DNA from: Candidatus Eiseniibacteriota bacterium | Lineage (GTDB): Bacteria; Joyebacterota; Joyebacteria; Joyebacterales; Joyebacteraceae | Direction of reading: 5' to 3' | NCBI GenBank assembly: GCA_030622115.1 | Contig: JAUXGN010000001.1 | Span: 62,001-126,000, forward strand | DNA length: 64,000 bases | Shown: positions 1 through 64,000 of the stretch, piece by piece | How positions within the stretch are numbered: the first letter of the stretch is position 1 | Layout: each line of letters starts with the position of its first letter | The notes under the pieces: generated by a model | Database searches by the model: none | Told to the model about the DNA's origin: nothing | The model's input: only the letters and a program-made list of their open reading frames with translations | Translations under genes and position numbers: made by a program

Positions 1-12
1 TACGCTGAGGCG

Positions 13-1815
13 GTGGCAAGGGTCAGTGCGATCACGCGGCTTCTGTCCAGCGGAGATGAGGCGTTCCTTCTGACTGCGTCCTCGCCCACAGAGGTTGTGA
101 TCGGGGACGGCACGTTCAGCCCGGACGTGCTCCACGCTGAACTCTCCGCTCTCGAACCGACTGACGCCGGCACCGACTACCCGCGCGCGGTGAGTGCGGC
201 GCTCGCGTATCTTGCGGAGTCGCGGAACCTGAATCGCGAGCTGTACGTAGTCGGCGACATGCAGCGAACAGGGTGGGAGAGTGAGATCGGAGCATCAGTT
301 GAGGCGAGCGCTGAGACTGGATTGCCTGTCGAGGCGGTCGGGGAAGGGGTGCGCGGATACGTCATCCCGGTTGTGGGGCCGACCGGCAACTGTGCCGTCA
401 CGGCCGTTCGGGTGGAGAGACGCTACGGCGGTACTCCCGGCATGTACGCTGTTGTTGCAGAGGCGCGGAACTTCGGTGCAAGACCATGTGATATCCCAGT
501 TCGCCTCTTCGTCGATGGTATCCAGGTGGGGCAAACCGGAGTGGCAATCGACGCGGGCGCCACAGCGAGCGCCGCGTTTTCGACGGCCGTGGATGTGAGC
601 GAGTGGCACTCGGGGTGGGTTGAGATTGCGACGGATGTTCTGGATGCCGACAACCGGCGATACTTCGTCATCCGTCCTGAGGAACGCATCGAAGTGCTGG
701 TCGTGCGAGGCGACGGCGTGCCCGATGGTGGTGGGCACGTTGGCGCGTCCGAGGGTGGTGGGCACGACGGCGCGCCCGACGACTGGTACTACATAGCGCG
801 CGCGCTCGATCCGACCCGCGGCGGCGAACGGTTCCATCCGGTGGTCTTGATGGTCGGGGCGCTGGCGCATCAGGAGGAAGGTCGCTTCCCTGTGGTCGTG
901 CTGGCGGACATCGACAGGCTTGATGACGCCGGTGAACGTTGGATCGAGCGACATCTCTCTGATGGAGGAGGTGTCCTGGCGGTTCTTGGTGACGGGACGG
1001 ATATCCGATACTGGAACGCCGAGTTGCTTCCCCTTCTCGCCGGAGGCTCCATAGTCGCACCGGTAGAAAGGCGTGGAGGCGTGAGGTTGGCGCCCGTGTC
1101 GGCGGGGCATCCACTTCTTGCCGGGTTCGTGTTTGGGGACCGGCTGATCGATGACGTGGCTGTCAGAAAGGCGTTCCGAGTAGTGATCGGGGGGGCGGAC
1201 GAGATCATGGAACTGCCGGGCGTGGGTCCGGCAATGGTAGCGACGACACCACCGGTTGGAGGTGCAGCGGCTCTCCTGTACACAGGCATTGACCCGGCGT
1301 GGAGTGATATCTCCCGAAGCGGGCTGCTGGTGCCGCTGCTTCACAGGATCACGGGGCGGCTCGCGGAACCGTCCGTCCGTCAACTCGACAGTGAGGTAGG
1401 TGGCGATCTTACGGTCCCCTATGATCCCTCACACTCAGGCACTCCGATCGTCTTCCTTCCTGACGGTGGTGAGGAATCAGCCGTCAGGATATCCGGTCCC
1501 CGCGGCGGCGCCGCCATCCGCCGTGTCCGTCAGACTGGGATCTACGAGTTCACGGAGAACGGAGAACTCCGCGCGCTGGGAGCCGTCAATCTGCCTGAGC
1601 AGGAATCAAACCTGGGAGCAGTAGACGAAGCAGGTCTGGCTGAGCTGCTTGATCCACTTGAGATCAGGGTGATCGAGTCCGGAGCCGGGCTCGAAGAGGA
1701 AATCCTCGTGGCCAGACACGGGCGAGAGCTCTGGCGCGCGTTCGTCTACGTTGCACTCATGCTTCTGGCCGCCGAGATGTACGTCGCGCGCCCCAGGTTT
1801 GCGCCGGAACGATAG
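13..1815 (+). CDS. BatA/VWA-CARDB-like membrane protein, probably 5'-truncated by the window edge
   Basis: 600 aa ORF with VWA-like N-terminal remnant (VVGDMQRTGW), CARDB-like middle, glutamine-amidotransferase-like stretch and C-terminal TM segment (FVYVALMLLAAEMYVARPRF). Confidence 0.6.
   Translation: MARVSAITRLLSSGDEAFLLTASSPTEVVIGDGTFSPDVLHAELSALEPTDAGTDYPRAVSAALAYLAESRNLNRELYVVGDMQRTGWESEIGASVEASAETGLPVEAVGEGVRGYVIPVVGPTGNCAVTAVRVERRYGGTPGMYAVVAEARNFGARPCDIPVRLFVDGIQVGQTGVAIDAGATASAAFSTAVDVSEWHSGWVEIATDVLDADNRRYFVIRPEERIEVLVVRGDGVPDGGGHVGASEGGGHDGAPDDWYYIARALDPTRGGERFHPVVLMVGALAHQEEGRFPVVVLADIDRLDDAGERWIERHLSDGGGVLAVLGDGTDIRYWNAELLPLLAGGSIVAPVERRGGVRLAPVSAGHPLLAGFVFGDRLIDDVAVRKAFRVVIGGADEIMELPGVGPAMVATTPPVGGAAALLYTGIDPAWSDISRSGLLVPLLHRITGRLAEPSVRQLDSEVGGDLTVPYDPSHSGTPIVFLPDGGEESAVRISGPRGGAAIRRVRQTGIYEFTENGELRALGAVNLPEQESNLGAVDEAGLAELLDPLEIRVIESGAGLEEEILVARHGRELWRAFVYVALMLLAAEMYVARPRFAPER
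727..780 (+). repeat. 2 x 27-bp in-frame tandem repeat
   Basis: ggtggtgggcacgttggcgcgtccgag / ggtggtgggcacgacggcgcgcccgac, encoding GGGHVGASE / GGGHDGAPD. Confidence 0.85.
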
Positions 1816-1858
1816 CTTCATCACCGCCGTCCCGATCGTTGGAACAGACGCGGCCGCC

Positions 1859-4800
1859 ATGGTACACGGAAGGCCGAAAGAGGAATCGATGCCGGGCAGA
1901 AGGATAGTCGAGTTGGCGAGCGAGGCCGAGCCGTTCGAACGGATCGTCCGGAGGATCGCCAGGGGGAAAAACCGGTTCTGGGTAGGCGGCCTCATGGGGT
2001 CGTCGAAGACCCTTCTTGCGGCCGTGCTCAAGAAGCGATTCCCTCACGTGTGGGTCGTTGTGGCACCTGCCCTGTCCGATGCAGAGCACGTCTACGACGA
2101 TCTCGTAACCTACCTGGGTGATGGAGGCGTGAAGCTCTTCAGCGAGTGGGAGACGCTTCCGTACGACCGCCGCTCCCCGCTCTCCACGATCACCGAGACC
2201 AGACTTGTCACGCTGAACAAGCTCGTTCAAGGGGAATCTCTCGTCGTCGTGACCACGCCCAAGGCCATGATGCAGAGAACTCTCTCTCGCCGTCTTCTGG
2301 CCGACGCAACAATACGGATCTCGCTCGGCGGTTCCTTGTCGACCCAGGGGTTCGCGCGCGACATGGCGGACATGGGATATCGCAGGGTCAGAATGGTGGA
2401 GGAGTTCGGGGAGTTCAGTATCCGAGGGGGCATCGTGGACGTGCTCCCGTTCGGCTACGACGATCCCATAAGGCTCGAACTTGAGGATGACGTCGTCGCA
2501 TCGATTCGCCAGTTCGAGGTCTACACGCAGCGGTCGGTCCAGGAACTTGAGAACGCAGTCATTCTGCCGCGCCGGGAGGTCGCTCTCCTGAGGGAGGGAG
2601 CCGGGGAACTGGCGCAGAGTCTCAGGAAGGCGCACCCGGTCGATTCCGAGGACAGAGATCACCTTCTGAACTGTCTGGAAGAGAAGTTCTACTTCGAAGG
2701 AGTCGAGCAGTACATCCCCATCATCCATCCCGATGCGGAAACGCTTGCCGATTATCTACCCGCTGATGCAGGCGTCATCATGATCAGAGAGGACGAAATC
2801 TGGGACAGAGCGGAACAGATCTCGCTTGAGGCCGCCAAGATTTACATGGACAAGCGCGAGCGGATGCCCCTGTGCGAACCCGAGTCACTTCTTGTTCCGT
2901 TCGACAGGCTCATGGCACGCCTCGGTAAGCGGCCGCTCGTGGCCATGGGGCTCATCAGAAGCAGAGCACTGGAGAATCTGCCTCGTATCGACGTGAGGTC
3001 GAAGCGCCAGGAGTCGTTCGGTTCAGACCTGGAGGGCCTGAGGAAGCACTTGAGTGAACTCTCGGGACTCAATCAAGTCTTTGTCATGTGCGACAATCGC
3101 GGCCAGGCCACCAGACTGTCGGAGCTTCTTGGCGAGACAGCCACCGATGTAGCCTTGGAACTTGGCAGCCTCGAGAGGGGCTTCTCCCTGTATGAGGCCG
3201 GCCTGGTCGTCTACACAGATCACGACATATTCGATCGGTACAGGCGGAGGCGACGCAGGAAGTTCCGCGGCGGGGCGCCAATATCAAGCTTCGAGGCGCT
3301 CGAGGAGGGAGACTATGTCGTTCACATCAATCACGGCATAGGACGCTACGTGGGCATAACCCGTGTTGAGGCCGACGGGAGGTTCATTGACTGTGTCATC
3401 GTCGAATACGCCGAGAGCGGACGGCTCTACGTACCGACCGATGAGATCGACAGACTGCAGAAGTACGTGGGGAAAGAGGAGAAGAACCCTCGCCTGAACA
3501 GGCTTGGCGGCGCTGCATGGCAGAAAACCAAGGCGCATGCCAAGCGTGCAGTAGAGAAACTCGCCAGGGAACTCCTCGAACTCTACGCTGCCAGAAAGGC
3601 CCTTCCGGGGTCGGCCTTCCCCGAGGATACCGTCTGGCAACGGGAACTCGAAGCTTCGTTCATCTATGAAGAGACGGTCGACCAGCTGAGCGCAACGGAG
3701 GACATCAAGCGCGACATGGAGTCACCGAAGCCGATGGATCGGTTGATCTGCGGCGATGTCGGATTCGGCAAGACCGAAGTCGCCATGCGCGCTGCCTTCA
3801 AGGCGATCATATCCGGACGACAGGTTGCCGTTCTGGTTCCCACCACTATCCTGGCGCAGCAGCACCTGATCACCTTCCGGGACCGGTTCGCCGAATACCC
3901 CGTGCTCGTGGAGGTGCTGTCGCGCTTCCGGACCGCGAAGGAGCAGGAGGATATCATCGCGAGGTTGGCCGAGGGGAAGGTGGATGTTCTCATCGGCACG
4001 CACAGGCTCATCCAGAAGGACGTCAAGTTCAAGGATCTGGGTCTCCTGGTGATCGACGAGGAACAGCAGTTCGGTGTTCTTCACAAGGAGTCGATCCAGC
4101 GCCTCCGGAAGACGGTGGATGTGCTGACGATGACGGCGACCCCGATACCCAGGACGCTTCACATGTCGATCATGGGTGCACGTGACATGTCGATAATCGC
4201 AACCCCCCCAAGGGACCGGCTTCCCGTGAGAACGGAGATAGCGCCGTTTGACGATGAGCTCATCGAGGAAGCCATCATGCGCGAGGTGGACCGCGGCGGG
4301 CAGGTCTACTTCGTCCATAACCGCGTCCAGACCATCGAGGCCATGGCCTCTCACCTGCGCCAGAAACTGCGTGACGTTGTCATTGATGTCGGCCACGGCC
4401 AGATGCCGGAGCGGCAGCTCGAGACAGCGATGCTGCGGTTCCTTGAGGGGAAGATAGACGTCCTTGTGTGCAGCATGATTATCGAGTCCGGGCTGGATAT
4501 CCCGAACGTGAACACGATCATCGTGAACAGAGCCGATCGCTTCGGGCTGGCCCAGCTCTACCAGCTACGCGGGCGGGTCGGTCGGTCTGATCACCGCGCG
4601 TACGCCTACCTGCTCGTGCCGAACGACAGGAACATCACCCTTGTGGCAAGAAGGAGGCTCGCAGCCATCCAGGAGTTCACGGAACTCTCGTCAGGCTACA
4701 AGCTTGCGATGCGCGACCTTGAGATCCGCGGGGCCGGGAACATTTTGGGCGCCGAGCAGCACGGTCACATGCTCGCCATAGGTTTCAACCTGTATGCTCG

Positions 4801-5305
4801 CCTGTTGCGCGGCGCGGTCCTTGAGCAGAAGGGTGAGGTGCCGGAGGAGAAGCATGAGCCGGCAATTCATATCAAGGTCGATGCATATATCCCAGACAGC
4901 TACCTTGCAGACAATGACATGAAGCTCAATGTCTACAAGCGGATGCGGGACACAGAGGATGAAGAGGCGCTGGAGGAGCTTCGGGAGGAGCTCGCGGACC
5001 GATTCGGGCGGCCACCCGGGGAAGTTGAAGCGCTCCTGGATGTGCAGGGCCTCAAACTCGCATGCGTCGCGGCCGGTGTTGAGGAGATTTCGACGATAAG
5101 AGGGCGAATCGAGGCGAGGTTCTCGCTGTCGAAAACGCCGAAGCCGGGGCAGATCAGGCGAGTACTGGAGGCAAGCGAGGAGAAACTCGAATTCACGGCG
5201 ACATCGGGCCTGACGGTCTGCTTTGAATCACCGCGGGACCGGCGCGAGGCGCTCAGGGTTGGGAGAAAGGTGTTGAAGCTGTTCATCGAGTGTGCTAAAT
5301 TGTGA
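1859..5305 (+). CDS. mfd: Transcription-repair coupling factor Mfd
   Basis: CarD-like RID (YVVHINHGIGRYVGI), helicase motifs (GDVGFGKTEVAMRAAF, DEEQQFGV, TATPIPRTLHMS), TRG and C-terminal D7 region. Start could also be 1889. Confidence 0.97.
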   Translation: MVHGRPKEESMPGRRIVELASEAEPFERIVRRIARGKNRFWVGGLMGSSKTLLAAVLKKRFPHVWVVVAPALSDAEHVYDDLVTYLGDGGVKLFSEWETLPYDRRSPLSTITETRLVTLNKLVQGESLVVVTTPKAMMQRTLSRRLLADATIRISLGGSLSTQGFARDMADMGYRRVRMVEEFGEFSIRGGIVDVLPFGYDDPIRLELEDDVVASIRQFEVYTQRSVQELENAVILPRREVALLREGAGELAQSLRKAHPVDSEDRDHLLNCLEEKFYFEGVEQYIPIIHPDAETLADYLPADAGVIMIREDEIWDRAEQISLEAAKIYMDKRERMPLCEPESLLVPFDRLMARLGKRPLVAMGLIRSRALENLPRIDVRSKRQESFGSDLEGLRKHLSELSGLNQVFVMCDNRGQATRLSELLGETATDVALELGSLERGFSLYEAGLVVYTDHDIFDRYRRRRRRKFRGGAPISSFEALEEGDYVVHINHGIGRYVGITRVEADGRFIDCVIVEYAESGRLYVPTDEIDRLQKYVGKEEKNPRLNRLGGAAWQKTKAHAKRAVEKLARELLELYAARKALPGSAFPEDTVWQRELEASFIYEETVDQLSATEDIKRDMESPKPMDRLICGDVGFGKTEVAMRAAFKAIISGRQVAVLVPTTILAQQHLITFRDRFAEYPVLVEVLSRFRTAKEQEDIIARLAEGKVDVLIGTHRLIQKDVKFKDLGLLVIDEEQQFGVLHKESIQRLRKTVDVLTMTATPIPRTLHMSIMGARDMSIIATPPRDRLPVRTEIAPFDDELIEEAIMREVDRGGQVYFVHNRVQTIEAMASHLRQKLRDVVIDVGHGQMPERQLETAMLRFLEGKIDVLVCSMIIESGLDIPNVNTIIVNRADRFGLAQLYQLRGRVGRSDHRAYAYLLVPNDRNITLVARRRLAAIQEFTELSSGYKLAMRDLEIRGAGNILGAEQHGHMLAIGFNLYARLLRGAVLEQKGEVPEEKHEPAIHIKVDAYIPDSYLADNDMKLNVYKRMRDTEDEEALEELREELADRFGRPPGEVEALLDVQGLKLACVAAGVEEISTIRGRIEARFSLSKTPKPGQIRRVLEASEEKLEFTATSGLTVCFESPRDRREALRVGRKVLKLFIECAKL

Positions 5306-5316
5306 TCTGAATGTGC

Positions 5317-5338
5317 GAGCCCGAGAGCGGGCTCTTTT
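5317..5338 (+). terminator. Rho-independent terminator after mfd
   Basis: GAGCCCG-agag-CGGGCTC-TTTT, 7-bp perfect stem plus U-tract. Confidence 0.85.
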
Positions 5339-5424
5339 GGTATGGCTAACTTCCGACAGTACAAAGGAATAGGCTCGCGTGAGGAACAATGCGAGCGCGT
5401 TTCCGTAGCGAAAGGAGCAGGACG

Positions 5425-7239
5425 ATGAGGAGATTGACCGCTATGGCACTACTGTTCGCGGTCGTCGCTCTTCTGGCCGGCTGCGCAGGGCCGGGCGAGA
5501 AGCCCGTGGTTACGCTGACCGACCAGAACGGCGTCATTGAATCGCGCGCAGTAACGGTCGCCTACGTGAATGACCGGATGGACAAGATGCCGCCGATGCT
5601 CCTGCCGGGAATCGGTGGAGACGAGGGCAAGCTTGCGTTCCTCGATGAGATCATCAGAAAGGAACTCCTGGTCATTGGGGGCTACAGGATCAGCATAGAT
5701 CAGGATCCACGGCTCCAGGATGCTCTCGATCATTTCACGAGTACGAAGACCGAGGATATGCTTCGCCAGGAACTCATAGTAGAGCCAAGTCAGGTCACGC
5801 CCGAAGACGTGCGAGAGTACTATGACGTACGCGACGCGCTCTTCCAGATGCGGGAGATAGTCCTCAACGACGAGGCTCTTGCTCAGGAAGCGTACCGTCG
5901 GGTCACAGAAGGCGGAGAGGATTTCGCCGATGTGGCGAGGGAGGTATCCACAGCGAGCACGGCGGTGGATGGAGGAAGAAGAAGCAGGGTAGATTCATGG
6001 CAGGATTTCCACCCGCTGATCCGGGTAGGCATTCGCGACCTCGTGAAGGATGAGATCTGTGAGCCGATCGAGGCGAGCGGCTCCTACTATATCTTCCTTG
6101 TGCTCTCCCGCAAGACGCCCACTGACCGTGAGCCGCTCGAGGGCAAGCACCTCGCCGGGGTCACAATGGAGGCCAAGTCCTTCAGGCGCGACCTGACGCA
6201 GTTCCATGTCATAGAGGGGTGGATGTCCGAAGCCGACATCACCTACAACGATGAAGCGGTGGATCTGGCAGGTACCAGGATCGAAGAGAAGATCTTCGAA
6301 CTCATCCCCCCGAGCGAGGAACGGCTTGAGAGTGCAGATGCCATCGAGCGCGCGCAGACGCAGATAGTCCCCGATTTCACAGAGGAAGAGGGGCAGATGG
6401 AGTTCACGCGCTTCAGGGTCGGCGGGCAGGAGCACATCTGGACGCTCGGAGACTATGCGAGGATCCTGAGTGAATCGCCCGGCATCGAGACGCCAAAGAG
6501 CGGCAGTCGGGTCTACGTCACAGACTCGGTCATCAAGCGCGTGTTCAATATGATCAAGGAGTACGAGATAGAGAAGCGAGGCTATCTCACAAGCCGTGAG
6601 ATGCAGGACTACCTGGCTGAACGATTTGAAGAGGGGATCGTGGATCTCACCTATGAGGCAGAGGTCCTTCAGAAGACGGTAACGCCGTCCGGGCAGGAAG
6701 TCAGAGACTACTTCCGGTCGCACCGAGAGGATTTCGTGCGACCGCCGAGAGCCGATGTCCAGCAGATACTCGTTGGGACAGAGGCGGCGGCGAACCTCAT
6801 CCTCCAGCGGATCAGAGAGGGAGAGGCCGATTTCGCCGCGATGGTTCGGAAGCACTCGATAAATGAGTGGAGCAAGGCGAAGGACGGCGTCATCACAGAT
6901 ATCATGCAGGGCGAGGGACGACTCGCGTACATCCAGGAGCCGTCGTTCTCCGTCGACATCGGGCGGATAAGTGAGCCGGTTCGCGCGCCGGGCGGCTATG
7001 CGTTGGTGAAAGTGCTCGCACGTTATCCCGAGGAGCAACTCGATTTCAGTGTTGTTGGTGAAAGCGTTGTAGCAACACTCGTCGGCCAGCGGAGAGAGGA
7101 TGCCTTGAAGATCTTCCTCGACGATGTCAGGGCAAGTGTCGATATCGAGATCCATGAAGGCAATCTCCAGTACGTCAGCGATCCACTAGACGTGTACATG
7201 GAGAAGGAAGCGCAGCGGGTCACCACGGTCAGAGGTTAG
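5425..7239 (+). CDS. Peptidyl-prolyl isomerase (parvulin/SurA-like) lipoprotein
   Basis: Lipobox LLAGC; two PpiC-like regions. ATG at 5425 preceded by GAAAGGAG. Confidence 0.8.
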   Translation: MRRLTAMALLFAVVALLAGCAGPGEKPVVTLTDQNGVIESRAVTVAYVNDRMDKMPPMLLPGIGGDEGKLAFLDEIIRKELLVIGGYRISIDQDPRLQDALDHFTSTKTEDMLRQELIVEPSQVTPEDVREYYDVRDALFQMREIVLNDEALAQEAYRRVTEGGEDFADVAREVSTASTAVDGGRRSRVDSWQDFHPLIRVGIRDLVKDEICEPIEASGSYYIFLVLSRKTPTDREPLEGKHLAGVTMEAKSFRRDLTQFHVIEGWMSEADITYNDEAVDLAGTRIEEKIFELIPPSEERLESADAIERAQTQIVPDFTEEEGQMEFTRFRVGGQEHIWTLGDYARILSESPGIETPKSGSRVYVTDSVIKRVFNMIKEYEIEKRGYLTSREMQDYLAERFEEGIVDLTYEAEVLQKTVTPSGQEVRDYFRSHREDFVRPPRADVQQILVGTEAAANLILQRIREGEADFAAMVRKHSINEWSKAKDGVITDIMQGEGRLAYIQEPSFSVDIGRISEPVRAPGGYALVKVLARYPEEQLDFSVVGESVVATLVGQRREDALKIFLDDVRASVDIEIHEGNLQYVSDPLDVYMEKEAQRVTTVRG

Positions 7240-7268
7240 CCGGCGGTAGGCGCCCACGGCATGCATCG

Positions 7269-7304
7269 GAACGTCCACGGGCGAACAGTGGTCCGTGGAC
7301 GTTC
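7269..7304. repeat. 12-bp perfect inverted repeat, intergenic
   Basis: GAACGTCCACGG - gcgaacagtggt - CCGTGGACGTTC; no U-tract follows. Confidence 0.9.
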
Positions 7305-7380
7305 GCGTGAAATGGAGACGTCCTTGTCCGAGTCCACTCCACGCGGATCTCTGCATGTGCCGAGAGAAGGGTAGGCGGAG

Positions 7381-8298
7381 GTGACATTGAAGGGTCTACG
7401 GTTGGCTGTGATACTGATGCTTCTCCTTGCCGTGCTCGCGGGATGCGGGAGGCGAGATGAGGGAGATGCGGTCGCCCGCGTGGAAAGGGCGTCTCTCTCG
7501 ACAGATGAATTCTATGCGTCGATCCCGGAACAGCACCTTGCGATGATGAGCCTCGATGATCAGGAGGAGGCCGTTGAGAATTGGGTGAAGACCGAGCTCT
7601 TCTACCAGGAGGGGCTTCGGTACGGAATAGGGACGGACGACGAGGTTGAGCGCCGCCTTCGGGAGATCGAGCGCGAGCTCATCGCTGAGGAGTACATCAA
7701 GCACCGGATGAGCGAGGTTACCGAGGTGACCGATGACGAGGCGGCGGCGTATTTCGGGGAGCATAAGAACGAGTATGCTATTCAGGTTCGTCTGGCTCAC
7801 ATCCTCGTGAGAAATCGGCCCGAAGCCGAACGCGCCCTCGAGCAGATTCTCAAAGGGACCCCGTTCGAGACCGTCGCCGGGTCATTCTCGATAGATCAGA
7901 CGGCATCGATGGGAGGGGACCTGGGCTACATGCGGCGCGGTGAGATGATCCACGAACTCGAGGAGGTAGCCTTCAGTCTGAAGGTGGGTGAAGTCAGCGA
8001 CGTCATAACGAGCGGGTACGGCTACCATATTCTGAAGGCATTGGATCGCCATCCCGGTGCGGGGCAACCGTCGTTCGAATCGAAACGCTCGGCGGTCCTG
8101 AGCTTTCTCACATCGAAACGCCGCCGGGAGGCGTTCGACGGCTGGCTTCTCGATATCGAAGCTCGTTCGGCCGTGCATGTGGATACGGCGCTCATCAGAC
8201 AGGCGGCCACTGAGAGAATGAGAGGGGCAGGAGATCCGTCGTTCGTAGACCAGATCGACGAGCAGTCCGACGACGATGCTGAGGACGGCACTCCCTAG
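7381..8298 (+). CDS. PpiC-type peptidyl-prolyl isomerase lipoprotein
   Basis: GTG start; lipobox VLAGC; parvulin motif [10 protein letters not shown]...[21 protein letters not shown]...GYHILKALD. Confidence 0.9.
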
Positions 8299-8314
8299 TG
8301 AACTGGAGGAACCG

Positions 8315-9643
8315 ATGACGAAATCTCACGCTGGGTCTGCAGTAGCGCTGCTACTTGTTGCGACGTTCCTGTTTCCGCCGCCGGCCGTATCTCAGGAGCC
8401 GACTCGCCGGTTCGTCGATGGGATAGCCGCTGTCGTCGGGAACGAGATCATTCTCGAGAGCGACGTGGACGAAGAGCTCTATCTCTTCAATATGAGAACA
8501 GGCGGGGAGGCGCTCTCGGAGGAGAACATCCTCGAGTTCAGGAGCGGCATTGTCAACGAAATGGTCGATGAAATGCTGCTTGTAGCGATGGCTCATCGAG
8601 ACAGCATCATTCTCTCCGCTCGGCGGCTCGATGAGGAGATGACGCGTCGGGTCAATGAGCTGAGGGATCGACATGGCTCTCAGGAAGCACTCGACCGAGC
8701 CCTCGCCGAACAGGATATGACACTTAGAGATCTCAAAGCCATCTACCGCGACGACATCGAGCGCAGGCTTCTGGCTGAACTGGTCGTGCGGCAGGAGGTT
8801 CACGGCAGGATCGACGTGACCTGGCGAGAGGTCGAAGACTACTACGAAGAGCACGGTGCGGAGTTGGGCCATATGCCTGAGTCGTACAGATTCTCGGGGA
8901 TCATGGTTACTGCCAGAGTCAGTGAAGAGGTCAAGCGCACCGCCATCGAGAGGATGACGGAGGCCCGGGCTCGCCTGGATGCGGGCGAAGCGTTCGCCGA
9001 CATCGCCCGTGAATACTCGGACGATGCATCGGCCGCCACCGGCGGGGACTTGGGCTGGTTTGGTCGAGGCGCAATGGTTCCGGAGTTCGAGGAAGCTGCG
9101 TTCGCCCTGGAACCGGGAGAGGTGAGCGGGATCGTACCGTCCCGATTCGGATTTCACATCATCCAGATGCTTGAAAAAGACGGCAACCGTGCTCATGCGC
9201 GCCACATTCTCCTGAAGGTGATGCCGGGGCCGGATGATGAGACGCGTGCCGTGGCGAGGGCGGAGAGTCTCCGGCAGATGGTCCTTGACGGAGCTGATTT
9301 CGCATCCGTGGCGGCCGGCTATTCGGAAGACAAGGCGTCGAGCGCGCGCGGCGGAGACTTGGGCTGGTTCTCTCCGGCAGATCTCGATCCGGCATTCGTT
9401 GCCCCTGTGGCTGCTCTCTCCGAGGGCGAGATGACGGGCGTTCTCAAGGGAGCCGCTGACTACTACGTTCTCCAGTTGACGGGGCACGAGGAGGAGCGCG
9501 CGGCGGAGCTCGACGAGATCCGGGAACAGCTCAAGGACTACATCTTCAATCTCAGAGCGGAGGAGGCGTACATCGCTCTGATGAATCGTCTGAGGAACGA
9601 GATATACATCGACATCCGGACAGAGATGGCGTCCACCCAATGA
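8315..9643 (+). CDS. surA: SurA-like periplasmic chaperone with two parvulin domains
   Basis: Signal peptide; SurA N domain ([21 protein letters not shown]); two parvulin domains ([37 protein letters not shown]). Confidence 0.88.
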
Positions 9644-9906
9644 GGCTGGACCAGTTTCTCAAGATCTCGCGGCTCGTGAAGCAACGCAGCATGGCAAAGC
9701 GAGTGTGCGACGCGGGACTCGTCTCCGTTCTTGGCCGGGGCGCGAAGGCAGGTATCGAGGTCAGGGTTGGTGACGAGCTGACGCTCAACATGCGAGACAA
9801 ATTCCTGCGAGTCAGGATCAGCGAGATACCTGCCGGTAATGTCCGCAAGGAGCAGGCGCGAACGCTCTACGAGATAATCGAGGAGAGAGATGTATCAGCC
9901 TACTGA
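9640..9906 (+). CDS. S4-domain RNA-binding protein (HslR/RqcP-like)
   Basis: [49 protein letters not shown] is a typical S4 domain; overlaps the surA stop. Confidence 0.88.
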
Positions 9907-10900
9907 GGGACGGCCAAGACCGCGGATTCTGATCACGATGGGGGATCCTGCCGGGATCGGTCCTGAGGTCGTGCTCAAGGCATGCGCCATTCGGAAACTC
10001 AGTGAGCGATTCAACATCCGTGTCGTAGGCAGGCGTTGCCGGCTCGATCAGTGGAGTGCCCTTCTCGGCATGCCGTTTGAGGTAGAGCTGATCGATCCTA
10101 TGGAGGACGGCGCCGAAGCGACAGCGTTCTCGCCGGGCGTGCCGACGTCCGAGGGAGCGAGGGAAGCACTCGCCTGCATCAAGGCGGCGGCGGAGATGTG
10201 TTTGTCGGGTGCGGCCGACGCGATCGTGACGGCTCCGGTCTCCAAAGTCGCAATAACGAAGTGTGGGATCGACTTCCCCGGGCACACCGAGTATCTGGCG
10301 CGTCTGATGCGAACATCCGAGTACGTCATGACCTTCGTAGTCGCCGGGAAGCGTGTCGCCCTCGTGACCACACACCTCTCAATAGCGGACATACCGGCTG
10401 CAATAACGCGATCGCTCGTGCTTGAGAAGATCAAGGTTCTCGATCGCGGTTTGCGTGAGTGGTTCGGAATCGAGAACCCAAGGATTGCAGTGACTGCTCT
10501 CAATCCCCACGCAGGAGAGAGCGGGATGTTCGGTAGTGAAGAGGCGGTGGCGATCACTCCGGCGATAGCGGATGCCGTCGCCACGGGGATTCAGGCCGAT
10601 GGACCGTTCCCCGCCGACTCGATCTACTGCGGACTGGGCGGTGGCGATGGTCCCGGATCAGGCTTCGACGCGGTCTTGGCGATGTATCACGATCAAGGGA
10701 CAATAGCGGCGAAGCTGTGGGGTTTCTCCGAGGGCGTGAACGTCACCCTCGGGCTTCCCATAGTTCGGACGTCTGCCGACCACGGCACCGCGTTCGGATT
10801 GGCGGGTCGCGGCGAGGCCGATCCGGGGAGCATCATCGCGGCCGTGACCCTGGCAGGTGAGATCGCTGAGACGAAAGCGAGAACCGGTATAGGCGGCTAG
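9890..10900 (+). CDS. pdxA: 4-hydroxythreonine-4-phosphate dehydrogenase
   Basis: MGDPAGIGPEVVLKA, VTAPVSKVAI, PGHTEYLA, ALNPHAGE, YHDQGTIAAKLWGFSEGVNVTLGLPIVRTSADHGTAF. Confidence 0.96.
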   Translation: MYQPTEGRPRPRILITMGDPAGIGPEVVLKACAIRKLSERFNIRVVGRRCRLDQWSALLGMPFEVELIDPMEDGAEATAFSPGVPTSEGAREALACIKAAAEMCLSGAADAIVTAPVSKVAITKCGIDFPGHTEYLARLMRTSEYVMTFVVAGKRVALVTTHLSIADIPAAITRSLVLEKIKVLDRGLREWFGIENPRIAVTALNPHAGESGMFGSEEAVAITPAIADAVATGIQADGPFPADSIYCGLGGGDGPGSGFDAVLAMYHDQGTIAAKLWGFSEGVNVTLGLPIVRTSADHGTAFGLAGRGEADPGSIIAAVTLAGEIAETKARTGIGG

Positions 10901-11018
10901 CGTCCCGGCTCACCTTCGATGGGCGGACCGTCTTCCTGCGAGGCGCTCGGGCTTCTCCCACAGTACTGCCTGTTTCCCAACCACGGTCCTTCTTGGCTTC
11001 TCGTGTCAGTGAAACACC

Positions 11019-11048
11019 TTGACCCAGTGCAAACTCGGCGGATAAACT
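11019..11048 (+). promoter_or_regulatory. Sigma70-like promoter upstream of holB
   Basis: TTGACC - 18 nt - TAAACT. Confidence 0.45.
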
Positions 11049-11122
11049 CATAAGTTATCTCACGACGGGAGTACCCACGTCCGGGTTGGATTGACTGAAG
11101 GGCTTGTGACCGAGAGCGTCCA

Positions 11123-12253
11123 ATGGGTCTCGACAGGATAAGAGGGCAGGAACAGGCTATCTCGCTCCTGAGATCTGCGTTCGGTTCAGGACGTTTGGCT
11201 CACGCCTATCTGTTCAGGGGACCGTACGGTGTGGGCAAGGAAATGGCGGCGCTCGAGCTGGCCAAGTCGCTGCATTGCGAAACCGAAGGGCTCCAAGACT
11301 GCGGCCAATGCCCGGCGTGCAAGATGTCCGACGGGCTGAGTCATCCGGACACACATCTAATCTTCCCAACTCCGAGGACCATCAAGCCGGTGGAGCGCGC
11401 TGAGCGCGTCTCCGAGTCAGTGAGGAAGGGCTTCCGGGATGAGGATTTCGGGAGAAAGACGGCCATCATCTCGGTGGAGACGATTCTGACCGAGGTTGTG
11501 GTCAAGGTGGGGAGGAGACCCTACATCGGTCCCTGGAAGGTGTTCATCATCTCCGACGCCGACAGGATGACGAGCGAGGCGGCGAACACACTTCTCAAGA
11601 CTCTCGAGGAACCACCGGCACAGACGGTTCTGATTCTCACGTCGTCGCGATCGAGCGCACTTCCTGCGACCGTTGTGTCTCGCTGTCAGAAGATACCGTT
11701 CTCACCGCTGTCGAGAGTCGAGGTGGAAGCGGTTCTGACGGGCGATGCGCGATTGGGGATGGATGCCGCGAAGGCACGAGCCGCGTCGGCGATAGCCATG
11801 GGAAGTCCGGGAGCGGCGGTTCGCGCCAGTCAGAGTGGGCTTGCAGCGGAGCTCAAGAACATCGCTGCCATCATGAAGGGAAGCCGCGCCGGAGGGGTGC
11901 GGTCGCTCATTGACGAGGCCAATCGCCTCGCGTACCGCCTGGGACGAGACGAACAGCAGAAGGTCCTTGATCTCATGCTGCTGTGGTTTCGCGATGTTCT
12001 GGTGGTCTCCGAGTCCCGGAGTGCCACCGTTCCGGAGCTCTTGTACTCGTCGTACGAGGACCAGATCAAATCCCAGGCAGACATCATGGAGCTTGCGGAT
12101 CTGGAGCAGTTGATCACAAAGGTCGATGAGGCTCGAAGGGCAATAGAGCGATACTCAAGTCCGTCCATCGTCTTCACGTCCGTGCTCTTGGATATGGCGG
12201 TCGTCCGGAAAAGGGCGATCACACGAAGAGGAAGCCAACATGGAGTTCAGTGA
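11123..12253 (+). CDS. holB: DNA polymerase III delta' subunit
   Basis: AYLFRGPYGVGKEMAALELAKSLHC, zinc CxxCxxC, SEAANTLLKTLEEPPAQTVLIL. Confidence 0.92.
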   Translation: MGLDRIRGQEQAISLLRSAFGSGRLAHAYLFRGPYGVGKEMAALELAKSLHCETEGLQDCGQCPACKMSDGLSHPDTHLIFPTPRTIKPVERAERVSESVRKGFRDEDFGRKTAIISVETILTEVVVKVGRRPYIGPWKVFIISDADRMTSEAANTLLKTLEEPPAQTVLILTSSRSSALPATVVSRCQKIPFSPLSRVEVEAVLTGDARLGMDAAKARAASAIAMGSPGAAVRASQSGLAAELKNIAAIMKGSRAGGVRSLIDEANRLAYRLGRDEQQKVLDLMLLWFRDVLVVSESRSATVPELLYSSYEDQIKSQADIMELADLEQLITKVDEARRAIERYSSPSIVFTSVLLDMAVVRKRAITRRGSQHGVQ

Positions 12254-13466
12254 CATCCTGCGCGGAACGCCTGACTCCTTTGAAATAGTGTTCAAGGGAG
12301 GTAGATCTGCGCTCTACTCCAACCCACGCGGCATACCACTCAAGATCGGTGATCACGCCATCGTTGAGGTGGAGCGCGGGAAGGATATCGGCCGGGTCGT
12401 ACGTGAAGGCGGGGCCGTGAGCGCGAAGCTCCGGGACAAGGGGCCACGGGGGTTGATCCTCCGGCGCGCGACCAGCGATGACAAGGATCATCTCGAAGAA
12501 CTGTGCAACAAGGAACTTGAGGCCCACCGCATCTGCCAGCAGTACATCGGGAGGCAGAATCTCCCCATGAAGCTCGTCGATGTCGAGTGGCAGTTCGACA
12601 GCAACAAGATCCGTTTCTACTTCACGTCCGACAGACGTGTCGATTTCCGCAAGCTTGTGCGTGACCTGGCGGGGGTCTTTAAGACGAGAATCGAAATGCG
12701 ACAGATCGGTGTGCGAGACGAGGCGCGGCGACTTGGAGGATACGGGCGCTGTGGCCGCTACTACTGTTGCAGAGGTGTTATCGGTGACTTCGATCCAGTG
12801 ACGCTGAAGATGGTTAAAGAGCAGCATCTGGCGCCCGGCTCACCCAAGATATCGGGAGGCTGCGGTCGACTCATGTGCTGTCTGAGATACGAGCGCTCAT
12901 TCTACAGCGAGGCGCTCGATGAGTACCCGAAGCTCGGAACGAGGATCAATCTTGGTGACGGTACGAGGAGAGTAACGAGCATTGATATCTTCCACCGCAC
13001 GGTCACTCTCGAGGATAGCGAGCGCGAGACGATCAAGGTCGCGATCGATGACTATAAGAAGGGTCGTCTCGGGCCCGAAAGCGAGAAGAAAGAGCCCCTG
13101 TACGCGGGCCCCGGCCGCGACGAGATAGGATTCGGCAGCGAGAGGGCGAAGGCCGTCCGGAAGAATGGGGGGCCGGGCCGCGAGAAGGCCGGGACGGATC
13201 GTAAGGACACGGGGTCTGGCCGCGATAGGGCGAAGACTGGTCGGAGGGGTGCAGGATCTGGCCGCGACAGGGCGAAGACTGGTCGGAAGGACGCAGGGTC
13301 TGGCCGCGACAGGGCGAAGACTGGTCGGAAGGACGCAGGGTCTGGCCGCGAGAAGGCCGGGACGGATCGCAAGGACACAGGATCGGGCCGAAGGGATTCA
13401 TCGGGCCGCCCATCCAGGTCCAGTCGCCGGAACAGGCGACGCAAAGAGGGAAAAGATGCCTCGTAA
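12240..13466 (+). CDS. yaaT: PSP1-domain protein (YaaT-like) with repetitive charged C-terminal tail
   Basis: Conserved LGGYGRCGRYYCCRGVIGDF...CGRLMCCLRYE; C-terminus made of 14-aa repeats. Confidence 0.9.
   Translation: MEFSDILRGTPDSFEIVFKGGRSALYSNPRGIPLKIGDHAIVEVERGKDIGRVVREGGAVSAKLRDKGPRGLILRRATSDDKDHLEELCNKELEAHRICQQYIGRQNLPMKLVDVEWQFDSNKIRFYFTSDRRVDFRKLVRDLAGVFKTRIEMRQIGVRDEARRLGGYGRCGRYYCCRGVIGDFDPVTLKMVKEQHLAPGSPKISGGCGRLMCCLRYERSFYSEALDEYPKLGTRINLGDGTRRVTSIDIFHRTVTLEDSERETIKVAIDDYKKGRLGPESEKKEPLYAGPGRDEIGFGSERAKAVRKNGGPGREKAGTDRKDTGSGRDRAKTGRRGAGSGRDRAKTGRKDAGSGRDRAKTGRKDAGSGREKAGTDRKDTGSGRRDSSGRPSRSSRRNRRRKEGKDAS
13176..13385 (+). repeat. 5 x 42-bp in-frame minisatellite in the yaaT 3' end
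   Basis: Units encode GREKAGTDRKDTGS / GRDRAKTGRRGAGS / GRDRAKTGRKDAGS / GRDRAKTGRKDAGS / GREKAGTDRKDTGS; units 3 and 4 are identical in DNA. Confidence 0.95.
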
Positions 13467-15399
13467 GTACTACATCACAACAGCAATAGACTACGTGAAC
13501 AGCGCACCTCACATAGGCACGGCGTACGAGAAGATATCCGCAGATGTCTTTGCGCGTTTCCATCGCCTCTTGGGTGACGATGTCTACTTCCAGATGGGAA
13601 ACGACGAGCACAGTCTCAACGTAGAGCGTGCCGCCAGAGTGAAGGGCATGGATCCGGTTGCCTACTGCGATGAGATGGAGAAGGTCTTCAGAGACATCTG
13701 GGATGGGCTCGAAGTATCCTTTGATCGGTTCGTCCGCACGACCAGCCGGGAACACGAGCGGCGTTTAAGTATGCTCTTCGAAGCGATCGGGAACGACGTC
13801 TACCAGGGTCACTACGAAGGACACTACTGCGAGTCGTGTGAGGCCTTTCTTCAGGAGAAGGATCTTGTCGACGGGTGCTGCGCCACTCACGGCACCCAAC
13901 CCGCATGGATCGCCGAAGAGAACTACTTCTTTCAGCTGTCAAAGTATGCAGAGCCACTTCTGAAACACATAGAGGAACATCCTGAGTTCATTCAGCCGGA
14001 GACGAGGCGCAACGAGATCATCCAGCTGATCAAGGGAGGACTCGACGACATCAGCGTGACGCGCGCCGGGTCTGAGTGGGGAGTCCCGCTGCCGAGAGAC
14101 AGGGCGCACGTCATCTACGTGTGGGTCGACGCGCTCACCAACTACGTGACGGGTGTCGGGTACGGAGAGGACGATGAACTGTTCGCCAAGTGGTGGCCGG
14201 CCGACGTGCACATCATAGGGAAGGACATCACGCGATTCCACTGTGTCATCTGGCCTGCGATGTTAATGAGCGCCGGCATCGAGCTGCCGCGCACTGTGTT
14301 TGGCCATGGCTTCGTTTACTTCAAAGGACAGAAGCTCTCGAAGAGCCGCGGTGTTACGGTCGATCCACTCGAAGCTGCAGGCATGTTCGGTCCCTCGGCG
14401 CTCAGGTACTTCCTGATGCGCGAGGGGACCTACGGCAAGGACGTCGACTTCACATGGGAGCAGTTCCGATCCAGATACGATTCGGAGCTCGCCAACGACT
14501 TCGGGAATCTCCTCTCTCGCTCCACGGCGATGGTTGAGAAGTTCCTCGGTGGAAAGCTCAGCAATCTCGCGGCGACCACGTCGGAGGGAAGCGGAGCGGC
14601 GCTCATGGAGCTGTCGCGATCCGTGGCATCGGGTGTGACCAAGGCCATGACGGGGTACGCCCCACAGGCTGCTCTATCCACGATATGGGAGCTCGTCCGG
14701 CGCGGGAATAGCTACATCGAAGAAGAGAAGCCTTGGGCTCTCGCCAAGGAAAAGTCACCACGTCTCGCCCAGGTGCTCTTTGACGTGCTTGAGGTCGTTC
14801 GCCAGGTGGCGGTGTTGGCTTGGCCGGTGATGCCGGGCAAATGCGAGGAGATACTCCGTCAGCTTGGACTCTCTCTTGCCGTCGGTGATGTGGAGCTTCC
14901 GGAACTGCTCACTTGGGGCGCCGGGTGGCCGCAGGTGATCGAGGTTACGAAGGGCGCACCGGTCTTTCCGAAGTACACGGACGAGGATCTTGCGAAGCGA
15001 TTCGATGTGGATGTGAAGACCGAATCCATTTCGGAGGGTGGCCGCGCCACGGACAGGAAGAAGGACGAGAAACACATGGCAACCTACAGTGATTTTGAGA
15101 AGCTGGAATTCAAACTCGCGAGAGTCGTCGAGGCGGAGCGCGTGGAGGAAACCAGGAAGCTCATCAAAATGAAGGTTGATCTGGGCGGCGGAGACGTCAG
15201 GCAGATGGTGGCCGGAATTGCTCTCGGCTACGCTCCACAGGAGCTCGTCGGCAAGACCATTGTCGTCGTCGCGAACCTGGAGCCCGCTACGATCAGAGGC
15301 ATAGAGTCCCGGGCCATGCTTCTTGCGGCGACAGGTGACGACGCGATATCCGTGGTCGTGCCGGACAAGGACATGCCGATCGGAACGAAGGTGAGCTAG
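13456..15399 (+). CDS. metG: Methionyl-tRNA synthetase with C-terminal tRNA-binding domain
   Basis: MPRKYYITTAIDYVNSAPHIGTAYEKI, KLSKSRG motif, EMAP/Trbp111-like C-terminus. Upstream part of the 744-aa ORF is antisense-free frame through the yaaT repeats, not metG. Confidence 0.96.
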   Translation: MPRKYYITTAIDYVNSAPHIGTAYEKISADVFARFHRLLGDDVYFQMGNDEHSLNVERAARVKGMDPVAYCDEMEKVFRDIWDGLEVSFDRFVRTTSREHERRLSMLFEAIGNDVYQGHYEGHYCESCEAFLQEKDLVDGCCATHGTQPAWIAEENYFFQLSKYAEPLLKHIEEHPEFIQPETRRNEIIQLIKGGLDDISVTRAGSEWGVPLPRDRAHVIYVWVDALTNYVTGVGYGEDDELFAKWWPADVHIIGKDITRFHCVIWPAMLMSAGIELPRTVFGHGFVYFKGQKLSKSRGVTVDPLEAAGMFGPSALRYFLMREGTYGKDVDFTWEQFRSRYDSELANDFGNLLSRSTAMVEKFLGGKLSNLAATTSEGSGAALMELSRSVASGVTKAMTGYAPQAALSTIWELVRRGNSYIEEEKPWALAKEKSPRLAQVLFDVLEVVRQVAVLAWPVMPGKCEEILRQLGLSLAVGDVELPELLTWGAGWPQVIEVTKGAPVFPKYTDEDLAKRFDVDVKTESISEGGRATDRKKDEKHMATYSDFEKLEFKLARVVEAERVEETRKLIKMKVDLGGGDVRQMVAGIALGYAPQELVGKTIVVVANLEPATIRGIESRAMLLAATGDDAISVVVPDKDMPIGTKVS

Positions 15400-15401
15400 C
15401 G

Positions 15402-16808
15402 GTGCCGGAATACGTTCTTGCAGACACTCACGTTCATCTCAATCTCGATCGTTTCGATCGGGACCGTGATGAGGTCATCGCAAGGGCGCTTGGGGCCGGC
15501 GTCGGGCTGATGATCAACGTGGGGTTCGACCTCGCCACGACCCGCGGGTCCATAGAATTGGCCGAGCGGCACGATTTCATCTACGCGACCGCCGGTATCC
15601 ATCCTCACGAGGCGTCATCCTACAACCACAAGGTTGAGAAGGAACTCACGAAGCTGGCCGGGCACCCACGCGTGGTCGCCATCGGTGAGATTGGCCTCGA
15701 CTACTTCAGGAACCTCTCGCCGCGGGGTGATCAGCTCCGTGCGTTTCGCGCACAGATCCGCCTAGCGCGCGAACTCGGACTTCCGCTCGTCATCCACAAC
15801 AGAGACGCGCTCGATGACGTCCTCACTGCCATAGATGAGGAAGGGGCGGGTGAAGTCGGTGGTGTGATGCATTGCTTCCCCGGCGACGCCGACTATGCGC
15901 GGAAGGTTGTGGAGCGCGGTTTCCATGTTGGAATAGGCGGGCCGGTGACGTATTCGCGCGAGGGCAGATTGGTGAAAGCAGCGAGAGCCGTGCCCTTGAA
16001 CAGGATTCTCCTTGAGACGGATTCACCATGGTTGACCCCGGAGCCGCACAAGGGCCGGGGAACGAAACGGAACGAACCGGCCTTTGTCTCGGAAGTAGCC
16101 GAGGCCGTGGCCGTCGCCACGGGCGTTGGTGTCGAGGACATCGCGCGGCAAACCACGGGGAATGCGATGCGGCTCTTCCGGATTCCGGAGAAGCCCGCGC
16201 CGGCGATCGCCTATGAGATGTGGGGCAACCTCTATCTGAACATCACCAACAGGTGCACGAACGAGTGCCGGTTCTGCGTCAGATACCAGACCGATATCCT
16301 GTGGGGATACAATCTACGTCTTGAGAGAGAACCGTCGGCCGAGGAACTTCTGAATGCAATAGGGGATCCGACCCGATACCGCGAGGTGGTGTTCTGCGGA
16401 TACGGTGAGCCGACAATGAGACTCGACGTCATCAAGACGGTCGGGCGTCGTGTGCGCGAACTCGGGGGGAAGGTTCGCATCGACACGAACGGGCACGGCA
16501 ATCTCATCTGGAACAGGAACATAGTTCCCGAGCTTGTCCCGGCAGCAGACTCCATCTCAGTCAGTCTGAACGCGGAGAACGCTGCGGTCTACGAGAGCGT
16601 ATGCCGGCCGAGATTCGGGGCCGGCACGTATGAGCACGTGCGTTCCTTTGTCCGCGAGTGTGTGAAGGCCGGGCTCGATACCGTCGTCAGTGTCGTAGAC
16701 ATCCCGGAGATCAGCATCGACTCCGCCAGGGAAGTTGCCGATGAGCTCGGCGTCCCATTTCGTGTCCGTGGCGGTGGCAGGAGCCGGCCGCAGAACGGTG
16801 GAGACTGA
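15402..16808 (+). CDS. TatD-family hydrolase fused to a radical SAM domain
   Basis: TatD motifs (ADTHVHLN, IGEIGLDY, ETDSPWLTPEPHKGRGTKRNEP) followed by NRCTNECRFCVR (CxxxCxFC) and GYGEPTMR. Confidence 0.93.
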   Translation: MPEYVLADTHVHLNLDRFDRDRDEVIARALGAGVGLMINVGFDLATTRGSIELAERHDFIYATAGIHPHEASSYNHKVEKELTKLAGHPRVVAIGEIGLDYFRNLSPRGDQLRAFRAQIRLARELGLPLVIHNRDALDDVLTAIDEEGAGEVGGVMHCFPGDADYARKVVERGFHVGIGGPVTYSREGRLVKAARAVPLNRILLETDSPWLTPEPHKGRGTKRNEPAFVSEVAEAVAVATGVGVEDIARQTTGNAMRLFRIPEKPAPAIAYEMWGNLYLNITNRCTNECRFCVRYQTDILWGYNLRLEREPSAEELLNAIGDPTRYREVVFCGYGEPTMRLDVIKTVGRRVRELGGKVRIDTNGHGNLIWNRNIVPELVPAADSISVSLNAENAAVYESVCRPRFGAGTYEHVRSFVRECVKAGLDTVVSVVDIPEISIDSAREVADELGVPFRVRGGGRSRPQNGGD

Positions 16809-17681
16809 TTGCTCATGGATTTCACACTGCCGTCTGCAATGCTCTCGAAGTACAGGCTTGCGCCTTCGAAGCAGCGCGGACAGAACTTCCTGAACGATTC
16901 AAATGTCATCCGAAAGATAGTTGACGAGATTGCGCCGGAACCGGATGATGTCATTGTCGAGATCGGCCCGGGTTTCGGAGCGCTGACCTTTGGACTTGCT
17001 GAGAGAGTACGCCACGTCATAGCGGTGGAACTCGACGGCGGCATAGTCCGCGCATTCAGAGCAGAGTACGGGGAGGACCCGCGCATCACGCTTGTCGAAG
17101 GTGACATTCTCCGATTCGATTTCGAGGCGATTCGAGAGAGCTACAAGTGTGAGCGGTTGCTCGTCGTTGGGAACATTCCGTATAGTATTACGAGTCCGCT
17201 TGTCCGGATGCTGACGGACGTGAAGGGTGTGATCAGGCGGGCCGCGCTTATGGTCCAGTCGGAGGTGGGTGAGCGAATCGTGGCGCACCACGGTGACGCA
17301 GAGTACTCGGGGTTCTCCGTGGTCGTTCAGTACCATGCGCTGGCAAGGCTCCTATTCACGGTGAAGAGTTCGTGTTTCTTTCCCCGGCCGAAAGTCGACT
17401 CCAAGCTCGTGGAACTTGATTTCGAACGGGCTCCACGAAGGGGCGCCGACGCCGGGACCTTCGAGGCGGCTGTTCAGGCGGCGTTCGGAAAGCGGAGGAA
17501 GATGCTTCGCCGGTCGCTCGATGATCTTCTCGTTCGCCACGGCATGACGAGCGACGAACTCGGCGCGGCAACCGGCATAGACATGACGCGCAGGGGCGAG
17601 ACGCTTGACGTGTTGGAGTTCGAGTCGATTGCGACAGCATTGAGAGCTCGGGGGACGAGTACAGGGATGCTCGAGTCATGA
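16809..17681 (+). CDS. rsmA: 16S rRNA dimethyladenosine transferase
   Basis: KQRGQNFLND, EIGPGFGALT, GNIPYSITSPL. Start TTG 16809 or ATG 16815. Confidence 0.94.
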   Translation: MLMDFTLPSAMLSKYRLAPSKQRGQNFLNDSNVIRKIVDEIAPEPDDVIVEIGPGFGALTFGLAERVRHVIAVELDGGIVRAFRAEYGEDPRITLVEGDILRFDFEAIRESYKCERLLVVGNIPYSITSPLVRMLTDVKGVIRRAALMVQSEVGERIVAHHGDAEYSGFSVVVQYHALARLLFTVKSSCFFPRPKVDSKLVELDFERAPRRGADAGTFEAAVQAAFGKRRKMLRRSLDDLLVRHGMTSDELGAATGIDMTRRGETLDVLEFESIATALRARGTSTGMLES

Positions 17682-19681
17682 AAGGCCTGGTCGTGCGGAA
17701 CCACCATCTCACTCATCCTGTTCTGGCCATCTTGGTCCTCCTTGCCCTGATGCTCTTCGTCGGCCACGCATGGGCCGACGAAGGAGATCCTCCTCCCGAG
17801 GGTGAGCCTTCGGAGGGAGCGGAGGAGCCTGAAGGACCGGACGTCGATCCGAACGCCCCCGTGGCGGAGAATGAGGGGGGCGAGTTTGAGAACCGGGGCC
17901 CTGGAACAGGTCCACAGGCGCAGCTCCAGGGTACCGGGTTTCATCCCAGCTACAAGCTGACGTACGGGAGAGATCAGGATGTGAGCAAATGGGGTCACGA
18001 TTTCAATCTATCGTATCGGCTCTCTCCCAAGGTCAACTTCGTTGCGTCGTCCGGCATAAACACGCGATCGAACACCGTCCTCAACAAGGAGAACCGCCAG
18101 GAGAACTGGAAGGCGGATCTCAGCGTCGCTGTGACGAATGCCGTCAGCATGGGGGTCAAGTTCAACCGCAGCACCCAGGTGGATGTCCGCAATGAGGGGG
18201 CCGCGAGCGAAGTAAGGAGTTCAAGAGCAAAGGAGACGATGGATTTTACGATGGGCTACGGGAAGACGTTTCTGAGTGGTATCAGGACATCTCTGAACGC
18301 GAGTTCCGGCGTCGAGAAGAACGAATACGCGGACATCAGAAGCCACGGATCGGCCCAGACGGTTGGGCTGACACTCGGCTACGATCCCACGGAGAGCCTG
18401 ACTACCTCGTTTGGCTACTCCGGCGGACACTCACTGCTGGATGCAGTGCAGGGCGGAGATGTGGAGAACCAGAATGAATCATTCGATCACGCGCTCGACG
18501 GGACCATTAAGTATGGATGGGATACGAACACCCTCGAGACAAAGGCAAGGCGGTCGTTCTCAATCATGCAGTATCCCAAGGAAGATGAGACCGAGGAGCG
18601 CGAGCAGGAGAGTCAAGCGCTCGGCGTGAGCAGCGTCTTTGTGCCCATGGAAGGCCTCACGATGAAGTTCGACTACAACTACTCACGGAGCCAAGCCTAC
18701 TATCGGATTGAGACGACGAAGGACAGCGATGTCATCGGGCACTCGGTGAAAGGCAGCGTCGAGTACGCGTTCAGCGAAGCGAAGTTCACGGCCAATCTCG
18801 GATCCGAACGACACGCGAATGAGTATTTCGACTTCCAGACTGGTGACACATACCACGACACCTTCTCCGCGTCGCTCTCCCGCGATTTCGGGGACCGCTT
18901 CAGCGTCGATCTGCGGGGACGCATGAGCCTTCTGTCGCATCAGTACGATGACACGAAGGCCAACGACCAGGACCGCGATTTCTTCGAGCAGGAAGGGACG
19001 TGTGGCCTATCGTACGAGCCGCGAACCAATATCAGCGTGACCCTGAACCTGAGCATCAAGCAGAACGAACTCATCTACATCAGAACGTCGAGGACCGGCG
19101 ACAACAAGACCTCACGAACCTATTCGTTGCAGCCGACACTGCGAATGGACCTGAGTCCCGCAGTAACCCTTACACAGAAGTACACGCTCTCGGCCGATTA
19201 CACGTTTTACACATTCGACCACACATCGAACTTCCTGATTCGCGGGTTGTCTATGGCGACAAACCTTGATTGGGAGCCCATGCCCGGGCTTTCACTCGAC
19301 GTCGCCCACAAGTACACCGGGCAGGACGAGGGAAGCTATGTGGAAGATGAATTCGGCGTCGAGCATTATGACAGAGGCAGCGAGCGGGATGATCACAGGG
19401 TCTCATTGAAGGTGCGATACACGTTCTTCGACCTCATAGACATCGAAGCGAAACAGGGTTTGAACGTCAGACGGAAGTGGATAATCCGCGACGATGTGCG
19501 ACGGCTGTCGTTTGAGAAGTACGACACGAGTCTTACAGGGAAGGCGAGCATTGACTACAAGCTCGAAGACGGCTCGGTCCTCAAGATCTCCGTTGCTCGC
19601 ACACTGAGGGATGCAGCGAACATCACAGAACAACAGGCGGATGTGTGGAATATCTCAGCGACGCTTGACAGGACCTTCTAG
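17678..19681 (+). CDS. Predicted large outer-membrane beta-barrel protein
   Basis: Signal peptide, P/E-rich linker, many alternating amphipathic strands, C-terminal ...NISATLDRTF ending in Phe. Confidence 0.75.
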   Translation: MKGLVVRNHHLTHPVLAILVLLALMLFVGHAWADEGDPPPEGEPSEGAEEPEGPDVDPNAPVAENEGGEFENRGPGTGPQAQLQGTGFHPSYKLTYGRDQDVSKWGHDFNLSYRLSPKVNFVASSGINTRSNTVLNKENRQENWKADLSVAVTNAVSMGVKFNRSTQVDVRNEGAASEVRSSRAKETMDFTMGYGKTFLSGIRTSLNASSGVEKNEYADIRSHGSAQTVGLTLGYDPTESLTTSFGYSGGHSLLDAVQGGDVENQNESFDHALDGTIKYGWDTNTLETKARRSFSIMQYPKEDETEEREQESQALGVSSVFVPMEGLTMKFDYNYSRSQAYYRIETTKDSDVIGHSVKGSVEYAFSEAKFTANLGSERHANEYFDFQTGDTYHDTFSASLSRDFGDRFSVDLRGRMSLLSHQYDDTKANDQDRDFFEQEGTCGLSYEPRTNISVTLNLSIKQNELIYIRTSRTGDNKTSRTYSLQPTLRMDLSPAVTLTQKYTLSADYTFYTFDHTSNFLIRGLSMATNLDWEPMPGLSLDVAHKYTGQDEGSYVEDEFGVEHYDRGSERDDHRVSLKVRYTFFDLIDIEAKQGLNVRRKWIIRDDVRRLSFEKYDTSLTGKASIDYKLEDGSVLKISVARTLRDAANITEQQADVWNISATLDRTF

Positions 19682-19746
19682 GCCTTGCTTGAGGCAAGCG
19701 ATCGCTGACCGACGGCGGCATCTGGGAACAACCGGGAGAGCGACGG

Positions 19747-20358
19747 ATGAAAGACAGATTGTCGGTGACAAGTATCACCCTTCTGGCGTTCGCGGTTGCG
19801 CTGATGCTTGGGTTGAGCGGGTGTCTGTTCTCGCCCAGGACCCCCGACGGTCCCCCGGATGAGAACGAAATTCCGTGGGAGACGCCTGTGACAACAACGA
19901 TCGTGCTGACGAATCTCAAGGCTGCGCTTGTGGGCGAAGGCACTGCCAACTACATGGACTGCTTCTCAGACGACTTCTGTTTCCATGTCGATCCGCAGGA
20001 CTCCCTCGATGCAGGTCAGGAAGGGGAGGCCCGCTATGCGAACTGGGTGGCTACCGATGAGGAGCAGGCGGTCACAGGCGTCTTCGCAGCGGCATCCGAG
20101 ATCTCAATTTCCTTCACCGCATTCGAAGCGCCCGATGAGTCACAGGATGAGACCTTTCGCAAGGACGACTATGTCCTGACCATCGACTGGGCGTCCGGGC
20201 AGCACGTGAACGAGCAGATAACCTACAAAGGTCGGGCGACCTTGCATATGCGCAAGACCGGGTCGCGCTGGGCCATATTCGAGTGGGTCGACCGCCGCAC
20301 CGAGAATCCGGACGATTTCGAGACGTGGGGTGTCGTGCGCGGCGACCACAGGAACTAA
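19747..20358 (+). CDS. Predicted lipoprotein, NTF2/SnoaL-like
   Basis: Lipobox LGLSGC; paralogous layout to the 20584 ORF; ends TWGVVRGDHRN. Confidence 0.65.
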   Translation: MKDRLSVTSITLLAFAVALMLGLSGCLFSPRTPDGPPDENEIPWETPVTTTIVLTNLKAALVGEGTANYMDCFSDDFCFHVDPQDSLDAGQEGEARYANWVATDEEQAVTGVFAAASEISISFTAFEAPDESQDETFRKDDYVLTIDWASGQHVNEQITYKGRATLHMRKTGSRWAIFEWVDRRTENPDDFETWGVVRGDHRN

Positions 20359-20515
20359 GAGTCTATCTCGCCTCGAATACACGACCTTGACAATCGTCAG
20401 ATCATCTGAAACAGGGAAAAAGCACACACAGGCACGGGGTTTGCAGTCATCTACTATTGCACGCCCTTGTGCACAATTAGTGATCTCTGATACGGTTACA
20501 GAGTGACGGGCGGCC

Positions 20516-20544
20516 TTGACTTGTGAGCTTGAAACTGGTATATT
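20516..20544 (+). promoter_or_regulatory. Sigma70-like promoter for the second lipoprotein
   Basis: TTGACT - 17 nt - TATATT, in a relatively AT-rich intergenic gap. Confidence 0.75.
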
Positions 20545-20583
20545 CTAGGTGTGAGTGAGGGTACAGGGAAGGAGAAGAACATC

Positions 20584-21246
20584 ATGAAACGGGTAATGCC
20601 GAGGCGATTGGCCGTAGTCGTCATCATAGCTGCGGTTTTCGTTATGCCGCTTAGTGGGTGCTGGAACCCCTTTGCGCCCCCGAATGGCGACAACCCTGAT
20701 CCTCCCGACGAGGGTTTCCGCGAGAGAACGAGTCCCGAGAACGTCATCCACAATCTCATCCGGGCGCATACGGAGATGGAAGCCGAGTGGTATCTCGACT
20801 GCCTCGCGGATTCGTTCGAGTTCTGGTTGTATCCTGACGACGTTCACAACGACCCGACACTCCCATGGTCCTGGGACAAGGCCGAGGAGACAGAGGTCGC
20901 TCACGGCATGTTCGATGAGGGTACGAACATCGACTACATCACCCTGACGTTGACTCAGTATGGTGATGAGAGTGAGATTCCGGCCCAAGACCCGGCCGAC
21001 CCGTCCAGCTGGCAGTACGAGCACGTCACGGACCTGCGGGTCTTCATAGGCGATCTGCAGCTGTGGGCGAACGCCGGTGCGCGCTTCCTGTTTTCGGTTG
21101 ACCCCAATGAGACGGCGACCAACGGCGCTGATCTTTGGGAGATCGCGAAGTGGGAGGACATTGTCTTTAGTGGGCGGCTTCCCCACGATGGAGAGGGTGG
21201 CGAGGAGATTTCCATCGGGGTCCTGAAGGCGCGCTACCGCAAGTAG
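20584..21246 (+). CDS. Predicted lipoprotein, paralogue of the upstream gene
   Basis: Lipobox PLSGC; shares 'N.I...(Y)LDCL.DSFEF...P.D' and terminal G-V-[LV]-[KR]-x-x-[YH]-R with the upstream ORF; AAGGAG SD. Confidence 0.68.
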   Translation: MKRVMPRRLAVVVIIAAVFVMPLSGCWNPFAPPNGDNPDPPDEGFRERTSPENVIHNLIRAHTEMEAEWYLDCLADSFEFWLYPDDVHNDPTLPWSWDKAEETEVAHGMFDEGTNIDYITLTLTQYGDESEIPAQDPADPSSWQYEHVTDLRVFIGDLQLWANAGARFLFSVDPNETATNGADLWEIAKWEDIVFSGRLPHDGEGGEEISIGVLKARYRK

Positions 21247-21279
21247 GAACCTAGGTCTATACTGAACTGAAATCCGGAA

Positions 21280-21304
21280 GGGGGCGGGAGACCGCCCCCT
21301 TTTT
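21280..21304 (+). terminator. Rho-independent terminator
   Basis: GGGGGCGG-gaga-CCGCCCCC-TTTTT. Confidence 0.95.
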
Positions 21305-21434
21305 CTGTGTCATGTTGACTGGCGGGGCGTCTCCTCATAGAATCCACACTTGGGCAGATGAATGGCCCTCTGATTCCATGTGCCGGGGCAGCAGGCAGGG
21401 CACGCTGCATTTCCCTCCAACGAGGTTCGAGAGC

Positions 21435-22643
21435 TTGGCCAAGCAATCCAAGAAGGCGAAACGCGAGCAGAGAGCGCGGGCCATGTCACGCGTCCGTCTG
21501 TGGCTTCTGGTCATCGCGATGGGGATCATTGCTCTCTTTGTTGTCGCGGAGCTCCGGTCGAGCGGCAGGCTTGCTCAGTTCACATCGCGGATCTTCGATG
21601 GCGGAGATACTTCACGCCGCGCGGAGCGCATGAATGATGCGATAGACGGGGCTTTGGTCGTTCTCGGAATAGAGCGAGTGGAGAGCGTGCGGGAGGAACT
21701 GGACGAGGGCGGAGTGAAGCGAATCACCTGGGAGAAGAGCGGCCGCATTCCGATGGGAGAGAAGCTGTATCGCTGCAACCTCGAGATCACGAATGCAGTG
21801 CGCTCGGCGGGGGGAGAGATACTCCGGGTGCGCGAGAGTGACCCCGACTGGCGAGAACTTCGAACGCTCGACATGCGGTTCGGGATCAACGGTGTTGAGA
21901 CGCATCACCTGGTTCTGAGGGAGCCGGCCCCAGGGGCCAAGGCGCCCCGACAGCCGACAGCCGAAGACGGCCCCATGATCGCCATCGTGATCGATGATTT
22001 CGGCCACAATATGTCCGCGATGACGCGGGCGTTTCTGGCACTCGATGACCCCGTGACGATAGCGGTTCTTCCACACACACCTCACGCCCCGGCCGTGGCC
22101 GAGGCTGCGCATGAGGCGGGGAAGGAAGTGCTTGTTCATCTTCCCATGGAGCCCAAGGGCTACCCCGATGTTGATCCCGGCGACGGCGCCCTCCTGCTCT
22201 CGCAGTCGGCGTCCGAAATGGGAGAGATGGTTCGAGAGTGCATCTCCGATATTCCTCATGCCACAGGAGCCAACAATCACATGGGCTCCAGACTTACAGA
22301 GGACACTTCGGCGATGAGAAGCGTCATGTACGTTCTCAAGGAGCGGGGGTTCTTCTTTGTCGACAGCATGACAACCCCCCTCTCGGTGGCTCGAGCCGAG
22401 GCATCGCGTGCCGGAGTTCCTACGGCGCGCAGCAGCATGTTCCTTGATAGCACACTGGATGAGACGGGACGCAGAGACGTTGAAGGCAAGCTCAAGGCCC
22501 TTGAGGAACTCGCGAGAAGAAAGGGCGTTGCGATAGGCATCTGCCACCCCAGGCAAGAGACTTTGAACGCTCTGAAACGGATGCTCCCCGGGATGAGGGA
22601 GCGGGGATGCCGAATCGTGCCGGTCTCCAGAATCGTGCAATAG
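21435..22643 (+). CDS. Divergent polysaccharide deacetylase family protein (YibQ-like)
   Basis: TM segment then IAIVIDDFGHN, VLPHTPHAPAVAEAAHEAGKEVLVHLPMEPKGYP, TGANNHMGSRLTED, FFVDSMTTPLSVA. Start uncertain (TTG 21435 or ATG 21483). Confidence 0.88.
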   Translation: MAKQSKKAKREQRARAMSRVRLWLLVIAMGIIALFVVAELRSSGRLAQFTSRIFDGGDTSRRAERMNDAIDGALVVLGIERVESVREELDEGGVKRITWEKSGRIPMGEKLYRCNLEITNAVRSAGGEILRVRESDPDWRELRTLDMRFGINGVETHHLVLREPAPGAKAPRQPTAEDGPMIAIVIDDFGHNMSAMTRAFLALDDPVTIAVLPHTPHAPAVAEAAHEAGKEVLVHLPMEPKGYPDVDPGDGALLLSQSASEMGEMVRECISDIPHATGANNHMGSRLTEDTSAMRSVMYVLKERGFFFVDSMTTPLSVARAEASRAGVPTARSSMFLDSTLDETGRRDVEGKLKALEELARRKGVAIGICHPRQETLNALKRMLPGMRERGCRIVPVSRIVQ

Positions 22644-22696
22644 CCGGGCGCGTGCTTTTGCCCGGCCGCACCGCATGCTAATGAGGAGGAGTATCC

Positions 22697-23413
22697 ATGA
22701 GGTTGTCCGTCAATGTCGACCACGTTGCCACCATCAGGCAGGCACGCATGGCCAGTGAGCCCGATCCTGTGTGGGCGGCTGTAGAGGCGGAACTCGCCGG
22801 GGCCTGTGGGATCACGATCCATCTGAGGGGAGACCGGAGACACATTCAGGACCGCGACCTCAGGCTTATGAAGGAGACCGTCGCGGGCGTTCTGAATCTC
22901 GAGATGAGCACATCCGACGAGATGCTCGACATTGCGCGGGATGTGCGGCCCCAGATGTGTACGCTGGTTCCTGAGGGTGAAGGTGAGCTGACCACCCAAG
23001 GCGGGCTCGATATCATCTCGGAGGAGGAGAGTGTGCGCAAGGCCGTCTCCGTGCTCAAGGAGTCGGGAATCACGGTGAGTATTTTCATCGATCCGGATGT
23101 GGTCCAGGTTGGGCGTGCAAAGGCCGTTGGCGCTGACATCGTGGAGCTTCACACCGGCATCTACGCTGAGATCGGCGACCCGGATGAGATAGAGCGTGAG
23201 CTCGAGAAGGTGCGAGTCGCGGCGATAGCGGCTCAGGAGATGGGCCTGAGAGCCCACGGCGGGCACGGGCTCACCTATCTGAATATCAGCCGCATAGCGG
23301 CCATACGGGAGATCGACGAGCTGAGTATCGGTCACAGCGTCGTTTCCAGGGCGGTTCTGGTCGGAATGGGTGAGGCCGTGGCTGAGATGATCTCTCTCAT
23401 GGCAGGGGCCTGA
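22697..23413 (+). CDS. pdxJ: Pyridoxine 5'-phosphate synthase
   Basis: MRLSVNVDHVATIRQAR, GITIHLRGDRRHIQDRD, ELHTGIYA, AHGGHGLTYLN. Confidence 0.96.
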   Translation: MRLSVNVDHVATIRQARMASEPDPVWAAVEAELAGACGITIHLRGDRRHIQDRDLRLMKETVAGVLNLEMSTSDEMLDIARDVRPQMCTLVPEGEGELTTQGGLDIISEEESVRKAVSVLKESGITVSIFIDPDVVQVGRAKAVGADIVELHTGIYAEIGDPDEIERELEKVRVAAIAAQEMGLRAHGGHGLTYLNISRIAAIREIDELSIGHSVVSRAVLVGMGEAVAEMISLMAGA

Positions 23414-23452
23414 CTCAAGTTCCTGCTTGGGGGCTTGAGGGATCATTTTTCA

Positions 23453-23481
23453 TTGCCATCGCCCGCATCTCAAGCTATGAT
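23453..23481 (+). promoter_or_regulatory. Sigma70-like promoter upstream of secD
   Basis: TTGCCA - 17 nt - TATGAT. Confidence 0.6.
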
Positions 23482-23556
23482 ACAGAGTTATGTTTTGAAC
23501 TCGGGAACCACGTACCGCGTCTGGAACCGGAGGGGACGCGTCCGCGGAGGTAGTAG

Positions 23557-25203
23557 ATGACGTCGAACATGCGATGGAAGGTCATCCTGGTCCTGCTCGT
23601 TCTTGTTCTGGCGGCGTGGCGGTCATCGTACACGTTCCGCTTCCTGTCCATGAACGAGACTGAGAAGGAACAGATGGCGGCGGAGCAGCTCGAGGACCTC
23701 AAGGCGAATTCCCTCAGTTTGGGTCTCGACCTTCAGGGTGGAATGCACATTGTGCTAGAGGTGGACAAGGAGGGGCTTCCGGCGGATGAGGCGGTGGACG
23801 CGATGGAGCGCGCCGTTGAGGTTATCACGAACCGGATCGATCAGTTTGGTGTGGCTGAGCCATCCATTCAGATCGAGGGAGAGAACAGGATAATCGTTCA
23901 GTTGCCCGGCTTGAAGGATGAGCAGAGGGCGAAGCGGCTTATCGGGCGGACGGCCTTGCTTGAGTTTATTGCGGTTGCACCACCGGCCGAGACCGATATC
24001 GTCCTCCGATCGATCGACCGCGCGTTGATCGATACGCTCACGGCAAGTGGCGAGTTGTCGTTGGAGTCAGAGACAGGGCTTCCGCTGACCGAGGCGGAGC
24101 AGCTCGCAAAGGAGCACCCCTTCTCGATCCGCGCTCGCTACCTGCAGCAGCTTCCATTCTTTCTTGAGCGGGATGTGGAGTGGGCCCAAGAGCAGCTTGA
24201 GAGGATCGATCTCGACAACGTGTTGCCGGCCAATCCGACCGATCTGAGCGTGCCCCGCTACAGGATCGCCTGGGGGCAGGAGGCGCGGCAGTTCGGCACC
24301 GAGGAGAGATACCGGGCATTCTATGTTCTGGAGCGAGAGGCCATGCTAACGGGGTCGGCGATAGTCTCGGCAGACGTACGGCCGGGACTGGACCAGGAAA
24401 ACCCGAATGCGCCCGGGGTATCGATGAGGCTGTCGAGGGCCGGTGGGCGGACGTTTGCCAAGCATACGGGCTCGCACATCGGTGAGTATCTGGCGGTGGT
24501 TCTGGACGGTTCGGTGTACAAGGCTCCGGTCATCAAGTCCCGGATACCTGCCGGTACACCCACATCGATCACGGGCGGCTTCACGGACGAGGAGGCGAAG
24601 GATCTCGCGATCGTCCTGCGTGCGGGCAAGTTGCCGGCGCCCATGACCGTGATCGAGGAACGTACGGTCGGTCCATCACTCGGTAGAGACTCGATCACGC
24701 TTGGTCTCCGTGCAATGGTGATCGGTTTCATTCTCGTCGTCATATTCATGCTCGTTTACTACAAGGCGTCCGGCGGTATCGCCGTGGCTGCTCTTGTGGC
24801 CAACTTACTGATCGTCATCGGGATCATGGCAACGTTGCCTGTGAATCCGCGCCCGGCGCTTACGCTTCCAGGGCTCGCCGGTCTCATTCTCACGATCGGA
24901 ATGGCGGTCGACGCGAACGTGCTCATCTTTGAGCGCATTCGGGAAGAGCTGAGGAATCAGAAGACCGTCCGCGCAGCGATTCGTGACGGCTACGAGCGAG
25001 CGTTCATGACCATCATGGATGCCAATGTGACAACCCTGATCGCGGCGGCCGTGCTGCTTCGTTTTGGCAGCGGACCGGTCAAGGGGTTTGGGGTGACGCT
25101 CTCACTCGGGATCCTCGCGAGCATGTTCACCGCTATCGTGGCAACGAGGGTGGTGTTTGATCTCATCACTGTGAAGTGGAACATCAAGAAGCTGAGCATC
25201 TAG
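23557..25203 (+). CDS. secD: Protein translocase subunit SecD
   Basis: LGLDLQGGMHIVLEV, GMAVDANVLIFERIREEL. Confidence 0.96.
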   Translation: MTSNMRWKVILVLLVLVLAAWRSSYTFRFLSMNETEKEQMAAEQLEDLKANSLSLGLDLQGGMHIVLEVDKEGLPADEAVDAMERAVEVITNRIDQFGVAEPSIQIEGENRIIVQLPGLKDEQRAKRLIGRTALLEFIAVAPPAETDIVLRSIDRALIDTLTASGELSLESETGLPLTEAEQLAKEHPFSIRARYLQQLPFFLERDVEWAQEQLERIDLDNVLPANPTDLSVPRYRIAWGQEARQFGTEERYRAFYVLEREAMLTGSAIVSADVRPGLDQENPNAPGVSMRLSRAGGRTFAKHTGSHIGEYLAVVLDGSVYKAPVIKSRIPAGTPTSITGGFTDEEAKDLAIVLRAGKLPAPMTVIEERTVGPSLGRDSITLGLRAMVIGFILVVIFMLVYYKASGGIAVAALVANLLIVIGIMATLPVNPRPALTLPGLAGLILTIGMAVDANVLIFERIREELRNQKTVRAAIRDGYERAFMTIMDANVTTLIAAAVLLRFGSGPVKGFGVTLSLGILASMFTAIVATRVVFDLITVKWNIKKLSI

Positions 25204-25251
25204 CGACCCCCTGGAGCGGGTGAGGATAGCTCCGACACTGGAGGACACAAT

Positions 25252-26160
25252 ATGGAGTTTCTTGTCGGCACCAAATTCAACTTCCTCGGGCACCGCAGAG
25301 CTGCGTTTATTTTGTCAGCAGCGCTCATCCTCATCGGTGTCGTGTCGATAGTTGTTCAGGGTGGGCTGAAGCTGGGCATCGATTTCGCAGGCGGCGTTCT
25401 TCTGCAGGTGAGATTCGAGAACCCAGTGTCGGCGGAGGATATTCGTTCAACGCTCGACGCGATCGGTGTTGAGGAGGCCGAGATACAGCACTTCGGAGGT
25501 AATCGTGAGGCCATCATCCGGATGTCGGCCGAGTGGGCGGAGGAGCACGACGCGGCGGGAGAGGTCCTGACGGCGCTCGATGAGCGCATGCCCGACAACC
25601 CCGCTGAGTTCATGCGCGAGGAGCTGGTCGGGCCGAAGGTCGGGCAGGAGCTTCGCGGCAAGGCCGCCATGGCGATTCTCTATGCCCTCATTGGTATTCT
25701 TATCTACATCTCGATCAGGTTTGAGTTCAAGTTCGCAGTCGGTGCGGTCGCTGCGCTCGTTCACGATGTGGCGATCACACTCGGCTTCTTCTCGCTCAGT
25801 GGTCGCGGGTTGACGCTACCGGTCATTGCGGCACTTCTGACGATCGTCGGCTATTCGCTGAACGACACGATCGTCATCTACGACAGGATCCGCGAAGACA
25901 GAAGGAAGCTCTACGGAAAGAGCTTCGTGGATATCGTCAATATCAGTCTCAACGAGTCACTGAGCCGGACCGTTGTCACGTCAGTGACGACACTCCTTGT
26001 TGTCCTGTGCCTGTTCATCTTTGGTGGAGAGGTCATTAAGGACTTCGCATTCGCGCTCACGATCGGCATTATTGTCGGCACCTACTCATCGATCTATGTA
26101 GCCAGCCCGCTGGTCGTAGAGTGGCAGATAGCCGCGGAGGCCCGGAAGCACAGGAAGTAG
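25252..26160 (+). CDS. secF: Protein translocase subunit SecF
   Basis: LGIDFAGGVLLQVRF, GYSLNDTIVIYDRIRED, TLLVVLCLFIFGG. Confidence 0.96.
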   Translation: MEFLVGTKFNFLGHRRAAFILSAALILIGVVSIVVQGGLKLGIDFAGGVLLQVRFENPVSAEDIRSTLDAIGVEEAEIQHFGGNREAIIRMSAEWAEEHDAAGEVLTALDERMPDNPAEFMREELVGPKVGQELRGKAAMAILYALIGILIYISIRFEFKFAVGAVAALVHDVAITLGFFSLSGRGLTLPVIAALLTIVGYSLNDTIVIYDRIREDRRKLYGKSFVDIVNISLNESLSRTVVTSVTTLLVVLCLFIFGGEVIKDFAFALTIGIIVGTYSSIYVASPLVVEWQIAAEARKHRK

Positions 26161-26193
26161 ATCGTGGCGAGACGTTCACGAGAAGCACACCTT

Positions 26194-26225
26194 GGCGGCG
26201 CTCTTCGGGGCGCCGCCGTTTCTTC
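26194..26225 (+). terminator. Rho-independent terminator after secDF
   Basis: GGCGGCGC-loop-GCGCCGCC followed by gtttctt. Confidence 0.75.
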
Positions 26226-26352
26226 GTGCGCCAGGGGTGATGCGTATCGCTGGGGATGGCGCTGTCAGTCGGCGACTTGAGGAGGGATTGGGGTGTCGGC
26301 GGCAGGGGGTGAAGATCCCCTAGGATATCAGTGGTAGCGCATCCTCCCGATC

Positions 26353-26673
26353 ATGCTTGACTTCACTGGGCATACGGGTACGTATGAGACCGGGATCACC
26401 GGTGCCTACCCAGCAGGCTCGACTTTCTCCTGGTGGGGCGACTACCTCCTCACCGGAGACTCGTCGCTCGTTCGCCTGGATGTGACCGAGATGGTGGCGA
26501 TCTGGGCGGATGATGCGACAGCCAACCGTGGGTTCGTGTTGGCTCCATCGGCTGGCGAGGAAGGCAGTGTGCTGCCGGAGTTCGCCGGTGGCCTGCGGGC
26601 AGGCGTTGCCACACTGACTATCTGGTACACGCCGAGGGCGACGGAAGTCGAGCACGATGATGGCGATCGGTAG
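26353..26673 (+). pseudogene. Remnant of a DNRLRE-like secreted protein
   Basis: 106 aa without signal peptide that begins inside a DNRLRE-like fold (LDVTEMVAIWADDATANRGFVL); no upstream part in frame. Confidence 0.4.
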
Positions 26674-26732
26674 AGCGGCGTCGCACAGAGGCGATGCTCT
26701 TGTCCCGACCCTTCAGAGTGGAAGGGGATGAT

Positions 26733-27665
26733 ATGAAGGCGATAGTGGTTGCATTGGTGCTGGCGAGCGTGCTCCTTGTGATGTCATCTGCAGCCCAGGC
26801 CGGCACGATCTACTGGACGCTGGCCCACGAGTGGGCACCACAGGGGCACAGTAGCAGAATGGCAGCGGGCGATCTCGATGGAGATGGGGACATCGATATC
26901 TCGCTGTTTGACGCAACTCCCATTACCCAATTCTGGAATGTGGGAACACCCACGGAGCCCGCATGGCAACTTGGCCCCTCACCGTATCAGGATGTGCCAT
27001 CTTGCACTCAGCAGGTAGGTGGGTTGGGAGATCTTAATGCTGACGGCGATCTCGATCTCGTAATCACCTGTTGGTACGACGACTTCGTCCGCTTCTACTG
27101 GAACGTCGGGACGCCTCAGAATCCGGCATGGGCGGCAGACCTGTCGGTCTTTGATGGCGTGCCGTTCGGCGGCGCCCACGGTAGTCCGCGGCTTGCTGAC
27201 ATGGATGGTGATGGAGATCTGGACCTCATGCTGGGCAGCTGGACCGGAAGGATACGCTACGCCAGGAATGTAGGCACAGCATTCCGGCCGGCGTATGAAT
27301 ACGTGGGCTGGGTGGATGGCATTCCACAGGTTGGTGGCTCCAATCCGACGATAGCTTTGGGCGATCTCGACTCCGATGGCGATCTGGATCTTGTGCGCGT
27401 CTCGTATGGTACTTGGCCGGAGTGCTACGAGAACGTCGGAACACCGCAGGTGTTTGAGTTCGCAGAGAACCCGGACATGATGACCGGTGTGACTATTCCG
27501 CCCACCGGCTATGGCAAGGGTGTTGACCTCATGGACATCGATGCGGATGGAGATCCGGACATGATTCTCGCCAGAGGCTACGGCGAGAACCTCCTATTCC
27601 TGAACGGGGGCGCGACGCCGGTCGAGCGAACAAGTTGGGGTGTGATCAAGGCGGTGTATCGGTGA
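26733..27665 (+). CDS. Secreted FG-GAP/VCBS-repeat protein
   Basis: Signal peptide; repeated DLDGDGDIDI / DLNADGDLDLV / DMDGDGDLDLM / DLDSDGDLDLV / DIDADGDPDMI; tail TPVERTSWGVIKAVYR. Confidence 0.85.
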   Translation: MKAIVVALVLASVLLVMSSAAQAGTIYWTLAHEWAPQGHSSRMAAGDLDGDGDIDISLFDATPITQFWNVGTPTEPAWQLGPSPYQDVPSCTQQVGGLGDLNADGDLDLVITCWYDDFVRFYWNVGTPQNPAWAADLSVFDGVPFGGAHGSPRLADMDGDGDLDLMLGSWTGRIRYARNVGTAFRPAYEYVGWVDGIPQVGGSNPTIALGDLDSDGDLDLVRVSYGTWPECYENVGTPQVFEFAENPDMMTGVTIPPTGYGKGVDLMDIDADGDPDMILARGYGENLLFLNGGATPVERTSWGVIKAVYR

Positions 27666-27698
27666 TATGGAACAGACCGCGTCAAGCCGGACCTTTGG

Positions 27699-27727
27699 GG
27701 CCCCGTGTGCTTGCACGGGGTCCTGTT
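27699..27727 (+). terminator. Possible terminator hairpin
   Basis: CCCCGTG-tgcttg-CACGGGG followed by a weak T-containing tract. Confidence 0.4.
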
Positions 27728-27835
27728 GCTTGGCGCGCCAGGCATGGAGTCCGCGTGCAAACGCGTGGTGCGTAACGGTGGTGCGCCGGGTTATGATGGA
27801 AGGACCATCGAAGCCGTACTGCAAGGAAAGAGATT

Positions 27836-28558
27836 ATGCAGCGTAGACATCGGTCAGTGCATTCGTTTTTGGCGTCCCTACTGAGCCTCTCAGTGTTCGT
27901 GAACGTGGTTCTGTTCACTGGCGCTCTGCTGCCGATCTCGGCGGCCACGGCGAGTGACGTGGGGCGCGGGATCACGATCGCGCAACTCAAGTACCGCGGC
28001 GGTGGAGACTGGTACGCAAATCCGACGGCCCTGCCAAACCTGCTCACTGAGCTACGCCAGCGATCAGATTTGGATATCGCGACCTCGCCGGCCACCGTCT
28101 CACCCGGTGACGATGACATTTTCCTTCACCCCATCATCTACGTCACCGGCCACGGGCGAATACTCTTCAACGAAGAGGACGTCGGGAATCTGAAGACGTA
28201 CTTCGAGCGTGGCGGATTCATGTGGGTCGATGACAACTACGGTCTCGATCCCTATTTCAGAGCTGAGATAGCCAAGGTGTTGCCCGGGAGTTTCCTGGTT
28301 GAGCTTCCGTATGACCACGACATCTACCATTCATTCTACGATTTGCCGGAGGGTCTACCGAAGATCCACGAGCATGACGGCGGCCCGCCTCACGGATACG
28401 GCATCCATCTCGATGGCCGCATGGTCGTCTTCTACAGCTTCAACACGGACATAGGAGACGGCATGGAGGAGATGGAGGTTCACAACGATCCTCCGGAGAA
28501 ACACGAGGCCGCGCTCCGCATGGGAATGAACGTCATCGTCTACGCACTGACGCACTGA
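27836..28558 (+). CDS. DUF4159-domain protein
   Basis: Signal peptide; IAQLKYRGGGDWYANPTALPNLLTELRQRSDLDI...YVTGHG...GGFMWVDDN is DUF4159-like. Confidence 0.82.
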   Translation: MQRRHRSVHSFLASLLSLSVFVNVVLFTGALLPISAATASDVGRGITIAQLKYRGGGDWYANPTALPNLLTELRQRSDLDIATSPATVSPGDDDIFLHPIIYVTGHGRILFNEEDVGNLKTYFERGGFMWVDDNYGLDPYFRAEIAKVLPGSFLVELPYDHDIYHSFYDLPEGLPKIHEHDGGPPHGYGIHLDGRMVVFYSFNTDIGDGMEEMEVHNDPPEKHEAALRMGMNVIVYALTH

Positions 28559-28574
28559 GAGTGGGAAGGCCGGC

Positions 28575-31500
28575 ATGACGCGGATCGAGCAGAAGCACAC
28601 TGAACTTGTGGCCGTTATCGCGGGCATCTGGCGCCGCTCAAGACGGCACGTCGCGTTCACCGGGCTGATTCGCGCGCTGGTGCGTCCCCTGGCAGTCGCC
28701 ACCCTCATCCTTCTGGTCGATTCCCTCTTGCTTCTTCCGACGTGGCTTCGCGCCACAGGTGTCCTGCTGATCCTCGTGTCTCTTGGAGCCGGCGCCGCTC
28801 TCTGGTTCATTCGCCCGCTCTCAAGCAGATTCAATGCCGTCTCTGTGGCTGCCCGGATTGAGTCGAAGTTTCCTGACCTTGGCGAGAGACTTGAGTCCGC
28901 AACGGAACTATGGGACAAGCGCGGCGCTGGACGACACGGCTATTCGACGGCCTTCATCGATGCTCTCGTCACGGAGACGGCATCGGAGATTGCCGGAGTG
29001 GATCTGAGCCCGGCTGCGCGCGTTAGCGGGCGACGGCGAGCCGCACGCACACTCGGTCTGACAGTACTCGCATCCGTCGTCATCGTGGTTGCGCTTGGGT
29101 CACGTGTCGGACCGGCGGCAGAGAGACTCCTTCACCCGTTTGCACGCGTGGAGCGGATCTCCGTGGGCATAGCGGTGGAACCGGGAGACACGGAACTCGT
29201 TGCAGGGGAGAACCTCCTGGTGACGGCCGTCGTCACGGGGCCTGCGGACGCCCCGGCGATGCTCGTCTTCCAGTTCGAGGGAGAGGCCGTTCTGGAGCGT
29301 GCGATGCGGGAGGCAGGGGAGACGGCTGTGGCGCGTGGGATGATGGGGCAAGGGGAGACGGTTGTGGGACGGGGGACGATGGAGCAAGAGAAGACGGATG
29401 AAGCCGTAGGGCAGGAGTCTCGCGGGCGGAAGTACGAAGCGTCGCTCATCGACGTACGCACACCTCTCACATACTCAATCACGGCCGGCGATGTGCAAAG
29501 CCCGTGGTTCCGGGTGAACGTTCTGGAGCGACCGTTTGTATCGAGCATCCGCCTTGACTACACGTTTCCCTCCTACAGCGGACTGGTTCCGAGAACCATC
29601 GATGAGAACAACGGCGATATCACCGCGCTCAAAGGGTCAGAGGTCACTGTGACGATCACTGCAGGCAAACCTCTGGAAGCGGCGGCTCTGTTGATGGGCT
29701 CCGGGCGTCGCATCGATCTTTCCCGCCGCGGCCCGAGCACGTTCACCGGTGTGATAGCCGTGGGCGGGAGCGACACGTACTCGATCGAACTCCGGGATGC
29801 CGATGGCCTTTTCAATCGGACGCCACCTGTCTATTCGATCGTGGCAGTCCGTGACGAGTATCCGCTCGCGAAGATAGTAGAGCCGGGCGAGGACCGTGAA
29901 GTCCCACACGACATGATGCTGCCGCTCACGACATCCGCAATAGACGACTACGGTATTTCCAGATTGAGGCTCCACTACGCGCTCTCGGGAGGAGCCGAAG
30001 AGCACACGATCTCTCTCGCGGAGTTTGGGACGCGTGGAGGGCGGGAGGTGGTGCACGATTCCGTCTGGGATCTGAGCGAGACAGGCATCATGCCCGGCTC
30101 GGCTCTCGTCTACTTTGTGGAGGTTGTCGACAACGACCTTGTTGGAGGACCGAAGAGCGCAGAGACCGAGAGCTACCTGGTTCGCTTCCCCTCCATGGCC
30201 GAGATATACAGTGAGGTGACAGGCGAGCAGGACGACATCATCGACGAGCTGGATGATCTCCTTTCTGAGCAGGAAGAACTCAAGGATGAGTTTGAGGAAC
30301 TCCGAGATGAGGTGTTGAGCGATCCAGAGATGGATTGGCAGGAGGAAGAGAGGGTCGAGCAGGTCCTTGAGAACCAGGAGGAAGCGTCGGAGCGCGTCGG
30401 CGAAATGGCATCACGTATGTCGCAGCTCTCCGACAGGATGACCGAGACGGACAGAGTAACGCTCGACACCCTCGAGAAGATGGATGAGATCTCGCAACTC
30501 ATGGAGGAAGTGGCTACCGACGAGATGCGCGAGTTGCTTCAGGAAATCAGAGACGCAATGCGAGAGATGCGCCCCGAGCAGGTGGCCGAAGCGATGAGCG
30601 AGATGACATTCACGCAGGAGGATTACCTCAAGAGGCTCGAGCAGACCCTCAATCTCCTGAAGAGAGTGAAGGCGGAGCAAAGTCTGAAGGACGTCGCGAA
30701 CCGCGCGGAGCGTCTGGCTGAGCAGGAACAGCGTGTCGCCGACAAGAGCGGGGAATCCCCGGGGCAGGAGCAGTGCGAGACCATGGCCGAGCGGCAGGAG
30801 CAGCTTCGCGAGGACGCCGAACGGTTGAGGGAAGATCTTGAGAGCGCCATCGCCGACATGGAGAAGGTCGATCCGGAGACCGCCGCCGAGATGCGGGAGG
30901 CCGCGTCGGAGCTCGACAAGGCGGAGACGCTCGAAAAGATGCAGGAGGCTGCCGAGAAACTCGCCGGGATGAAACCGCAAGAGGCTTCCTCTCAGTGCCA
31001 GTCGGCTGCCAGCGATCTCAAGGCCCTCTTCACGAAGCTCTCGTCATGTCAGGGGGGGATGTCGTGCAGCATCCAGCAGCGAGATCGTGAGACCGTGTTG
31101 CGGGCGATCGGGGAGCTTCTTGGTGTGTCGCAAGAGCAGGAGGAGATCCTGTCCGCGGTCGAAGAGAGGCAACGCGTGCCCCGAGGCGAACTCGTCGAGC
31201 TCGTTGCGAAGCAGACCGACCTGGCTGAGTCGGTGTCATTCGTCGCCGAACGCATGTTCAGAGTATCCAAGGATTCCTTCCGGATTGATGCAGGCCTCTA
31301 TCGGATCTTCGGCATCATTGAGATGGCCATGGGCAGGTCTTCGGCGGCCCTGGCCGACGGTCCGATATCCGGAGCACGAAAAGAGGCGAAGAACGCGCTC
31401 GGCCGCGTGAACTTCCTTATTGTGAAGCTGCTTACCGCAAATCAGTCGAGTTCATCAAGTGGATCCAGCGGTGCGCTTGAACAGATGATGCAGCAGTTGC

Positions 31501-32039
31501 AGCAGATGGCCGAGCGGCAGCAAGAGATCAACCAGTTGACTGAGGAGCTGAGTCGTCGGACAGAGGAGCAGGGGGAAGGCTCGAGTCTTGAAGACGAACT
31601 CGCCGAGATGAAGGCCCAGCAGAAGCGGCTGCTTGAGGAAGCTCGGAGGCTCGCCGAGGAGTTCGGGGAGCGGAGTGAGGTTCTGGGGCGCCTCGATGAC
31701 ACGGTGAAGGAAATGGAGCAGACGCTCGCTGAGATGGAGCGAAGTGGTGCTTCACAAGCGACGATCGATCGTCAGAAGAGGATACTGTCGAGGCTTCTTG
31801 ACTCACAGCGTTCGCTACGCCGCAGGGATTACAAGCGAGAGCGCAGATCGCGAACCGGAGAAGACTACTCGCGAACAGCCCCCGGTGGAATCCCTGACGA
31901 TGTGACCAGGGCATCGCGGGAGTTGAGAGAGGACCTCCTTCGCGCGATGCAGCACGAGTACCCCGCGGAGTATCGCGAACTCATTCGTGCCTACTTCGAG
32001 AGCCTTTCGCGGGATGCCGCTTCGGAGGTGAATCCTTGA
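28575..32039 (+). CDS. DUF4175-family large membrane/coiled-coil protein
   Basis: N-terminal TMs (LVRPLAVATLILLVDSLLLLP), Ig-like middle, long E/Q/K-rich coiled coil. Confidence 0.75.
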   Translation: MTRIEQKHTELVAVIAGIWRRSRRHVAFTGLIRALVRPLAVATLILLVDSLLLLPTWLRATGVLLILVSLGAGAALWFIRPLSSRFNAVSVAARIESKFPDLGERLESATELWDKRGAGRHGYSTAFIDALVTETASEIAGVDLSPAARVSGRRRAARTLGLTVLASVVIVVALGSRVGPAAERLLHPFARVERISVGIAVEPGDTELVAGENLLVTAVVTGPADAPAMLVFQFEGEAVLERAMREAGETAVARGMMGQGETVVGRGTMEQEKTDEAVGQESRGRKYEASLIDVRTPLTYSITAGDVQSPWFRVNVLERPFVSSIRLDYTFPSYSGLVPRTIDENNGDITALKGSEVTVTITAGKPLEAAALLMGSGRRIDLSRRGPSTFTGVIAVGGSDTYSIELRDADGLFNRTPPVYSIVAVRDEYPLAKIVEPGEDREVPHDMMLPLTTSAIDDYGISRLRLHYALSGGAEEHTISLAEFGTRGGREVVHDSVWDLSETGIMPGSALVYFVEVVDNDLVGGPKSAETESYLVRFPSMAEIYSEVTGEQDDIIDELDDLLSEQEELKDEFEELRDEVLSDPEMDWQEEERVEQVLENQEEASERVGEMASRMSQLSDRMTETDRVTLDTLEKMDEISQLMEEVATDEMRELLQEIRDAMREMRPEQVAEAMSEMTFTQEDYLKRLEQTLNLLKRVKAEQSLKDVANRAERLAEQEQRVADKSGESPGQEQCETMAERQEQLREDAERLREDLESAIADMEKVDPETAAEMREAASELDKAETLEKMQEAAEKLAGMKPQEASSQCQSAASDLKALFTKLSSCQGGMSCSIQQRDRETVLRAIGELLGVSQEQEEILSAVEERQRVPRGELVELVAKQTDLAESVSFVAERMFRVSKDSFRIDAGLYRIFGIIEMAMGRSSAALADGPISGARKEAKNALGRVNFLIVKLLTANQSSSSSGSSGALEQMMQQLQQMAERQQEINQLTEELSRRTEEQGEGSSLEDELAEMKAQQKRLLEEARRLAEEFGERSEVLGRLDDTVKEMEQTLAEMERSGASQATIDRQKRILSRLLDSQRSLRRRDYKRERRSRTGEDYSRTAPGGIPDDVTRASRELREDLLRAMQHEYPAEYRELIRAYFESLSRDAASEVNP
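29316..29387 (+). repeat. 2 x 36-bp in-frame tandem repeat with a degenerate third copy
   Basis: ggggagacggctgtggcgcgtgggatgatggggcaa / ggggagacggttgtgggacgggggacgatggagcaa, encoding GETAVARGMMGQ / GETVVGRGTMEQ. Confidence 0.85.
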
Positions 32040-33874
32040 AGGTGACGAGCCGGGGATGGATCAGAGTGTGCGTGTGCCTTGTGATCGCGCTTCTTGCGCT
32101 GCCTCTCGTTATTGAAGCGCGGGAGCCCGCCAATGCCGATGCCATCGAACTCGGGCTTGGCAATGTTCGCCGCGCGCTTGCGCTCGATGACAACGACGCG
32201 GCCGTGCGTCTGGCGGAGGACCTTCTTGATCGGTTCCCCGATGATGAGCGTGCCTTCTGGGGCCTCGCGCGGGTGTACACGCTGGCCGGTGTCGAGCGTG
32301 AGGGTCTGATCCCCCTTCTCGAGAGTCGTCTTGCCATGCTTCCGGGAGACAGAAAGACCGTCTACGAACTAGCGGCTGCGTTCGCGAGGAACGGAGAGAA
32401 AGACAGAGCTCACACGATGTGGCGCGACATGCTGGAGGCGGGACGCGCGGAGCCGGGTTTGTACGTGGACGTTGGCAATCTTGAGATGCACTACAGCATG
32501 CACGAGCAAGCCATCGAGACCTTTCTGCGTGGCAGGGAGCGACTCGAGGACGGGACTCTCTTCAGCACGGAATTGGCCCGCGCGTATGTGATGATAGGCG
32601 AGTACGAGCCTGTGATCGATGAGTGCCTCGTTACCGTGAACGAGCATCCCGGGATGGTGCAGTGGGCCGCGAATCTCGTCGAGCTGATGCTCGAGTCGGG
32701 CGGGGCGAACCGTCGAGTGAGATCGCGTGCCGACGAGATCGCCGGGGCCGAAGAAGCCACGCCTTCGGAACTCAGTTTTGCGGGCAGCATGTATGTGCTC
32801 ATCGGCAGGCTCGACGACGCGCTACAAGCGTACGTGAAGTCCGACGAACTCGCGGGTCGGCGCGGCAGGGAGCTTCTCGAACACGCATACTCCCTCAGAG
32901 ACAGGCGTCTTCTTTCAGAGGCGCGCAGCGTATTCACGGTTGTCATTGAGAGACATCCGGGTTCGGTCAACGCCGCTTTGGCGGGTATCGGCGCCGCCGA
33001 TCTTCTCGTGGAACTGGGTGAACCCGCCAATGCCGTCGTCGAGTTGAAGCGCGTGGCCGCGGCATTCAGCGGTCGGGCGGACGGGAGTGAGGCGCTTCTT
33101 CTGGCGGCGCGCATCGAGCTTGAGGAGATATCAGATCCTGAGGCGGCTCTCGCGACAGTAGCGAGCATAGACAGGGAGTTTCCCAGACGAGCGGTACAGC
33201 TCGCTGAGGAAGCGACGATGATCGCGGTCGATGCACATATGGCGCTGGGAGATCTCGACAGCGCCTACGAGCTTGCGGGGGAGCTTGAGGAGCGAAATCC
33301 CCACGAGAGAGTCGCCGAGCGGGCGGGATACGCTCGGGGCTACATATCGTTCCTGCGTCACGATGGGCCACGCGCTCTGGAGGAACTGAGAGAAACGGTT
33401 GAAGGACATCTTTCAGGGAAGCTCGTGAACGATGCACTCAGGCTTATGTTGGTCATCTCCGATGCCGAGGAAGCAGGAGATGAGGCCATGTTCACGGTTT
33501 TCGCGGACGCGCACGCGGCACTTCTGGGCGGCAGGACCGAGCTTGCTGCGGGGCTCCTTGCTCAAGTGGTCCAGGCATACCCCGACGCAATGGTGGCGTC
33601 GGAGGCCATGATGCTCCGCGGTGGTCTCGCTGAGACTGCGGGCGATCCGGAGACCGCACTCCTGATCTACGGACGCATCGTCACCGAGATCGATGCGATA
33701 GCAGTGCGGGCCGAGGCCATGATGCGCCGGGGGCGGATTCTGAAGGACATGGACGGCCGAGAGAACGAAGCGATCGCTCAGTTTCAGGCGGTTCTCGATG
33801 ATCTGCCTCCGAACTGGCTCTCTGGGGAAGCGCGTCGCGAGATCGAGCGCGTCAGGCGGAGGGAGAGAAGATGA
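32036..33874 (+). CDS. Secreted TPR-repeat protein
   Basis: Signal peptide followed by TPR-like helices; 4-bp overlap with both neighbours. Confidence 0.8.
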   Translation: MKVTSRGWIRVCVCLVIALLALPLVIEAREPANADAIELGLGNVRRALALDDNDAAVRLAEDLLDRFPDDERAFWGLARVYTLAGVEREGLIPLLESRLAMLPGDRKTVYELAAAFARNGEKDRAHTMWRDMLEAGRAEPGLYVDVGNLEMHYSMHEQAIETFLRGRERLEDGTLFSTELARAYVMIGEYEPVIDECLVTVNEHPGMVQWAANLVELMLESGGANRRVRSRADEIAGAEEATPSELSFAGSMYVLIGRLDDALQAYVKSDELAGRRGRELLEHAYSLRDRRLLSEARSVFTVVIERHPGSVNAALAGIGAADLLVELGEPANAVVELKRVAAAFSGRADGSEALLLAARIELEEISDPEAALATVASIDREFPRRAVQLAEEATMIAVDAHMALGDLDSAYELAGELEERNPHERVAERAGYARGYISFLRHDGPRALEELRETVEGHLSGKLVNDALRLMLVISDAEEAGDEAMFTVFADAHAALLGGRTELAAGLLAQVVQAYPDAMVASEAMMLRGGLAETAGDPETALLIYGRIVTEIDAIAVRAEAMMRRGRILKDMDGRENEAIAQFQAVLDDLPPNWLSGEARREIERVRRRERR

Positions 33875-35145
33875 TTCGAAGGCGAGCGACCACGCTTCTC
33901 ATTCTGGCGATAGCGCTCCTTGTGATTCCCGGGGCGACATACGCGTCCTATCTCATACCGATGGATCTCTCGCAGACCGATCATCTCAAATCGTACGGGG
34001 TTGCGTACTGGGCGATCGAGAAGGGCTATCGTGTTGAGTGGTTCCTCAACTACCGAGGCGGGTCGTTCCATATCCTTGACGGCGGCGCCGACGTAGAGAC
34101 CGAGTGCCGGTATCGGGGAGTGCTGGTTGAGGCTACGGGTGGTGCGGCGCTCATGCACATCTACCGCGCGATCGAGGAGGAGAACATGGAAGTCGTCCTC
34201 CTTGAGAAGGCCCCCGCCGTCGCCCTCTACGCTCCGGATGCCGACGTCCAGCCGTGGGATGACGCTGTCATGCTGGTGCTCGATTACGCGGAGATTCCCT
34301 ACACCATCATATGGGACAAGGACGTGCAGTCCGGCGAACTAGGGAAGTACGACTGGGTGCACCTCCATCACGAGGATTTCACGGGACAGTATGGGAAGTT
34401 CTACGGGAACTACCGGAATGCGGACTGGTACAAAGAGCGGAAGGCCAACTTCGAACGTCTGGCAACAGAGCAAGGGTTCGAATCGGTCTCTGAGCACAAG
34501 AAAGCCACTGCCCGCGCCATCAAGGAATACATTCGCCGTGGAGGGTTCGTCTTTGCGATGTGCTCGGCCACGGACAGCTTCGACATCGCTCTGGCTGCGA
34601 CAGGCGTCGACATCGTTGGCGTGCCATTTGATGAAACGCCTGTGGCTCCGGATTGCCAGGACCGTCTCGACTACTCGCGGTGTCTGGCATTCGAACACTT
34701 CACGCTCTTCACTAACCCGAGCACCTACGAGTTCTCCGACATTGACATGACCGATGAGGTGAAGAGCCGGCCACAGGAGACGGACTACTTCACCCTCTTT
34801 GAGTTTGCGGCGAAGTACGATCCGGTCCCCACGATGCTGACACAGTGCCACGTGAATGTCGTGAAGGGATTCATGGGTCAAACAACGAGCTTCAGAAGGA
34901 GCCTCGTCAAGCGTCACATCCGCGTTCTTGGTGACTATCCGGGGCGGGACGAGGTGAAGTACATCCACGGCGGCTTCGGTCGCGGGACCTTCACCTTCAT
35001 GGGGGGCCATGACCCGGAGGACTACCGCCACATGGTTGGAGACCCACCAACGATTCTCTCAATGCACAGGAACTCGCCCGGCTTTCGTCTCATTCTCAAC
35101 AACGTGCTCTTCCCTGCGGCGAAAAAGAAGGAGAGGAAGACGTAG
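33871..35145 (+). CDS. Secreted protein of the type usually annotated 'asparagine synthetase B' in FCB genomes
   Basis: Signal peptide; SYLIPMDLSQTDHLKSYGVAYWAIEKG.VEWFLNYRGGSF; no glutaminase or synthetase motifs seen. Confidence 0.65.
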   Translation: MIRRRATTLLILAIALLVIPGATYASYLIPMDLSQTDHLKSYGVAYWAIEKGYRVEWFLNYRGGSFHILDGGADVETECRYRGVLVEATGGAALMHIYRAIEEENMEVVLLEKAPAVALYAPDADVQPWDDAVMLVLDYAEIPYTIIWDKDVQSGELGKYDWVHLHHEDFTGQYGKFYGNYRNADWYKERKANFERLATEQGFESVSEHKKATARAIKEYIRRGGFVFAMCSATDSFDIALAATGVDIVGVPFDETPVAPDCQDRLDYSRCLAFEHFTLFTNPSTYEFSDIDMTDEVKSRPQETDYFTLFEFAAKYDPVPTMLTQCHVNVVKGFMGQTTSFRRSLVKRHIRVLGDYPGRDEVKYIHGGFGRGTFTFMGGHDPEDYRHMVGDPPTILSMHRNSPGFRLILNNVLFPAAKKKERKT

Positions 35146-35167
35146 CGAAGTCGGTTTGGAATCTCTC

Positions 35168-36823
35168 TCAGGCGTCCTCGATCCATGCGAGGAGCCTTTC
35201 GATCTCTTCTGCCATCGTTGTCTCGTCGCCTTCGCGGAATCCTACGTGACGACACATGGCCCGTCCCACGTGGTCGATGATGACAGTCGTCGGGATCCCG
35301 GCAACATGGTAGTCCTCGAAGATCGTGCGATCGCAGAAGGTCGGGTAGGTGACGCCGGCCTCCGCCAGCACTTGGGTGACGCGCTTGCCCGGTTCGCTCG
35401 ATGAGACCGAGATGAAGATGACTCCGCGTCCCTCGAACTGCTCATTAAGCTTCTGGATGTGTGGCAACTCCGTTTGGCAGGGAGGGCAGCCGGGCCCCCA
35501 GAAGTTGAGGAGCAACACCTTGCCGCGACAGTCCACCAGTGCCAGTTCTTCACCCTCTTCGTTCGTTAGCGTGAAGTCGGGGGCATTGATCACACCCGAG
35601 TAGCGATGGGTCACTACCACGTCGTCCAGAGCCGCTCTGCCTCGACCGCTCCTGTCGAGCCACAAGCCGAGTTCTTCCCGCGCTTCAGTCGTATCATCGG
35701 CAGAGCGCGCAATCATCGATGCCAGAAACGAGATTGCAGCCTCGGTGTCCGCCGAGGCGTCGTACACGGCAAGGAGATGAGAGACCCCCACCTGGCCGTA
35801 GGCGGGCGAGGAGCGACCGATGGCCAACGACTTCTCCAAGGCACGCGCCGCCTCAACCTGATTCCCCGCCTTGTGATGTGCCCACCCCACGCTGTCCAGA
35901 ACGTAGGCGCTTTCGCGCACGGTCTCGGCCAGTTCGAATGCTCGCTCACAGAGGGCCACGGCCAGTCCGGGCGCCAGGTCGTTCTCGGCCAGCGCGTAGC
36001 CGACCGTGTTGAGGGAGCGCATCTCTCCGCGCTCGTCCATGAGCTTCGCCATCTCTCGTGCGGATTCAACGGCGGCGGCATCATCGACACCGATAGTTTC
36101 ATCAAAGCGCCGCTGGTTCAGGAAGTACTTGTGTCTCGTGTCGGGTGCGACGGCGAGGAGAGAATCGATCATGGCAAGCTTCACATCCTCGCCTCTTCGC
36201 AGCCCGGCCACAGTGACAATGGCGCCGTATGCGCCACCCAGAGCTCCCCGGTGCCAGCGCTCGATCTCATCTCCGGTGGCGTGCCCCTTCTCGGCAAGGG
36301 CGAGGGTGAGCCATGGGTCCGGGACGCGTACCGGCCATTGCCCCGCCACGCCCCGAGTGATGCCGTCCCTCATGTTGGCACAGAACGCGAGCGTGTTGCC
36401 GCTGAGTTCATCGGATTCCAGCAGGCGCGCGGCGATGGCATCGGCTTTTTCTACGAGCTCGTCGTCGAGTCCGCAGTAGAGGTGCATCATGATAAGGTCA
36501 TGAAGCTGGGCCGTGAGTGGCAACCAGAGATTCTCCGGCATCGGGCGCATGAGCACGGTGTCCACATATCCGACCGCCCGGAATTCTCCGATCTCGTGTG
36601 CTGCCTCCGCGATCACAGCTGCTCCGTACTCGAAGAGGCCCATGTCAAGGTCGGGATGCTTCTCGGCAAACGCGATGACCGCATCTATTCGCTCGGCCGG
36701 ATCTTCGATCGCGGCCAGGGCCTCCATCTCCGTGTCGAGTGCGACACCGGCGTAATGCGAGAACGCCCATATGGCGAGCGCCCCAAGGATTGCCACCACG
36801 ACTATCAATGCGCCCTTGTTCAC
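35168..36823 (-). CDS. TlpA/thioredoxin-like protein with N-terminal TM and helical repeat region
   Basis: LLLNFWGPGCPPCQTELPHIQKLNEQF...VAGIPTTVIIDHVGRA. Confidence 0.87.
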   Translation of the reverse strand: MNKGALIVVVAILGALAIWAFSHYAGVALDTEMEALAAIEDPAERIDAVIAFAEKHPDLDMGLFEYGAAVIAEAAHEIGEFRAVGYVDTVLMRPMPENLWLPLTAQLHDLIMMHLYCGLDDELVEKADAIAARLLESDELSGNTLAFCANMRDGITRGVAGQWPVRVPDPWLTLALAEKGHATGDEIERWHRGALGGAYGAIVTVAGLRRGEDVKLAMIDSLLAVAPDTRHKYFLNQRRFDETIGVDDAAAVESAREMAKLMDERGEMRSLNTVGYALAENDLAPGLAVALCERAFELAETVRESAYVLDSVGWAHHKAGNQVEAARALEKSLAIGRSSPAYGQVGVSHLLAVYDASADTEAAISFLASMIARSADDTTEAREELGLWLDRSGRGRAALDDVVVTHRYSGVINAPDFTLTNEEGEELALVDCRGKVLLLNFWGPGCPPCQTELPHIQKLNEQFEGRGVIFISVSSSEPGKRVTQVLAEAGVTYPTFCDRTIFEDYHVAGIPTTVIIDHVGRAMCRHVGFREGDETTMAEEIERLLAWIEDA

Positions 36824-36945
36824 AGGCTTCTCCCAGCGAATGGTCGAATCAGAGTGTCCAATTGCGTACCCTACGGCAGTTGCAGATTGACATCCAGCAT
36901 TTACTCGCGTAGCCTGTCGTCAGTGGTGACTGGGAGAGGCGGACG

Positions 36946-37611
36946 ATGGTGGTTGATGCTCACCTGTGGAACGTCTCCGTGCAGGAGGCGTTTCAAATAC
37001 AGAAGGACCTCGTGGGTCTTCTGATCCGCGAGGACGATTTCGGCCGGATTGAGTCCGTCGCTGGGATCGATGTATCCTTCTCTCCTCAGAAGAACCTTCT
37101 CTACGCCGCCATCGTCGTGATCGATGCAACGACTCTCGAACCGCTGGAGGTTGTGTCGGCGTCTCACGAGCCGGCGTTTCCGTATGTTCCGGGTCTGCTC
37201 ACTTTTCGGGAAGGTCCGGTCGTGCAGGATGCGTACGCGAAGCTCACGCGTGAGCCGGATCTCCTTATGTTCGATGGGCAGGGCATCGCTCACCCGAGGG
37301 GCCTCGGGCTCGCGGCACACATGGGCTTGCTGATGGATAGGCCGTCGATAGGGTGCGCGAAATCCCGGCTGATCGGGGAGTTCAAGGAGCCGAAGCAGAA
37401 GCGCGGGGCGATGAGAACTCTGAGCCTCCACCGCAAGAAGATAGGTGTGGTTCTCAGGACGAAAGACAATACGAAGCCGCTGTTTGTATCTCCGGGCCAT
37501 CGGGTCTCTGTTGAGACAGCGGCTGAGTGGGTACTGAGAACAGGGAACGGATACAGGCTGCCGGAGCCGACGAGGCTTGCCCACCTTGAAGCCGGGCGGG
37601 CCAAGAGGTAG
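36946..37611 (+). CDS. nfi: Endonuclease V
   Basis: VAGIDVSF, YVPGLLTFREGP, DGQGIAHPRGLGLAAHMGL, GCAKSRLIG. Confidence 0.93.
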   Translation: MVVDAHLWNVSVQEAFQIQKDLVGLLIREDDFGRIESVAGIDVSFSPQKNLLYAAIVVIDATTLEPLEVVSASHEPAFPYVPGLLTFREGPVVQDAYAKLTREPDLLMFDGQGIAHPRGLGLAAHMGLLMDRPSIGCAKSRLIGEFKEPKQKRGAMRTLSLHRKKIGVVLRTKDNTKPLFVSPGHRVSVETAAEWVLRTGNGYRLPEPTRLAHLEAGRAKR

Positions 37612-37740
37612 ACTCGGGCAGGGTTGCTGAGGCAGGGGAGGGCGGCGTGGGTTGCACCACGGGCGTCACTCCTGTTTGTCACGGGAAGAGCGAGGAGAGC
37701 GCGGGTGGAATCATCAGATAGAGGGATGGGAGGTGTTGAA

Positions 37741-37932
37741 ATGCCCGGTACGTATCCTGCTTGCCGCATGTGTGAGAAGGGGGTTCTGATTCCCCTGTCG
37801 GACTACGGACGAGATGGCGCTGCAATAACGTACAAGGCGTGGGTGTGTTCCAACCCGGACTGTGGTTTCCATATCAGGATCGACAACGGCGAGATCAGCC
37901 GCGGTACGAAGGTGAGCGAGAGCACGAAGTAG
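37741..37932 (+). CDS. Small zinc-ribbon protein
   Basis: 63 aa; CRMC and CSNPDC motifs. Confidence 0.6.
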   Translation: MPGTYPACRMCEKGVLIPLSDYGRDGAAITYKAWVCSNPDCGFHIRIDNGEISRGTKVSESTK

Positions 37933-38021
37933 CTCGAATCACGGCTTCACAAGGCTGAACCTGGATTGTCACGATTTTGCCCGTGCTCATTTCCCGCACT
38001 TCTCAACAACAGGATGGTAGG

Positions 38022-38705
38022 ATGCTGAAGGCGATTATCCTTGATCTTGACAACACACTGACCGACTTCATGAGAATGAAGACCGTATCGATCGATGCCG
38101 CCATCGAGTCGATGATCGATGCCGGCCTGCAGATGCCGGCGGCGGAGACAAAAAGCAAGCTGTTCGAAATCTACGACCGCGAGGGTATTGAGGACCAGCG
38201 GGTCTTTGATCGGTTTCTGGAGGAGCAGTACGGAGAGATAGACCCGAAGATCCACACCGCGGCCGTGCTCGGCTACCGGCGAGGGAGAGAGTACACCCTG
38301 GTGCTCTACCCGCACGTCAAGAAGACCCTCTTAGCGCTTGCGAAGCGGGGGCTCAAACTCGCAGTCCTCTCCGATGCGCCGCGCTACCAGGCATGGTCCC
38401 GCCTCTGCTATCTCGGTCTTGAGCACTTCTTCGATCACGTCATAACCTTTGAGGATACTCACGTGAGGAAGCCCGACCCCGCCCCATTCATGAAGGCGTG
38501 CGAAGTACTCGGCGTGGGCTCCGACGAGGTCATCATGATAGGTGATTGGCCCGCGCGGGACATGGTCGGAGGGAAGGGCGTCGGTATCAAGACGGTCTAT
38601 GCGAAGTACGGTGATACCTCGGGAGCGACGACCTCCGGCGCGGACTATGAGATCGACGACATCTCGCAGCTCATCGGGATCGTTGATGAGCTTACAGGGT
38701 CGTGA
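38022..38705 (+). CDS. HAD-family hydrolase
   Basis: AIILDLDNTLTDF, LAVLSDAPRYQAW, KPDPAPFMKA, MIGDWPARDMVGGKGVGI. Confidence 0.9.
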   Translation: MLKAIILDLDNTLTDFMRMKTVSIDAAIESMIDAGLQMPAAETKSKLFEIYDREGIEDQRVFDRFLEEQYGEIDPKIHTAAVLGYRRGREYTLVLYPHVKKTLLALAKRGLKLAVLSDAPRYQAWSRLCYLGLEHFFDHVITFEDTHVRKPDPAPFMKACEVLGVGSDEVIMIGDWPARDMVGGKGVGIKTVYAKYGDTSGATTSGADYEIDDISQLIGIVDELTGS

Positions 38706-38729
38706 GCCAGGGATCTGTGGAGGATCACC

Positions 38730-39101
38730 GTGATCCGTGGGATGGGCACAGACGTCGTTGATATTGCGCACTTCGAGCGCATCATGAAGGCGTCAAGCCC
38801 CGGTTTCCGCGAGCATCTTTTTACGGAGCGCGAGATCGCGTACTGCCTGAAGTACAAGGAAGACACAGCCTCCTACGCGGCGATCTTCGCTGCCAAGGAG
38901 GCTTTTCTGAAGGCACTGAGAACGGGACTCGGTCCCGGCATGCGATGGACGGACGTCGAAGTGGTCCACGCCGGGAGCGGAGCTCCTGATATTGTCGCAC
39001 ATCGGAAGTGCAGGGAACTCCTGGGCGACGGTCGCGTGCATGTGAGCCTCTCGCACTCCGAGAGCGCGGCCACGGCGGTCGTGGTTATCGAGGACGCCTA
39101 A
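38730..39101 (+). CDS. acpS: Holo-[acyl-carrier-protein] synthase
   Basis: GTG start; RGMGTDVVDIAHFERIM, FAAKEAFLKALRTG, VSLSHSES. Confidence 0.92.
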   Translation: MIRGMGTDVVDIAHFERIMKASSPGFREHLFTEREIAYCLKYKEDTASYAAIFAAKEAFLKALRTGLGPGMRWTDVEVVHAGSGAPDIVAHRKCRELLGDGRVHVSLSHSESAATAVVVIEDA

Positions 39102-39191
39102 GCGACCACAGCAGCGTCTCAATATTTCGGCCTCAGCAGATGCATGGGCATCTCGGCCGAATGTGTGGGAGACAACACCGGAGGGCTCAAG

Positions 39192-40748
39192 GTGAAATTG
39201 GTCACGACGGATGAGATGCGCGCTATCGACAGCCGGGCGATAGATGGTCTGGGAATCCCGGGGCTTACCCTGATGGAGAGCGCCGGGATGGGCGCCGTGC
39301 AGTTCATCGAGAGCGAGCTTGGCGATCCTGCCGGAGCCCAGATCGTGATCATCTGCGGGAAGGGGAACAACGGCGGCGACGGTTTCGTCATCGCCAGAGG
39401 ACTCAGTGAGCTCGGAGCCGACGTGGGTGTATTCCTACTCGGACGGGCAGGTGAGCTTGCCGGGGATGCGCGTACCAATTATGAGCGATTGGATCCGGAG
39501 TGCATATGTGAACTCACGGACGAGCGTGGGCTTCTCAATCTCCTGAGTGAGATGGCGGATGCAGAGCTTGTTGTCGATGCGATCTTCGGCACAGGGTTCG
39601 AGGGCGCTCCTCGTGGGCTGCACAAAGAGGTCATAGCTGCGATCAACGCGCTCGGACGACCGGTCCTTGCTGTGGACGTGCCGTCGGGGCTCGACGCCTC
39701 GACCGGCGCCCGAGAGTGCGAGTGCGTCGTCGCGTCGTGGACCTGCACAATGGCGCTCCCGAAACTGGGATTCTACCTGCACCCGGGCCGTGAGGCTGCC
39801 GGTATCGTTCACGTAGTCGACATCGGCATTCCCGAAGAGGTCATCGTTGCCGTCCACCCCACGCGGAGTGTCCTCACAGAGAGTGAGGCATCCCATCTTC
39901 TGCCGAAGCGGGACCCGGGTGGACACAAGGGAACGTTCGGAAAGATCGCCGTCATCGCTGGCTCGGTCGGCTACACGGGCGCCGCGGCTTTGACATCGCT
40001 TGCGGCACTGCGAAGCGGCGCGGGACTCGTGACTCTCGGGATACCGGGGAGCCTGAACGACATCATCGAGGCCAAGCTGACGGAGGTGATAACGCGTCCG
40101 CTGGCAGAGACGACCGAGCGTTCGCTTTCCCTCGCGGCGCTTCCAGTAATAGCGAGCCTGCTCGATTCGGCCGACGCCATGGCGCTCGGACCGGGGCTTT
40201 CGCAGAATGGTGAGACGCAGGAGCTGATCCGGGCTATCGTGAAAGAGCTGGCGGTTCCGTGCGTCATCGACGCCGACGGTCTGAATGCGCTGACGCCCGA
40301 GGATATTGGCGGACGGCACGGTGACGCGCCCGTTGTCATCACGCCGCATCCAGGTGAGATGGCGAGGCTGTGTGGCCGACCCGTGTCAGACGTGATCGAA
40401 GCGCGCGAAGAGGTGGCAGCTGACGTGGCGACCCGTGCGCGAGCAACCGTCATCCTGAAGGGAGCCGCATCGGTTGTTGCCGATGCCGCAGGCGAGATCT
40501 ACTTGAACCCGACAGGCAACGACGGCATGGCGTCGGGTGGGAGTGGGGACGTTCTCACCGGCATAGTCGCAGCACTCCTCGGTCGGGGGATGTCGGCGCT
40601 GGACGCCGGCGTGCTTGGTGCGTGCATCCATGGGAGGGCCGGCGATATCGCGGCGTGTGCTGTCGGAAGAACTGCGATGATAGCGGGGGATCTGGTTGAT
40701 CTCCTACCTGACGTCTACTCGGAGCTGGAGAGCGGGGCGGCGTGGTAG
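39192..40748 (+). CDS. nnrD: Bifunctional NAD(P)HX epimerase/dehydratase
   Basis: IICGKGNNGGDGFVIARGL, DVPSGLDASTG, GHKGTFGKIAVIAGSVGYTGAA, NGDGMASGGSGDVLTGI-type motif. Confidence 0.93.
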   Translation: MKLVTTDEMRAIDSRAIDGLGIPGLTLMESAGMGAVQFIESELGDPAGAQIVIICGKGNNGGDGFVIARGLSELGADVGVFLLGRAGELAGDARTNYERLDPECICELTDERGLLNLLSEMADAELVVDAIFGTGFEGAPRGLHKEVIAAINALGRPVLAVDVPSGLDASTGARECECVVASWTCTMALPKLGFYLHPGREAAGIVHVVDIGIPEEVIVAVHPTRSVLTESEASHLLPKRDPGGHKGTFGKIAVIAGSVGYTGAAALTSLAALRSGAGLVTLGIPGSLNDIIEAKLTEVITRPLAETTERSLSLAALPVIASLLDSADAMALGPGLSQNGETQELIRAIVKELAVPCVIDADGLNALTPEDIGGRHGDAPVVITPHPGEMARLCGRPVSDVIEAREEVAADVATRARATVILKGAASVVADAAGEIYLNPTGNDGMASGGSGDVLTGIVAALLGRGMSALDAGVLGACIHGRAGDIAACAVGRTAMIAGDLVDLLPDVYSELESGAAW

Positions 40749-40820
40749 GCTGTCGCTTCCCTCTCCGGTGGGGTGCATGGAGAGCGGGAGACCCGGCGTT
40801 CTTCATAAGGAAGTGTAGTC

Positions 40821-41810
40821 ATGTACAGGTGGTTTGTCTTGCTCTGCTATGCGGTGCTTTGGTGCGCCGCGACGAGTTCACGCGCTGACCCATACGAAGT
40901 CAACCCCGCCTCCGCGCACACCGTCATCGATGCTGCGTGGGGTGATAGCCCGGGAGAGTTCACGTGGCCGGGTGATGGCTGGGGTATCGGTGAGGTGAGT
41001 CGCTTCGGTCCCTTCGCGCTTGACGATTCTGGGCGTATCTACCTCACTGATCTCGTGCGCAACGAGGTCAAGATCTTCGATCGTGATGGCCGTTTCGCTG
41101 AAGCCGTGCCGATGCTCCAGGAACCGAACCTCGTCGACGATCTGGCTGTCTACGACGGCGCGATCTACTGGTTCGGGGAGACTCCCTGGGGGATTCGTGT
41201 GGTGGGTGTGAGGCCCGGCTCGCCGGAGTTGATAGACGTGGAACTCACGACTGATCCCGTTCTCACCTATGCCACTGACGGCGGCCGCATTACCGGCAAC
41301 TGCCGTCTGGTCGTAGGTCAGGAAGGTCTGGAGATGTATACTCTCCGGCCCGGCGCGAGCTTCCCGTTACTGCGCGGCAAGCGGGTGGTTCCAGTTGCCG
41401 AGCAGAGCGCGTCAAGGCGCTACGGACTTAGCACCGACTCTGGTGTAGGTATCATGACCTGCTTCGAACCCGCGATGGCGCTGTCAGGCGAGAGCGTTGG
41501 CGAGGGTGAGATCGTTCGCGTTCTTCCGGACGGCCGGATCGAGAGGGTGCTCGTACGAAACTGCGGGTGGATTTGGGGAGTCGCCGGCGACTACTTCCTG
41601 CATCCGGACTGCGAGACGGTCGAAGGTGAGCACCGCTGCTACTTCGTGCTGCGGGATGTGAACGGGACGCTGCTTTCAAGAATCCGGACACCGAAGCGAA
41701 ATACCAGAAGGACGATTAGTATCGACAAGCGCTTCCGTCTCGCGCCGGACGGGAGCTTCTACGGGCTCTACGTCGACGACGACGGCGTACGTGTGCGCTG
41801 TTGGCGGTAG
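40821..41810 (+). CDS. Secreted beta-propeller-like protein of unknown function
   Basis: Signal peptide; repeated 'LDDSGRIYLTDLVRNEVKIFDRDGRF'-type blades. Confidence 0.6.
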   Translation: MYRWFVLLCYAVLWCAATSSRADPYEVNPASAHTVIDAAWGDSPGEFTWPGDGWGIGEVSRFGPFALDDSGRIYLTDLVRNEVKIFDRDGRFAEAVPMLQEPNLVDDLAVYDGAIYWFGETPWGIRVVGVRPGSPELIDVELTTDPVLTYATDGGRITGNCRLVVGQEGLEMYTLRPGASFPLLRGKRVVPVAEQSASRRYGLSTDSGVGIMTCFEPAMALSGESVGEGEIVRVLPDGRIERVLVRNCGWIWGVAGDYFLHPDCETVEGEHRCYFVLRDVNGTLLSRIRTPKRNTRRTISIDKRFRLAPDGSFYGLYVDDDGVRVRCWR

Positions 41811-41825
41811 AAAGAGGGAGTCCCG

Positions 41826-41912
41826 ATGCGAAGAATCCCGTATGTCTTGTTTGGACTCCTCATATGCGCGAGTTTCGCGCTTGGTGGCGAGACAGAAGCC
41901 CAGGGGGACTGA
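41826..41912 (+). CDS. 28-aa signal-peptide-like ORF in frame with the downstream amidohydrolase, ended by UGA
   Basis: AGAGGGAG SD, then ATG: MRRIPYVLFGLLICASFALGGETEAQGD*; TGA at 41910-41912, next in-frame codon is GTG 41913. Confidence 0.6.
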   Translation: MRRIPYVLFGLLICASFALGGETEAQGD

Positions 41913-43100
41913 GTGAAGAACACGATGGCTAAGGATGCGGAGAAGTTCGCCGGCAAGCTCAGGAAGCTGCGCCGCCGCATCCACATGCACCCGGAACTGG
42001 CATATGAGGAGTACCGCACGTCGGAACTCGTGGCGGATACGCTCAAGGCCGCCGGAATCGAGGTTACGACCGGGGTCGCGAAGACCGGAGTCGTCGGTCT
42101 TCTGCGCGGGGGCAAACGCGGCAAGACGGTTGCGCTCCGTGGCGACATGGACGCCCTTCCGATCACGGAGCAGAACGACGTACCGTACCGTTCCAAGGTG
42201 GACGGAGTCATGCACGCGTGCGGCCACGATGGGAATACGACAACCGTGCTGGGCGCGGCGATGCTTCTCGCGGCAAGGCGTGACGATATCGTGGGCAATG
42301 TGAAGTTCTTCTTCCAGCCGTCCGAGGAGGCGCCACCCGGAGGGGCGCTTCCGATGATCGAGGCAGGTGTCCTCGAGAAGCCGAAGGTTGACTACATCAT
42401 TGGCGTGCACGTCGATTCATCGATCCCCGTCGGGAAGATCGGGGTGCGGGACGGGCACATGATGGCGGCGGCCGACGACTTCTCACTGTCTATCCTGGGT
42501 GAAGCGTCACACGGTGCGAAGCCGCATTTGGGAGTCGACGCTATCACGCTCCAGGCGCAGGTGATAATGGCGCTCCAGACGATAGTGAGTCGGAGGGTGA
42601 ACCCGACACACCCGATCGTCCTCACCCTTGGCACCATTCACGGGGGATACAGGCAGAACGTCATTGCCGACCGTGTCGACATCGAGGGAACGCTGCGGAC
42701 TCTTGATCCCAAGGACAGGAGAAACGGCGTGCGCATGATAGAGAAGACGGTCGCCCATGTGACGCAGGCCTTTGGCGGTGACTACGAGTTCGAGTTCCGG
42801 GATGGCTACCCTGTTCTGACGTGCGATCCTAAGGTCACGGCTATAGTGCGGAAGGCAACGGGTGAGCTCTTCGGGAAGCGCAGCGTTGTCGAAGTCGCCG
42901 AGCCGTCGATGGGGGGCGAAGACTTCGCCTATTTCGTCAATCGTGTTCCCGGCATGATGCTCCGCTTGGGTACGGGCAACAAGAAACGCGGCTTTACCTA
43001 TCCGTGGCACCATCCCAGGTTCGATATCGATGAAGATGCTCTCTGGATCGGAGCCGCCGTGATGGCTCACTCCGCCCTGCTCTGTCTGACGGACGGCTGA
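41913..43100 (+). CDS. M20D-family amidohydrolase/aminoacylase
   Basis: RRRIHMHPELAYEEYRTSELV, LRGDMDALPITEQN, MHACGHDGNTT, FFFQPSEE. Confidence 0.93.
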   Translation: MKNTMAKDAEKFAGKLRKLRRRIHMHPELAYEEYRTSELVADTLKAAGIEVTTGVAKTGVVGLLRGGKRGKTVALRGDMDALPITEQNDVPYRSKVDGVMHACGHDGNTTTVLGAAMLLAARRDDIVGNVKFFFQPSEEAPPGGALPMIEAGVLEKPKVDYIIGVHVDSSIPVGKIGVRDGHMMAAADDFSLSILGEASHGAKPHLGVDAITLQAQVIMALQTIVSRRVNPTHPIVLTLGTIHGGYRQNVIADRVDIEGTLRTLDPKDRRNGVRMIEKTVAHVTQAFGGDYEFEFRDGYPVLTCDPKVTAIVRKATGELFGKRSVVEVAEPSMGGEDFAYFVNRVPGMMLRLGTGNKKRGFTYPWHHPRFDIDEDALWIGAAVMAHSALLCLTDG

Positions 43101-43164
43101 TCGAGTCGCGGACTGCGAATGTGCCCCTCCTGTTGAGGCGGCAGACACCAGCACGACGAGGTAC

Positions 43165-44190
43165 ATGATGAGCGTTGGAGAACGCGAGCTGATCAAGCGA
43201 ATACGCGAGCGCGTCGGGGCGCCTGGGCGAGCGACCCTCGTTGGGATAGGCGATGATGCGGCCGTCTTCGAGCGGGCGCAGGGCCTTGGCCTCATCACGT
43301 GTGACGCGTTTGTGGATGGCGTCCACTTCCGTCGCGATTTCGCGACGTTTCGCGAGATCGGCACGAAGTGCATGGTTGCTAACATCAGCGACATCGCCGC
43401 GATGGGCGGGTTTCCAACCCGGGCGGTAGTTTCTCTCTGCATTCCCGCACACATTGCCGAGGCTGACATCGCCGCCATCTACGACGGGTTCCTGGACGCC
43501 TGCCGGCGCTACTCGTTTGACATCGTCGGTGGCGACATCGTGAGTTCCCCCAGTGATCTCGCTATCTCGATCACGCTCATGGGGGCGGCAAGTCGTGACA
43601 GGATCGTCACCCGTTCCGGCGCAGTCGTGGGCGACGCGATTATGATGACCGGGCGGGTAGGGGGAGCCGAGGCGGGACTTCGGGCTCTCACTGCAGGTCT
43701 TCCGCAGGAGGGCGCCGTACACGTGGCCGTAAGGCGGCACTTGAGACCTGTTCCCCGGATCGCCGAGGCCCAGGCGTTTCTCGACGTCGCAACACCTCAC
43801 GCGATGATCGACATAAGCGATGGGCTGGGATCGGAGCTCTGGCACCTTGCGGAAGAGAGCGGAGTCGGAGTGAGAATCGAGGAGAGTCGCATCCCCATTG
43901 ATGCGTCGGCGATTGCAGTCGCTCAGAAGATCGGTTGCAGCGCGTTCGAACTCGCGATGGGAAGCGGGGAGGAGTTCGAGCTTATCGTGGCGATACCACC
44001 ATCGGAGATGTCGCGGACAGTGGAACACATGGCGGCGGTTACGGGAACTACCGCCACGCACATCGGAGATGTGGTTGATGCCGCCGAGGGGTGCAGCATC
44101 GTGAGGTCGGACGGTTCCAGGGAGTCGCTTGAGCGATCTGGATACGAGCACCTGGGTGGTGTGAATGGGGAGGTGATGGGGAATGAGTGA
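43165..44190 (+). CDS. thiL: Thiamine-monophosphate kinase
   Basis: GERELIKRIRE, GIGDDAAVFE, CDAFVDGVHFRRD, ANISDIAAMGG, MIDISDGLGSEL. Confidence 0.94.
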   Translation: MMSVGERELIKRIRERVGAPGRATLVGIGDDAAVFERAQGLGLITCDAFVDGVHFRRDFATFREIGTKCMVANISDIAAMGGFPTRAVVSLCIPAHIAEADIAAIYDGFLDACRRYSFDIVGGDIVSSPSDLAISITLMGAASRDRIVTRSGAVVGDAIMMTGRVGGAEAGLRALTAGLPQEGAVHVAVRRHLRPVPRIAEAQAFLDVATPHAMIDISDGLGSELWHLAEESGVGVRIEESRIPIDASAIAVAQKIGCSAFELAMGSGEEFELIVAIPPSEMSRTVEHMAAVTGTTATHIGDVVDAAEGCSIVRSDGSRESLERSGYEHLGGVNGEVMGNE

Positions 44191-45004
44191 GCGCGTCGCG
44201 TGGCTGTGTGGTCTCTGGATCTGTTCGATCGTTCTTCTTGCTCTGCCGGGTCCTGCGTACGCCGGCGAGGTGTCCGGTGGAATCATCGAAGATACCTTCT
44301 GGACGAGCGCACAGAATCCCTGGGTTGTCACCGGCAATGTCACGGTCAAGTTAGGCGCGACACTGACGATCCTGAGTGGTGTCGAGGTTGTGTTCAACGG
44401 CAACTACTACCTGTGGACCGACTCCACGACCGGAGGGACGATCGTTGTTCAGGGCGCGATCGGGGACAGTGTTGTGTTCAAGGCGGCCTCCGGTCTTCCG
44501 GCTGAGAGACAATGGAGAGAGATCGGGGTGTTCAGCTCGCCGGGAACGTCATTCGACTACTGTGTGGTGATGCACGCAAAGACCGGCATCAAGCTGGATG
44601 GTTCAGACAGCCCGATCACGCACTGTGCCTTGAGGCGTTGTCAGACCGGCATCTGGTGCAGGGGAGCATCACCGTCGATCGAGAGTTCATGGATAACCGA
44701 CTGCTCGTTCGCGGGAGTCCTCTGCGAGATGAGATCGAGTTCGCCCGTGATCCACGACTGCAACCTCTACGGCAATCCTGGGTACAATGTCCGACTCATG
44801 AGCTACGTCGATCCTCCGCTGGTCACAATCGACGCCACGCAGAACTGGTGGGGGACGGCTGAGGTGGCGGAGATAGAGGCGAGCATTTTCGATCACGCCG
44901 ACACGACGGTTGTTTACGGGACCGTGGACTACAGCAACTGGTACAAAGGAACGCCTGTCGAGGAGTGCTCCTGGGGCCACATCAAGACATTGTTCAGGGA
45001 CTGA
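44183..45004 (+). CDS. Secreted right-handed parallel beta-helix protein
   Basis: Signal peptide; VTVKLGATLTILSGVEVVF; NWWGTAEVAEIEASIFDHADT; tail TPVEECSWGHIKTLFRD. Confidence 0.78.
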   Translation: MSERVAWLCGLWICSIVLLALPGPAYAGEVSGGIIEDTFWTSAQNPWVVTGNVTVKLGATLTILSGVEVVFNGNYYLWTDSTTGGTIVVQGAIGDSVVFKAASGLPAERQWREIGVFSSPGTSFDYCVVMHAKTGIKLDGSDSPITHCALRRCQTGIWCRGASPSIESSWITDCSFAGVLCEMRSSSPVIHDCNLYGNPGYNVRLMSYVDPPLVTIDATQNWWGTAEVAEIEASIFDHADTTVVYGTVDYSNWYKGTPVEECSWGHIKTLFRD

Positions 45005-45100
45005 ACACGCAAGCTCAGTCCTTGCCCCCGTCCCGTTGAGCCGAAACGTCCCATGGATAGGGCAGAACGGAAAAGGAGCAGAGAAGCGGAGGATTGATTG

Positions 45101-45129
45101 TTGACAGGTTGAACAAGCTGTGGTATTCT
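45101..45129 (+). promoter_or_regulatory. Strong sigma70-like promoter for the C25 protease gene
   Basis: TTGACA - 17 nt - TATTCT. Confidence 0.8.
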
Positions 45130-45134
45130 TGAAG

Positions 45135-45188
45135 TTGTGATGGGGATCACAAAGCCTGCGGCCGGCAAACGGTCGGAGGCTTTCTTTG
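45135..45188 (+). promoter_or_regulatory. Two-hairpin 5' leader that sequesters the SD
   Basis: Hairpin 1 TTGTGAT-GGGG-ATCACAA (45135-45152); hairpin 2 AAAGCCTgCGGCCG-gcaaa-CGGTCGgAGGCTTT (45151-45183) contains GGAGG (45175-45179), 6 nt before TTG 45186. Confidence 0.7.
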
Positions 45189-47693
45189 TACTCAATCGGA
45201 AGATCGAAGCTGGATGTTGCAAACAGCGTGGGCGCAAGCCTTCTCGGCGGCACCGTCAGTGCCGGCTCCGCAGTCAGGACTTCTGTCCTCCAGGTCGTCC
45301 TCTCAGTGTTGCTCCTCACTCTTCCTGCTCTTGATGCGAACGCCGGACTCGACCCGGCGGCTCTGACTGCCACCAGCTATGAGGTGGCAGTCACCGCCAC
45401 GGCTGACGCCGTGGTCGCTACCCTGTTGCTCGACCCAGCGCAATTGACGTTCGAGCAGCATGAGGGGTACGACCTGGTCTCCCTTGAGGGAGCCCAGCAC
45501 ACCACCGAGCCGGCTCTGCCCATGCTTCCCCTCCTCAATATTCAGCTTCTTCTTCCGCCAAACGCCGGACCCGAGGATCTATCCTATAGTTACGGTGGGA
45601 CGGTCTACCTTCCCGGTTCCTACATGATTCTGCCTGCTCCCCGGCCAGCGCGGTTCTCATCTGGTGAAGCAGTCCAAATACCCCATCCGAAAGCGGAGGC
45701 CTATGGCTCTGCGCTGCCATACCCCAGGGAGATAGCACGCCTGGCCGGGGGTGGTTCCTCTGCTGGTTACGGGATGGCCGCCGTTCTCGTGTCGCCGCTG
45801 CAATACGTGCCGGCGACAGGAGAGCTTCTCTTCCACACACGGATTGAGATCACAGTTGATCTGAACTCTGCCTCCAGCCGCGCGCTGGTTGCCGCTTCTC
45901 TCTCCTCGGCGGCCGGCGCGGCGGTTGTTGGATCCGCAGCCAATCCCGACGACATCGATTCCTACGTGTCAGCAGCATCCGCGCGGGACCATTCCGGTGT
46001 CGACTACATCATTGTATGTCCGGAGTCGTTCACCGATGCGTTCCAGCCGCTGGCCGACTGGAAGACCCGGAAGGGTGTGAAGGCGGAGATAGTCACCATC
46101 GAGTCCATCTATGCGAACCCACTGTTCGACGGGAGAGACAATGCCGAGGAGATCCGGAACTGCATAAGGCAGTACTTCTCAGAAGATGGAACAAGCTGGG
46201 TCCTTCTTGGCGGCGACACCAACATCGTCCCGGCACGCAGGGCATACGATTTCTTCTACGATCAGGGCATCCCGTCGGACCTCTACTACTCAGCGCTCGA
46301 CGGAAGCTGGGACGACGACGGTGACGGCCGGTGGGGCGAGGTCGGGAGCGACAACGTGGATATGTATGCCGACGTGTTCGTCGGCAGGGCGCCCGTCAGC
46401 ACCACAGATGAAGCGGCCATTTTCGTCGACAAGGTCCTCGTGTACGAAGGCGCGTCGTTCACGGTGCCCTCCGACTTCCAGACCAACATGCTCTTCCTCG
46501 GTGAGATCCTCTGGGATTCACCGAATCCCTATACCGACGGTGGCGTTGCGCTCGACATGATCGGCGACGGGTACGTCCCGGACGTGTTCGGTCCGATCAC
46601 CAAACTCTATGAGAGCTCCGGCAACCTGAGCACCGCGTCAGCCGTTCAGGAGCTGGAAGATGGATACGGGATCATCGTCCACGAAGGGCACGCCAACATC
46701 TCGACCGCCAGCGTTGGCCCTGGTGCGCTCACCTCCGCGACACTCGACGGTCTCGGTAACGGTGAGCGCGGTGGTCTCTGGTACTCGGTCGGGTGCTGGT
46801 CGGCTGCCATCGACTACGATACGTTCGGTGAGCACTGGCTGACAAGCAGTGGTGGCGGCGGCGTCGCGTACGTTGGTAACTCTCGCTATGGCTGGGGCTG
46901 CCCCGGCTATCCGGGACAGTGTGTGTCCGACCTCTACAGTCAGCGCTTCTTCGAGTCACTCTTCACGAAGGACCTGGTCCATGCCGGTCTGGTTCATGCG
47001 GACGCGAAGCACAATTTCATCGGTCTTGCACAGAGCGACGATTACACACGCTACGTGATGTACGAACTCAATCTCCTTGGAGATCCTGAGCTTCCGATCT
47101 GGACCGATGCTCCCTCTCTTCTTACGGTCAGCTACGACGATGTGGTTCAGCTCGAGAACGATCGAGGCGATCTCGAGATTGAGGTGACGGTCGGCGGTTC
47201 ACCCGTTGGTGCCGCCACCGTCTGCCTCATGACCAAAGACGGCGGTATCTACGTAACCGGCGAGACCGATGCTGCCGGCCGTGTCGTTCTCGTGGTCGAG
47301 TTCGACCAGCCGTGCGAGGCGGAGCTGACCGTGACGGCTCACAACAGCGTGCCGTTCGGTGGGACCGTCGGCCTCGGTGAGCCGACCTCTGATGTCGGCG
47401 ATGCAGAGTTTGGAAGCGCCACCGCTCTTCAGCAGAACTACCCGAATCCTTTCAATCCCATGACCGGCATCGCCTTCAGTGTGGCGGAGCGCGGCCATGC
47501 CCGAATCTCGGTCTACGACGTGTCCGGCCGGCTTGTCAGGGTCCTTGTCGACGAGGATGTCGACGCGGGGCCGGGCTTCGTGACCTGGAACGGCAAGGAC
47601 GATAGGGGCAGCGACGTTGCCTCCGGGACGTATTTCGCGCGCATGAGCGCGGGTGGGATCTTCACAGAGAGAAAGATGGTGCTGATGCGATAG
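45186..47693 (+). CDS. Gingipain-like (C25) cysteine peptidase with FlgD/T9SS-like C-terminal domain
   Basis: DYIIVCPESFTDAFQPLADWKTRKG, LLGGDTNIVPAR, catalytic-like IVHEGHAN and SVGCWSAAID; C-term LQQNYPNPFNP...TYFARMSAGGIFTERKMVLMR. Confidence 0.88.
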   Translation: MYSIGRSKLDVANSVGASLLGGTVSAGSAVRTSVLQVVLSVLLLTLPALDANAGLDPAALTATSYEVAVTATADAVVATLLLDPAQLTFEQHEGYDLVSLEGAQHTTEPALPMLPLLNIQLLLPPNAGPEDLSYSYGGTVYLPGSYMILPAPRPARFSSGEAVQIPHPKAEAYGSALPYPREIARLAGGGSSAGYGMAAVLVSPLQYVPATGELLFHTRIEITVDLNSASSRALVAASLSSAAGAAVVGSAANPDDIDSYVSAASARDHSGVDYIIVCPESFTDAFQPLADWKTRKGVKAEIVTIESIYANPLFDGRDNAEEIRNCIRQYFSEDGTSWVLLGGDTNIVPARRAYDFFYDQGIPSDLYYSALDGSWDDDGDGRWGEVGSDNVDMYADVFVGRAPVSTTDEAAIFVDKVLVYEGASFTVPSDFQTNMLFLGEILWDSPNPYTDGGVALDMIGDGYVPDVFGPITKLYESSGNLSTASAVQELEDGYGIIVHEGHANISTASVGPGALTSATLDGLGNGERGGLWYSVGCWSAAIDYDTFGEHWLTSSGGGGVAYVGNSRYGWGCPGYPGQCVSDLYSQRFFESLFTKDLVHAGLVHADAKHNFIGLAQSDDYTRYVMYELNLLGDPELPIWTDAPSLLTVSYDDVVQLENDRGDLEIEVTVGGSPVGAATVCLMTKDGGIYVTGETDAAGRVVLVVEFDQPCEAELTVTAHNSVPFGGTVGLGEPTSDVGDAEFGSATALQQNYPNPFNPMTGIAFSVAERGHARISVYDVSGRLVRVLVDEDVDAGPGFVTWNGKDDRGSDVASGTYFARMSAGGIFTERKMVLMR

Positions 47694-47845
47694 AAGAGCT
47701 AGCGCATTGGGAACGCATTGCTGGCCGGTTCCCTCGTTGAAGTCATCGGAGAGCCTCCTGGAACATGACTAACGGAGGGGCCGGTCGGCAACTGAATCAA
47801 TCCGGGTTTTCCTTTCTACCACCGACAGTCCAAGGAGTTAACATC

Positions 47846-48592
47846 ATGCGGTTTGCTACGATCGCTGTCTGGGTTCCCCTTTTTCTGATTTCCTTTATGA
47901 GTCCCGCCTCAGCGCGTTCCCTGACCTGGGAAGCGTGGGGTGAGAACGCTGTTGCCGCGAGCGCTTCTGAGGGAACGCACGCCTGGATCACGCACGGACT
48001 GTACGAGCGCGGGTCGGAGGTCGGGATGAACAAGTGGGAGGCCGCAGGGACCGCAATGGGCATCATGCTTGTCTGGGAGGTTGTTGAGGTCAAGGGGATG
48101 GACGCGCTCGGTGTCTCGGTTCAGGATCTTGCCGCCAACTCCCTCGGTATACTCGCGGGCGTGGCGGGGCTTGGTGTTAACTACCAGTACGTCACGTTCT
48201 CCGATCCACCGGAACACGAAAAGGTGTGGATGAACATTCCGTGCGCGCCCCGGAACGACATGAGCTACTCATTCGAGCTGCAGGCGGGTCAAGTGACGGC
48301 CGGCGTGAAGTACCACGGAACTACCCAAGGCGATATCGTCATAGGTTCCGCGTCGATGCCGGTTCATACGGGCGAGACAGGCTGCAACAGTCTGATACCA
48401 TACGTGGGTTACAAGTGGAAAAGCGGCTGGCACGCGGCCGCAGGATACGATGACGTAAGTGAGAACATGACGGTAGGTGACGGGTACGCGCTCAACGTCG
48501 GAAGGGTCGGCGCTGACATCACCGCACTCCTGGGCGACTGTGAACTCTCGTTCGGCCTCGGGCTCTTTGCGAACTACGACTCGATCTTCTAG
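47846..48592 (+). CDS. Predicted envelope/outer-membrane protein
   Basis: Signal peptide MRFATIAVWVPLFLISFMSPASA; AAGGAG SD; terminal beta-rich region ending in Phe. Confidence 0.6.
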   Translation: MRFATIAVWVPLFLISFMSPASARSLTWEAWGENAVAASASEGTHAWITHGLYERGSEVGMNKWEAAGTAMGIMLVWEVVEVKGMDALGVSVQDLAANSLGILAGVAGLGVNYQYVTFSDPPEHEKVWMNIPCAPRNDMSYSFELQAGQVTAGVKYHGTTQGDIVIGSASMPVHTGETGCNSLIPYVGYKWKSGWHAAAGYDDVSENMTVGDGYALNVGRVGADITALLGDCELSFGLGLFANYDSIF

Positions 48593-50469
48593 CCAACGAA
48601 GATCGGTCGCACCGACAGTCGGGCAGCCACATTAAGGGGCTTGTACGGCAGTCCCTTCACCCTCTTCTCGATGGCTGCATTCAGCTGCTCTATGCTCATG
48701 GTCTCCTGATCGCCACCGCGGACTCGCACGGTGAGCGATCCGCTTTCGATCTCGTTGTCTCCAACTACAAGCACGTATGGAATCCAATTGCGCCCGGCGT
48801 CGCGGATCTTCTTGCCCACGCTCATGTCGCGGTCGTCGAAATCGGCGCGATACGGGATTCCAGGGAGCAGTGACTCGCAGAAATCGTTGTGCCGCTCGGC
48901 CACCGGGATGATGCGCACCTGTGTGGGCGCGAGCCAGAGCGGCAGCATGGGAACTTCCTTGTTCTTTATCCTCATGGCCTGCTGTTCGAGGATGGCGCAG
49001 AGGACGCGGTCGATCGCGCCCGATACGGAGGTGTGCATAAGGATCGGATTCTTCTTCTGCCCGTCCTCATCGACGTAGGTGATGTCGAATCGCTCGGTGT
49101 TCTCGACGTCGATCTGCACGGTCGAGAGACAGAATGCCTTCCCCTGCGCGTCAACGAAGTTGAATTCGAGCTTCGCGACGAAGTAGAAGAATCGCTCCTC
49201 CCAAATCTCGCCCAAGATCGGCCTGCCTGCCTGTTCTGCGATCGCGCGCGCGAACCCAGGGTCTTCATCAAGGAAGCCGCGCACGAACCGCACCGCCACT
49301 TCATACTCGATGCCGAAGTCATCCAGGCACTTCTGCGCAAGCTTCATCTGCGCGAGGAATTCCTCACGCGCCGAGGCCTCATCCTTCGCGAGCGTATGAA
49401 GATCCGGCATTGTGAATGTGCGCAGTCGCCTGAGACCGGCCAGCTCGCCGGTCTGCTCACGGCGGAACGAGTAGTGGCTGATCTCGTAGAGGCGGCACGG
49501 GAGCATCCGGTGTGAGAGTTGCATGTCGTGCTGCATCATGTACTGCCCGAAGCACGCCGCGAACCTCAGGAAGAACTCCTTCTGGTCCGAGATCACGACG
49601 TACTGCCTTGCGGGGAATCTATTGAGATAGCTTTTCAGATTAGGATGCTCGTAGTCGTACATGATGGGTGTCTCGACGCGCATGGCGCCGTACTCGTTCG
49701 TGAGCGCGCTCACCTGCTCTTCAGCAAGCCACTTGATGAGCTGGCCCTGCGGGTACCAGCGCATGTTGCCACTGTCGGACGCCGGCTCGTAGTCGACGAG
49801 TTCCAGCCGTCTCATGAGTTCGATATGCGCCGGCGGCTCGGTGACCGCACGGGAGCCCTCGAACTCGTAGTCGCACATCTCCTTCAGACCCGGAGCGCTC
49901 TTCATGTCGAATTCGGCGGCCGGGATATCGCTGCCGTCAGGCGTGAAGATGCGCCAGTCGGACTTGATGTCATCTTCGGTCTTGACCGCTTCGGAGACGT
50001 GCAGATCCCCTTCTTCGCCGGCCTTCTTCTCGCCCGACATAGTAATGGTCTTCGCCAATTCGGAGAGCGGATGGCCCTTGCAGACGATGTCGAAGCCTTT
50101 GTAGAAACCGAACGGCGCTTCGAGCACTTCGAACTCCCCGGTTTCCTCCATGAGTTCGCGGACGCGGGTGAGCAGCTTCGTTGCTACGCGTGGGGATGAG
50201 AGATCGCTCGAGAGGTGGGCGTAGGGGTAGAGCATGACCGTACCAACCGAGAGCCGTTTCGCCTGCTCGATGATGGTCGCGGCCGCCTGTGTGGCGACCG
50301 AGTCGATGTCCTTTTCATCGGCCTTTTCGGAGGCCATGAATGCGACGAGGGACTCGCCGCAGCCGCCCTTCATCCGGGACTCGTCAAGCTCAGCTAGCTT
50401 CGATACGGCCGAGGTCTTCTCTGTGACGTGGTAGCTGAACTTGTCAGCATGAATCAGAAGGATGCGCAT
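48589..50469 (-). CDS. thrS: Threonyl-tRNA synthetase, archaeal-type N-terminal editing domain
   Basis: MRILLIHADKFSYHV..., YPYAHLSSDLSSPRVA, APFGFYKGFDIVCKGHPLSELAKTI, FRREQTGELAGLRRLRTFTMPD; no TGS domain. Confidence 0.92.
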   Translation of the reverse strand: MRILLIHADKFSYHVTEKTSAVSKLAELDESRMKGGCGESLVAFMASEKADEKDIDSVATQAAATIIEQAKRLSVGTVMLYPYAHLSSDLSSPRVATKLLTRVRELMEETGEFEVLEAPFGFYKGFDIVCKGHPLSELAKTITMSGEKKAGEEGDLHVSEAVKTEDDIKSDWRIFTPDGSDIPAAEFDMKSAPGLKEMCDYEFEGSRAVTEPPAHIELMRRLELVDYEPASDSGNMRWYPQGQLIKWLAEEQVSALTNEYGAMRVETPIMYDYEHPNLKSYLNRFPARQYVVISDQKEFFLRFAACFGQYMMQHDMQLSHRMLPCRLYEISHYSFRREQTGELAGLRRLRTFTMPDLHTLAKDEASAREEFLAQMKLAQKCLDDFGIEYEVAVRFVRGFLDEDPGFARAIAEQAGRPILGEIWEERFFYFVAKLEFNFVDAQGKAFCLSTVQIDVENTERFDITYVDEDGQKKNPILMHTSVSGAIDRVLCAILEQQAMRIKNKEVPMLPLWLAPTQVRIIPVAERHNDFCESLLPGIPYRADFDDRDMSVGKKIRDAGRNWIPYVLVVGDNEIESGSLTVRVRGGDQETMSIEQLNAAIEKRVKGLPYKPLNVAARLSVRPIFVG

Positions 50470-50623
50470 GGTTGTCTGTCTTCCTGCGCCCGCCCGCGCG
50501 GCGCGAGAGTCCTGGGTACCGAAATCGCCGATATTGAGAGGTTTGAAGCTATGCTAGCACGGAACAGGGGGTGCGGCAAGCGAAGCGGGGAGTCCAGTGC
50601 GAGAGGGCAATGATGGTGGTACC

Positions 50624-51241
50624 CTAGGAAACAGTTGGTCCTCGCCGTGATATGTGCGCACGCTCGATGGCTCTAACGAGGGTCGGAAGTACTGCGATGT
50701 GGATGGCCATGCCGATCCACCCGGCGCCGAGTGCGCCGAGCGCAAGTACGGGCGTGCGAGCGTTGATGCCGAGAAGTGGAGCCAGCCAGACCACGACCAC
50801 GAGCCAGACGGCGCGTCCGATGACCATCGCCGCGATGAGTGCCAGGAGCGTCGGCGCGTAGCCGATTCCCGTCGCTTCAGCCGGCCGCATCACTCGGGCG
50901 AACCAGGGCCTCAGTAGTCCCACAACCAGCCCGTACGTTCCAAGCTCGAAGATCATCGGCACCATGTAGAAGACCGACGGCCGACCTGTGATGAGCCCGC
51001 TCATGATGGGCGATCCCACTCCAACGATGAAGCCGCTTACCGGGCCGAGGATGAGACCTGCGAGGAAAGCCGGGATGTGCATCGGTAGAAAAATGCGCCC
51101 GCCGAACGGCATCATGTGAAAGACGACGGGCAGCACGACGCCCAGGGCCAGCAGGAGGGCGGTCCCGGTGATTGTAGTTGTCGACATCTTCATCCGGGAT
51201 CCATTCGCCGAGGTCGATACCAGACGATGCGGTTCGATCAT
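50624..51241 (-). CDS. ECF transporter S component
   Basis: About 5-6 hydrophobic segments; HMMPFGGRIFLPMHIPAFLAGLILGPVSGFIVGVGSPIMSGLITGRP. Confidence 0.8.
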   Translation of the reverse strand: MIEPHRLVSTSANGSRMKMSTTTITGTALLLALGVVLPVVFHMMPFGGRIFLPMHIPAFLAGLILGPVSGFIVGVGSPIMSGLITGRPSVFYMVPMIFELGTYGLVVGLLRPWFARVMRPAEATGIGYAPTLLALIAAMVIGRAVWLVVVVWLAPLLGINARTPVLALGALGAGWIGMAIHIAVLPTLVRAIERAHISRRGPTVS

Positions 51242-51711
51242 TGGTCCGCCTCCTCGGCTTCTGCGCTGGATTCGTCCCCAAACTCCTGGACGACGACGCC
51301 GCCGGCGCGAAGGCTGACGACGAGCAACTCATTCTCCGGCATCTCCCAGATCTCAAGCGCAAATGCGTGCTGGTCATCCTCACTGCACTCGTTCTCGATC
51401 CTGTCGAAGATCTCGCGCCTGAGCGAGACCGAGAGAGTGCGGTCGCCCTTCGTCGCTTCGACGGCCATCTTCCGCTCTGCGGCGACCTCCATCCCGCCGT
51501 TTCCCGTGGTGCACGGGGTCGACAACTGAATGCCGTCCGCGAGGCAGGAGTAAGGTGGCTTCCTGCCGGTGAGGACACGGATCTTGATCGTGAAAGGCTC
51601 GTCTCCGAACTCCCGGACGATGACCCCGCCGATGCGGAGGCCTATGACAAGGAAAGGGCCGAGATGTGTGTGGAACTCCGCGGCTCTGATGAGTTCTTCA
51701 GGGATCTGCAC
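51238..51711 (-). CDS. FmdE-like (COG2191-type) protein with duplicated C-terminal segment
   Basis: AAEFHTHLGPFLVIGLRIG, TGRKPPYSCLADGIQLSTPCTTGNG; ATGA overlap with the ECF S gene. Confidence 0.75.
   Translation of the reverse strand: MQIPEELIRAAEFHTHLGPFLVIGLRIGGVIVREFGDEPFTIKIRVLTGRKPPYSCLADGIQLSTPCTTGNGGMEVAAERKMAVEATKGDRTLSVSLRREIFDRIENECSEDDQHAFALEIWEMPENELLVVSLRAGGVVVQEFGDESSAEAEEADQ
51274..51324 (-). repeat. In-frame partial duplication within the FmdE-like gene (partner copy at 51601-51651)
   Basis: 51-bp alignment with 39 identical bases by hand; encodes SLRAGGVVVQEFGDE versus GLRIGGVIVREFGDE. Confidence 0.75.
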
Positions 51712-51834
51712 GGCAATGTCTCCGGTTGGGCTGTGATCTCGCTACCGGGGCATTATACACGGGGACACTGGAGGTCTCTACTCGCTTCTTGCCGCCCGGC
51801 TTGGAGGAGGCTCATCTTTCGCCATCCCCGTCAC

Positions 51835-54756
51835 CTAGCGGACCAGGAGAATTCTCCGGGTACTCCTGTGCTCCCCCACATGAAGTCTGAGAAGGTAGAC
51901 TCCAGAGGACACCTGCAACCCGTGCGTGCCGGTTCCGTCCCAGGTTACCTCATGCCGCCCACGACTCGGCGACCCGCGCACCAGCATTTTTACAAGCTGC
52001 CCTCGCACGTTGTAGACACCGATGCTCAGCGGTTCTCCGCGGCCCGGGCCGTCGAACCGTACACGCACCTCGTCCGTGAAAGGATTTGGGCGTGGCGGGT
52101 AGAGTGTCACCAGGAGTTCTCCGCCAGTTGTGGCGCTCACCGCAGAGCCGACCACGACCTCCTCGCTTCCTCCTGTCAGGACGGCTCTCAGCTCGTACCA
52201 GAACGTCGTCGCCGGCCAGACAGTCGCGTCTTCGTAGACGCCGGGCAACGCCGGTGGGATCGGTGTATCGTTCACCTTGGCGAACGGACCCGCCTCCGAC
52301 GTGCCGCGGTAGATCTCGAAGCCCTTAACCCCGTTCAGCGACTCGATCGTCCAGCGAAGGACGACGGATTCCGAGGACGTTGCCGTGGCGAAGAAGCAGT
52401 CGTCCACCGGCGAGACGCCGCATCCGCCGGGGCCATGCGCTCCGATGAGTTCGCCCCACTCGTTGTTCTCGGGCAGGCACGGCGAGTTGTTGTGAAGAGT
52501 GGCTTCGCCCAGGCAGAAGAGCGGGTCCTCGAACATGTTGTCGTAGTAGTCCCCGCAGAGGCCGTCGCCACCCGCATTGCCGAAGATGCACGAGTGTGTG
52601 ATTGTAGGCTCGCTCGTCCCCGCACAGACGACCGCGCTGCCGCTCGTGCTCATTGCTATGATGGTCTGTGTGAGGCTCGGCGAGGAGTTCAAGCAGTACA
52701 GCCCGCCCCCGGTGATCCCATGATTGCCGATGAAAGTGACATTCACAAAGACAGGGTTCGAACTCCAGGTGCAGGAGACGCCGCCGCCGGTGCGGCCGTC
52801 ATTGTGGCTGAATGTGACGTTTGTCAGAACCGGCGAGGAGCCGGAGCCGATGCTGGCCGCACCGCCCCAGAGGTCCGCGTGGTTCGACTCGAATGTGACG
52901 TTTGTGAGGTGCCCGCCGCAGTTCTCCCCTGCCACAAAGCCCCCACCCGACAGGGCGCTGTTGCCTTCGAAAAGGACATCCATCAAGACCGGAAAGCAGT
53001 CGTGCCGGCAGTCCATACCACCGCCGTCATAGGCGCTGTTGCCGATGAAGGAGACGTGTCTGAAGATGGGCGACGCGCCCAAGGTACAGTACACGCCTCC
53101 GCCGTATGACTCTGCGGCGTTCTCAATGAACACGAGATCGGTAAGGATGGGTGATGAGGCGTTGCAGTAGATGCCCCCTCCCTGCGCGGCCTCGTAGAGG
53201 GCGTCGGAGGCGTAGCCGTTCGTGATCGTAAAGCCGTCGATGACGGAGGTGGAGTCCTCTCCAGAGACAAAGTGAAAAGCCCGGCCCTGGTCCTCACAGT
53301 CGATGGTTGTCGACTCGGCCCCGCCGGTTCCCCTGAGCGTCATGTTGATCCCGCCGAAGTCGAGATCACGGTTCTCGGAACCAACGTACGTGCCGGGTGC
53401 GACGAGGACCGTGTCCGCCTCGGTTGTGGCGTCGATCCCTTCCCGTATCGTATCGAACGGGTAGGCCTCCGAGCCGTCCTCGATGCCGGAGCTGTTCGCG
53501 CAGTCGACGTACCACGTCGTGAGCGGGCCGCATCCCTGCCCATGCGCTCCGACGAGAACACCCCAAGGGTTGTTGGTAGGAAGGCAGGGTGACTCGGCGT
53601 GGAGGGTGTAGTCACCGCTTCCCGCTCCGCAGAAGAGCGGACTCTGGAACATATTGTCGTGGTAGTCCCCACAGAGGCTGTCGCCACCCGCATTGCCGAA
53701 GATACAGCACTGTGTGATCAAAGGGGCGCCGGACCCGTAGCAGGAGAGTCCCGGTCCACCTTCGGTGAACGCGATGATTGTTCGCTGGATGATGGGAGAC
53801 GAGTCGCTCTCGCGGATAGCCGGACTGGCGTTGCCCACGAAGGAGCAGTTCGTGATCTCGGCGTGTTCAGTCTCAAGGCGCAGGGCCTCGCTTGAATTGC
53901 CCGAGAAGGTGCAGTCTGTGAACACTGGATCTGTGGGATACGAACTACAGCACCAGACAGCCCCTGCAATACCACCCGACCAGTTGCCTGAGAAGACGCA
54001 GCTCGAAAACGAACTCGAGCAGCAAGAGTAAAACGCTCCCACATCGCGGCCGGCTCCGTTGTTCAGGAATAGGCAGTCAGTGATCGTTCCCTGTTCGATG
54101 TAGAGCCCACCGCAGTCCACGTGGGCTTGGTTGCTCTCGAACGTGCAGCCGGAGACCGTCGCAACGCCCTCGATGCGGGCTCCGCCGCCCTCGGGCGCCA
54201 CGACCCAGATGAGGCCCTGTGTGCTCCATGTGGCGTTGTTCGAGAAGACGCAGTCCGTGATTGTTGCGGAGCTATTGCAGAAGAGCCCGCCGCCCTTTGC
54301 GACGTAGGATTGCGCGTAGTTGCCGGTGAATGTGCAGCGGACGATTGTCGGCGACACCGACCACTCGCAGAACATCCCTCCCCCCCGCGCTGTGTTCTCG
54401 CCCGGGATTACGACCCGGCCGTTCGCGAGTGTGAAGCCGACGATTGTGACTGTGGTGTTGGCGCCACCCACGCAGTGAAGCACGCGGCCAAGCGCCTCCG
54501 CGTCGACAATCACGCAGTCCGCAAAGCCCGTCTCGCTGGTGAGACATATCCCGGGAGCTATTTCGATGTCGTGCTCGTAGTACGTGCCGCACGATACGAG
54601 CACCGTGTCGCCTTCACTGGCCGCATTGACTCCATCTTGTATCGTCAGGTAGTCGCCACCTCCCGCGTGGTCGACGTAGATGACATCGGCCGTTGCAGCG
54701 AGTGAAAGCAGGATGAGCACGAGGAAGGTAGCGGCAGGAGCAGCTTGCCGTTTCAT
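51835..54756 (-). CDS. Large secreted right-handed beta-helix protein with T9SS-like C-terminal domain
   Basis: Signal peptide; two pectate-lyase-like modules; C-term YPPRPNPFTDEVRVRF...SSGVYLLRLHVGEHRSTRRILLVR. Confidence 0.87.
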   Translation of the reverse strand: MKRQAAPAATFLVLILLSLAATADVIYVDHAGGGDYLTIQDGVNAASEGDTVLVSCGTYYEHDIEIAPGICLTSETGFADCVIVDAEALGRVLHCVGGANTTVTIVGFTLANGRVVIPGENTARGGGMFCEWSVSPTIVRCTFTGNYAQSYVAKGGGLFCNSSATITDCVFSNNATWSTQGLIWVVAPEGGGARIEGVATVSGCTFESNQAHVDCGGLYIEQGTITDCLFLNNGAGRDVGAFYSCCSSSFSSCVFSGNWSGGIAGAVWCCSSYPTDPVFTDCTFSGNSSEALRLETEHAEITNCSFVGNASPAIRESDSSPIIQRTIIAFTEGGPGLSCYGSGAPLITQCCIFGNAGGDSLCGDYHDNMFQSPLFCGAGSGDYTLHAESPCLPTNNPWGVLVGAHGQGCGPLTTWYVDCANSSGIEDGSEAYPFDTIREGIDATTEADTVLVAPGTYVGSENRDLDFGGINMTLRGTGGAESTTIDCEDQGRAFHFVSGEDSTSVIDGFTITNGYASDALYEAAQGGGIYCNASSPILTDLVFIENAAESYGGGVYCTLGASPIFRHVSFIGNSAYDGGGMDCRHDCFPVLMDVLFEGNSALSGGGFVAGENCGGHLTNVTFESNHADLWGGAASIGSGSSPVLTNVTFSHNDGRTGGGVSCTWSSNPVFVNVTFIGNHGITGGGLYCLNSSPSLTQTIIAMSTSGSAVVCAGTSEPTITHSCIFGNAGGDGLCGDYYDNMFEDPLFCLGEATLHNNSPCLPENNEWGELIGAHGPGGCGVSPVDDCFFATATSSESVVLRWTIESLNGVKGFEIYRGTSEAGPFAKVNDTPIPPALPGVYEDATVWPATTFWYELRAVLTGGSEEVVVGSAVSATTGGELLVTLYPPRPNPFTDEVRVRFDGPGRGEPLSIGVYNVRGQLVKMLVRGSPSRGRHEVTWDGTGTHGLQVSSGVYLLRLHVGEHRSTRRILLVR

Positions 54757-54962
54757 CGTTTTCCCCCTTGTGGAGCGCGTTCGCGATGGAGGAGCGCGGT
54801 GGCAGGCAAAGTAGCACTGACTCTGGAGAGGGGACTCTACAGATGAATGCCCCTGCCTGTTGATCGTTACATGACAAGTTTACTCCTGTAGGAGCACACC
54901 GTCAATATGCTTGGAGGAACCGACATGTCCATTGCATTGAAGCTTGCTTCGTGCGGGCCAGA

Positions 54963-54985
54963 ATCACCCGGGCCCCGCGGGTGAT
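54963..54985. repeat. 8-bp perfect inverted repeat upstream of hypF
   Basis: ATCACCCG-ggccccg-CGGGTGAT. Confidence 0.7.
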
Positions 54986-55101
54986 GGCTTGCGGGCACGG
55001 TTGGGGAGGGGTACTATCGTAGGTGTTCGAGCATCTTGGGCGGCCCGCGGCAGCGTCAGGGGCCGTTCTTGTCATGAGTGGCCGCACAGAGGGGCGTGGG
55101 C

Positions 55102-57525
55102 ATGACGCACGCAGACATCATGGGTGCGAGGATCACTGTTCGGGGTGTGGTGCAGGGCGTCGGTTTCCGACCGTTCATCTACCGTATCGCCCACGAGCAT
55201 CACATCACAGGATGGGTGGTGAACTCGACCGTCGGCGTCATCATCGAGTGTGACGGCACAGAAGGTGACGTCCGCGAATTCGAGCGCGCCATCACGGCCG
55301 AGGCTCCGACTCTGGCGCGCGTCGACGCCATGGAGCGGATATCGATCGAGCCACAGGGATTCGAGCGTTTCGAGATCCGCCCGAGCGAGGCCGACGAGCG
55401 GGAAGTGACACTCATCTGCCCTGACGTTGCCGTCTGCGCCGATTGCCTGCGCGAGTTCCTCGATCCGTCCGACCGGCGGCATCATTACCCCTTCATCAAC
55501 TGCACGAACTGCGGCCCCAGGTTCTCTATCATAGAGGAGACACCGTACGATCGCCCGAAGACCACGATGCGCGCGTTCACGATGTGTCCGGAGTGTCAAC
55601 GCGAGTACGAGGATCCGCTCGACAGGCGATTCCACGCGCAGCCGAACGCGTGTCGGGTCTGCGGTCCGGCGCTTGAGCTTGTGATGCCGACGCCCGCGGA
55701 CAGCGGCACGGCGGAACTCATCACCGGCCGCAGCTACCTCCGGATACCGAAGGACATCGCGGCGAGCGTGAAGGATGACCCTGCTGCCGGCGCCAGATGG
55801 CTGCTCAGACACGGAGGCATCATAGGTGTCAGAGGTCTCGGCGGGTTCCACATCGCTGCTGCCGCGTCGCTCGACGTGACGGTGCGCGCGCTCAGGGAAA
55901 AGAAGAACCGTCCCGCGAAGCCGTTCGCCATCATGTGTCGTTCGATCGAGGTTGCTCGCCGGCTCGTCCACATGGATCCGATTGAAGAGCGTGTGCTGAC
56001 CAGTCCGTGGAGCCCCATCGTGCTTCTCAAGAAGAGGGGCAGTGTGGGGGGCATCTCGGCGCTGGTCGCGCCGAACAACGCCTACCTTGGAGTTATGCTT
56101 CCGTACGCGCCGCTTCATCACCTGCTCTTCGACGATGAGCAGGAAGTGCTCATCATGACGAGCGCGAATGTGTCCGGCGAGCCGATCGTGGCTGATCTGG
56201 AGACCGCGACTAACAGGCTCACAGGCATCACGCGCACACACCTGACCCACAATCGCGACATAGTCAATCGGAATGACGACTCCGTGGTCTTTGTTGAAGT
56301 CGGTCGCGTGCTCATGTCCAGGCGGTCTCGCGGCTATGCGCCGTATCCGATCGATCTCGAAAACGTCTCCGCTTCAGCTGGAAGCGGGCCGGCGCCCGAA
56401 TCAACGCCCACGGTCCTGGCGTGCGGTACGGAGCTCAAGAATACGTTCACCCTTCTCGATGGAAGTCGCGCGTACGTGAGCCAGCACATCGGCGACATGG
56501 AGAATCAGCCGACGCTCGAGTTCTACGAGGAGATGCTCGAGCGGTTTCTCAAATGGTTCCGGGTGGAGCCCGGGATCGTGGCTCATGATCTTCATCCCGA
56601 CTATCTGGCAACGAGATTCGCCAAGCGCTATGTGGAGGAGGCCGACAGCCACGTGCGCCTCATCGGAGTGCAACACCATCACGCGCACATCGTGTCGGTG
56701 ATGGCGGAGAACGGAGTCACCGACGCCGTGATCGGTCTTGCCCTCGACGGAACCGGATACGGCACGGACGGGGCGATCTGGGGCTGCGAGTTTCTCGTAG
56801 CCGACAGGAGCGACTTCGAGCGCGCGGGTCATCTCAAGTACACGCCGCTCCCCGGCGGCGACTCGGCGATCCGTCACCCGTACCGCGTGGCGCTTGCGCA
56901 CCTCCACGCTGCAGGTGAGAGCAACCTGTCCGGCGTCGGGCGACGGCTCTTCCCTGAGATCGATGTTGGTGAACTCGATCTCGTCGTTCAGCAGATCGAG
57001 AGGAACCTGAACTGCATCGCGACATCGAGTGCGGGGCGCCTCTTCGACGCCGTCTCAGCAATCCTCGGTGTCTGCCACGAGATAAGCTATGAGGCGCAGG
57101 CCGCGATCGAACTCGAGTCGCTGATCAATCGAGATGATGATGGGGCGAGTGAGCCACACTACCCCTACGCACTCGTCGACTCCGAGAGGGGATTCGTGGT
57201 CGACGCGGGGCCGACGGTGCTGGCGGTCCTGGCCGATATGCTTGCGGGAACTCCGCGAGAGGTTGTGGCTAGGGCATTTCACAACACCGTCGTGCGGTTT
57301 GCAGCCGACGCCTGCGGCGTAGTGGCGCGGGCAACGGGCATTGGTACCGTGGCGCTCTCAGGCGGAGTCTTCCAGAATCGCTATCTCCTGACGAAACTCG
57401 TCTCGTTGCTCGAAACCGGGGGGTTCAGAGTGCTTCTCAATAGAGAAGTCCCGGCGAATGATGGTGGTGTCTCCTTGGGACAGGCAGTCGTTGCTGGCGA
57501 GCGGGCGGCGCGAGGCTTAGAATAG
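55102..57525 (+). CDS. hypF: Carbamoyltransferase HypF
   Basis: Acylphosphatase domain (VRGVVQGVGFRPFIYRIA), double zinc fingers (CADC..CTNCGPRFS..CPEC..CRVCGP), YrdC and Kae1-like domains (VQHHHAHIVS, ALDGTGYGTDGAIWG, SGGVFQN). Confidence 0.96.
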   Translation: MTHADIMGARITVRGVVQGVGFRPFIYRIAHEHHITGWVVNSTVGVIIECDGTEGDVREFERAITAEAPTLARVDAMERISIEPQGFERFEIRPSEADEREVTLICPDVAVCADCLREFLDPSDRRHHYPFINCTNCGPRFSIIEETPYDRPKTTMRAFTMCPECQREYEDPLDRRFHAQPNACRVCGPALELVMPTPADSGTAELITGRSYLRIPKDIAASVKDDPAAGARWLLRHGGIIGVRGLGGFHIAAAASLDVTVRALREKKNRPAKPFAIMCRSIEVARRLVHMDPIEERVLTSPWSPIVLLKKRGSVGGISALVAPNNAYLGVMLPYAPLHHLLFDDEQEVLIMTSANVSGEPIVADLETATNRLTGITRTHLTHNRDIVNRNDDSVVFVEVGRVLMSRRSRGYAPYPIDLENVSASAGSGPAPESTPTVLACGTELKNTFTLLDGSRAYVSQHIGDMENQPTLEFYEEMLERFLKWFRVEPGIVAHDLHPDYLATRFAKRYVEEADSHVRLIGVQHHHAHIVSVMAENGVTDAVIGLALDGTGYGTDGAIWGCEFLVADRSDFERAGHLKYTPLPGGDSAIRHPYRVALAHLHAAGESNLSGVGRRLFPEIDVGELDLVVQQIERNLNCIATSSAGRLFDAVSAILGVCHEISYEAQAAIELESLINRDDDGASEPHYPYALVDSERGFVVDAGPTVLAVLADMLAGTPREVVARAFHNTVVRFAADACGVVARATGIGTVALSGGVFQNRYLLTKLVSLLETGGFRVLLNREVPANDGGVSLGQAVVAGERAARGLE

Positions 57526-57563
57526 AGCGTTGCGGGAACTGTGTTCCGGAAGGCGGAGGAATC

Positions 57564-57812
57564 ATGTGTCTGGCAGTACCGGGCAGGGTCATGTCGATAA
57601 AGCGTGACATTGCGAAGGTCGACTTCGGAGGAATCTCGCAGGAGGCGAACCTGACGCTCGTTCCTGAGGCAAAGGTCGGGGACTACGTTCTTGTCCACGC
57701 GGGTTTCGCGATCCAGCGGCTCGACGAGGCGGAGGCTGAGGAGACGTTGCGGCTCTTCCAGGAGTTGGCAGAGGCCGCGGACAGGGAAGAGCGCGAGAGG
57801 CGTAGGAGATGA
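57564..57812 (+). CDS. hypC: HypC/HybG/HupF hydrogenase maturation chaperone
   Basis: MCLAVPGRVMSI; VGDYVLVHAGFAIQRLDEAEAEETLRLF. Confidence 0.95.
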   Translation: MCLAVPGRVMSIKRDIAKVDFGGISQEANLTLVPEAKVGDYVLVHAGFAIQRLDEAEAEETLRLFQELAEAADREERERRRR

Positions 57813-58948
57813 CCGATCCAATCATGGAAGTCGAGTCGTTCCGGTCCGAGTCTGCGGCCCGGGTTCTTCTCGGGCGAATAGAGCGTCTTCTCAAGAGAGC
57901 GGGTGCGACTACCGACGAGCCCGTAGCCTTGATGGAGGTTTGCGGAACTCACACAGTCGCCATCTCGCGCTTCGGTCTGAGATCGCTTCTTCCGGATTCG
58001 CTGCGGCTTCTCTCGGGTCCCGGGTGTCCGGTCTGCGTTACGCCGCTGATCGAGATAGACAGATCGATCGCGGTGGCGGAGACGCCGGGCACGATCGTCG
58101 TGACATTCGGCGACATGATGCGTGTCCCTGGATCACGGTCCTCTCTTGAGAGCGCGCGCATGGACGGAGCCGACGTCAGGATCGCCTACAGTCCGATGGA
58201 CTCGCTTAAGATAGCGCGGGAGAACCCCGGACACGAGGTTGTCTTCCTGGGTGTTGGATTCGAGACGACGTCACCGACGATCGCGGCGACGATCGTGGCT
58301 GCGGAGCGGGAGGGCTTGGGCAACTTCTCTATTCTCCCGTTCTTCAAAACCGTCCCGGCCGCACTCGACATGCTGGCGTCGATTCCGAATCGTCCTCTCG
58401 ACGGTTTCATCTGCCCGGGACACGCGAGCGTCATCATCGGCGCCGACGCCTACGCGCCTGTGGCCTGCAACCGCAATATGCCGTGCGTCGTCGTGGGGTT
58501 CGAACCACTCGACATCCTCTCCGGCATTGAGGCGCTGTTGGAGCAAGTGGCGGCGATCAGAGCCAACCAGGGCCACGCCGGAGTGGAGGTGCGATACAAG
58601 AGGGCCGTCACGGGCGAGGGCAACGTCGCTGCGCAGAAGCTTCTGCGAGACGTGTTTGAGGAGTGCGACGCGGAGTGGCGCGGCATCGGCGTCATTCCAG
58701 GAAGCGGCCATGACCTGAACGAACGCTATCGTGGCTTCGATGTGCGGGAACGGCTGTCGCTCGACGTGGAGAGCCCCGTTGAACAACCGGGCTGCGTTTG
58801 CGGGGAGATCATGCTGGGACGGAAGCTCCCGACTGATTGTCCGCTCTTTGGTGAGGAGTGTACGCCCCGTCGCCCCGTCGGGCCCTGTATGGTGTCCACT
58901 GAAGGATCGTGTGCAGCCTTCTACAAGTACGAGAGAGATGCAGCATAG
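57809..58948 (+). CDS. hypD: Hydrogenase formation protein HypD
   Basis: LMEVCGTHTVAISRFG, SGPGCPVCVTP, GFETTSPT, ALVEQ-type region, CGEIMLG...CPLFGEECTP. Confidence 0.96.
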   Translation: MTDPIMEVESFRSESAARVLLGRIERLLKRAGATTDEPVALMEVCGTHTVAISRFGLRSLLPDSLRLLSGPGCPVCVTPLIEIDRSIAVAETPGTIVVTFGDMMRVPGSRSSLESARMDGADVRIAYSPMDSLKIARENPGHEVVFLGVGFETTSPTIAATIVAAEREGLGNFSILPFFKTVPAALDMLASIPNRPLDGFICPGHASVIIGADAYAPVACNRNMPCVVVGFEPLDILSGIEALLEQVAAIRANQGHAGVEVRYKRAVTGEGNVAAQKLLRDVFEECDAEWRGIGVIPGSGHDLNERYRGFDVRERLSLDVESPVEQPGCVCGEIMLGRKLPTDCPLFGEECTPRRPVGPCMVSTEGSCAAFYKYERDAA

Positions 58949-59020
58949 ATAGCTGCGTGCGAGGACTCTGGTACGCACGGGCGCGCCGTGAGACGTGGCC
59001 GCGCCGGGAGAGGTGACCTA

Positions 59021-60046
59021 TTGGACAACGACGACAGGGTGAAGCTGGCGCACGGTAGCGGCGGGGCGCTCATGCACGAGCTGATCGAGAACCTGATCGT
59101 GCCGCGGCTCGCGAACCCGATCCTCGAGTCTCTCGACGACTCCGCGGAGCTCCCGGATCTGGGCGGCCACAAGCTTGAGGGTGGACGCGTCGCGTTCACG
59201 ACCGACTCGTACGTCGTACAACCGCTCTTCTTCCCGGGTGGTGACATAGGGAAGCTCGCCGTGGCCGGTACCGTCAATGATCTTTCCATGAAGGGAGCGA
59301 CCCCTCTCTATCTCACACTCGGCCTGATAATCGAAGAGGGCCTCAGGCTCTCCGTGCTTGAGGAGATCATCGATTCCATCGCGGAGGCGGCTGAGGCCGC
59401 CGGAGTGTCGATCGCCGCCGGCGACACCAAGGTTGTGGAACACGGGGCAGTGGGCGGCATCATAATCAACACCGCCGGTATCGGTGTCATCCCGGACGGC
59501 GTTTCGATCTCGGCCTCGCGCGCGGAGGAAGGCGACGTCGTGATTCTCTCCGGGACGATAGGGGATCACGAGACCGCCATTCTGGTCGCGCGTGAACAGC
59601 TCAAGCTGGACGAGGTCATCGAGAGCGATTGCGCGTGTCTGAACGGGCTTGTCGATGCCGTGCTTTGTGCCTATCCCGACATCCACGTGTTCAGGGACCC
59701 GACACGAGGAGGTCTCGGAACCACGCTCAACGAGATCGCCTCTAAGTCAGGTCTCGGCATCACGATTAGAGAATCGGACATCCCGGTGGCCAGGAAGGTC
59801 CGTACTGTCTGCGATATACTCGGATACGATCCGATCTACATGGCGAACGAGGGCAAAGTGATAGTCGTCGTTCCCGAGCGCGGCGCCGACATAGTTCTCA
59901 AGGCGATGCGGTCGCACCCGCTCGGACAGGATGCAACAACAATAGGAACCGTAGGTGGCAAGCGCGGGGTCTACCTTCGAACCGAGGTAGGGGGCCTACG
60001 GCCGATAGTGATGCTGGAGGGCGTCCAGCTGCCGCGGATCTGCTAG
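59021..60046 (+). CDS. hypE: Hydrogenase expression/formation protein HypE
   Basis: LAHGSGGALMHELI, TDSYVVQPLFFPGGDIGKLAVAGTVNDLSMKGA, DPTRGGLGTTLNEIA; C-terminal ...LPRIC. Confidence 0.95.
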   Translation: MDNDDRVKLAHGSGGALMHELIENLIVPRLANPILESLDDSAELPDLGGHKLEGGRVAFTTDSYVVQPLFFPGGDIGKLAVAGTVNDLSMKGATPLYLTLGLIIEEGLRLSVLEEIIDSIAEAAEAAGVSIAAGDTKVVEHGAVGGIIINTAGIGVIPDGVSISASRAEEGDVVILSGTIGDHETAILVAREQLKLDEVIESDCACLNGLVDAVLCAYPDIHVFRDPTRGGLGTTLNEIASKSGLGITIRESDIPVARKVRTVCDILGYDPIYMANEGKVIVVVPERGADIVLKAMRSHPLGQDATTIGTVGGKRGVYLRTEVGGLRPIVMLEGVQLPRIC

Positions 60047-60125
60047 GCGCCACTGCGGATGCCGCCACTGTGGCCACGGGCCGGCGCTTCAGACCGCCGC
60101 CCCTGCCATGCTGTGAGGAGCTTTC

Positions 60126-60473
60126 GTGCACGAGCTGTCGATCTGCCAGAGCATGCTTGAGATCGTCGAGAAGACGATGGTCGAGCATCCGAACGCGACC
60201 TTGGAGCGTATCTTCCTTGATATCGGAAGAGGCTCGACGGTCGAGTCGACTCTGTTGAGCGAAGCGTTCGAAGTGATCACGTCCGGCGGTCCGTACGAGG
60301 GCGTCGAACTCGTGATCAACGACATACCAATCGCCGGCCGGTGCCGCTCGTGCGAGCGCGACTTCACCTACGAAGAGTTTGCGCTGGGATGCCCATCGTG
60401 CGGGTCGACCGACATCGAGATACACTCAGGTCTTGAACTGGACATCAAGCACCTCGAGATAAACGAGGACTAG
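60126..60473 (+). CDS. hypA: Hydrogenase nickel insertion protein HypA
   Basis: GTG start; MHELSICQSMLEIVEKT; zinc motif CRSCERDF...CPSCGSTDIEI. Confidence 0.94.
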   Translation: MHELSICQSMLEIVEKTMVEHPNATLERIFLDIGRGSTVESTLLSEAFEVITSGGPYEGVELVINDIPIAGRCRSCERDFTYEEFALGCPSCGSTDIEIHSGLELDIKHLEINED

Positions 60474-60484
60474 CGGAGGGAATC

Positions 60485-61165
60485 GTGTCGAAGGTCAATG
60501 TCGAGAAGAAGATCCTGAGCGAGAATGACCGCGTTGCTATCGAGAACAGGCAGAGGTTCTCCGACGCGGGGGCCTTGGTGTTCAACATCATAAGCTCGCC
60601 CGGATCGGGGAAGACAACGTTGCTCGAGGCCACGCTCGACCGGCTTGCCGACAGGACAAAGATTCTTGTGATCGAAGGCGATGTCAGCACTGAGCGCGAC
60701 ATGGATCGGGTCCGGGCGCACGGAGCGGATGGGATACAGATCAACACGGGTGGAGGTTGTCACCTGAGCGCGAAGATGATCAGAGACGTGTTGGGTGAGC
60801 TCGCCCTCGAGGCTGCTGACATTGTCTTCATTGAGAACGTCGGCAACCTCATCTGTCCGTCGACGTACGACCTCGGCGAGGACATCCGGATGGTGCTGCT
60901 CTCGACTGCCGAGGGCGACGATAAACCGATGAAGTATCCATCCATATTCCACGAGGCGGAACTTGCCATCATCACCAAGATCGACCTCCTTCCGTATCTT
61001 GAGTTCGACGTTGAGAAGGTAGGAACGGAAATAGGCGTCCTGAATCCCGAGTGCGAAGTGCTCGAGCTTTCTGCACTCAAGGGCGAGGGGATGGACGTGT
61101 GGATAGAGTGGATCAGGAAGCGGCTTGAGATGAAACGTGCGGCGTGTTCCGCCGCCGGAGAGTGA
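60485..61165 (+). CDS. hypB: Hydrogenase nickel incorporation GTPase HypB
   Basis: ISSPGSGKTTLLEATL, EGDVSTERDMDRVR, INTGGGCHLSAKMI, IENVGNLICPSTYDLGE, ITKIDLLPYLEFD. Confidence 0.96.
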   Translation: MSKVNVEKKILSENDRVAIENRQRFSDAGALVFNIISSPGSGKTTLLEATLDRLADRTKILVIEGDVSTERDMDRVRAHGADGIQINTGGGCHLSAKMIRDVLGELALEAADIVFIENVGNLICPSTYDLGEDIRMVLLSTAEGDDKPMKYPSIFHEAELAIITKIDLLPYLEFDVEKVGTEIGVLNPECEVLELSALKGEGMDVWIEWIRKRLEMKRAACSAAGE

Positions 61166-61166
61166 G

Positions 61167-62318
61167 GTGGGCGTGCTGGGTCCTGTTCCGCTTGTAGTGC
61201 TCGTGCCACTCGTTCTTCTCGCGGCAGCCCTCTTCTTGCAGAAGTTTCGCAGCTGGCTCACGTCGATGCGTACCGCCATCTGGCTCCTGGTAGCCATGGC
61301 TGCCATTTCGATGATAGGCGCTCTCGTCGGCCAGCGGCTTCCGCTTGAGGCCTACACGGAGCGGTACGGAGATGCGTTCGGTCTCTTCCTCTTTCGCTCT
61401 GGTCTCACGAATGTCTTCAGAACCTGGTACTTCGCACAGCTGGGTGCGCTCGTTGTTGTGTCCACGGTCATGTGCACGTTCCGCCGCATCGTCCGACTAG
61501 TCAGACGTCCAGGGCGGCGACTCTCCGCGACGGGTTCACTTCTGACCCATCTTTCGATCGCAGTCATCGCCGCGGCCGGTCTCGTGACGGCTCTTGCGGG
61601 TTTCAAGTACCCGGCTCCGCGCTATCTCGAGGCGGGCGATATGATCGAGGTTCCCGAGGGAGGTTTTTCGATTCGCGTCGACGCCGCGCGGACGGAATTC
61701 ACGGAAGACGGGAGCTTGAGCGAGTACCTTACCGACGTGACTGTGTTCGAAAACGGGGTTGAGGTCTTGAAGCGCCGCATCGAGGTCAACCACCCGCTTA
61801 ATCACCGGGGGATCGGCGTCTATCAGTATGAGATGTTGCCGTCGTCCAGATCCATACGGCGTGCTTTCATTGGAGTAGTAGTTCCGGTTCCGGAGGGAGC
61901 GCCGCTACACAGGGACATCACGGCGGCGCCGGGGGAAACCGTGGAGATCGAGGGCACCGACCTGAGCCTCAAAGTGCTGGAGTTCCTTGCTGACTTCACC
62001 TACGATATCGAAACTGGGACAGCTGGATTAGCTTCGATCAGACATGACAATCCGGCAGTGCTTGTGGAGTTGTTGGAGGCGGGGGAACTGGTGGTCGAAC
62101 GCTGGTTCTTCATGGGGCGACACGCCGGTCATCGCGACGACAGCGATCTCCCGTGTCGTATCTTCTTCCTGGACTACATCCCCGACTTTGACAATGGGCT
62201 GACGCGTTTCGAATACGCGAGACAGCCGGGCACGCCGCTTCTCTTTGCGGGGCTCGGGATTCTCTCTCTCGGACTCTGCCTGACGCTATGGACGAAGCGT
62301 CCACAAGGTGTCGCCTGA
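61167..62318 (+). CDS. ResB-like cytochrome c biogenesis protein
   Basis: SWLTSMRTAIWLLVAMAAISMIGALVGQRLP, TMs, large soluble loop, VNHPLNHRGIGVYQ; start uncertain. Confidence 0.82.
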   Translation: MGVLGPVPLVVLVPLVLLAAALFLQKFRSWLTSMRTAIWLLVAMAAISMIGALVGQRLPLEAYTERYGDAFGLFLFRSGLTNVFRTWYFAQLGALVVVSTVMCTFRRIVRLVRRPGRRLSATGSLLTHLSIAVIAAAGLVTALAGFKYPAPRYLEAGDMIEVPEGGFSIRVDAARTEFTEDGSLSEYLTDVTVFENGVEVLKRRIEVNHPLNHRGIGVYQYEMLPSSRSIRRAFIGVVVPVPEGAPLHRDITAAPGETVEIEGTDLSLKVLEFLADFTYDIETGTAGLASIRHDNPAVLVELLEAGELVVERWFFMGRHAGHRDDSDLPCRIFFLDYIPDFDNGLTRFEYARQPGTPLLFAGLGILSLGLCLTLWTKRPQGVA

Positions 62319-62396
62319 TCAACGCTATGGACGAGGGCTCGCTGGGTGCTGCGCTCCACGGGGCCTGATGGACGTTCTCCCTGGAGGTTGCTGGGA

Positions 62397-63206
62397 ATGG
62401 GCACAAGACCCGACATGATCTTTTTCTGGGTGGCCCTCTGGAGCTATCTGGCTGCTACCGTGGGCGCCTGCATCTACGCCGGCACGCGGACGCCGATTGT
62501 TCGCAGCATCGTATATGTGATCACGCTTGCTGGTCTGACCTCGCAGACGGTCGCACTGGGTGTGCGATGGGCGGCCTCCGGACACCCTCCGGTGACGGGT
62601 CCCTTCGACTACATGTTGCTTCTCTCGTGGGCGGCGGTCCTGGCGTTTATCGTAATGTGGAGAATGAAGGGACTGGAGCTCCTGACGGCTTTCGCTGCAC
62701 CGGTGGGCGTGCTTGGAATGGGCGTGGCCTCTCTCTTTCCCTCCAGGATCGAGCAGCAGCTGATCCCGGCGCTGCAGAGCTACTGGCTATGGATCCACGT
62801 GTCACTCGCGGCGCTCGCCGAAGCGGCCTTCGCCGTGTCGTTCGTGGCGGCGGTCATGTACATGATAGGAGACTGGCGAGGGTGGGAGCGCCTCCCGGAC
62901 AAGGAGACGCTCGATATGGTCACCTATCGCGCCATCGGCGTCGGCTTTCCACTCTTCACGATCGGCGCCCTTCTGGCCGGGGCCATATGGGCGAACAGCG
63001 CCTGGGGTGCGCCGTGGTCGTGGGATCCAAAGGAAACGAGTTCTCTCATCGTCTGGCTCGTGTATGCTATCTATCTGCACGCCAGATTCGTCAAGGGATG
63101 GCGTGGCGTGGGCGCGGCGAGACTGGCTGTTCTCGGGTTCCTCGTCACGTTGTTCACGGTGCTCGGGAGTCGTTTCCTGGGCGGTCTGCACTCCTATGGG
63201 GCGTGA
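62397..63206 (+). CDS. ccsA: CcsA/ResC-type cytochrome c biogenesis protein
   Basis: WIHVSLAALAEAAFAVSFVAAVMYM, GAIWANSAWGAPWSWDPKETSSLIVWLVYAIYLHAR (tryptophan-rich motif). Confidence 0.93.
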   Translation: MGTRPDMIFFWVALWSYLAATVGACIYAGTRTPIVRSIVYVITLAGLTSQTVALGVRWAASGHPPVTGPFDYMLLLSWAAVLAFIVMWRMKGLELLTAFAAPVGVLGMGVASLFPSRIEQQLIPALQSYWLWIHVSLAALAEAAFAVSFVAAVMYMIGDWRGWERLPDKETLDMVTYRAIGVGFPLFTIGALLAGAIWANSAWGAPWSWDPKETSSLIVWLVYAIYLHARFVKGWRGVGAARLAVLGFLVTLFTVLGSRFLGGLHSYGA

Positions 63207-63276
63207 CGCCGCGCCCGTACGTACCTGTCACCCGGATTCCCATTGCGTCGCACAGGGCGCAGGCTGGAGAGATAGC

Positions 63277-63660
63277 GTGGTGTGGAAGAAGCTCAAGCCG
63301 TGGATTCCCGCGATAGCGTGGACGATCCTCATCTTCGGGCTCTCGTCCGTGTCGGTCTTCGCGAGCACGATCATAAAGCTCAAGATGGTCGACAAGCTTG
63401 CCCACGCGGCGGAGTACGGCGGACTGGGGCTCTTCCTTACCATAGGGTTCTTCGGGACACTGAAGGGAGCGAAGAGACGATGGGTAACGCTCTTCGCCAT
63501 TCTCATGGGTCTCGCTATCGGTGCTCTCGATGAGATCTACCAGTTTACGGTTCCCGGACGGTGTTCCGATTTTCGTGACTGGCTCGCCGATTCTGTTGGT
63601 GTGATCATAGGCAACCGCATGGCGATCTGGTTCTACAGATGGAAGGCGGGAGGACGATGA
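63277..63660 (+). CDS. VanZ-like membrane protein
   Basis: PWIPAIAWTILIFGLSSVS, DKLAHAAEYGGLGLFLTIGF, LDEIYQFTVPGRCSDFRDWLADSVGVIIG; GTG start. Confidence 0.85.
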   Translation: MVWKKLKPWIPAIAWTILIFGLSSVSVFASTIIKLKMVDKLAHAAEYGGLGLFLTIGFFGTLKGAKRRWVTLFAILMGLAIGALDEIYQFTVPGRCSDFRDWLADSVGVIIGNRMAIWFYRWKAGGR

Positions 63661-64000
63661 AGTACACGGCGCCCAGGGGAACGCAGGACATTCTCCCCGC
63701 CGACAGCTGGAAATGGCAGCGTGTCGAACGAGTATTTCGCGAGACGGCGGAGCGATTCGGATACAAGGAGATAAGATTCCCGGTCTTCGAGGAGACCGAG
63801 CTGTTCGCCCGCGGGATCGGTGACTCGACCGATATTGTACGGAAGGAGATGTACACCTTCCCGGACCGCAAGGGTCGGAGTCTAACGCTCAGGCCTGAGG
63901 GAACGGCGAGCGTGGTACGTTCCTTCATCGAACACAGCATGGGTCGGGGCGCGCGCGTCACGAAGCTCAGATACTTCTGCCCGATGTTTCGCTATGAGCG
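63657..64000 (+). CDS. hisS: Histidyl-tRNA synthetase, N-terminal part, continues past the window
   Basis: ATGA overlap with VanZ; MKYTAPRGTQDILPADSWKWQRVERVFRETAERFGYKEIRFPVFEETELFARGIGDSTDIVRKEMYTF...LRPEGTASVVRSFIEH. Not in the ORF track because it runs off the end. Confidence 0.95.
   Translation, partial: MKYTAPRGTQDILPADSWKWQRVERVFRETAERFGYKEIRFPVFEETELFARGIGDSTDIVRKEMYTFPDRKGRSLTLRPEGTASVVRSFIEHSMGRGARVTKLRYFCPMFRYE

Follow-up and report, generated by a model that had tools for sequence, protein, structure and literature searches.

In the greA leader of Escherichia coli (GraL), 19 nt of early RNA are followed by an intrinsic terminator within the 5' untranslated region, which yields RNAs of 37 to 59 nt and about one third of read-through (PMC6829880). 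Both the segment ahead of the terminator and the sequence of the stem matter in that leader, and Nus factors are reported to be without effect (PMC6829880). The rimP leader is short and comprises little beyond a terminator of conserved sequence, with no antiterminator in sight; it lies 4 to 130 nt from the start codon and may include the ribosome-binding site (PMC2965389). Here, we describe a leader of similar layout ahead of a C25 (gingipain-family) peptidase gene, found in a window of 64,000 nucleotides, i.e., the whole stretch of DNA that was analysed. We took the phylum to be Candidatus Effluviviacota, an uncultured lineage of the deep sea and cold seeps (PMC11323493). It is represented by one family in our set of 20 genomes, among which eight genera were compared.

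The leader opens with a sigma-70-type promoter on the forward strand (45101 to 45129). Direct reading places the -35 hexamer TTGACA at 45101 to 45106 and, after a 17-nt spacer, the -10 hexamer TATTCT at 45124 to 45129, preceded by TG to form an extended -10 (TGTGGTATTCT), just as an earlier sequence-only reading of this DNA had reported for the two hexamers. The promoter reached 10/12 in a promoter scan that found one site in the region against 0.5 expected. Besides, it was kept in all eight genera, with a mean cross-genus identity of 0.82 versus 0.59 for shuffled sequences. Transcription most likely starts at G45137, judging from the spacing to the -10 hexamer and the purine kept at this position in relatives. 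The earlier reading put the start near 45135, two bases before this predicted position.

We also considered the promoter spacer as a special operator, since ACAGNNTG..CANNCTGT seemed palindromic, and rejected this; promoters ahead of other hairpins (L066 to L068) carry an almost identical spacer, so it may be a general feature of strong promoters. At these loci (L066 439-517, reverse strand; L067 1501-1700, forward strand; L068 2-78, reverse strand), a near-identical promoter (TTGACAACTTGCACATCCTGTGATA) precedes a different GC-rich hairpin (CACGCCGG...CCGGCGTG) as well as a block common to these loci, GCTCACTCCCGGGC; in L067, an smpB-like open reading frame (ORF) follows some 400 nt downstream. 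This element, which has no match in Rfam, is possibly an undescribed structured RNA. At L075 (1501-1640), a long hairpin rich in GC (CCTCCTCGGGCCCGG...CCTGGCCCGGGGAGG) and ending in a TTTC tail stands behind a further promoter, about 200 nt before an ORF for a secreted protein, and is possibly one more leader terminator.

The early transcribed region extends from the predicted start at G45137 to 45150 on the forward strand and has a cross-genus identity of 0.78 in the eight genera; its hexamer TGGGGA (45141 to 45146) was unchanged in all 15 aligned leaders. In the window, this region belongs to a palindrome, TTGTGATGGGGATCACAA (45135 to 45152, forward strand), which, as had been noticed earlier, directly joins the GC-rich stem behind it and competes with that stem for bases 45151 and 45152. 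The palindrome resembles a CRP-type DNA site: TGTGA-N6-TCACA occurs only once in the window (0.04 expected). One rival reading is thus an operator over the start site, at which a CRP/FNR-type protein would act on the DNA and repress the promoter. The palindrome is perfect at +1 in the genus of the window and near-perfect in two more genera, but the remaining five have kept TGGGGA and lost the left half-site. Furthermore, TTGTGATNNNNATCACAA has no perfect copy elsewhere in the family and just a few approximate ones, which argues against a regulon, and we regard an operator of this kind as highly improbable. The sequence-only reading had treated the palindrome as the first hairpin of a functional two-hairpin leader. 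Such a unit is not borne out: only 70% of the cells in this hairpin pair, covariation did not rise above that of shuffled alignments, and most genera have lost the left half. For the same reason, the leader lacks the two conserved hairpins, the second overlapping a terminator, of ANTAR-type antitermination.

The GC-rich stem is an intrinsic-terminator hairpin (45151 to 45183, forward strand), in which the 5' arm AAAGCCTGCGGCCG (45151 to 45164) and the 3' arm CGGTCGGAGGCTTT (45170 to 45183) enclose a GCAAA loop (45165 to 45169), with one internal G.G mismatch and a CTTTG tail; the stem of about 14 bp before a T-rich stretch reported earlier is present. Across leaders, the stem begins 14 to 19 nt after the predicted start. 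The T-rich tail (TTTCTTTG; 45181 to 45188, forward strand) marks the predicted 3' ends of a leader RNA of about 50 nt, and one genus (G008) has a poor T-tract (TTCTATGG). The segment from 45135 to 45188 folds with -28.6 kcal/mol (z = -5.2), and none of 200 shuffled sequences was as stable. A terminator score of the d'Aubenton-Carafa type was positive in 19 of 19 leaders and in 0 of 96 shuffled leaders, the absolute values being approximate with the ViennaRNA energies and coefficients used. The compensatory substitutions by which the earlier reading had proposed to judge its hairpins were found in this stem, although not above shuffles in the first hairpin: 91% of the stem was paired, and 4 of 12 pairs had changed on both sides versus 1.5 in shuffles, an excess that is small in absolute terms because most stem pairs vary little. 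Slid controls, with partners shifted by 1 to 3 columns, paired to only 27 to 52%, far below the true stem. The terminator had a cross-genus identity of 0.71 in the eight genera, and the sequences flanking the leader 0.58 to 0.64, which is near the shuffled level of 0.55 to 0.59. The attenuator raised as a possibility in the earlier reading thus gains support: the leader is conserved and cis-acting, and its promoter is immediately followed by a terminator of the attenuator kind.

The early G-run makes reiterative transcription, as at Bacillus subtilis pyrG, possible in principle. Polymerase would stutter on the G-run when a nucleotide is scarce, and the extra Gs would base-pair with the terminator's 5' arm, permitting read-through; at pyrG, 5' Gs added in this way are reported to prevent attenuation (PMC4448216), and the C25 leader has an invariant GGGG around +4 to +9, with the terminator next to it. 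However, this G-run does not begin the transcript at +1, two genera lack a pyrimidine-rich 5' arm (GCCTGCGGCC and GCCTGCGACC), and a protease gene is not a gene of nucleotide synthesis, all of which leaves slippage quite implausible to us.

The same arrangement preceded the orthologous C25 gene in 19 of the 20 genomes, with one strong copy in each, and only G016 was devoid of it. A covariance model without the promoter (R2) recovered the same loci as one comprising the promoter, the early region, and the terminator (R1), and nothing else strong; neither these models nor a search for an extended -10 followed by TGGGGA at a set distance revealed further strong copies in genomes of the phylum. 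The latter search hit the leader locus in 19 of the 20 genomes and gave four stray matches elsewhere, apart from one contaminating copy. This copy, a genus-4-like leader with its gene, is carried on a short contig (L065, G002:C231) of a genus-1 genome, G002, in addition to that genome's own, and is most likely an assembly contamination. We did not find the leader near distant C25 homologues in other phyla. The genomes searched for C25-peptidase-like sequences (G000 to G012) contained between 9 and 21 matches each; several of these paralogs have in common a promoter of a different type (TTGACNNN...GTTAAAATA) and a normal Shine-Dalgarno leader, with no terminator in the stretches read.

The upstream neighbour varied among genomes, being either thiL directly or a beta-helix gene. 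In the window, a gene for a secreted right-handed beta-helix protein (44183 to 45004, forward strand), which is not the regulated gene, stands between thiL (43165 to 44190) and the leader. In another reading, the hairpin would simply terminate this upstream operon, and the promoter before it would be unimportant; a scan of 44000 to 46000 gave no terminator-like site besides the leader hairpin. Yet conservation is highest in the promoter, the element tracks the C25 gene rather than the upstream gene, and at least one genome (G006) has another terminator-like hairpin upstream, so that we consider this explanation very unlikely.

The C25 peptidase gene (45186 to 47693, forward strand) encodes a protein with a signal peptide, a C25 propeptide, and a FlgD-Ig/Por-type C-terminal sorting domain, and begins at TTG45186 or GTG45228. 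A Shine-Dalgarno-like GGAGG (45175 to 45179, forward strand) lies in the 3' arm of the hairpin, 6 nt before the TTG at 45186 to 45188. The sequence-only reading described the leader as burying this site and as looking like a cis-acting switch; in such a reading, a thermometer or ligand-gated stem would hide GGAGG and the TTG start. The GGAGG is where it was said to be, and each of the five genomes in the window's genus has it 6 nt ahead of a TTG that is in frame. As a mechanism, however, its burial is confined to that genus: elsewhere, most genera place their start codon (ATG, GTG, or TTG) 32 to 59 nt past the stem, mostly with a purine-rich GGAG or GAAG site of its own, and no stem GGAGG with an in-frame start behind it was seen outside the window's genus. 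The buried Shine-Dalgarno sequence is therefore at most a derived, local feature. In addition, a thermometer is unlikely with so stable a stem and the element has no Rfam match, and we judge a translational switch highly improbable.

Some observations concern the start codon itself. Between 45186 and 45240, the ancestral ATG (45214) of the window's genus does not share the frame of the C25 peptidase ORF, so the start there must have shifted, either to TTG45186 or to GTG45228; read directly, the five genomes of this genus show differences at third positions that support the annotated frame from GTG45228 onward. In L045 to L065, 30 to 60 nt past the terminator, the sequence GGAGCTGGAYG around the start codon is kept across genera, including its 4-nt spacer. 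Shifts of the start codon (ATG to ACG-TTG or ACG-GTG) have not disturbed it, nor has the different frame of the window's genus.

We then looked for known RNA classes and regulators. A conserved, mutually exclusive antiterminator, as expected of a classical attenuator or riboswitch, was not found among the leaders, in which nascent pairings were weak and differed between genera, and no ligand pocket was visible. A conserved leader ORF, as in ribosome-mediated attenuation, was likewise missing: the leaders have no common start codon, and the spacing between TGGGGA and the start falls into every class modulo 3. In 13 of 15 leaders the peptidase frame has no stop up to the end of the terminator, but the same holds for the other two frames in 9 and 7. 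The whole window gave no Rfam match at the gathering score, and a permissive search at E <= 10 gave a single meaningless one to a human lncRNA; the covariance models of the c-di-GMP-I riboswitch and the rimP leader did not match either. The riboswitch proposed as one option in the earlier reading thus finds no counterpart in Rfam, and only about 15 nt precede the terminator; that reading had assigned no class despite words recalling c-di-GMP-I.

Among regulators, CsrA was suggested by a hexaloop with GGA and was dismissed since csrA was present in none of the 20 genomes in a search that included positive controls. An Hfq-dependent small RNA was rejected as Hfq was absent in 20 of 20 genomes, and processive antitermination of the RfaH/LoaP type as only one NusG-domain match per genome was obtained where any was found. 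With CsrA and Hfq absent and a single NusG, these searches offered no candidate regulator. The locus might instead be a small-RNA gene, whose product of about 50 to 55 nt would pair in trans through its unpaired conserved 5' segment (UGGGGAUCA) while the peptidase would be made from incidental read-through. A small RNA would indeed be built from a promoter, a short conserved 5' segment, and a terminator, and TGGGGA is invariant. Nevertheless, the leader is always tied to the same downstream gene, there is little room for a separate peptidase promoter, and Hfq is missing; complementary 10-mers (TGATCCCCAG), at most candidate targets, occur a few times per genome. We thus hold a small-RNA gene to be unlikely.

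The reading that we favour, with somewhat better than even confidence, is that the leader is a transcription attenuator with a premature terminator, which would release an RNA of about 50 to 55 nt and in which UGGGGA, the stem, or both may signal read-through. As in attenuators generally, the promoter lies upstream of an intrinsic terminator before the coding sequence, on the same strand, and here in conserved synteny with the C25 ortholog. According to this model, the strong promoter would start RNA at about 45137, and polymerase would transcribe about 15 nt with the invariant UGGGGA before making the intrinsic terminator. Because the terminator follows the promoter within about 15 bases, most transcripts should stop before the gene, ending near 45184 to 45190 as a leader RNA of about 50 to 55 nt. 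The gap from terminator to start codon is about 30 to 60 nt in most genera and leaves little room for a second promoter; the C25 peptidase ORF would be reached by read-through transcripts only. We suppose that read-through is partial and is regulated via the early UGGGGA segment, the conserved stem, or both, by a factor that binds polymerase or RNA, similar to the situation in the greA leader. Alternatively, the level of read-through could be constant. That UGGGGA is invariant and the stem sequence conserved suggests that polymerase or a factor recognises them. More tentatively, and with low probability, read-through may be set across the phylum without an RNA switch: some elongation factor or other protein would read the 5' UGGGGA, in the nascent RNA or the early DNA, and let polymerase pass, and the RNA of about 50 nt may act elsewhere as well.

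The leader family is new, and the kind of control is already known. With the c-di-GMP-I riboswitch (GEMM-I), the C25 leader shares only the short words CAAAGCC and GGCAAAC, which occur in the wrong order; it has no room for the aptamer and no Rfam match. The pyrG attenuator of B. subtilis (described in PMC4448216) is similar in its early G-run and in a terminator directly after the promoter, whereas the C25 leader is not on a nucleotide gene, its G-run is off the start site, and its 5' arm is not consistently pyrimidine-rich. Like the rimP leader, the C25 leader is short, contains little beyond a conserved terminator, shows no visible antiterminator, and lies at a variable distance from the start, but the rimP stem has GGGc...gCCC where the C25 leader has GCC...GGC with an invariant TGGGGA before it, and Rfam gives no match. 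A promoter, fewer than 20 nt, and an intrinsic terminator in the 5' untranslated region are shared with greA/GraL, although gene, phylum, and sequence are other, the C25 leader has one promoter only, and its termination and read-through are predicted, any autoregulation being hypothetical. We saw neither homology to the greA leader nor a position upstream of greA, the downstream gene being the C25 peptidase. By layout, then, the C25 leader appears most like the greA leader/GraL and the rimP leader. These described leaders, with a terminator this near the promoter and no visible antiterminator, control the transcription or translation machinery, whereas the C25 leader is kept phylum-wide ahead of just one secreted protease, although each genome searched has roughly 9 to 21 related matches; this compact, conserved element would show how control at the level of elongation reaches exported degradative enzymes in cold-seep bacteria.
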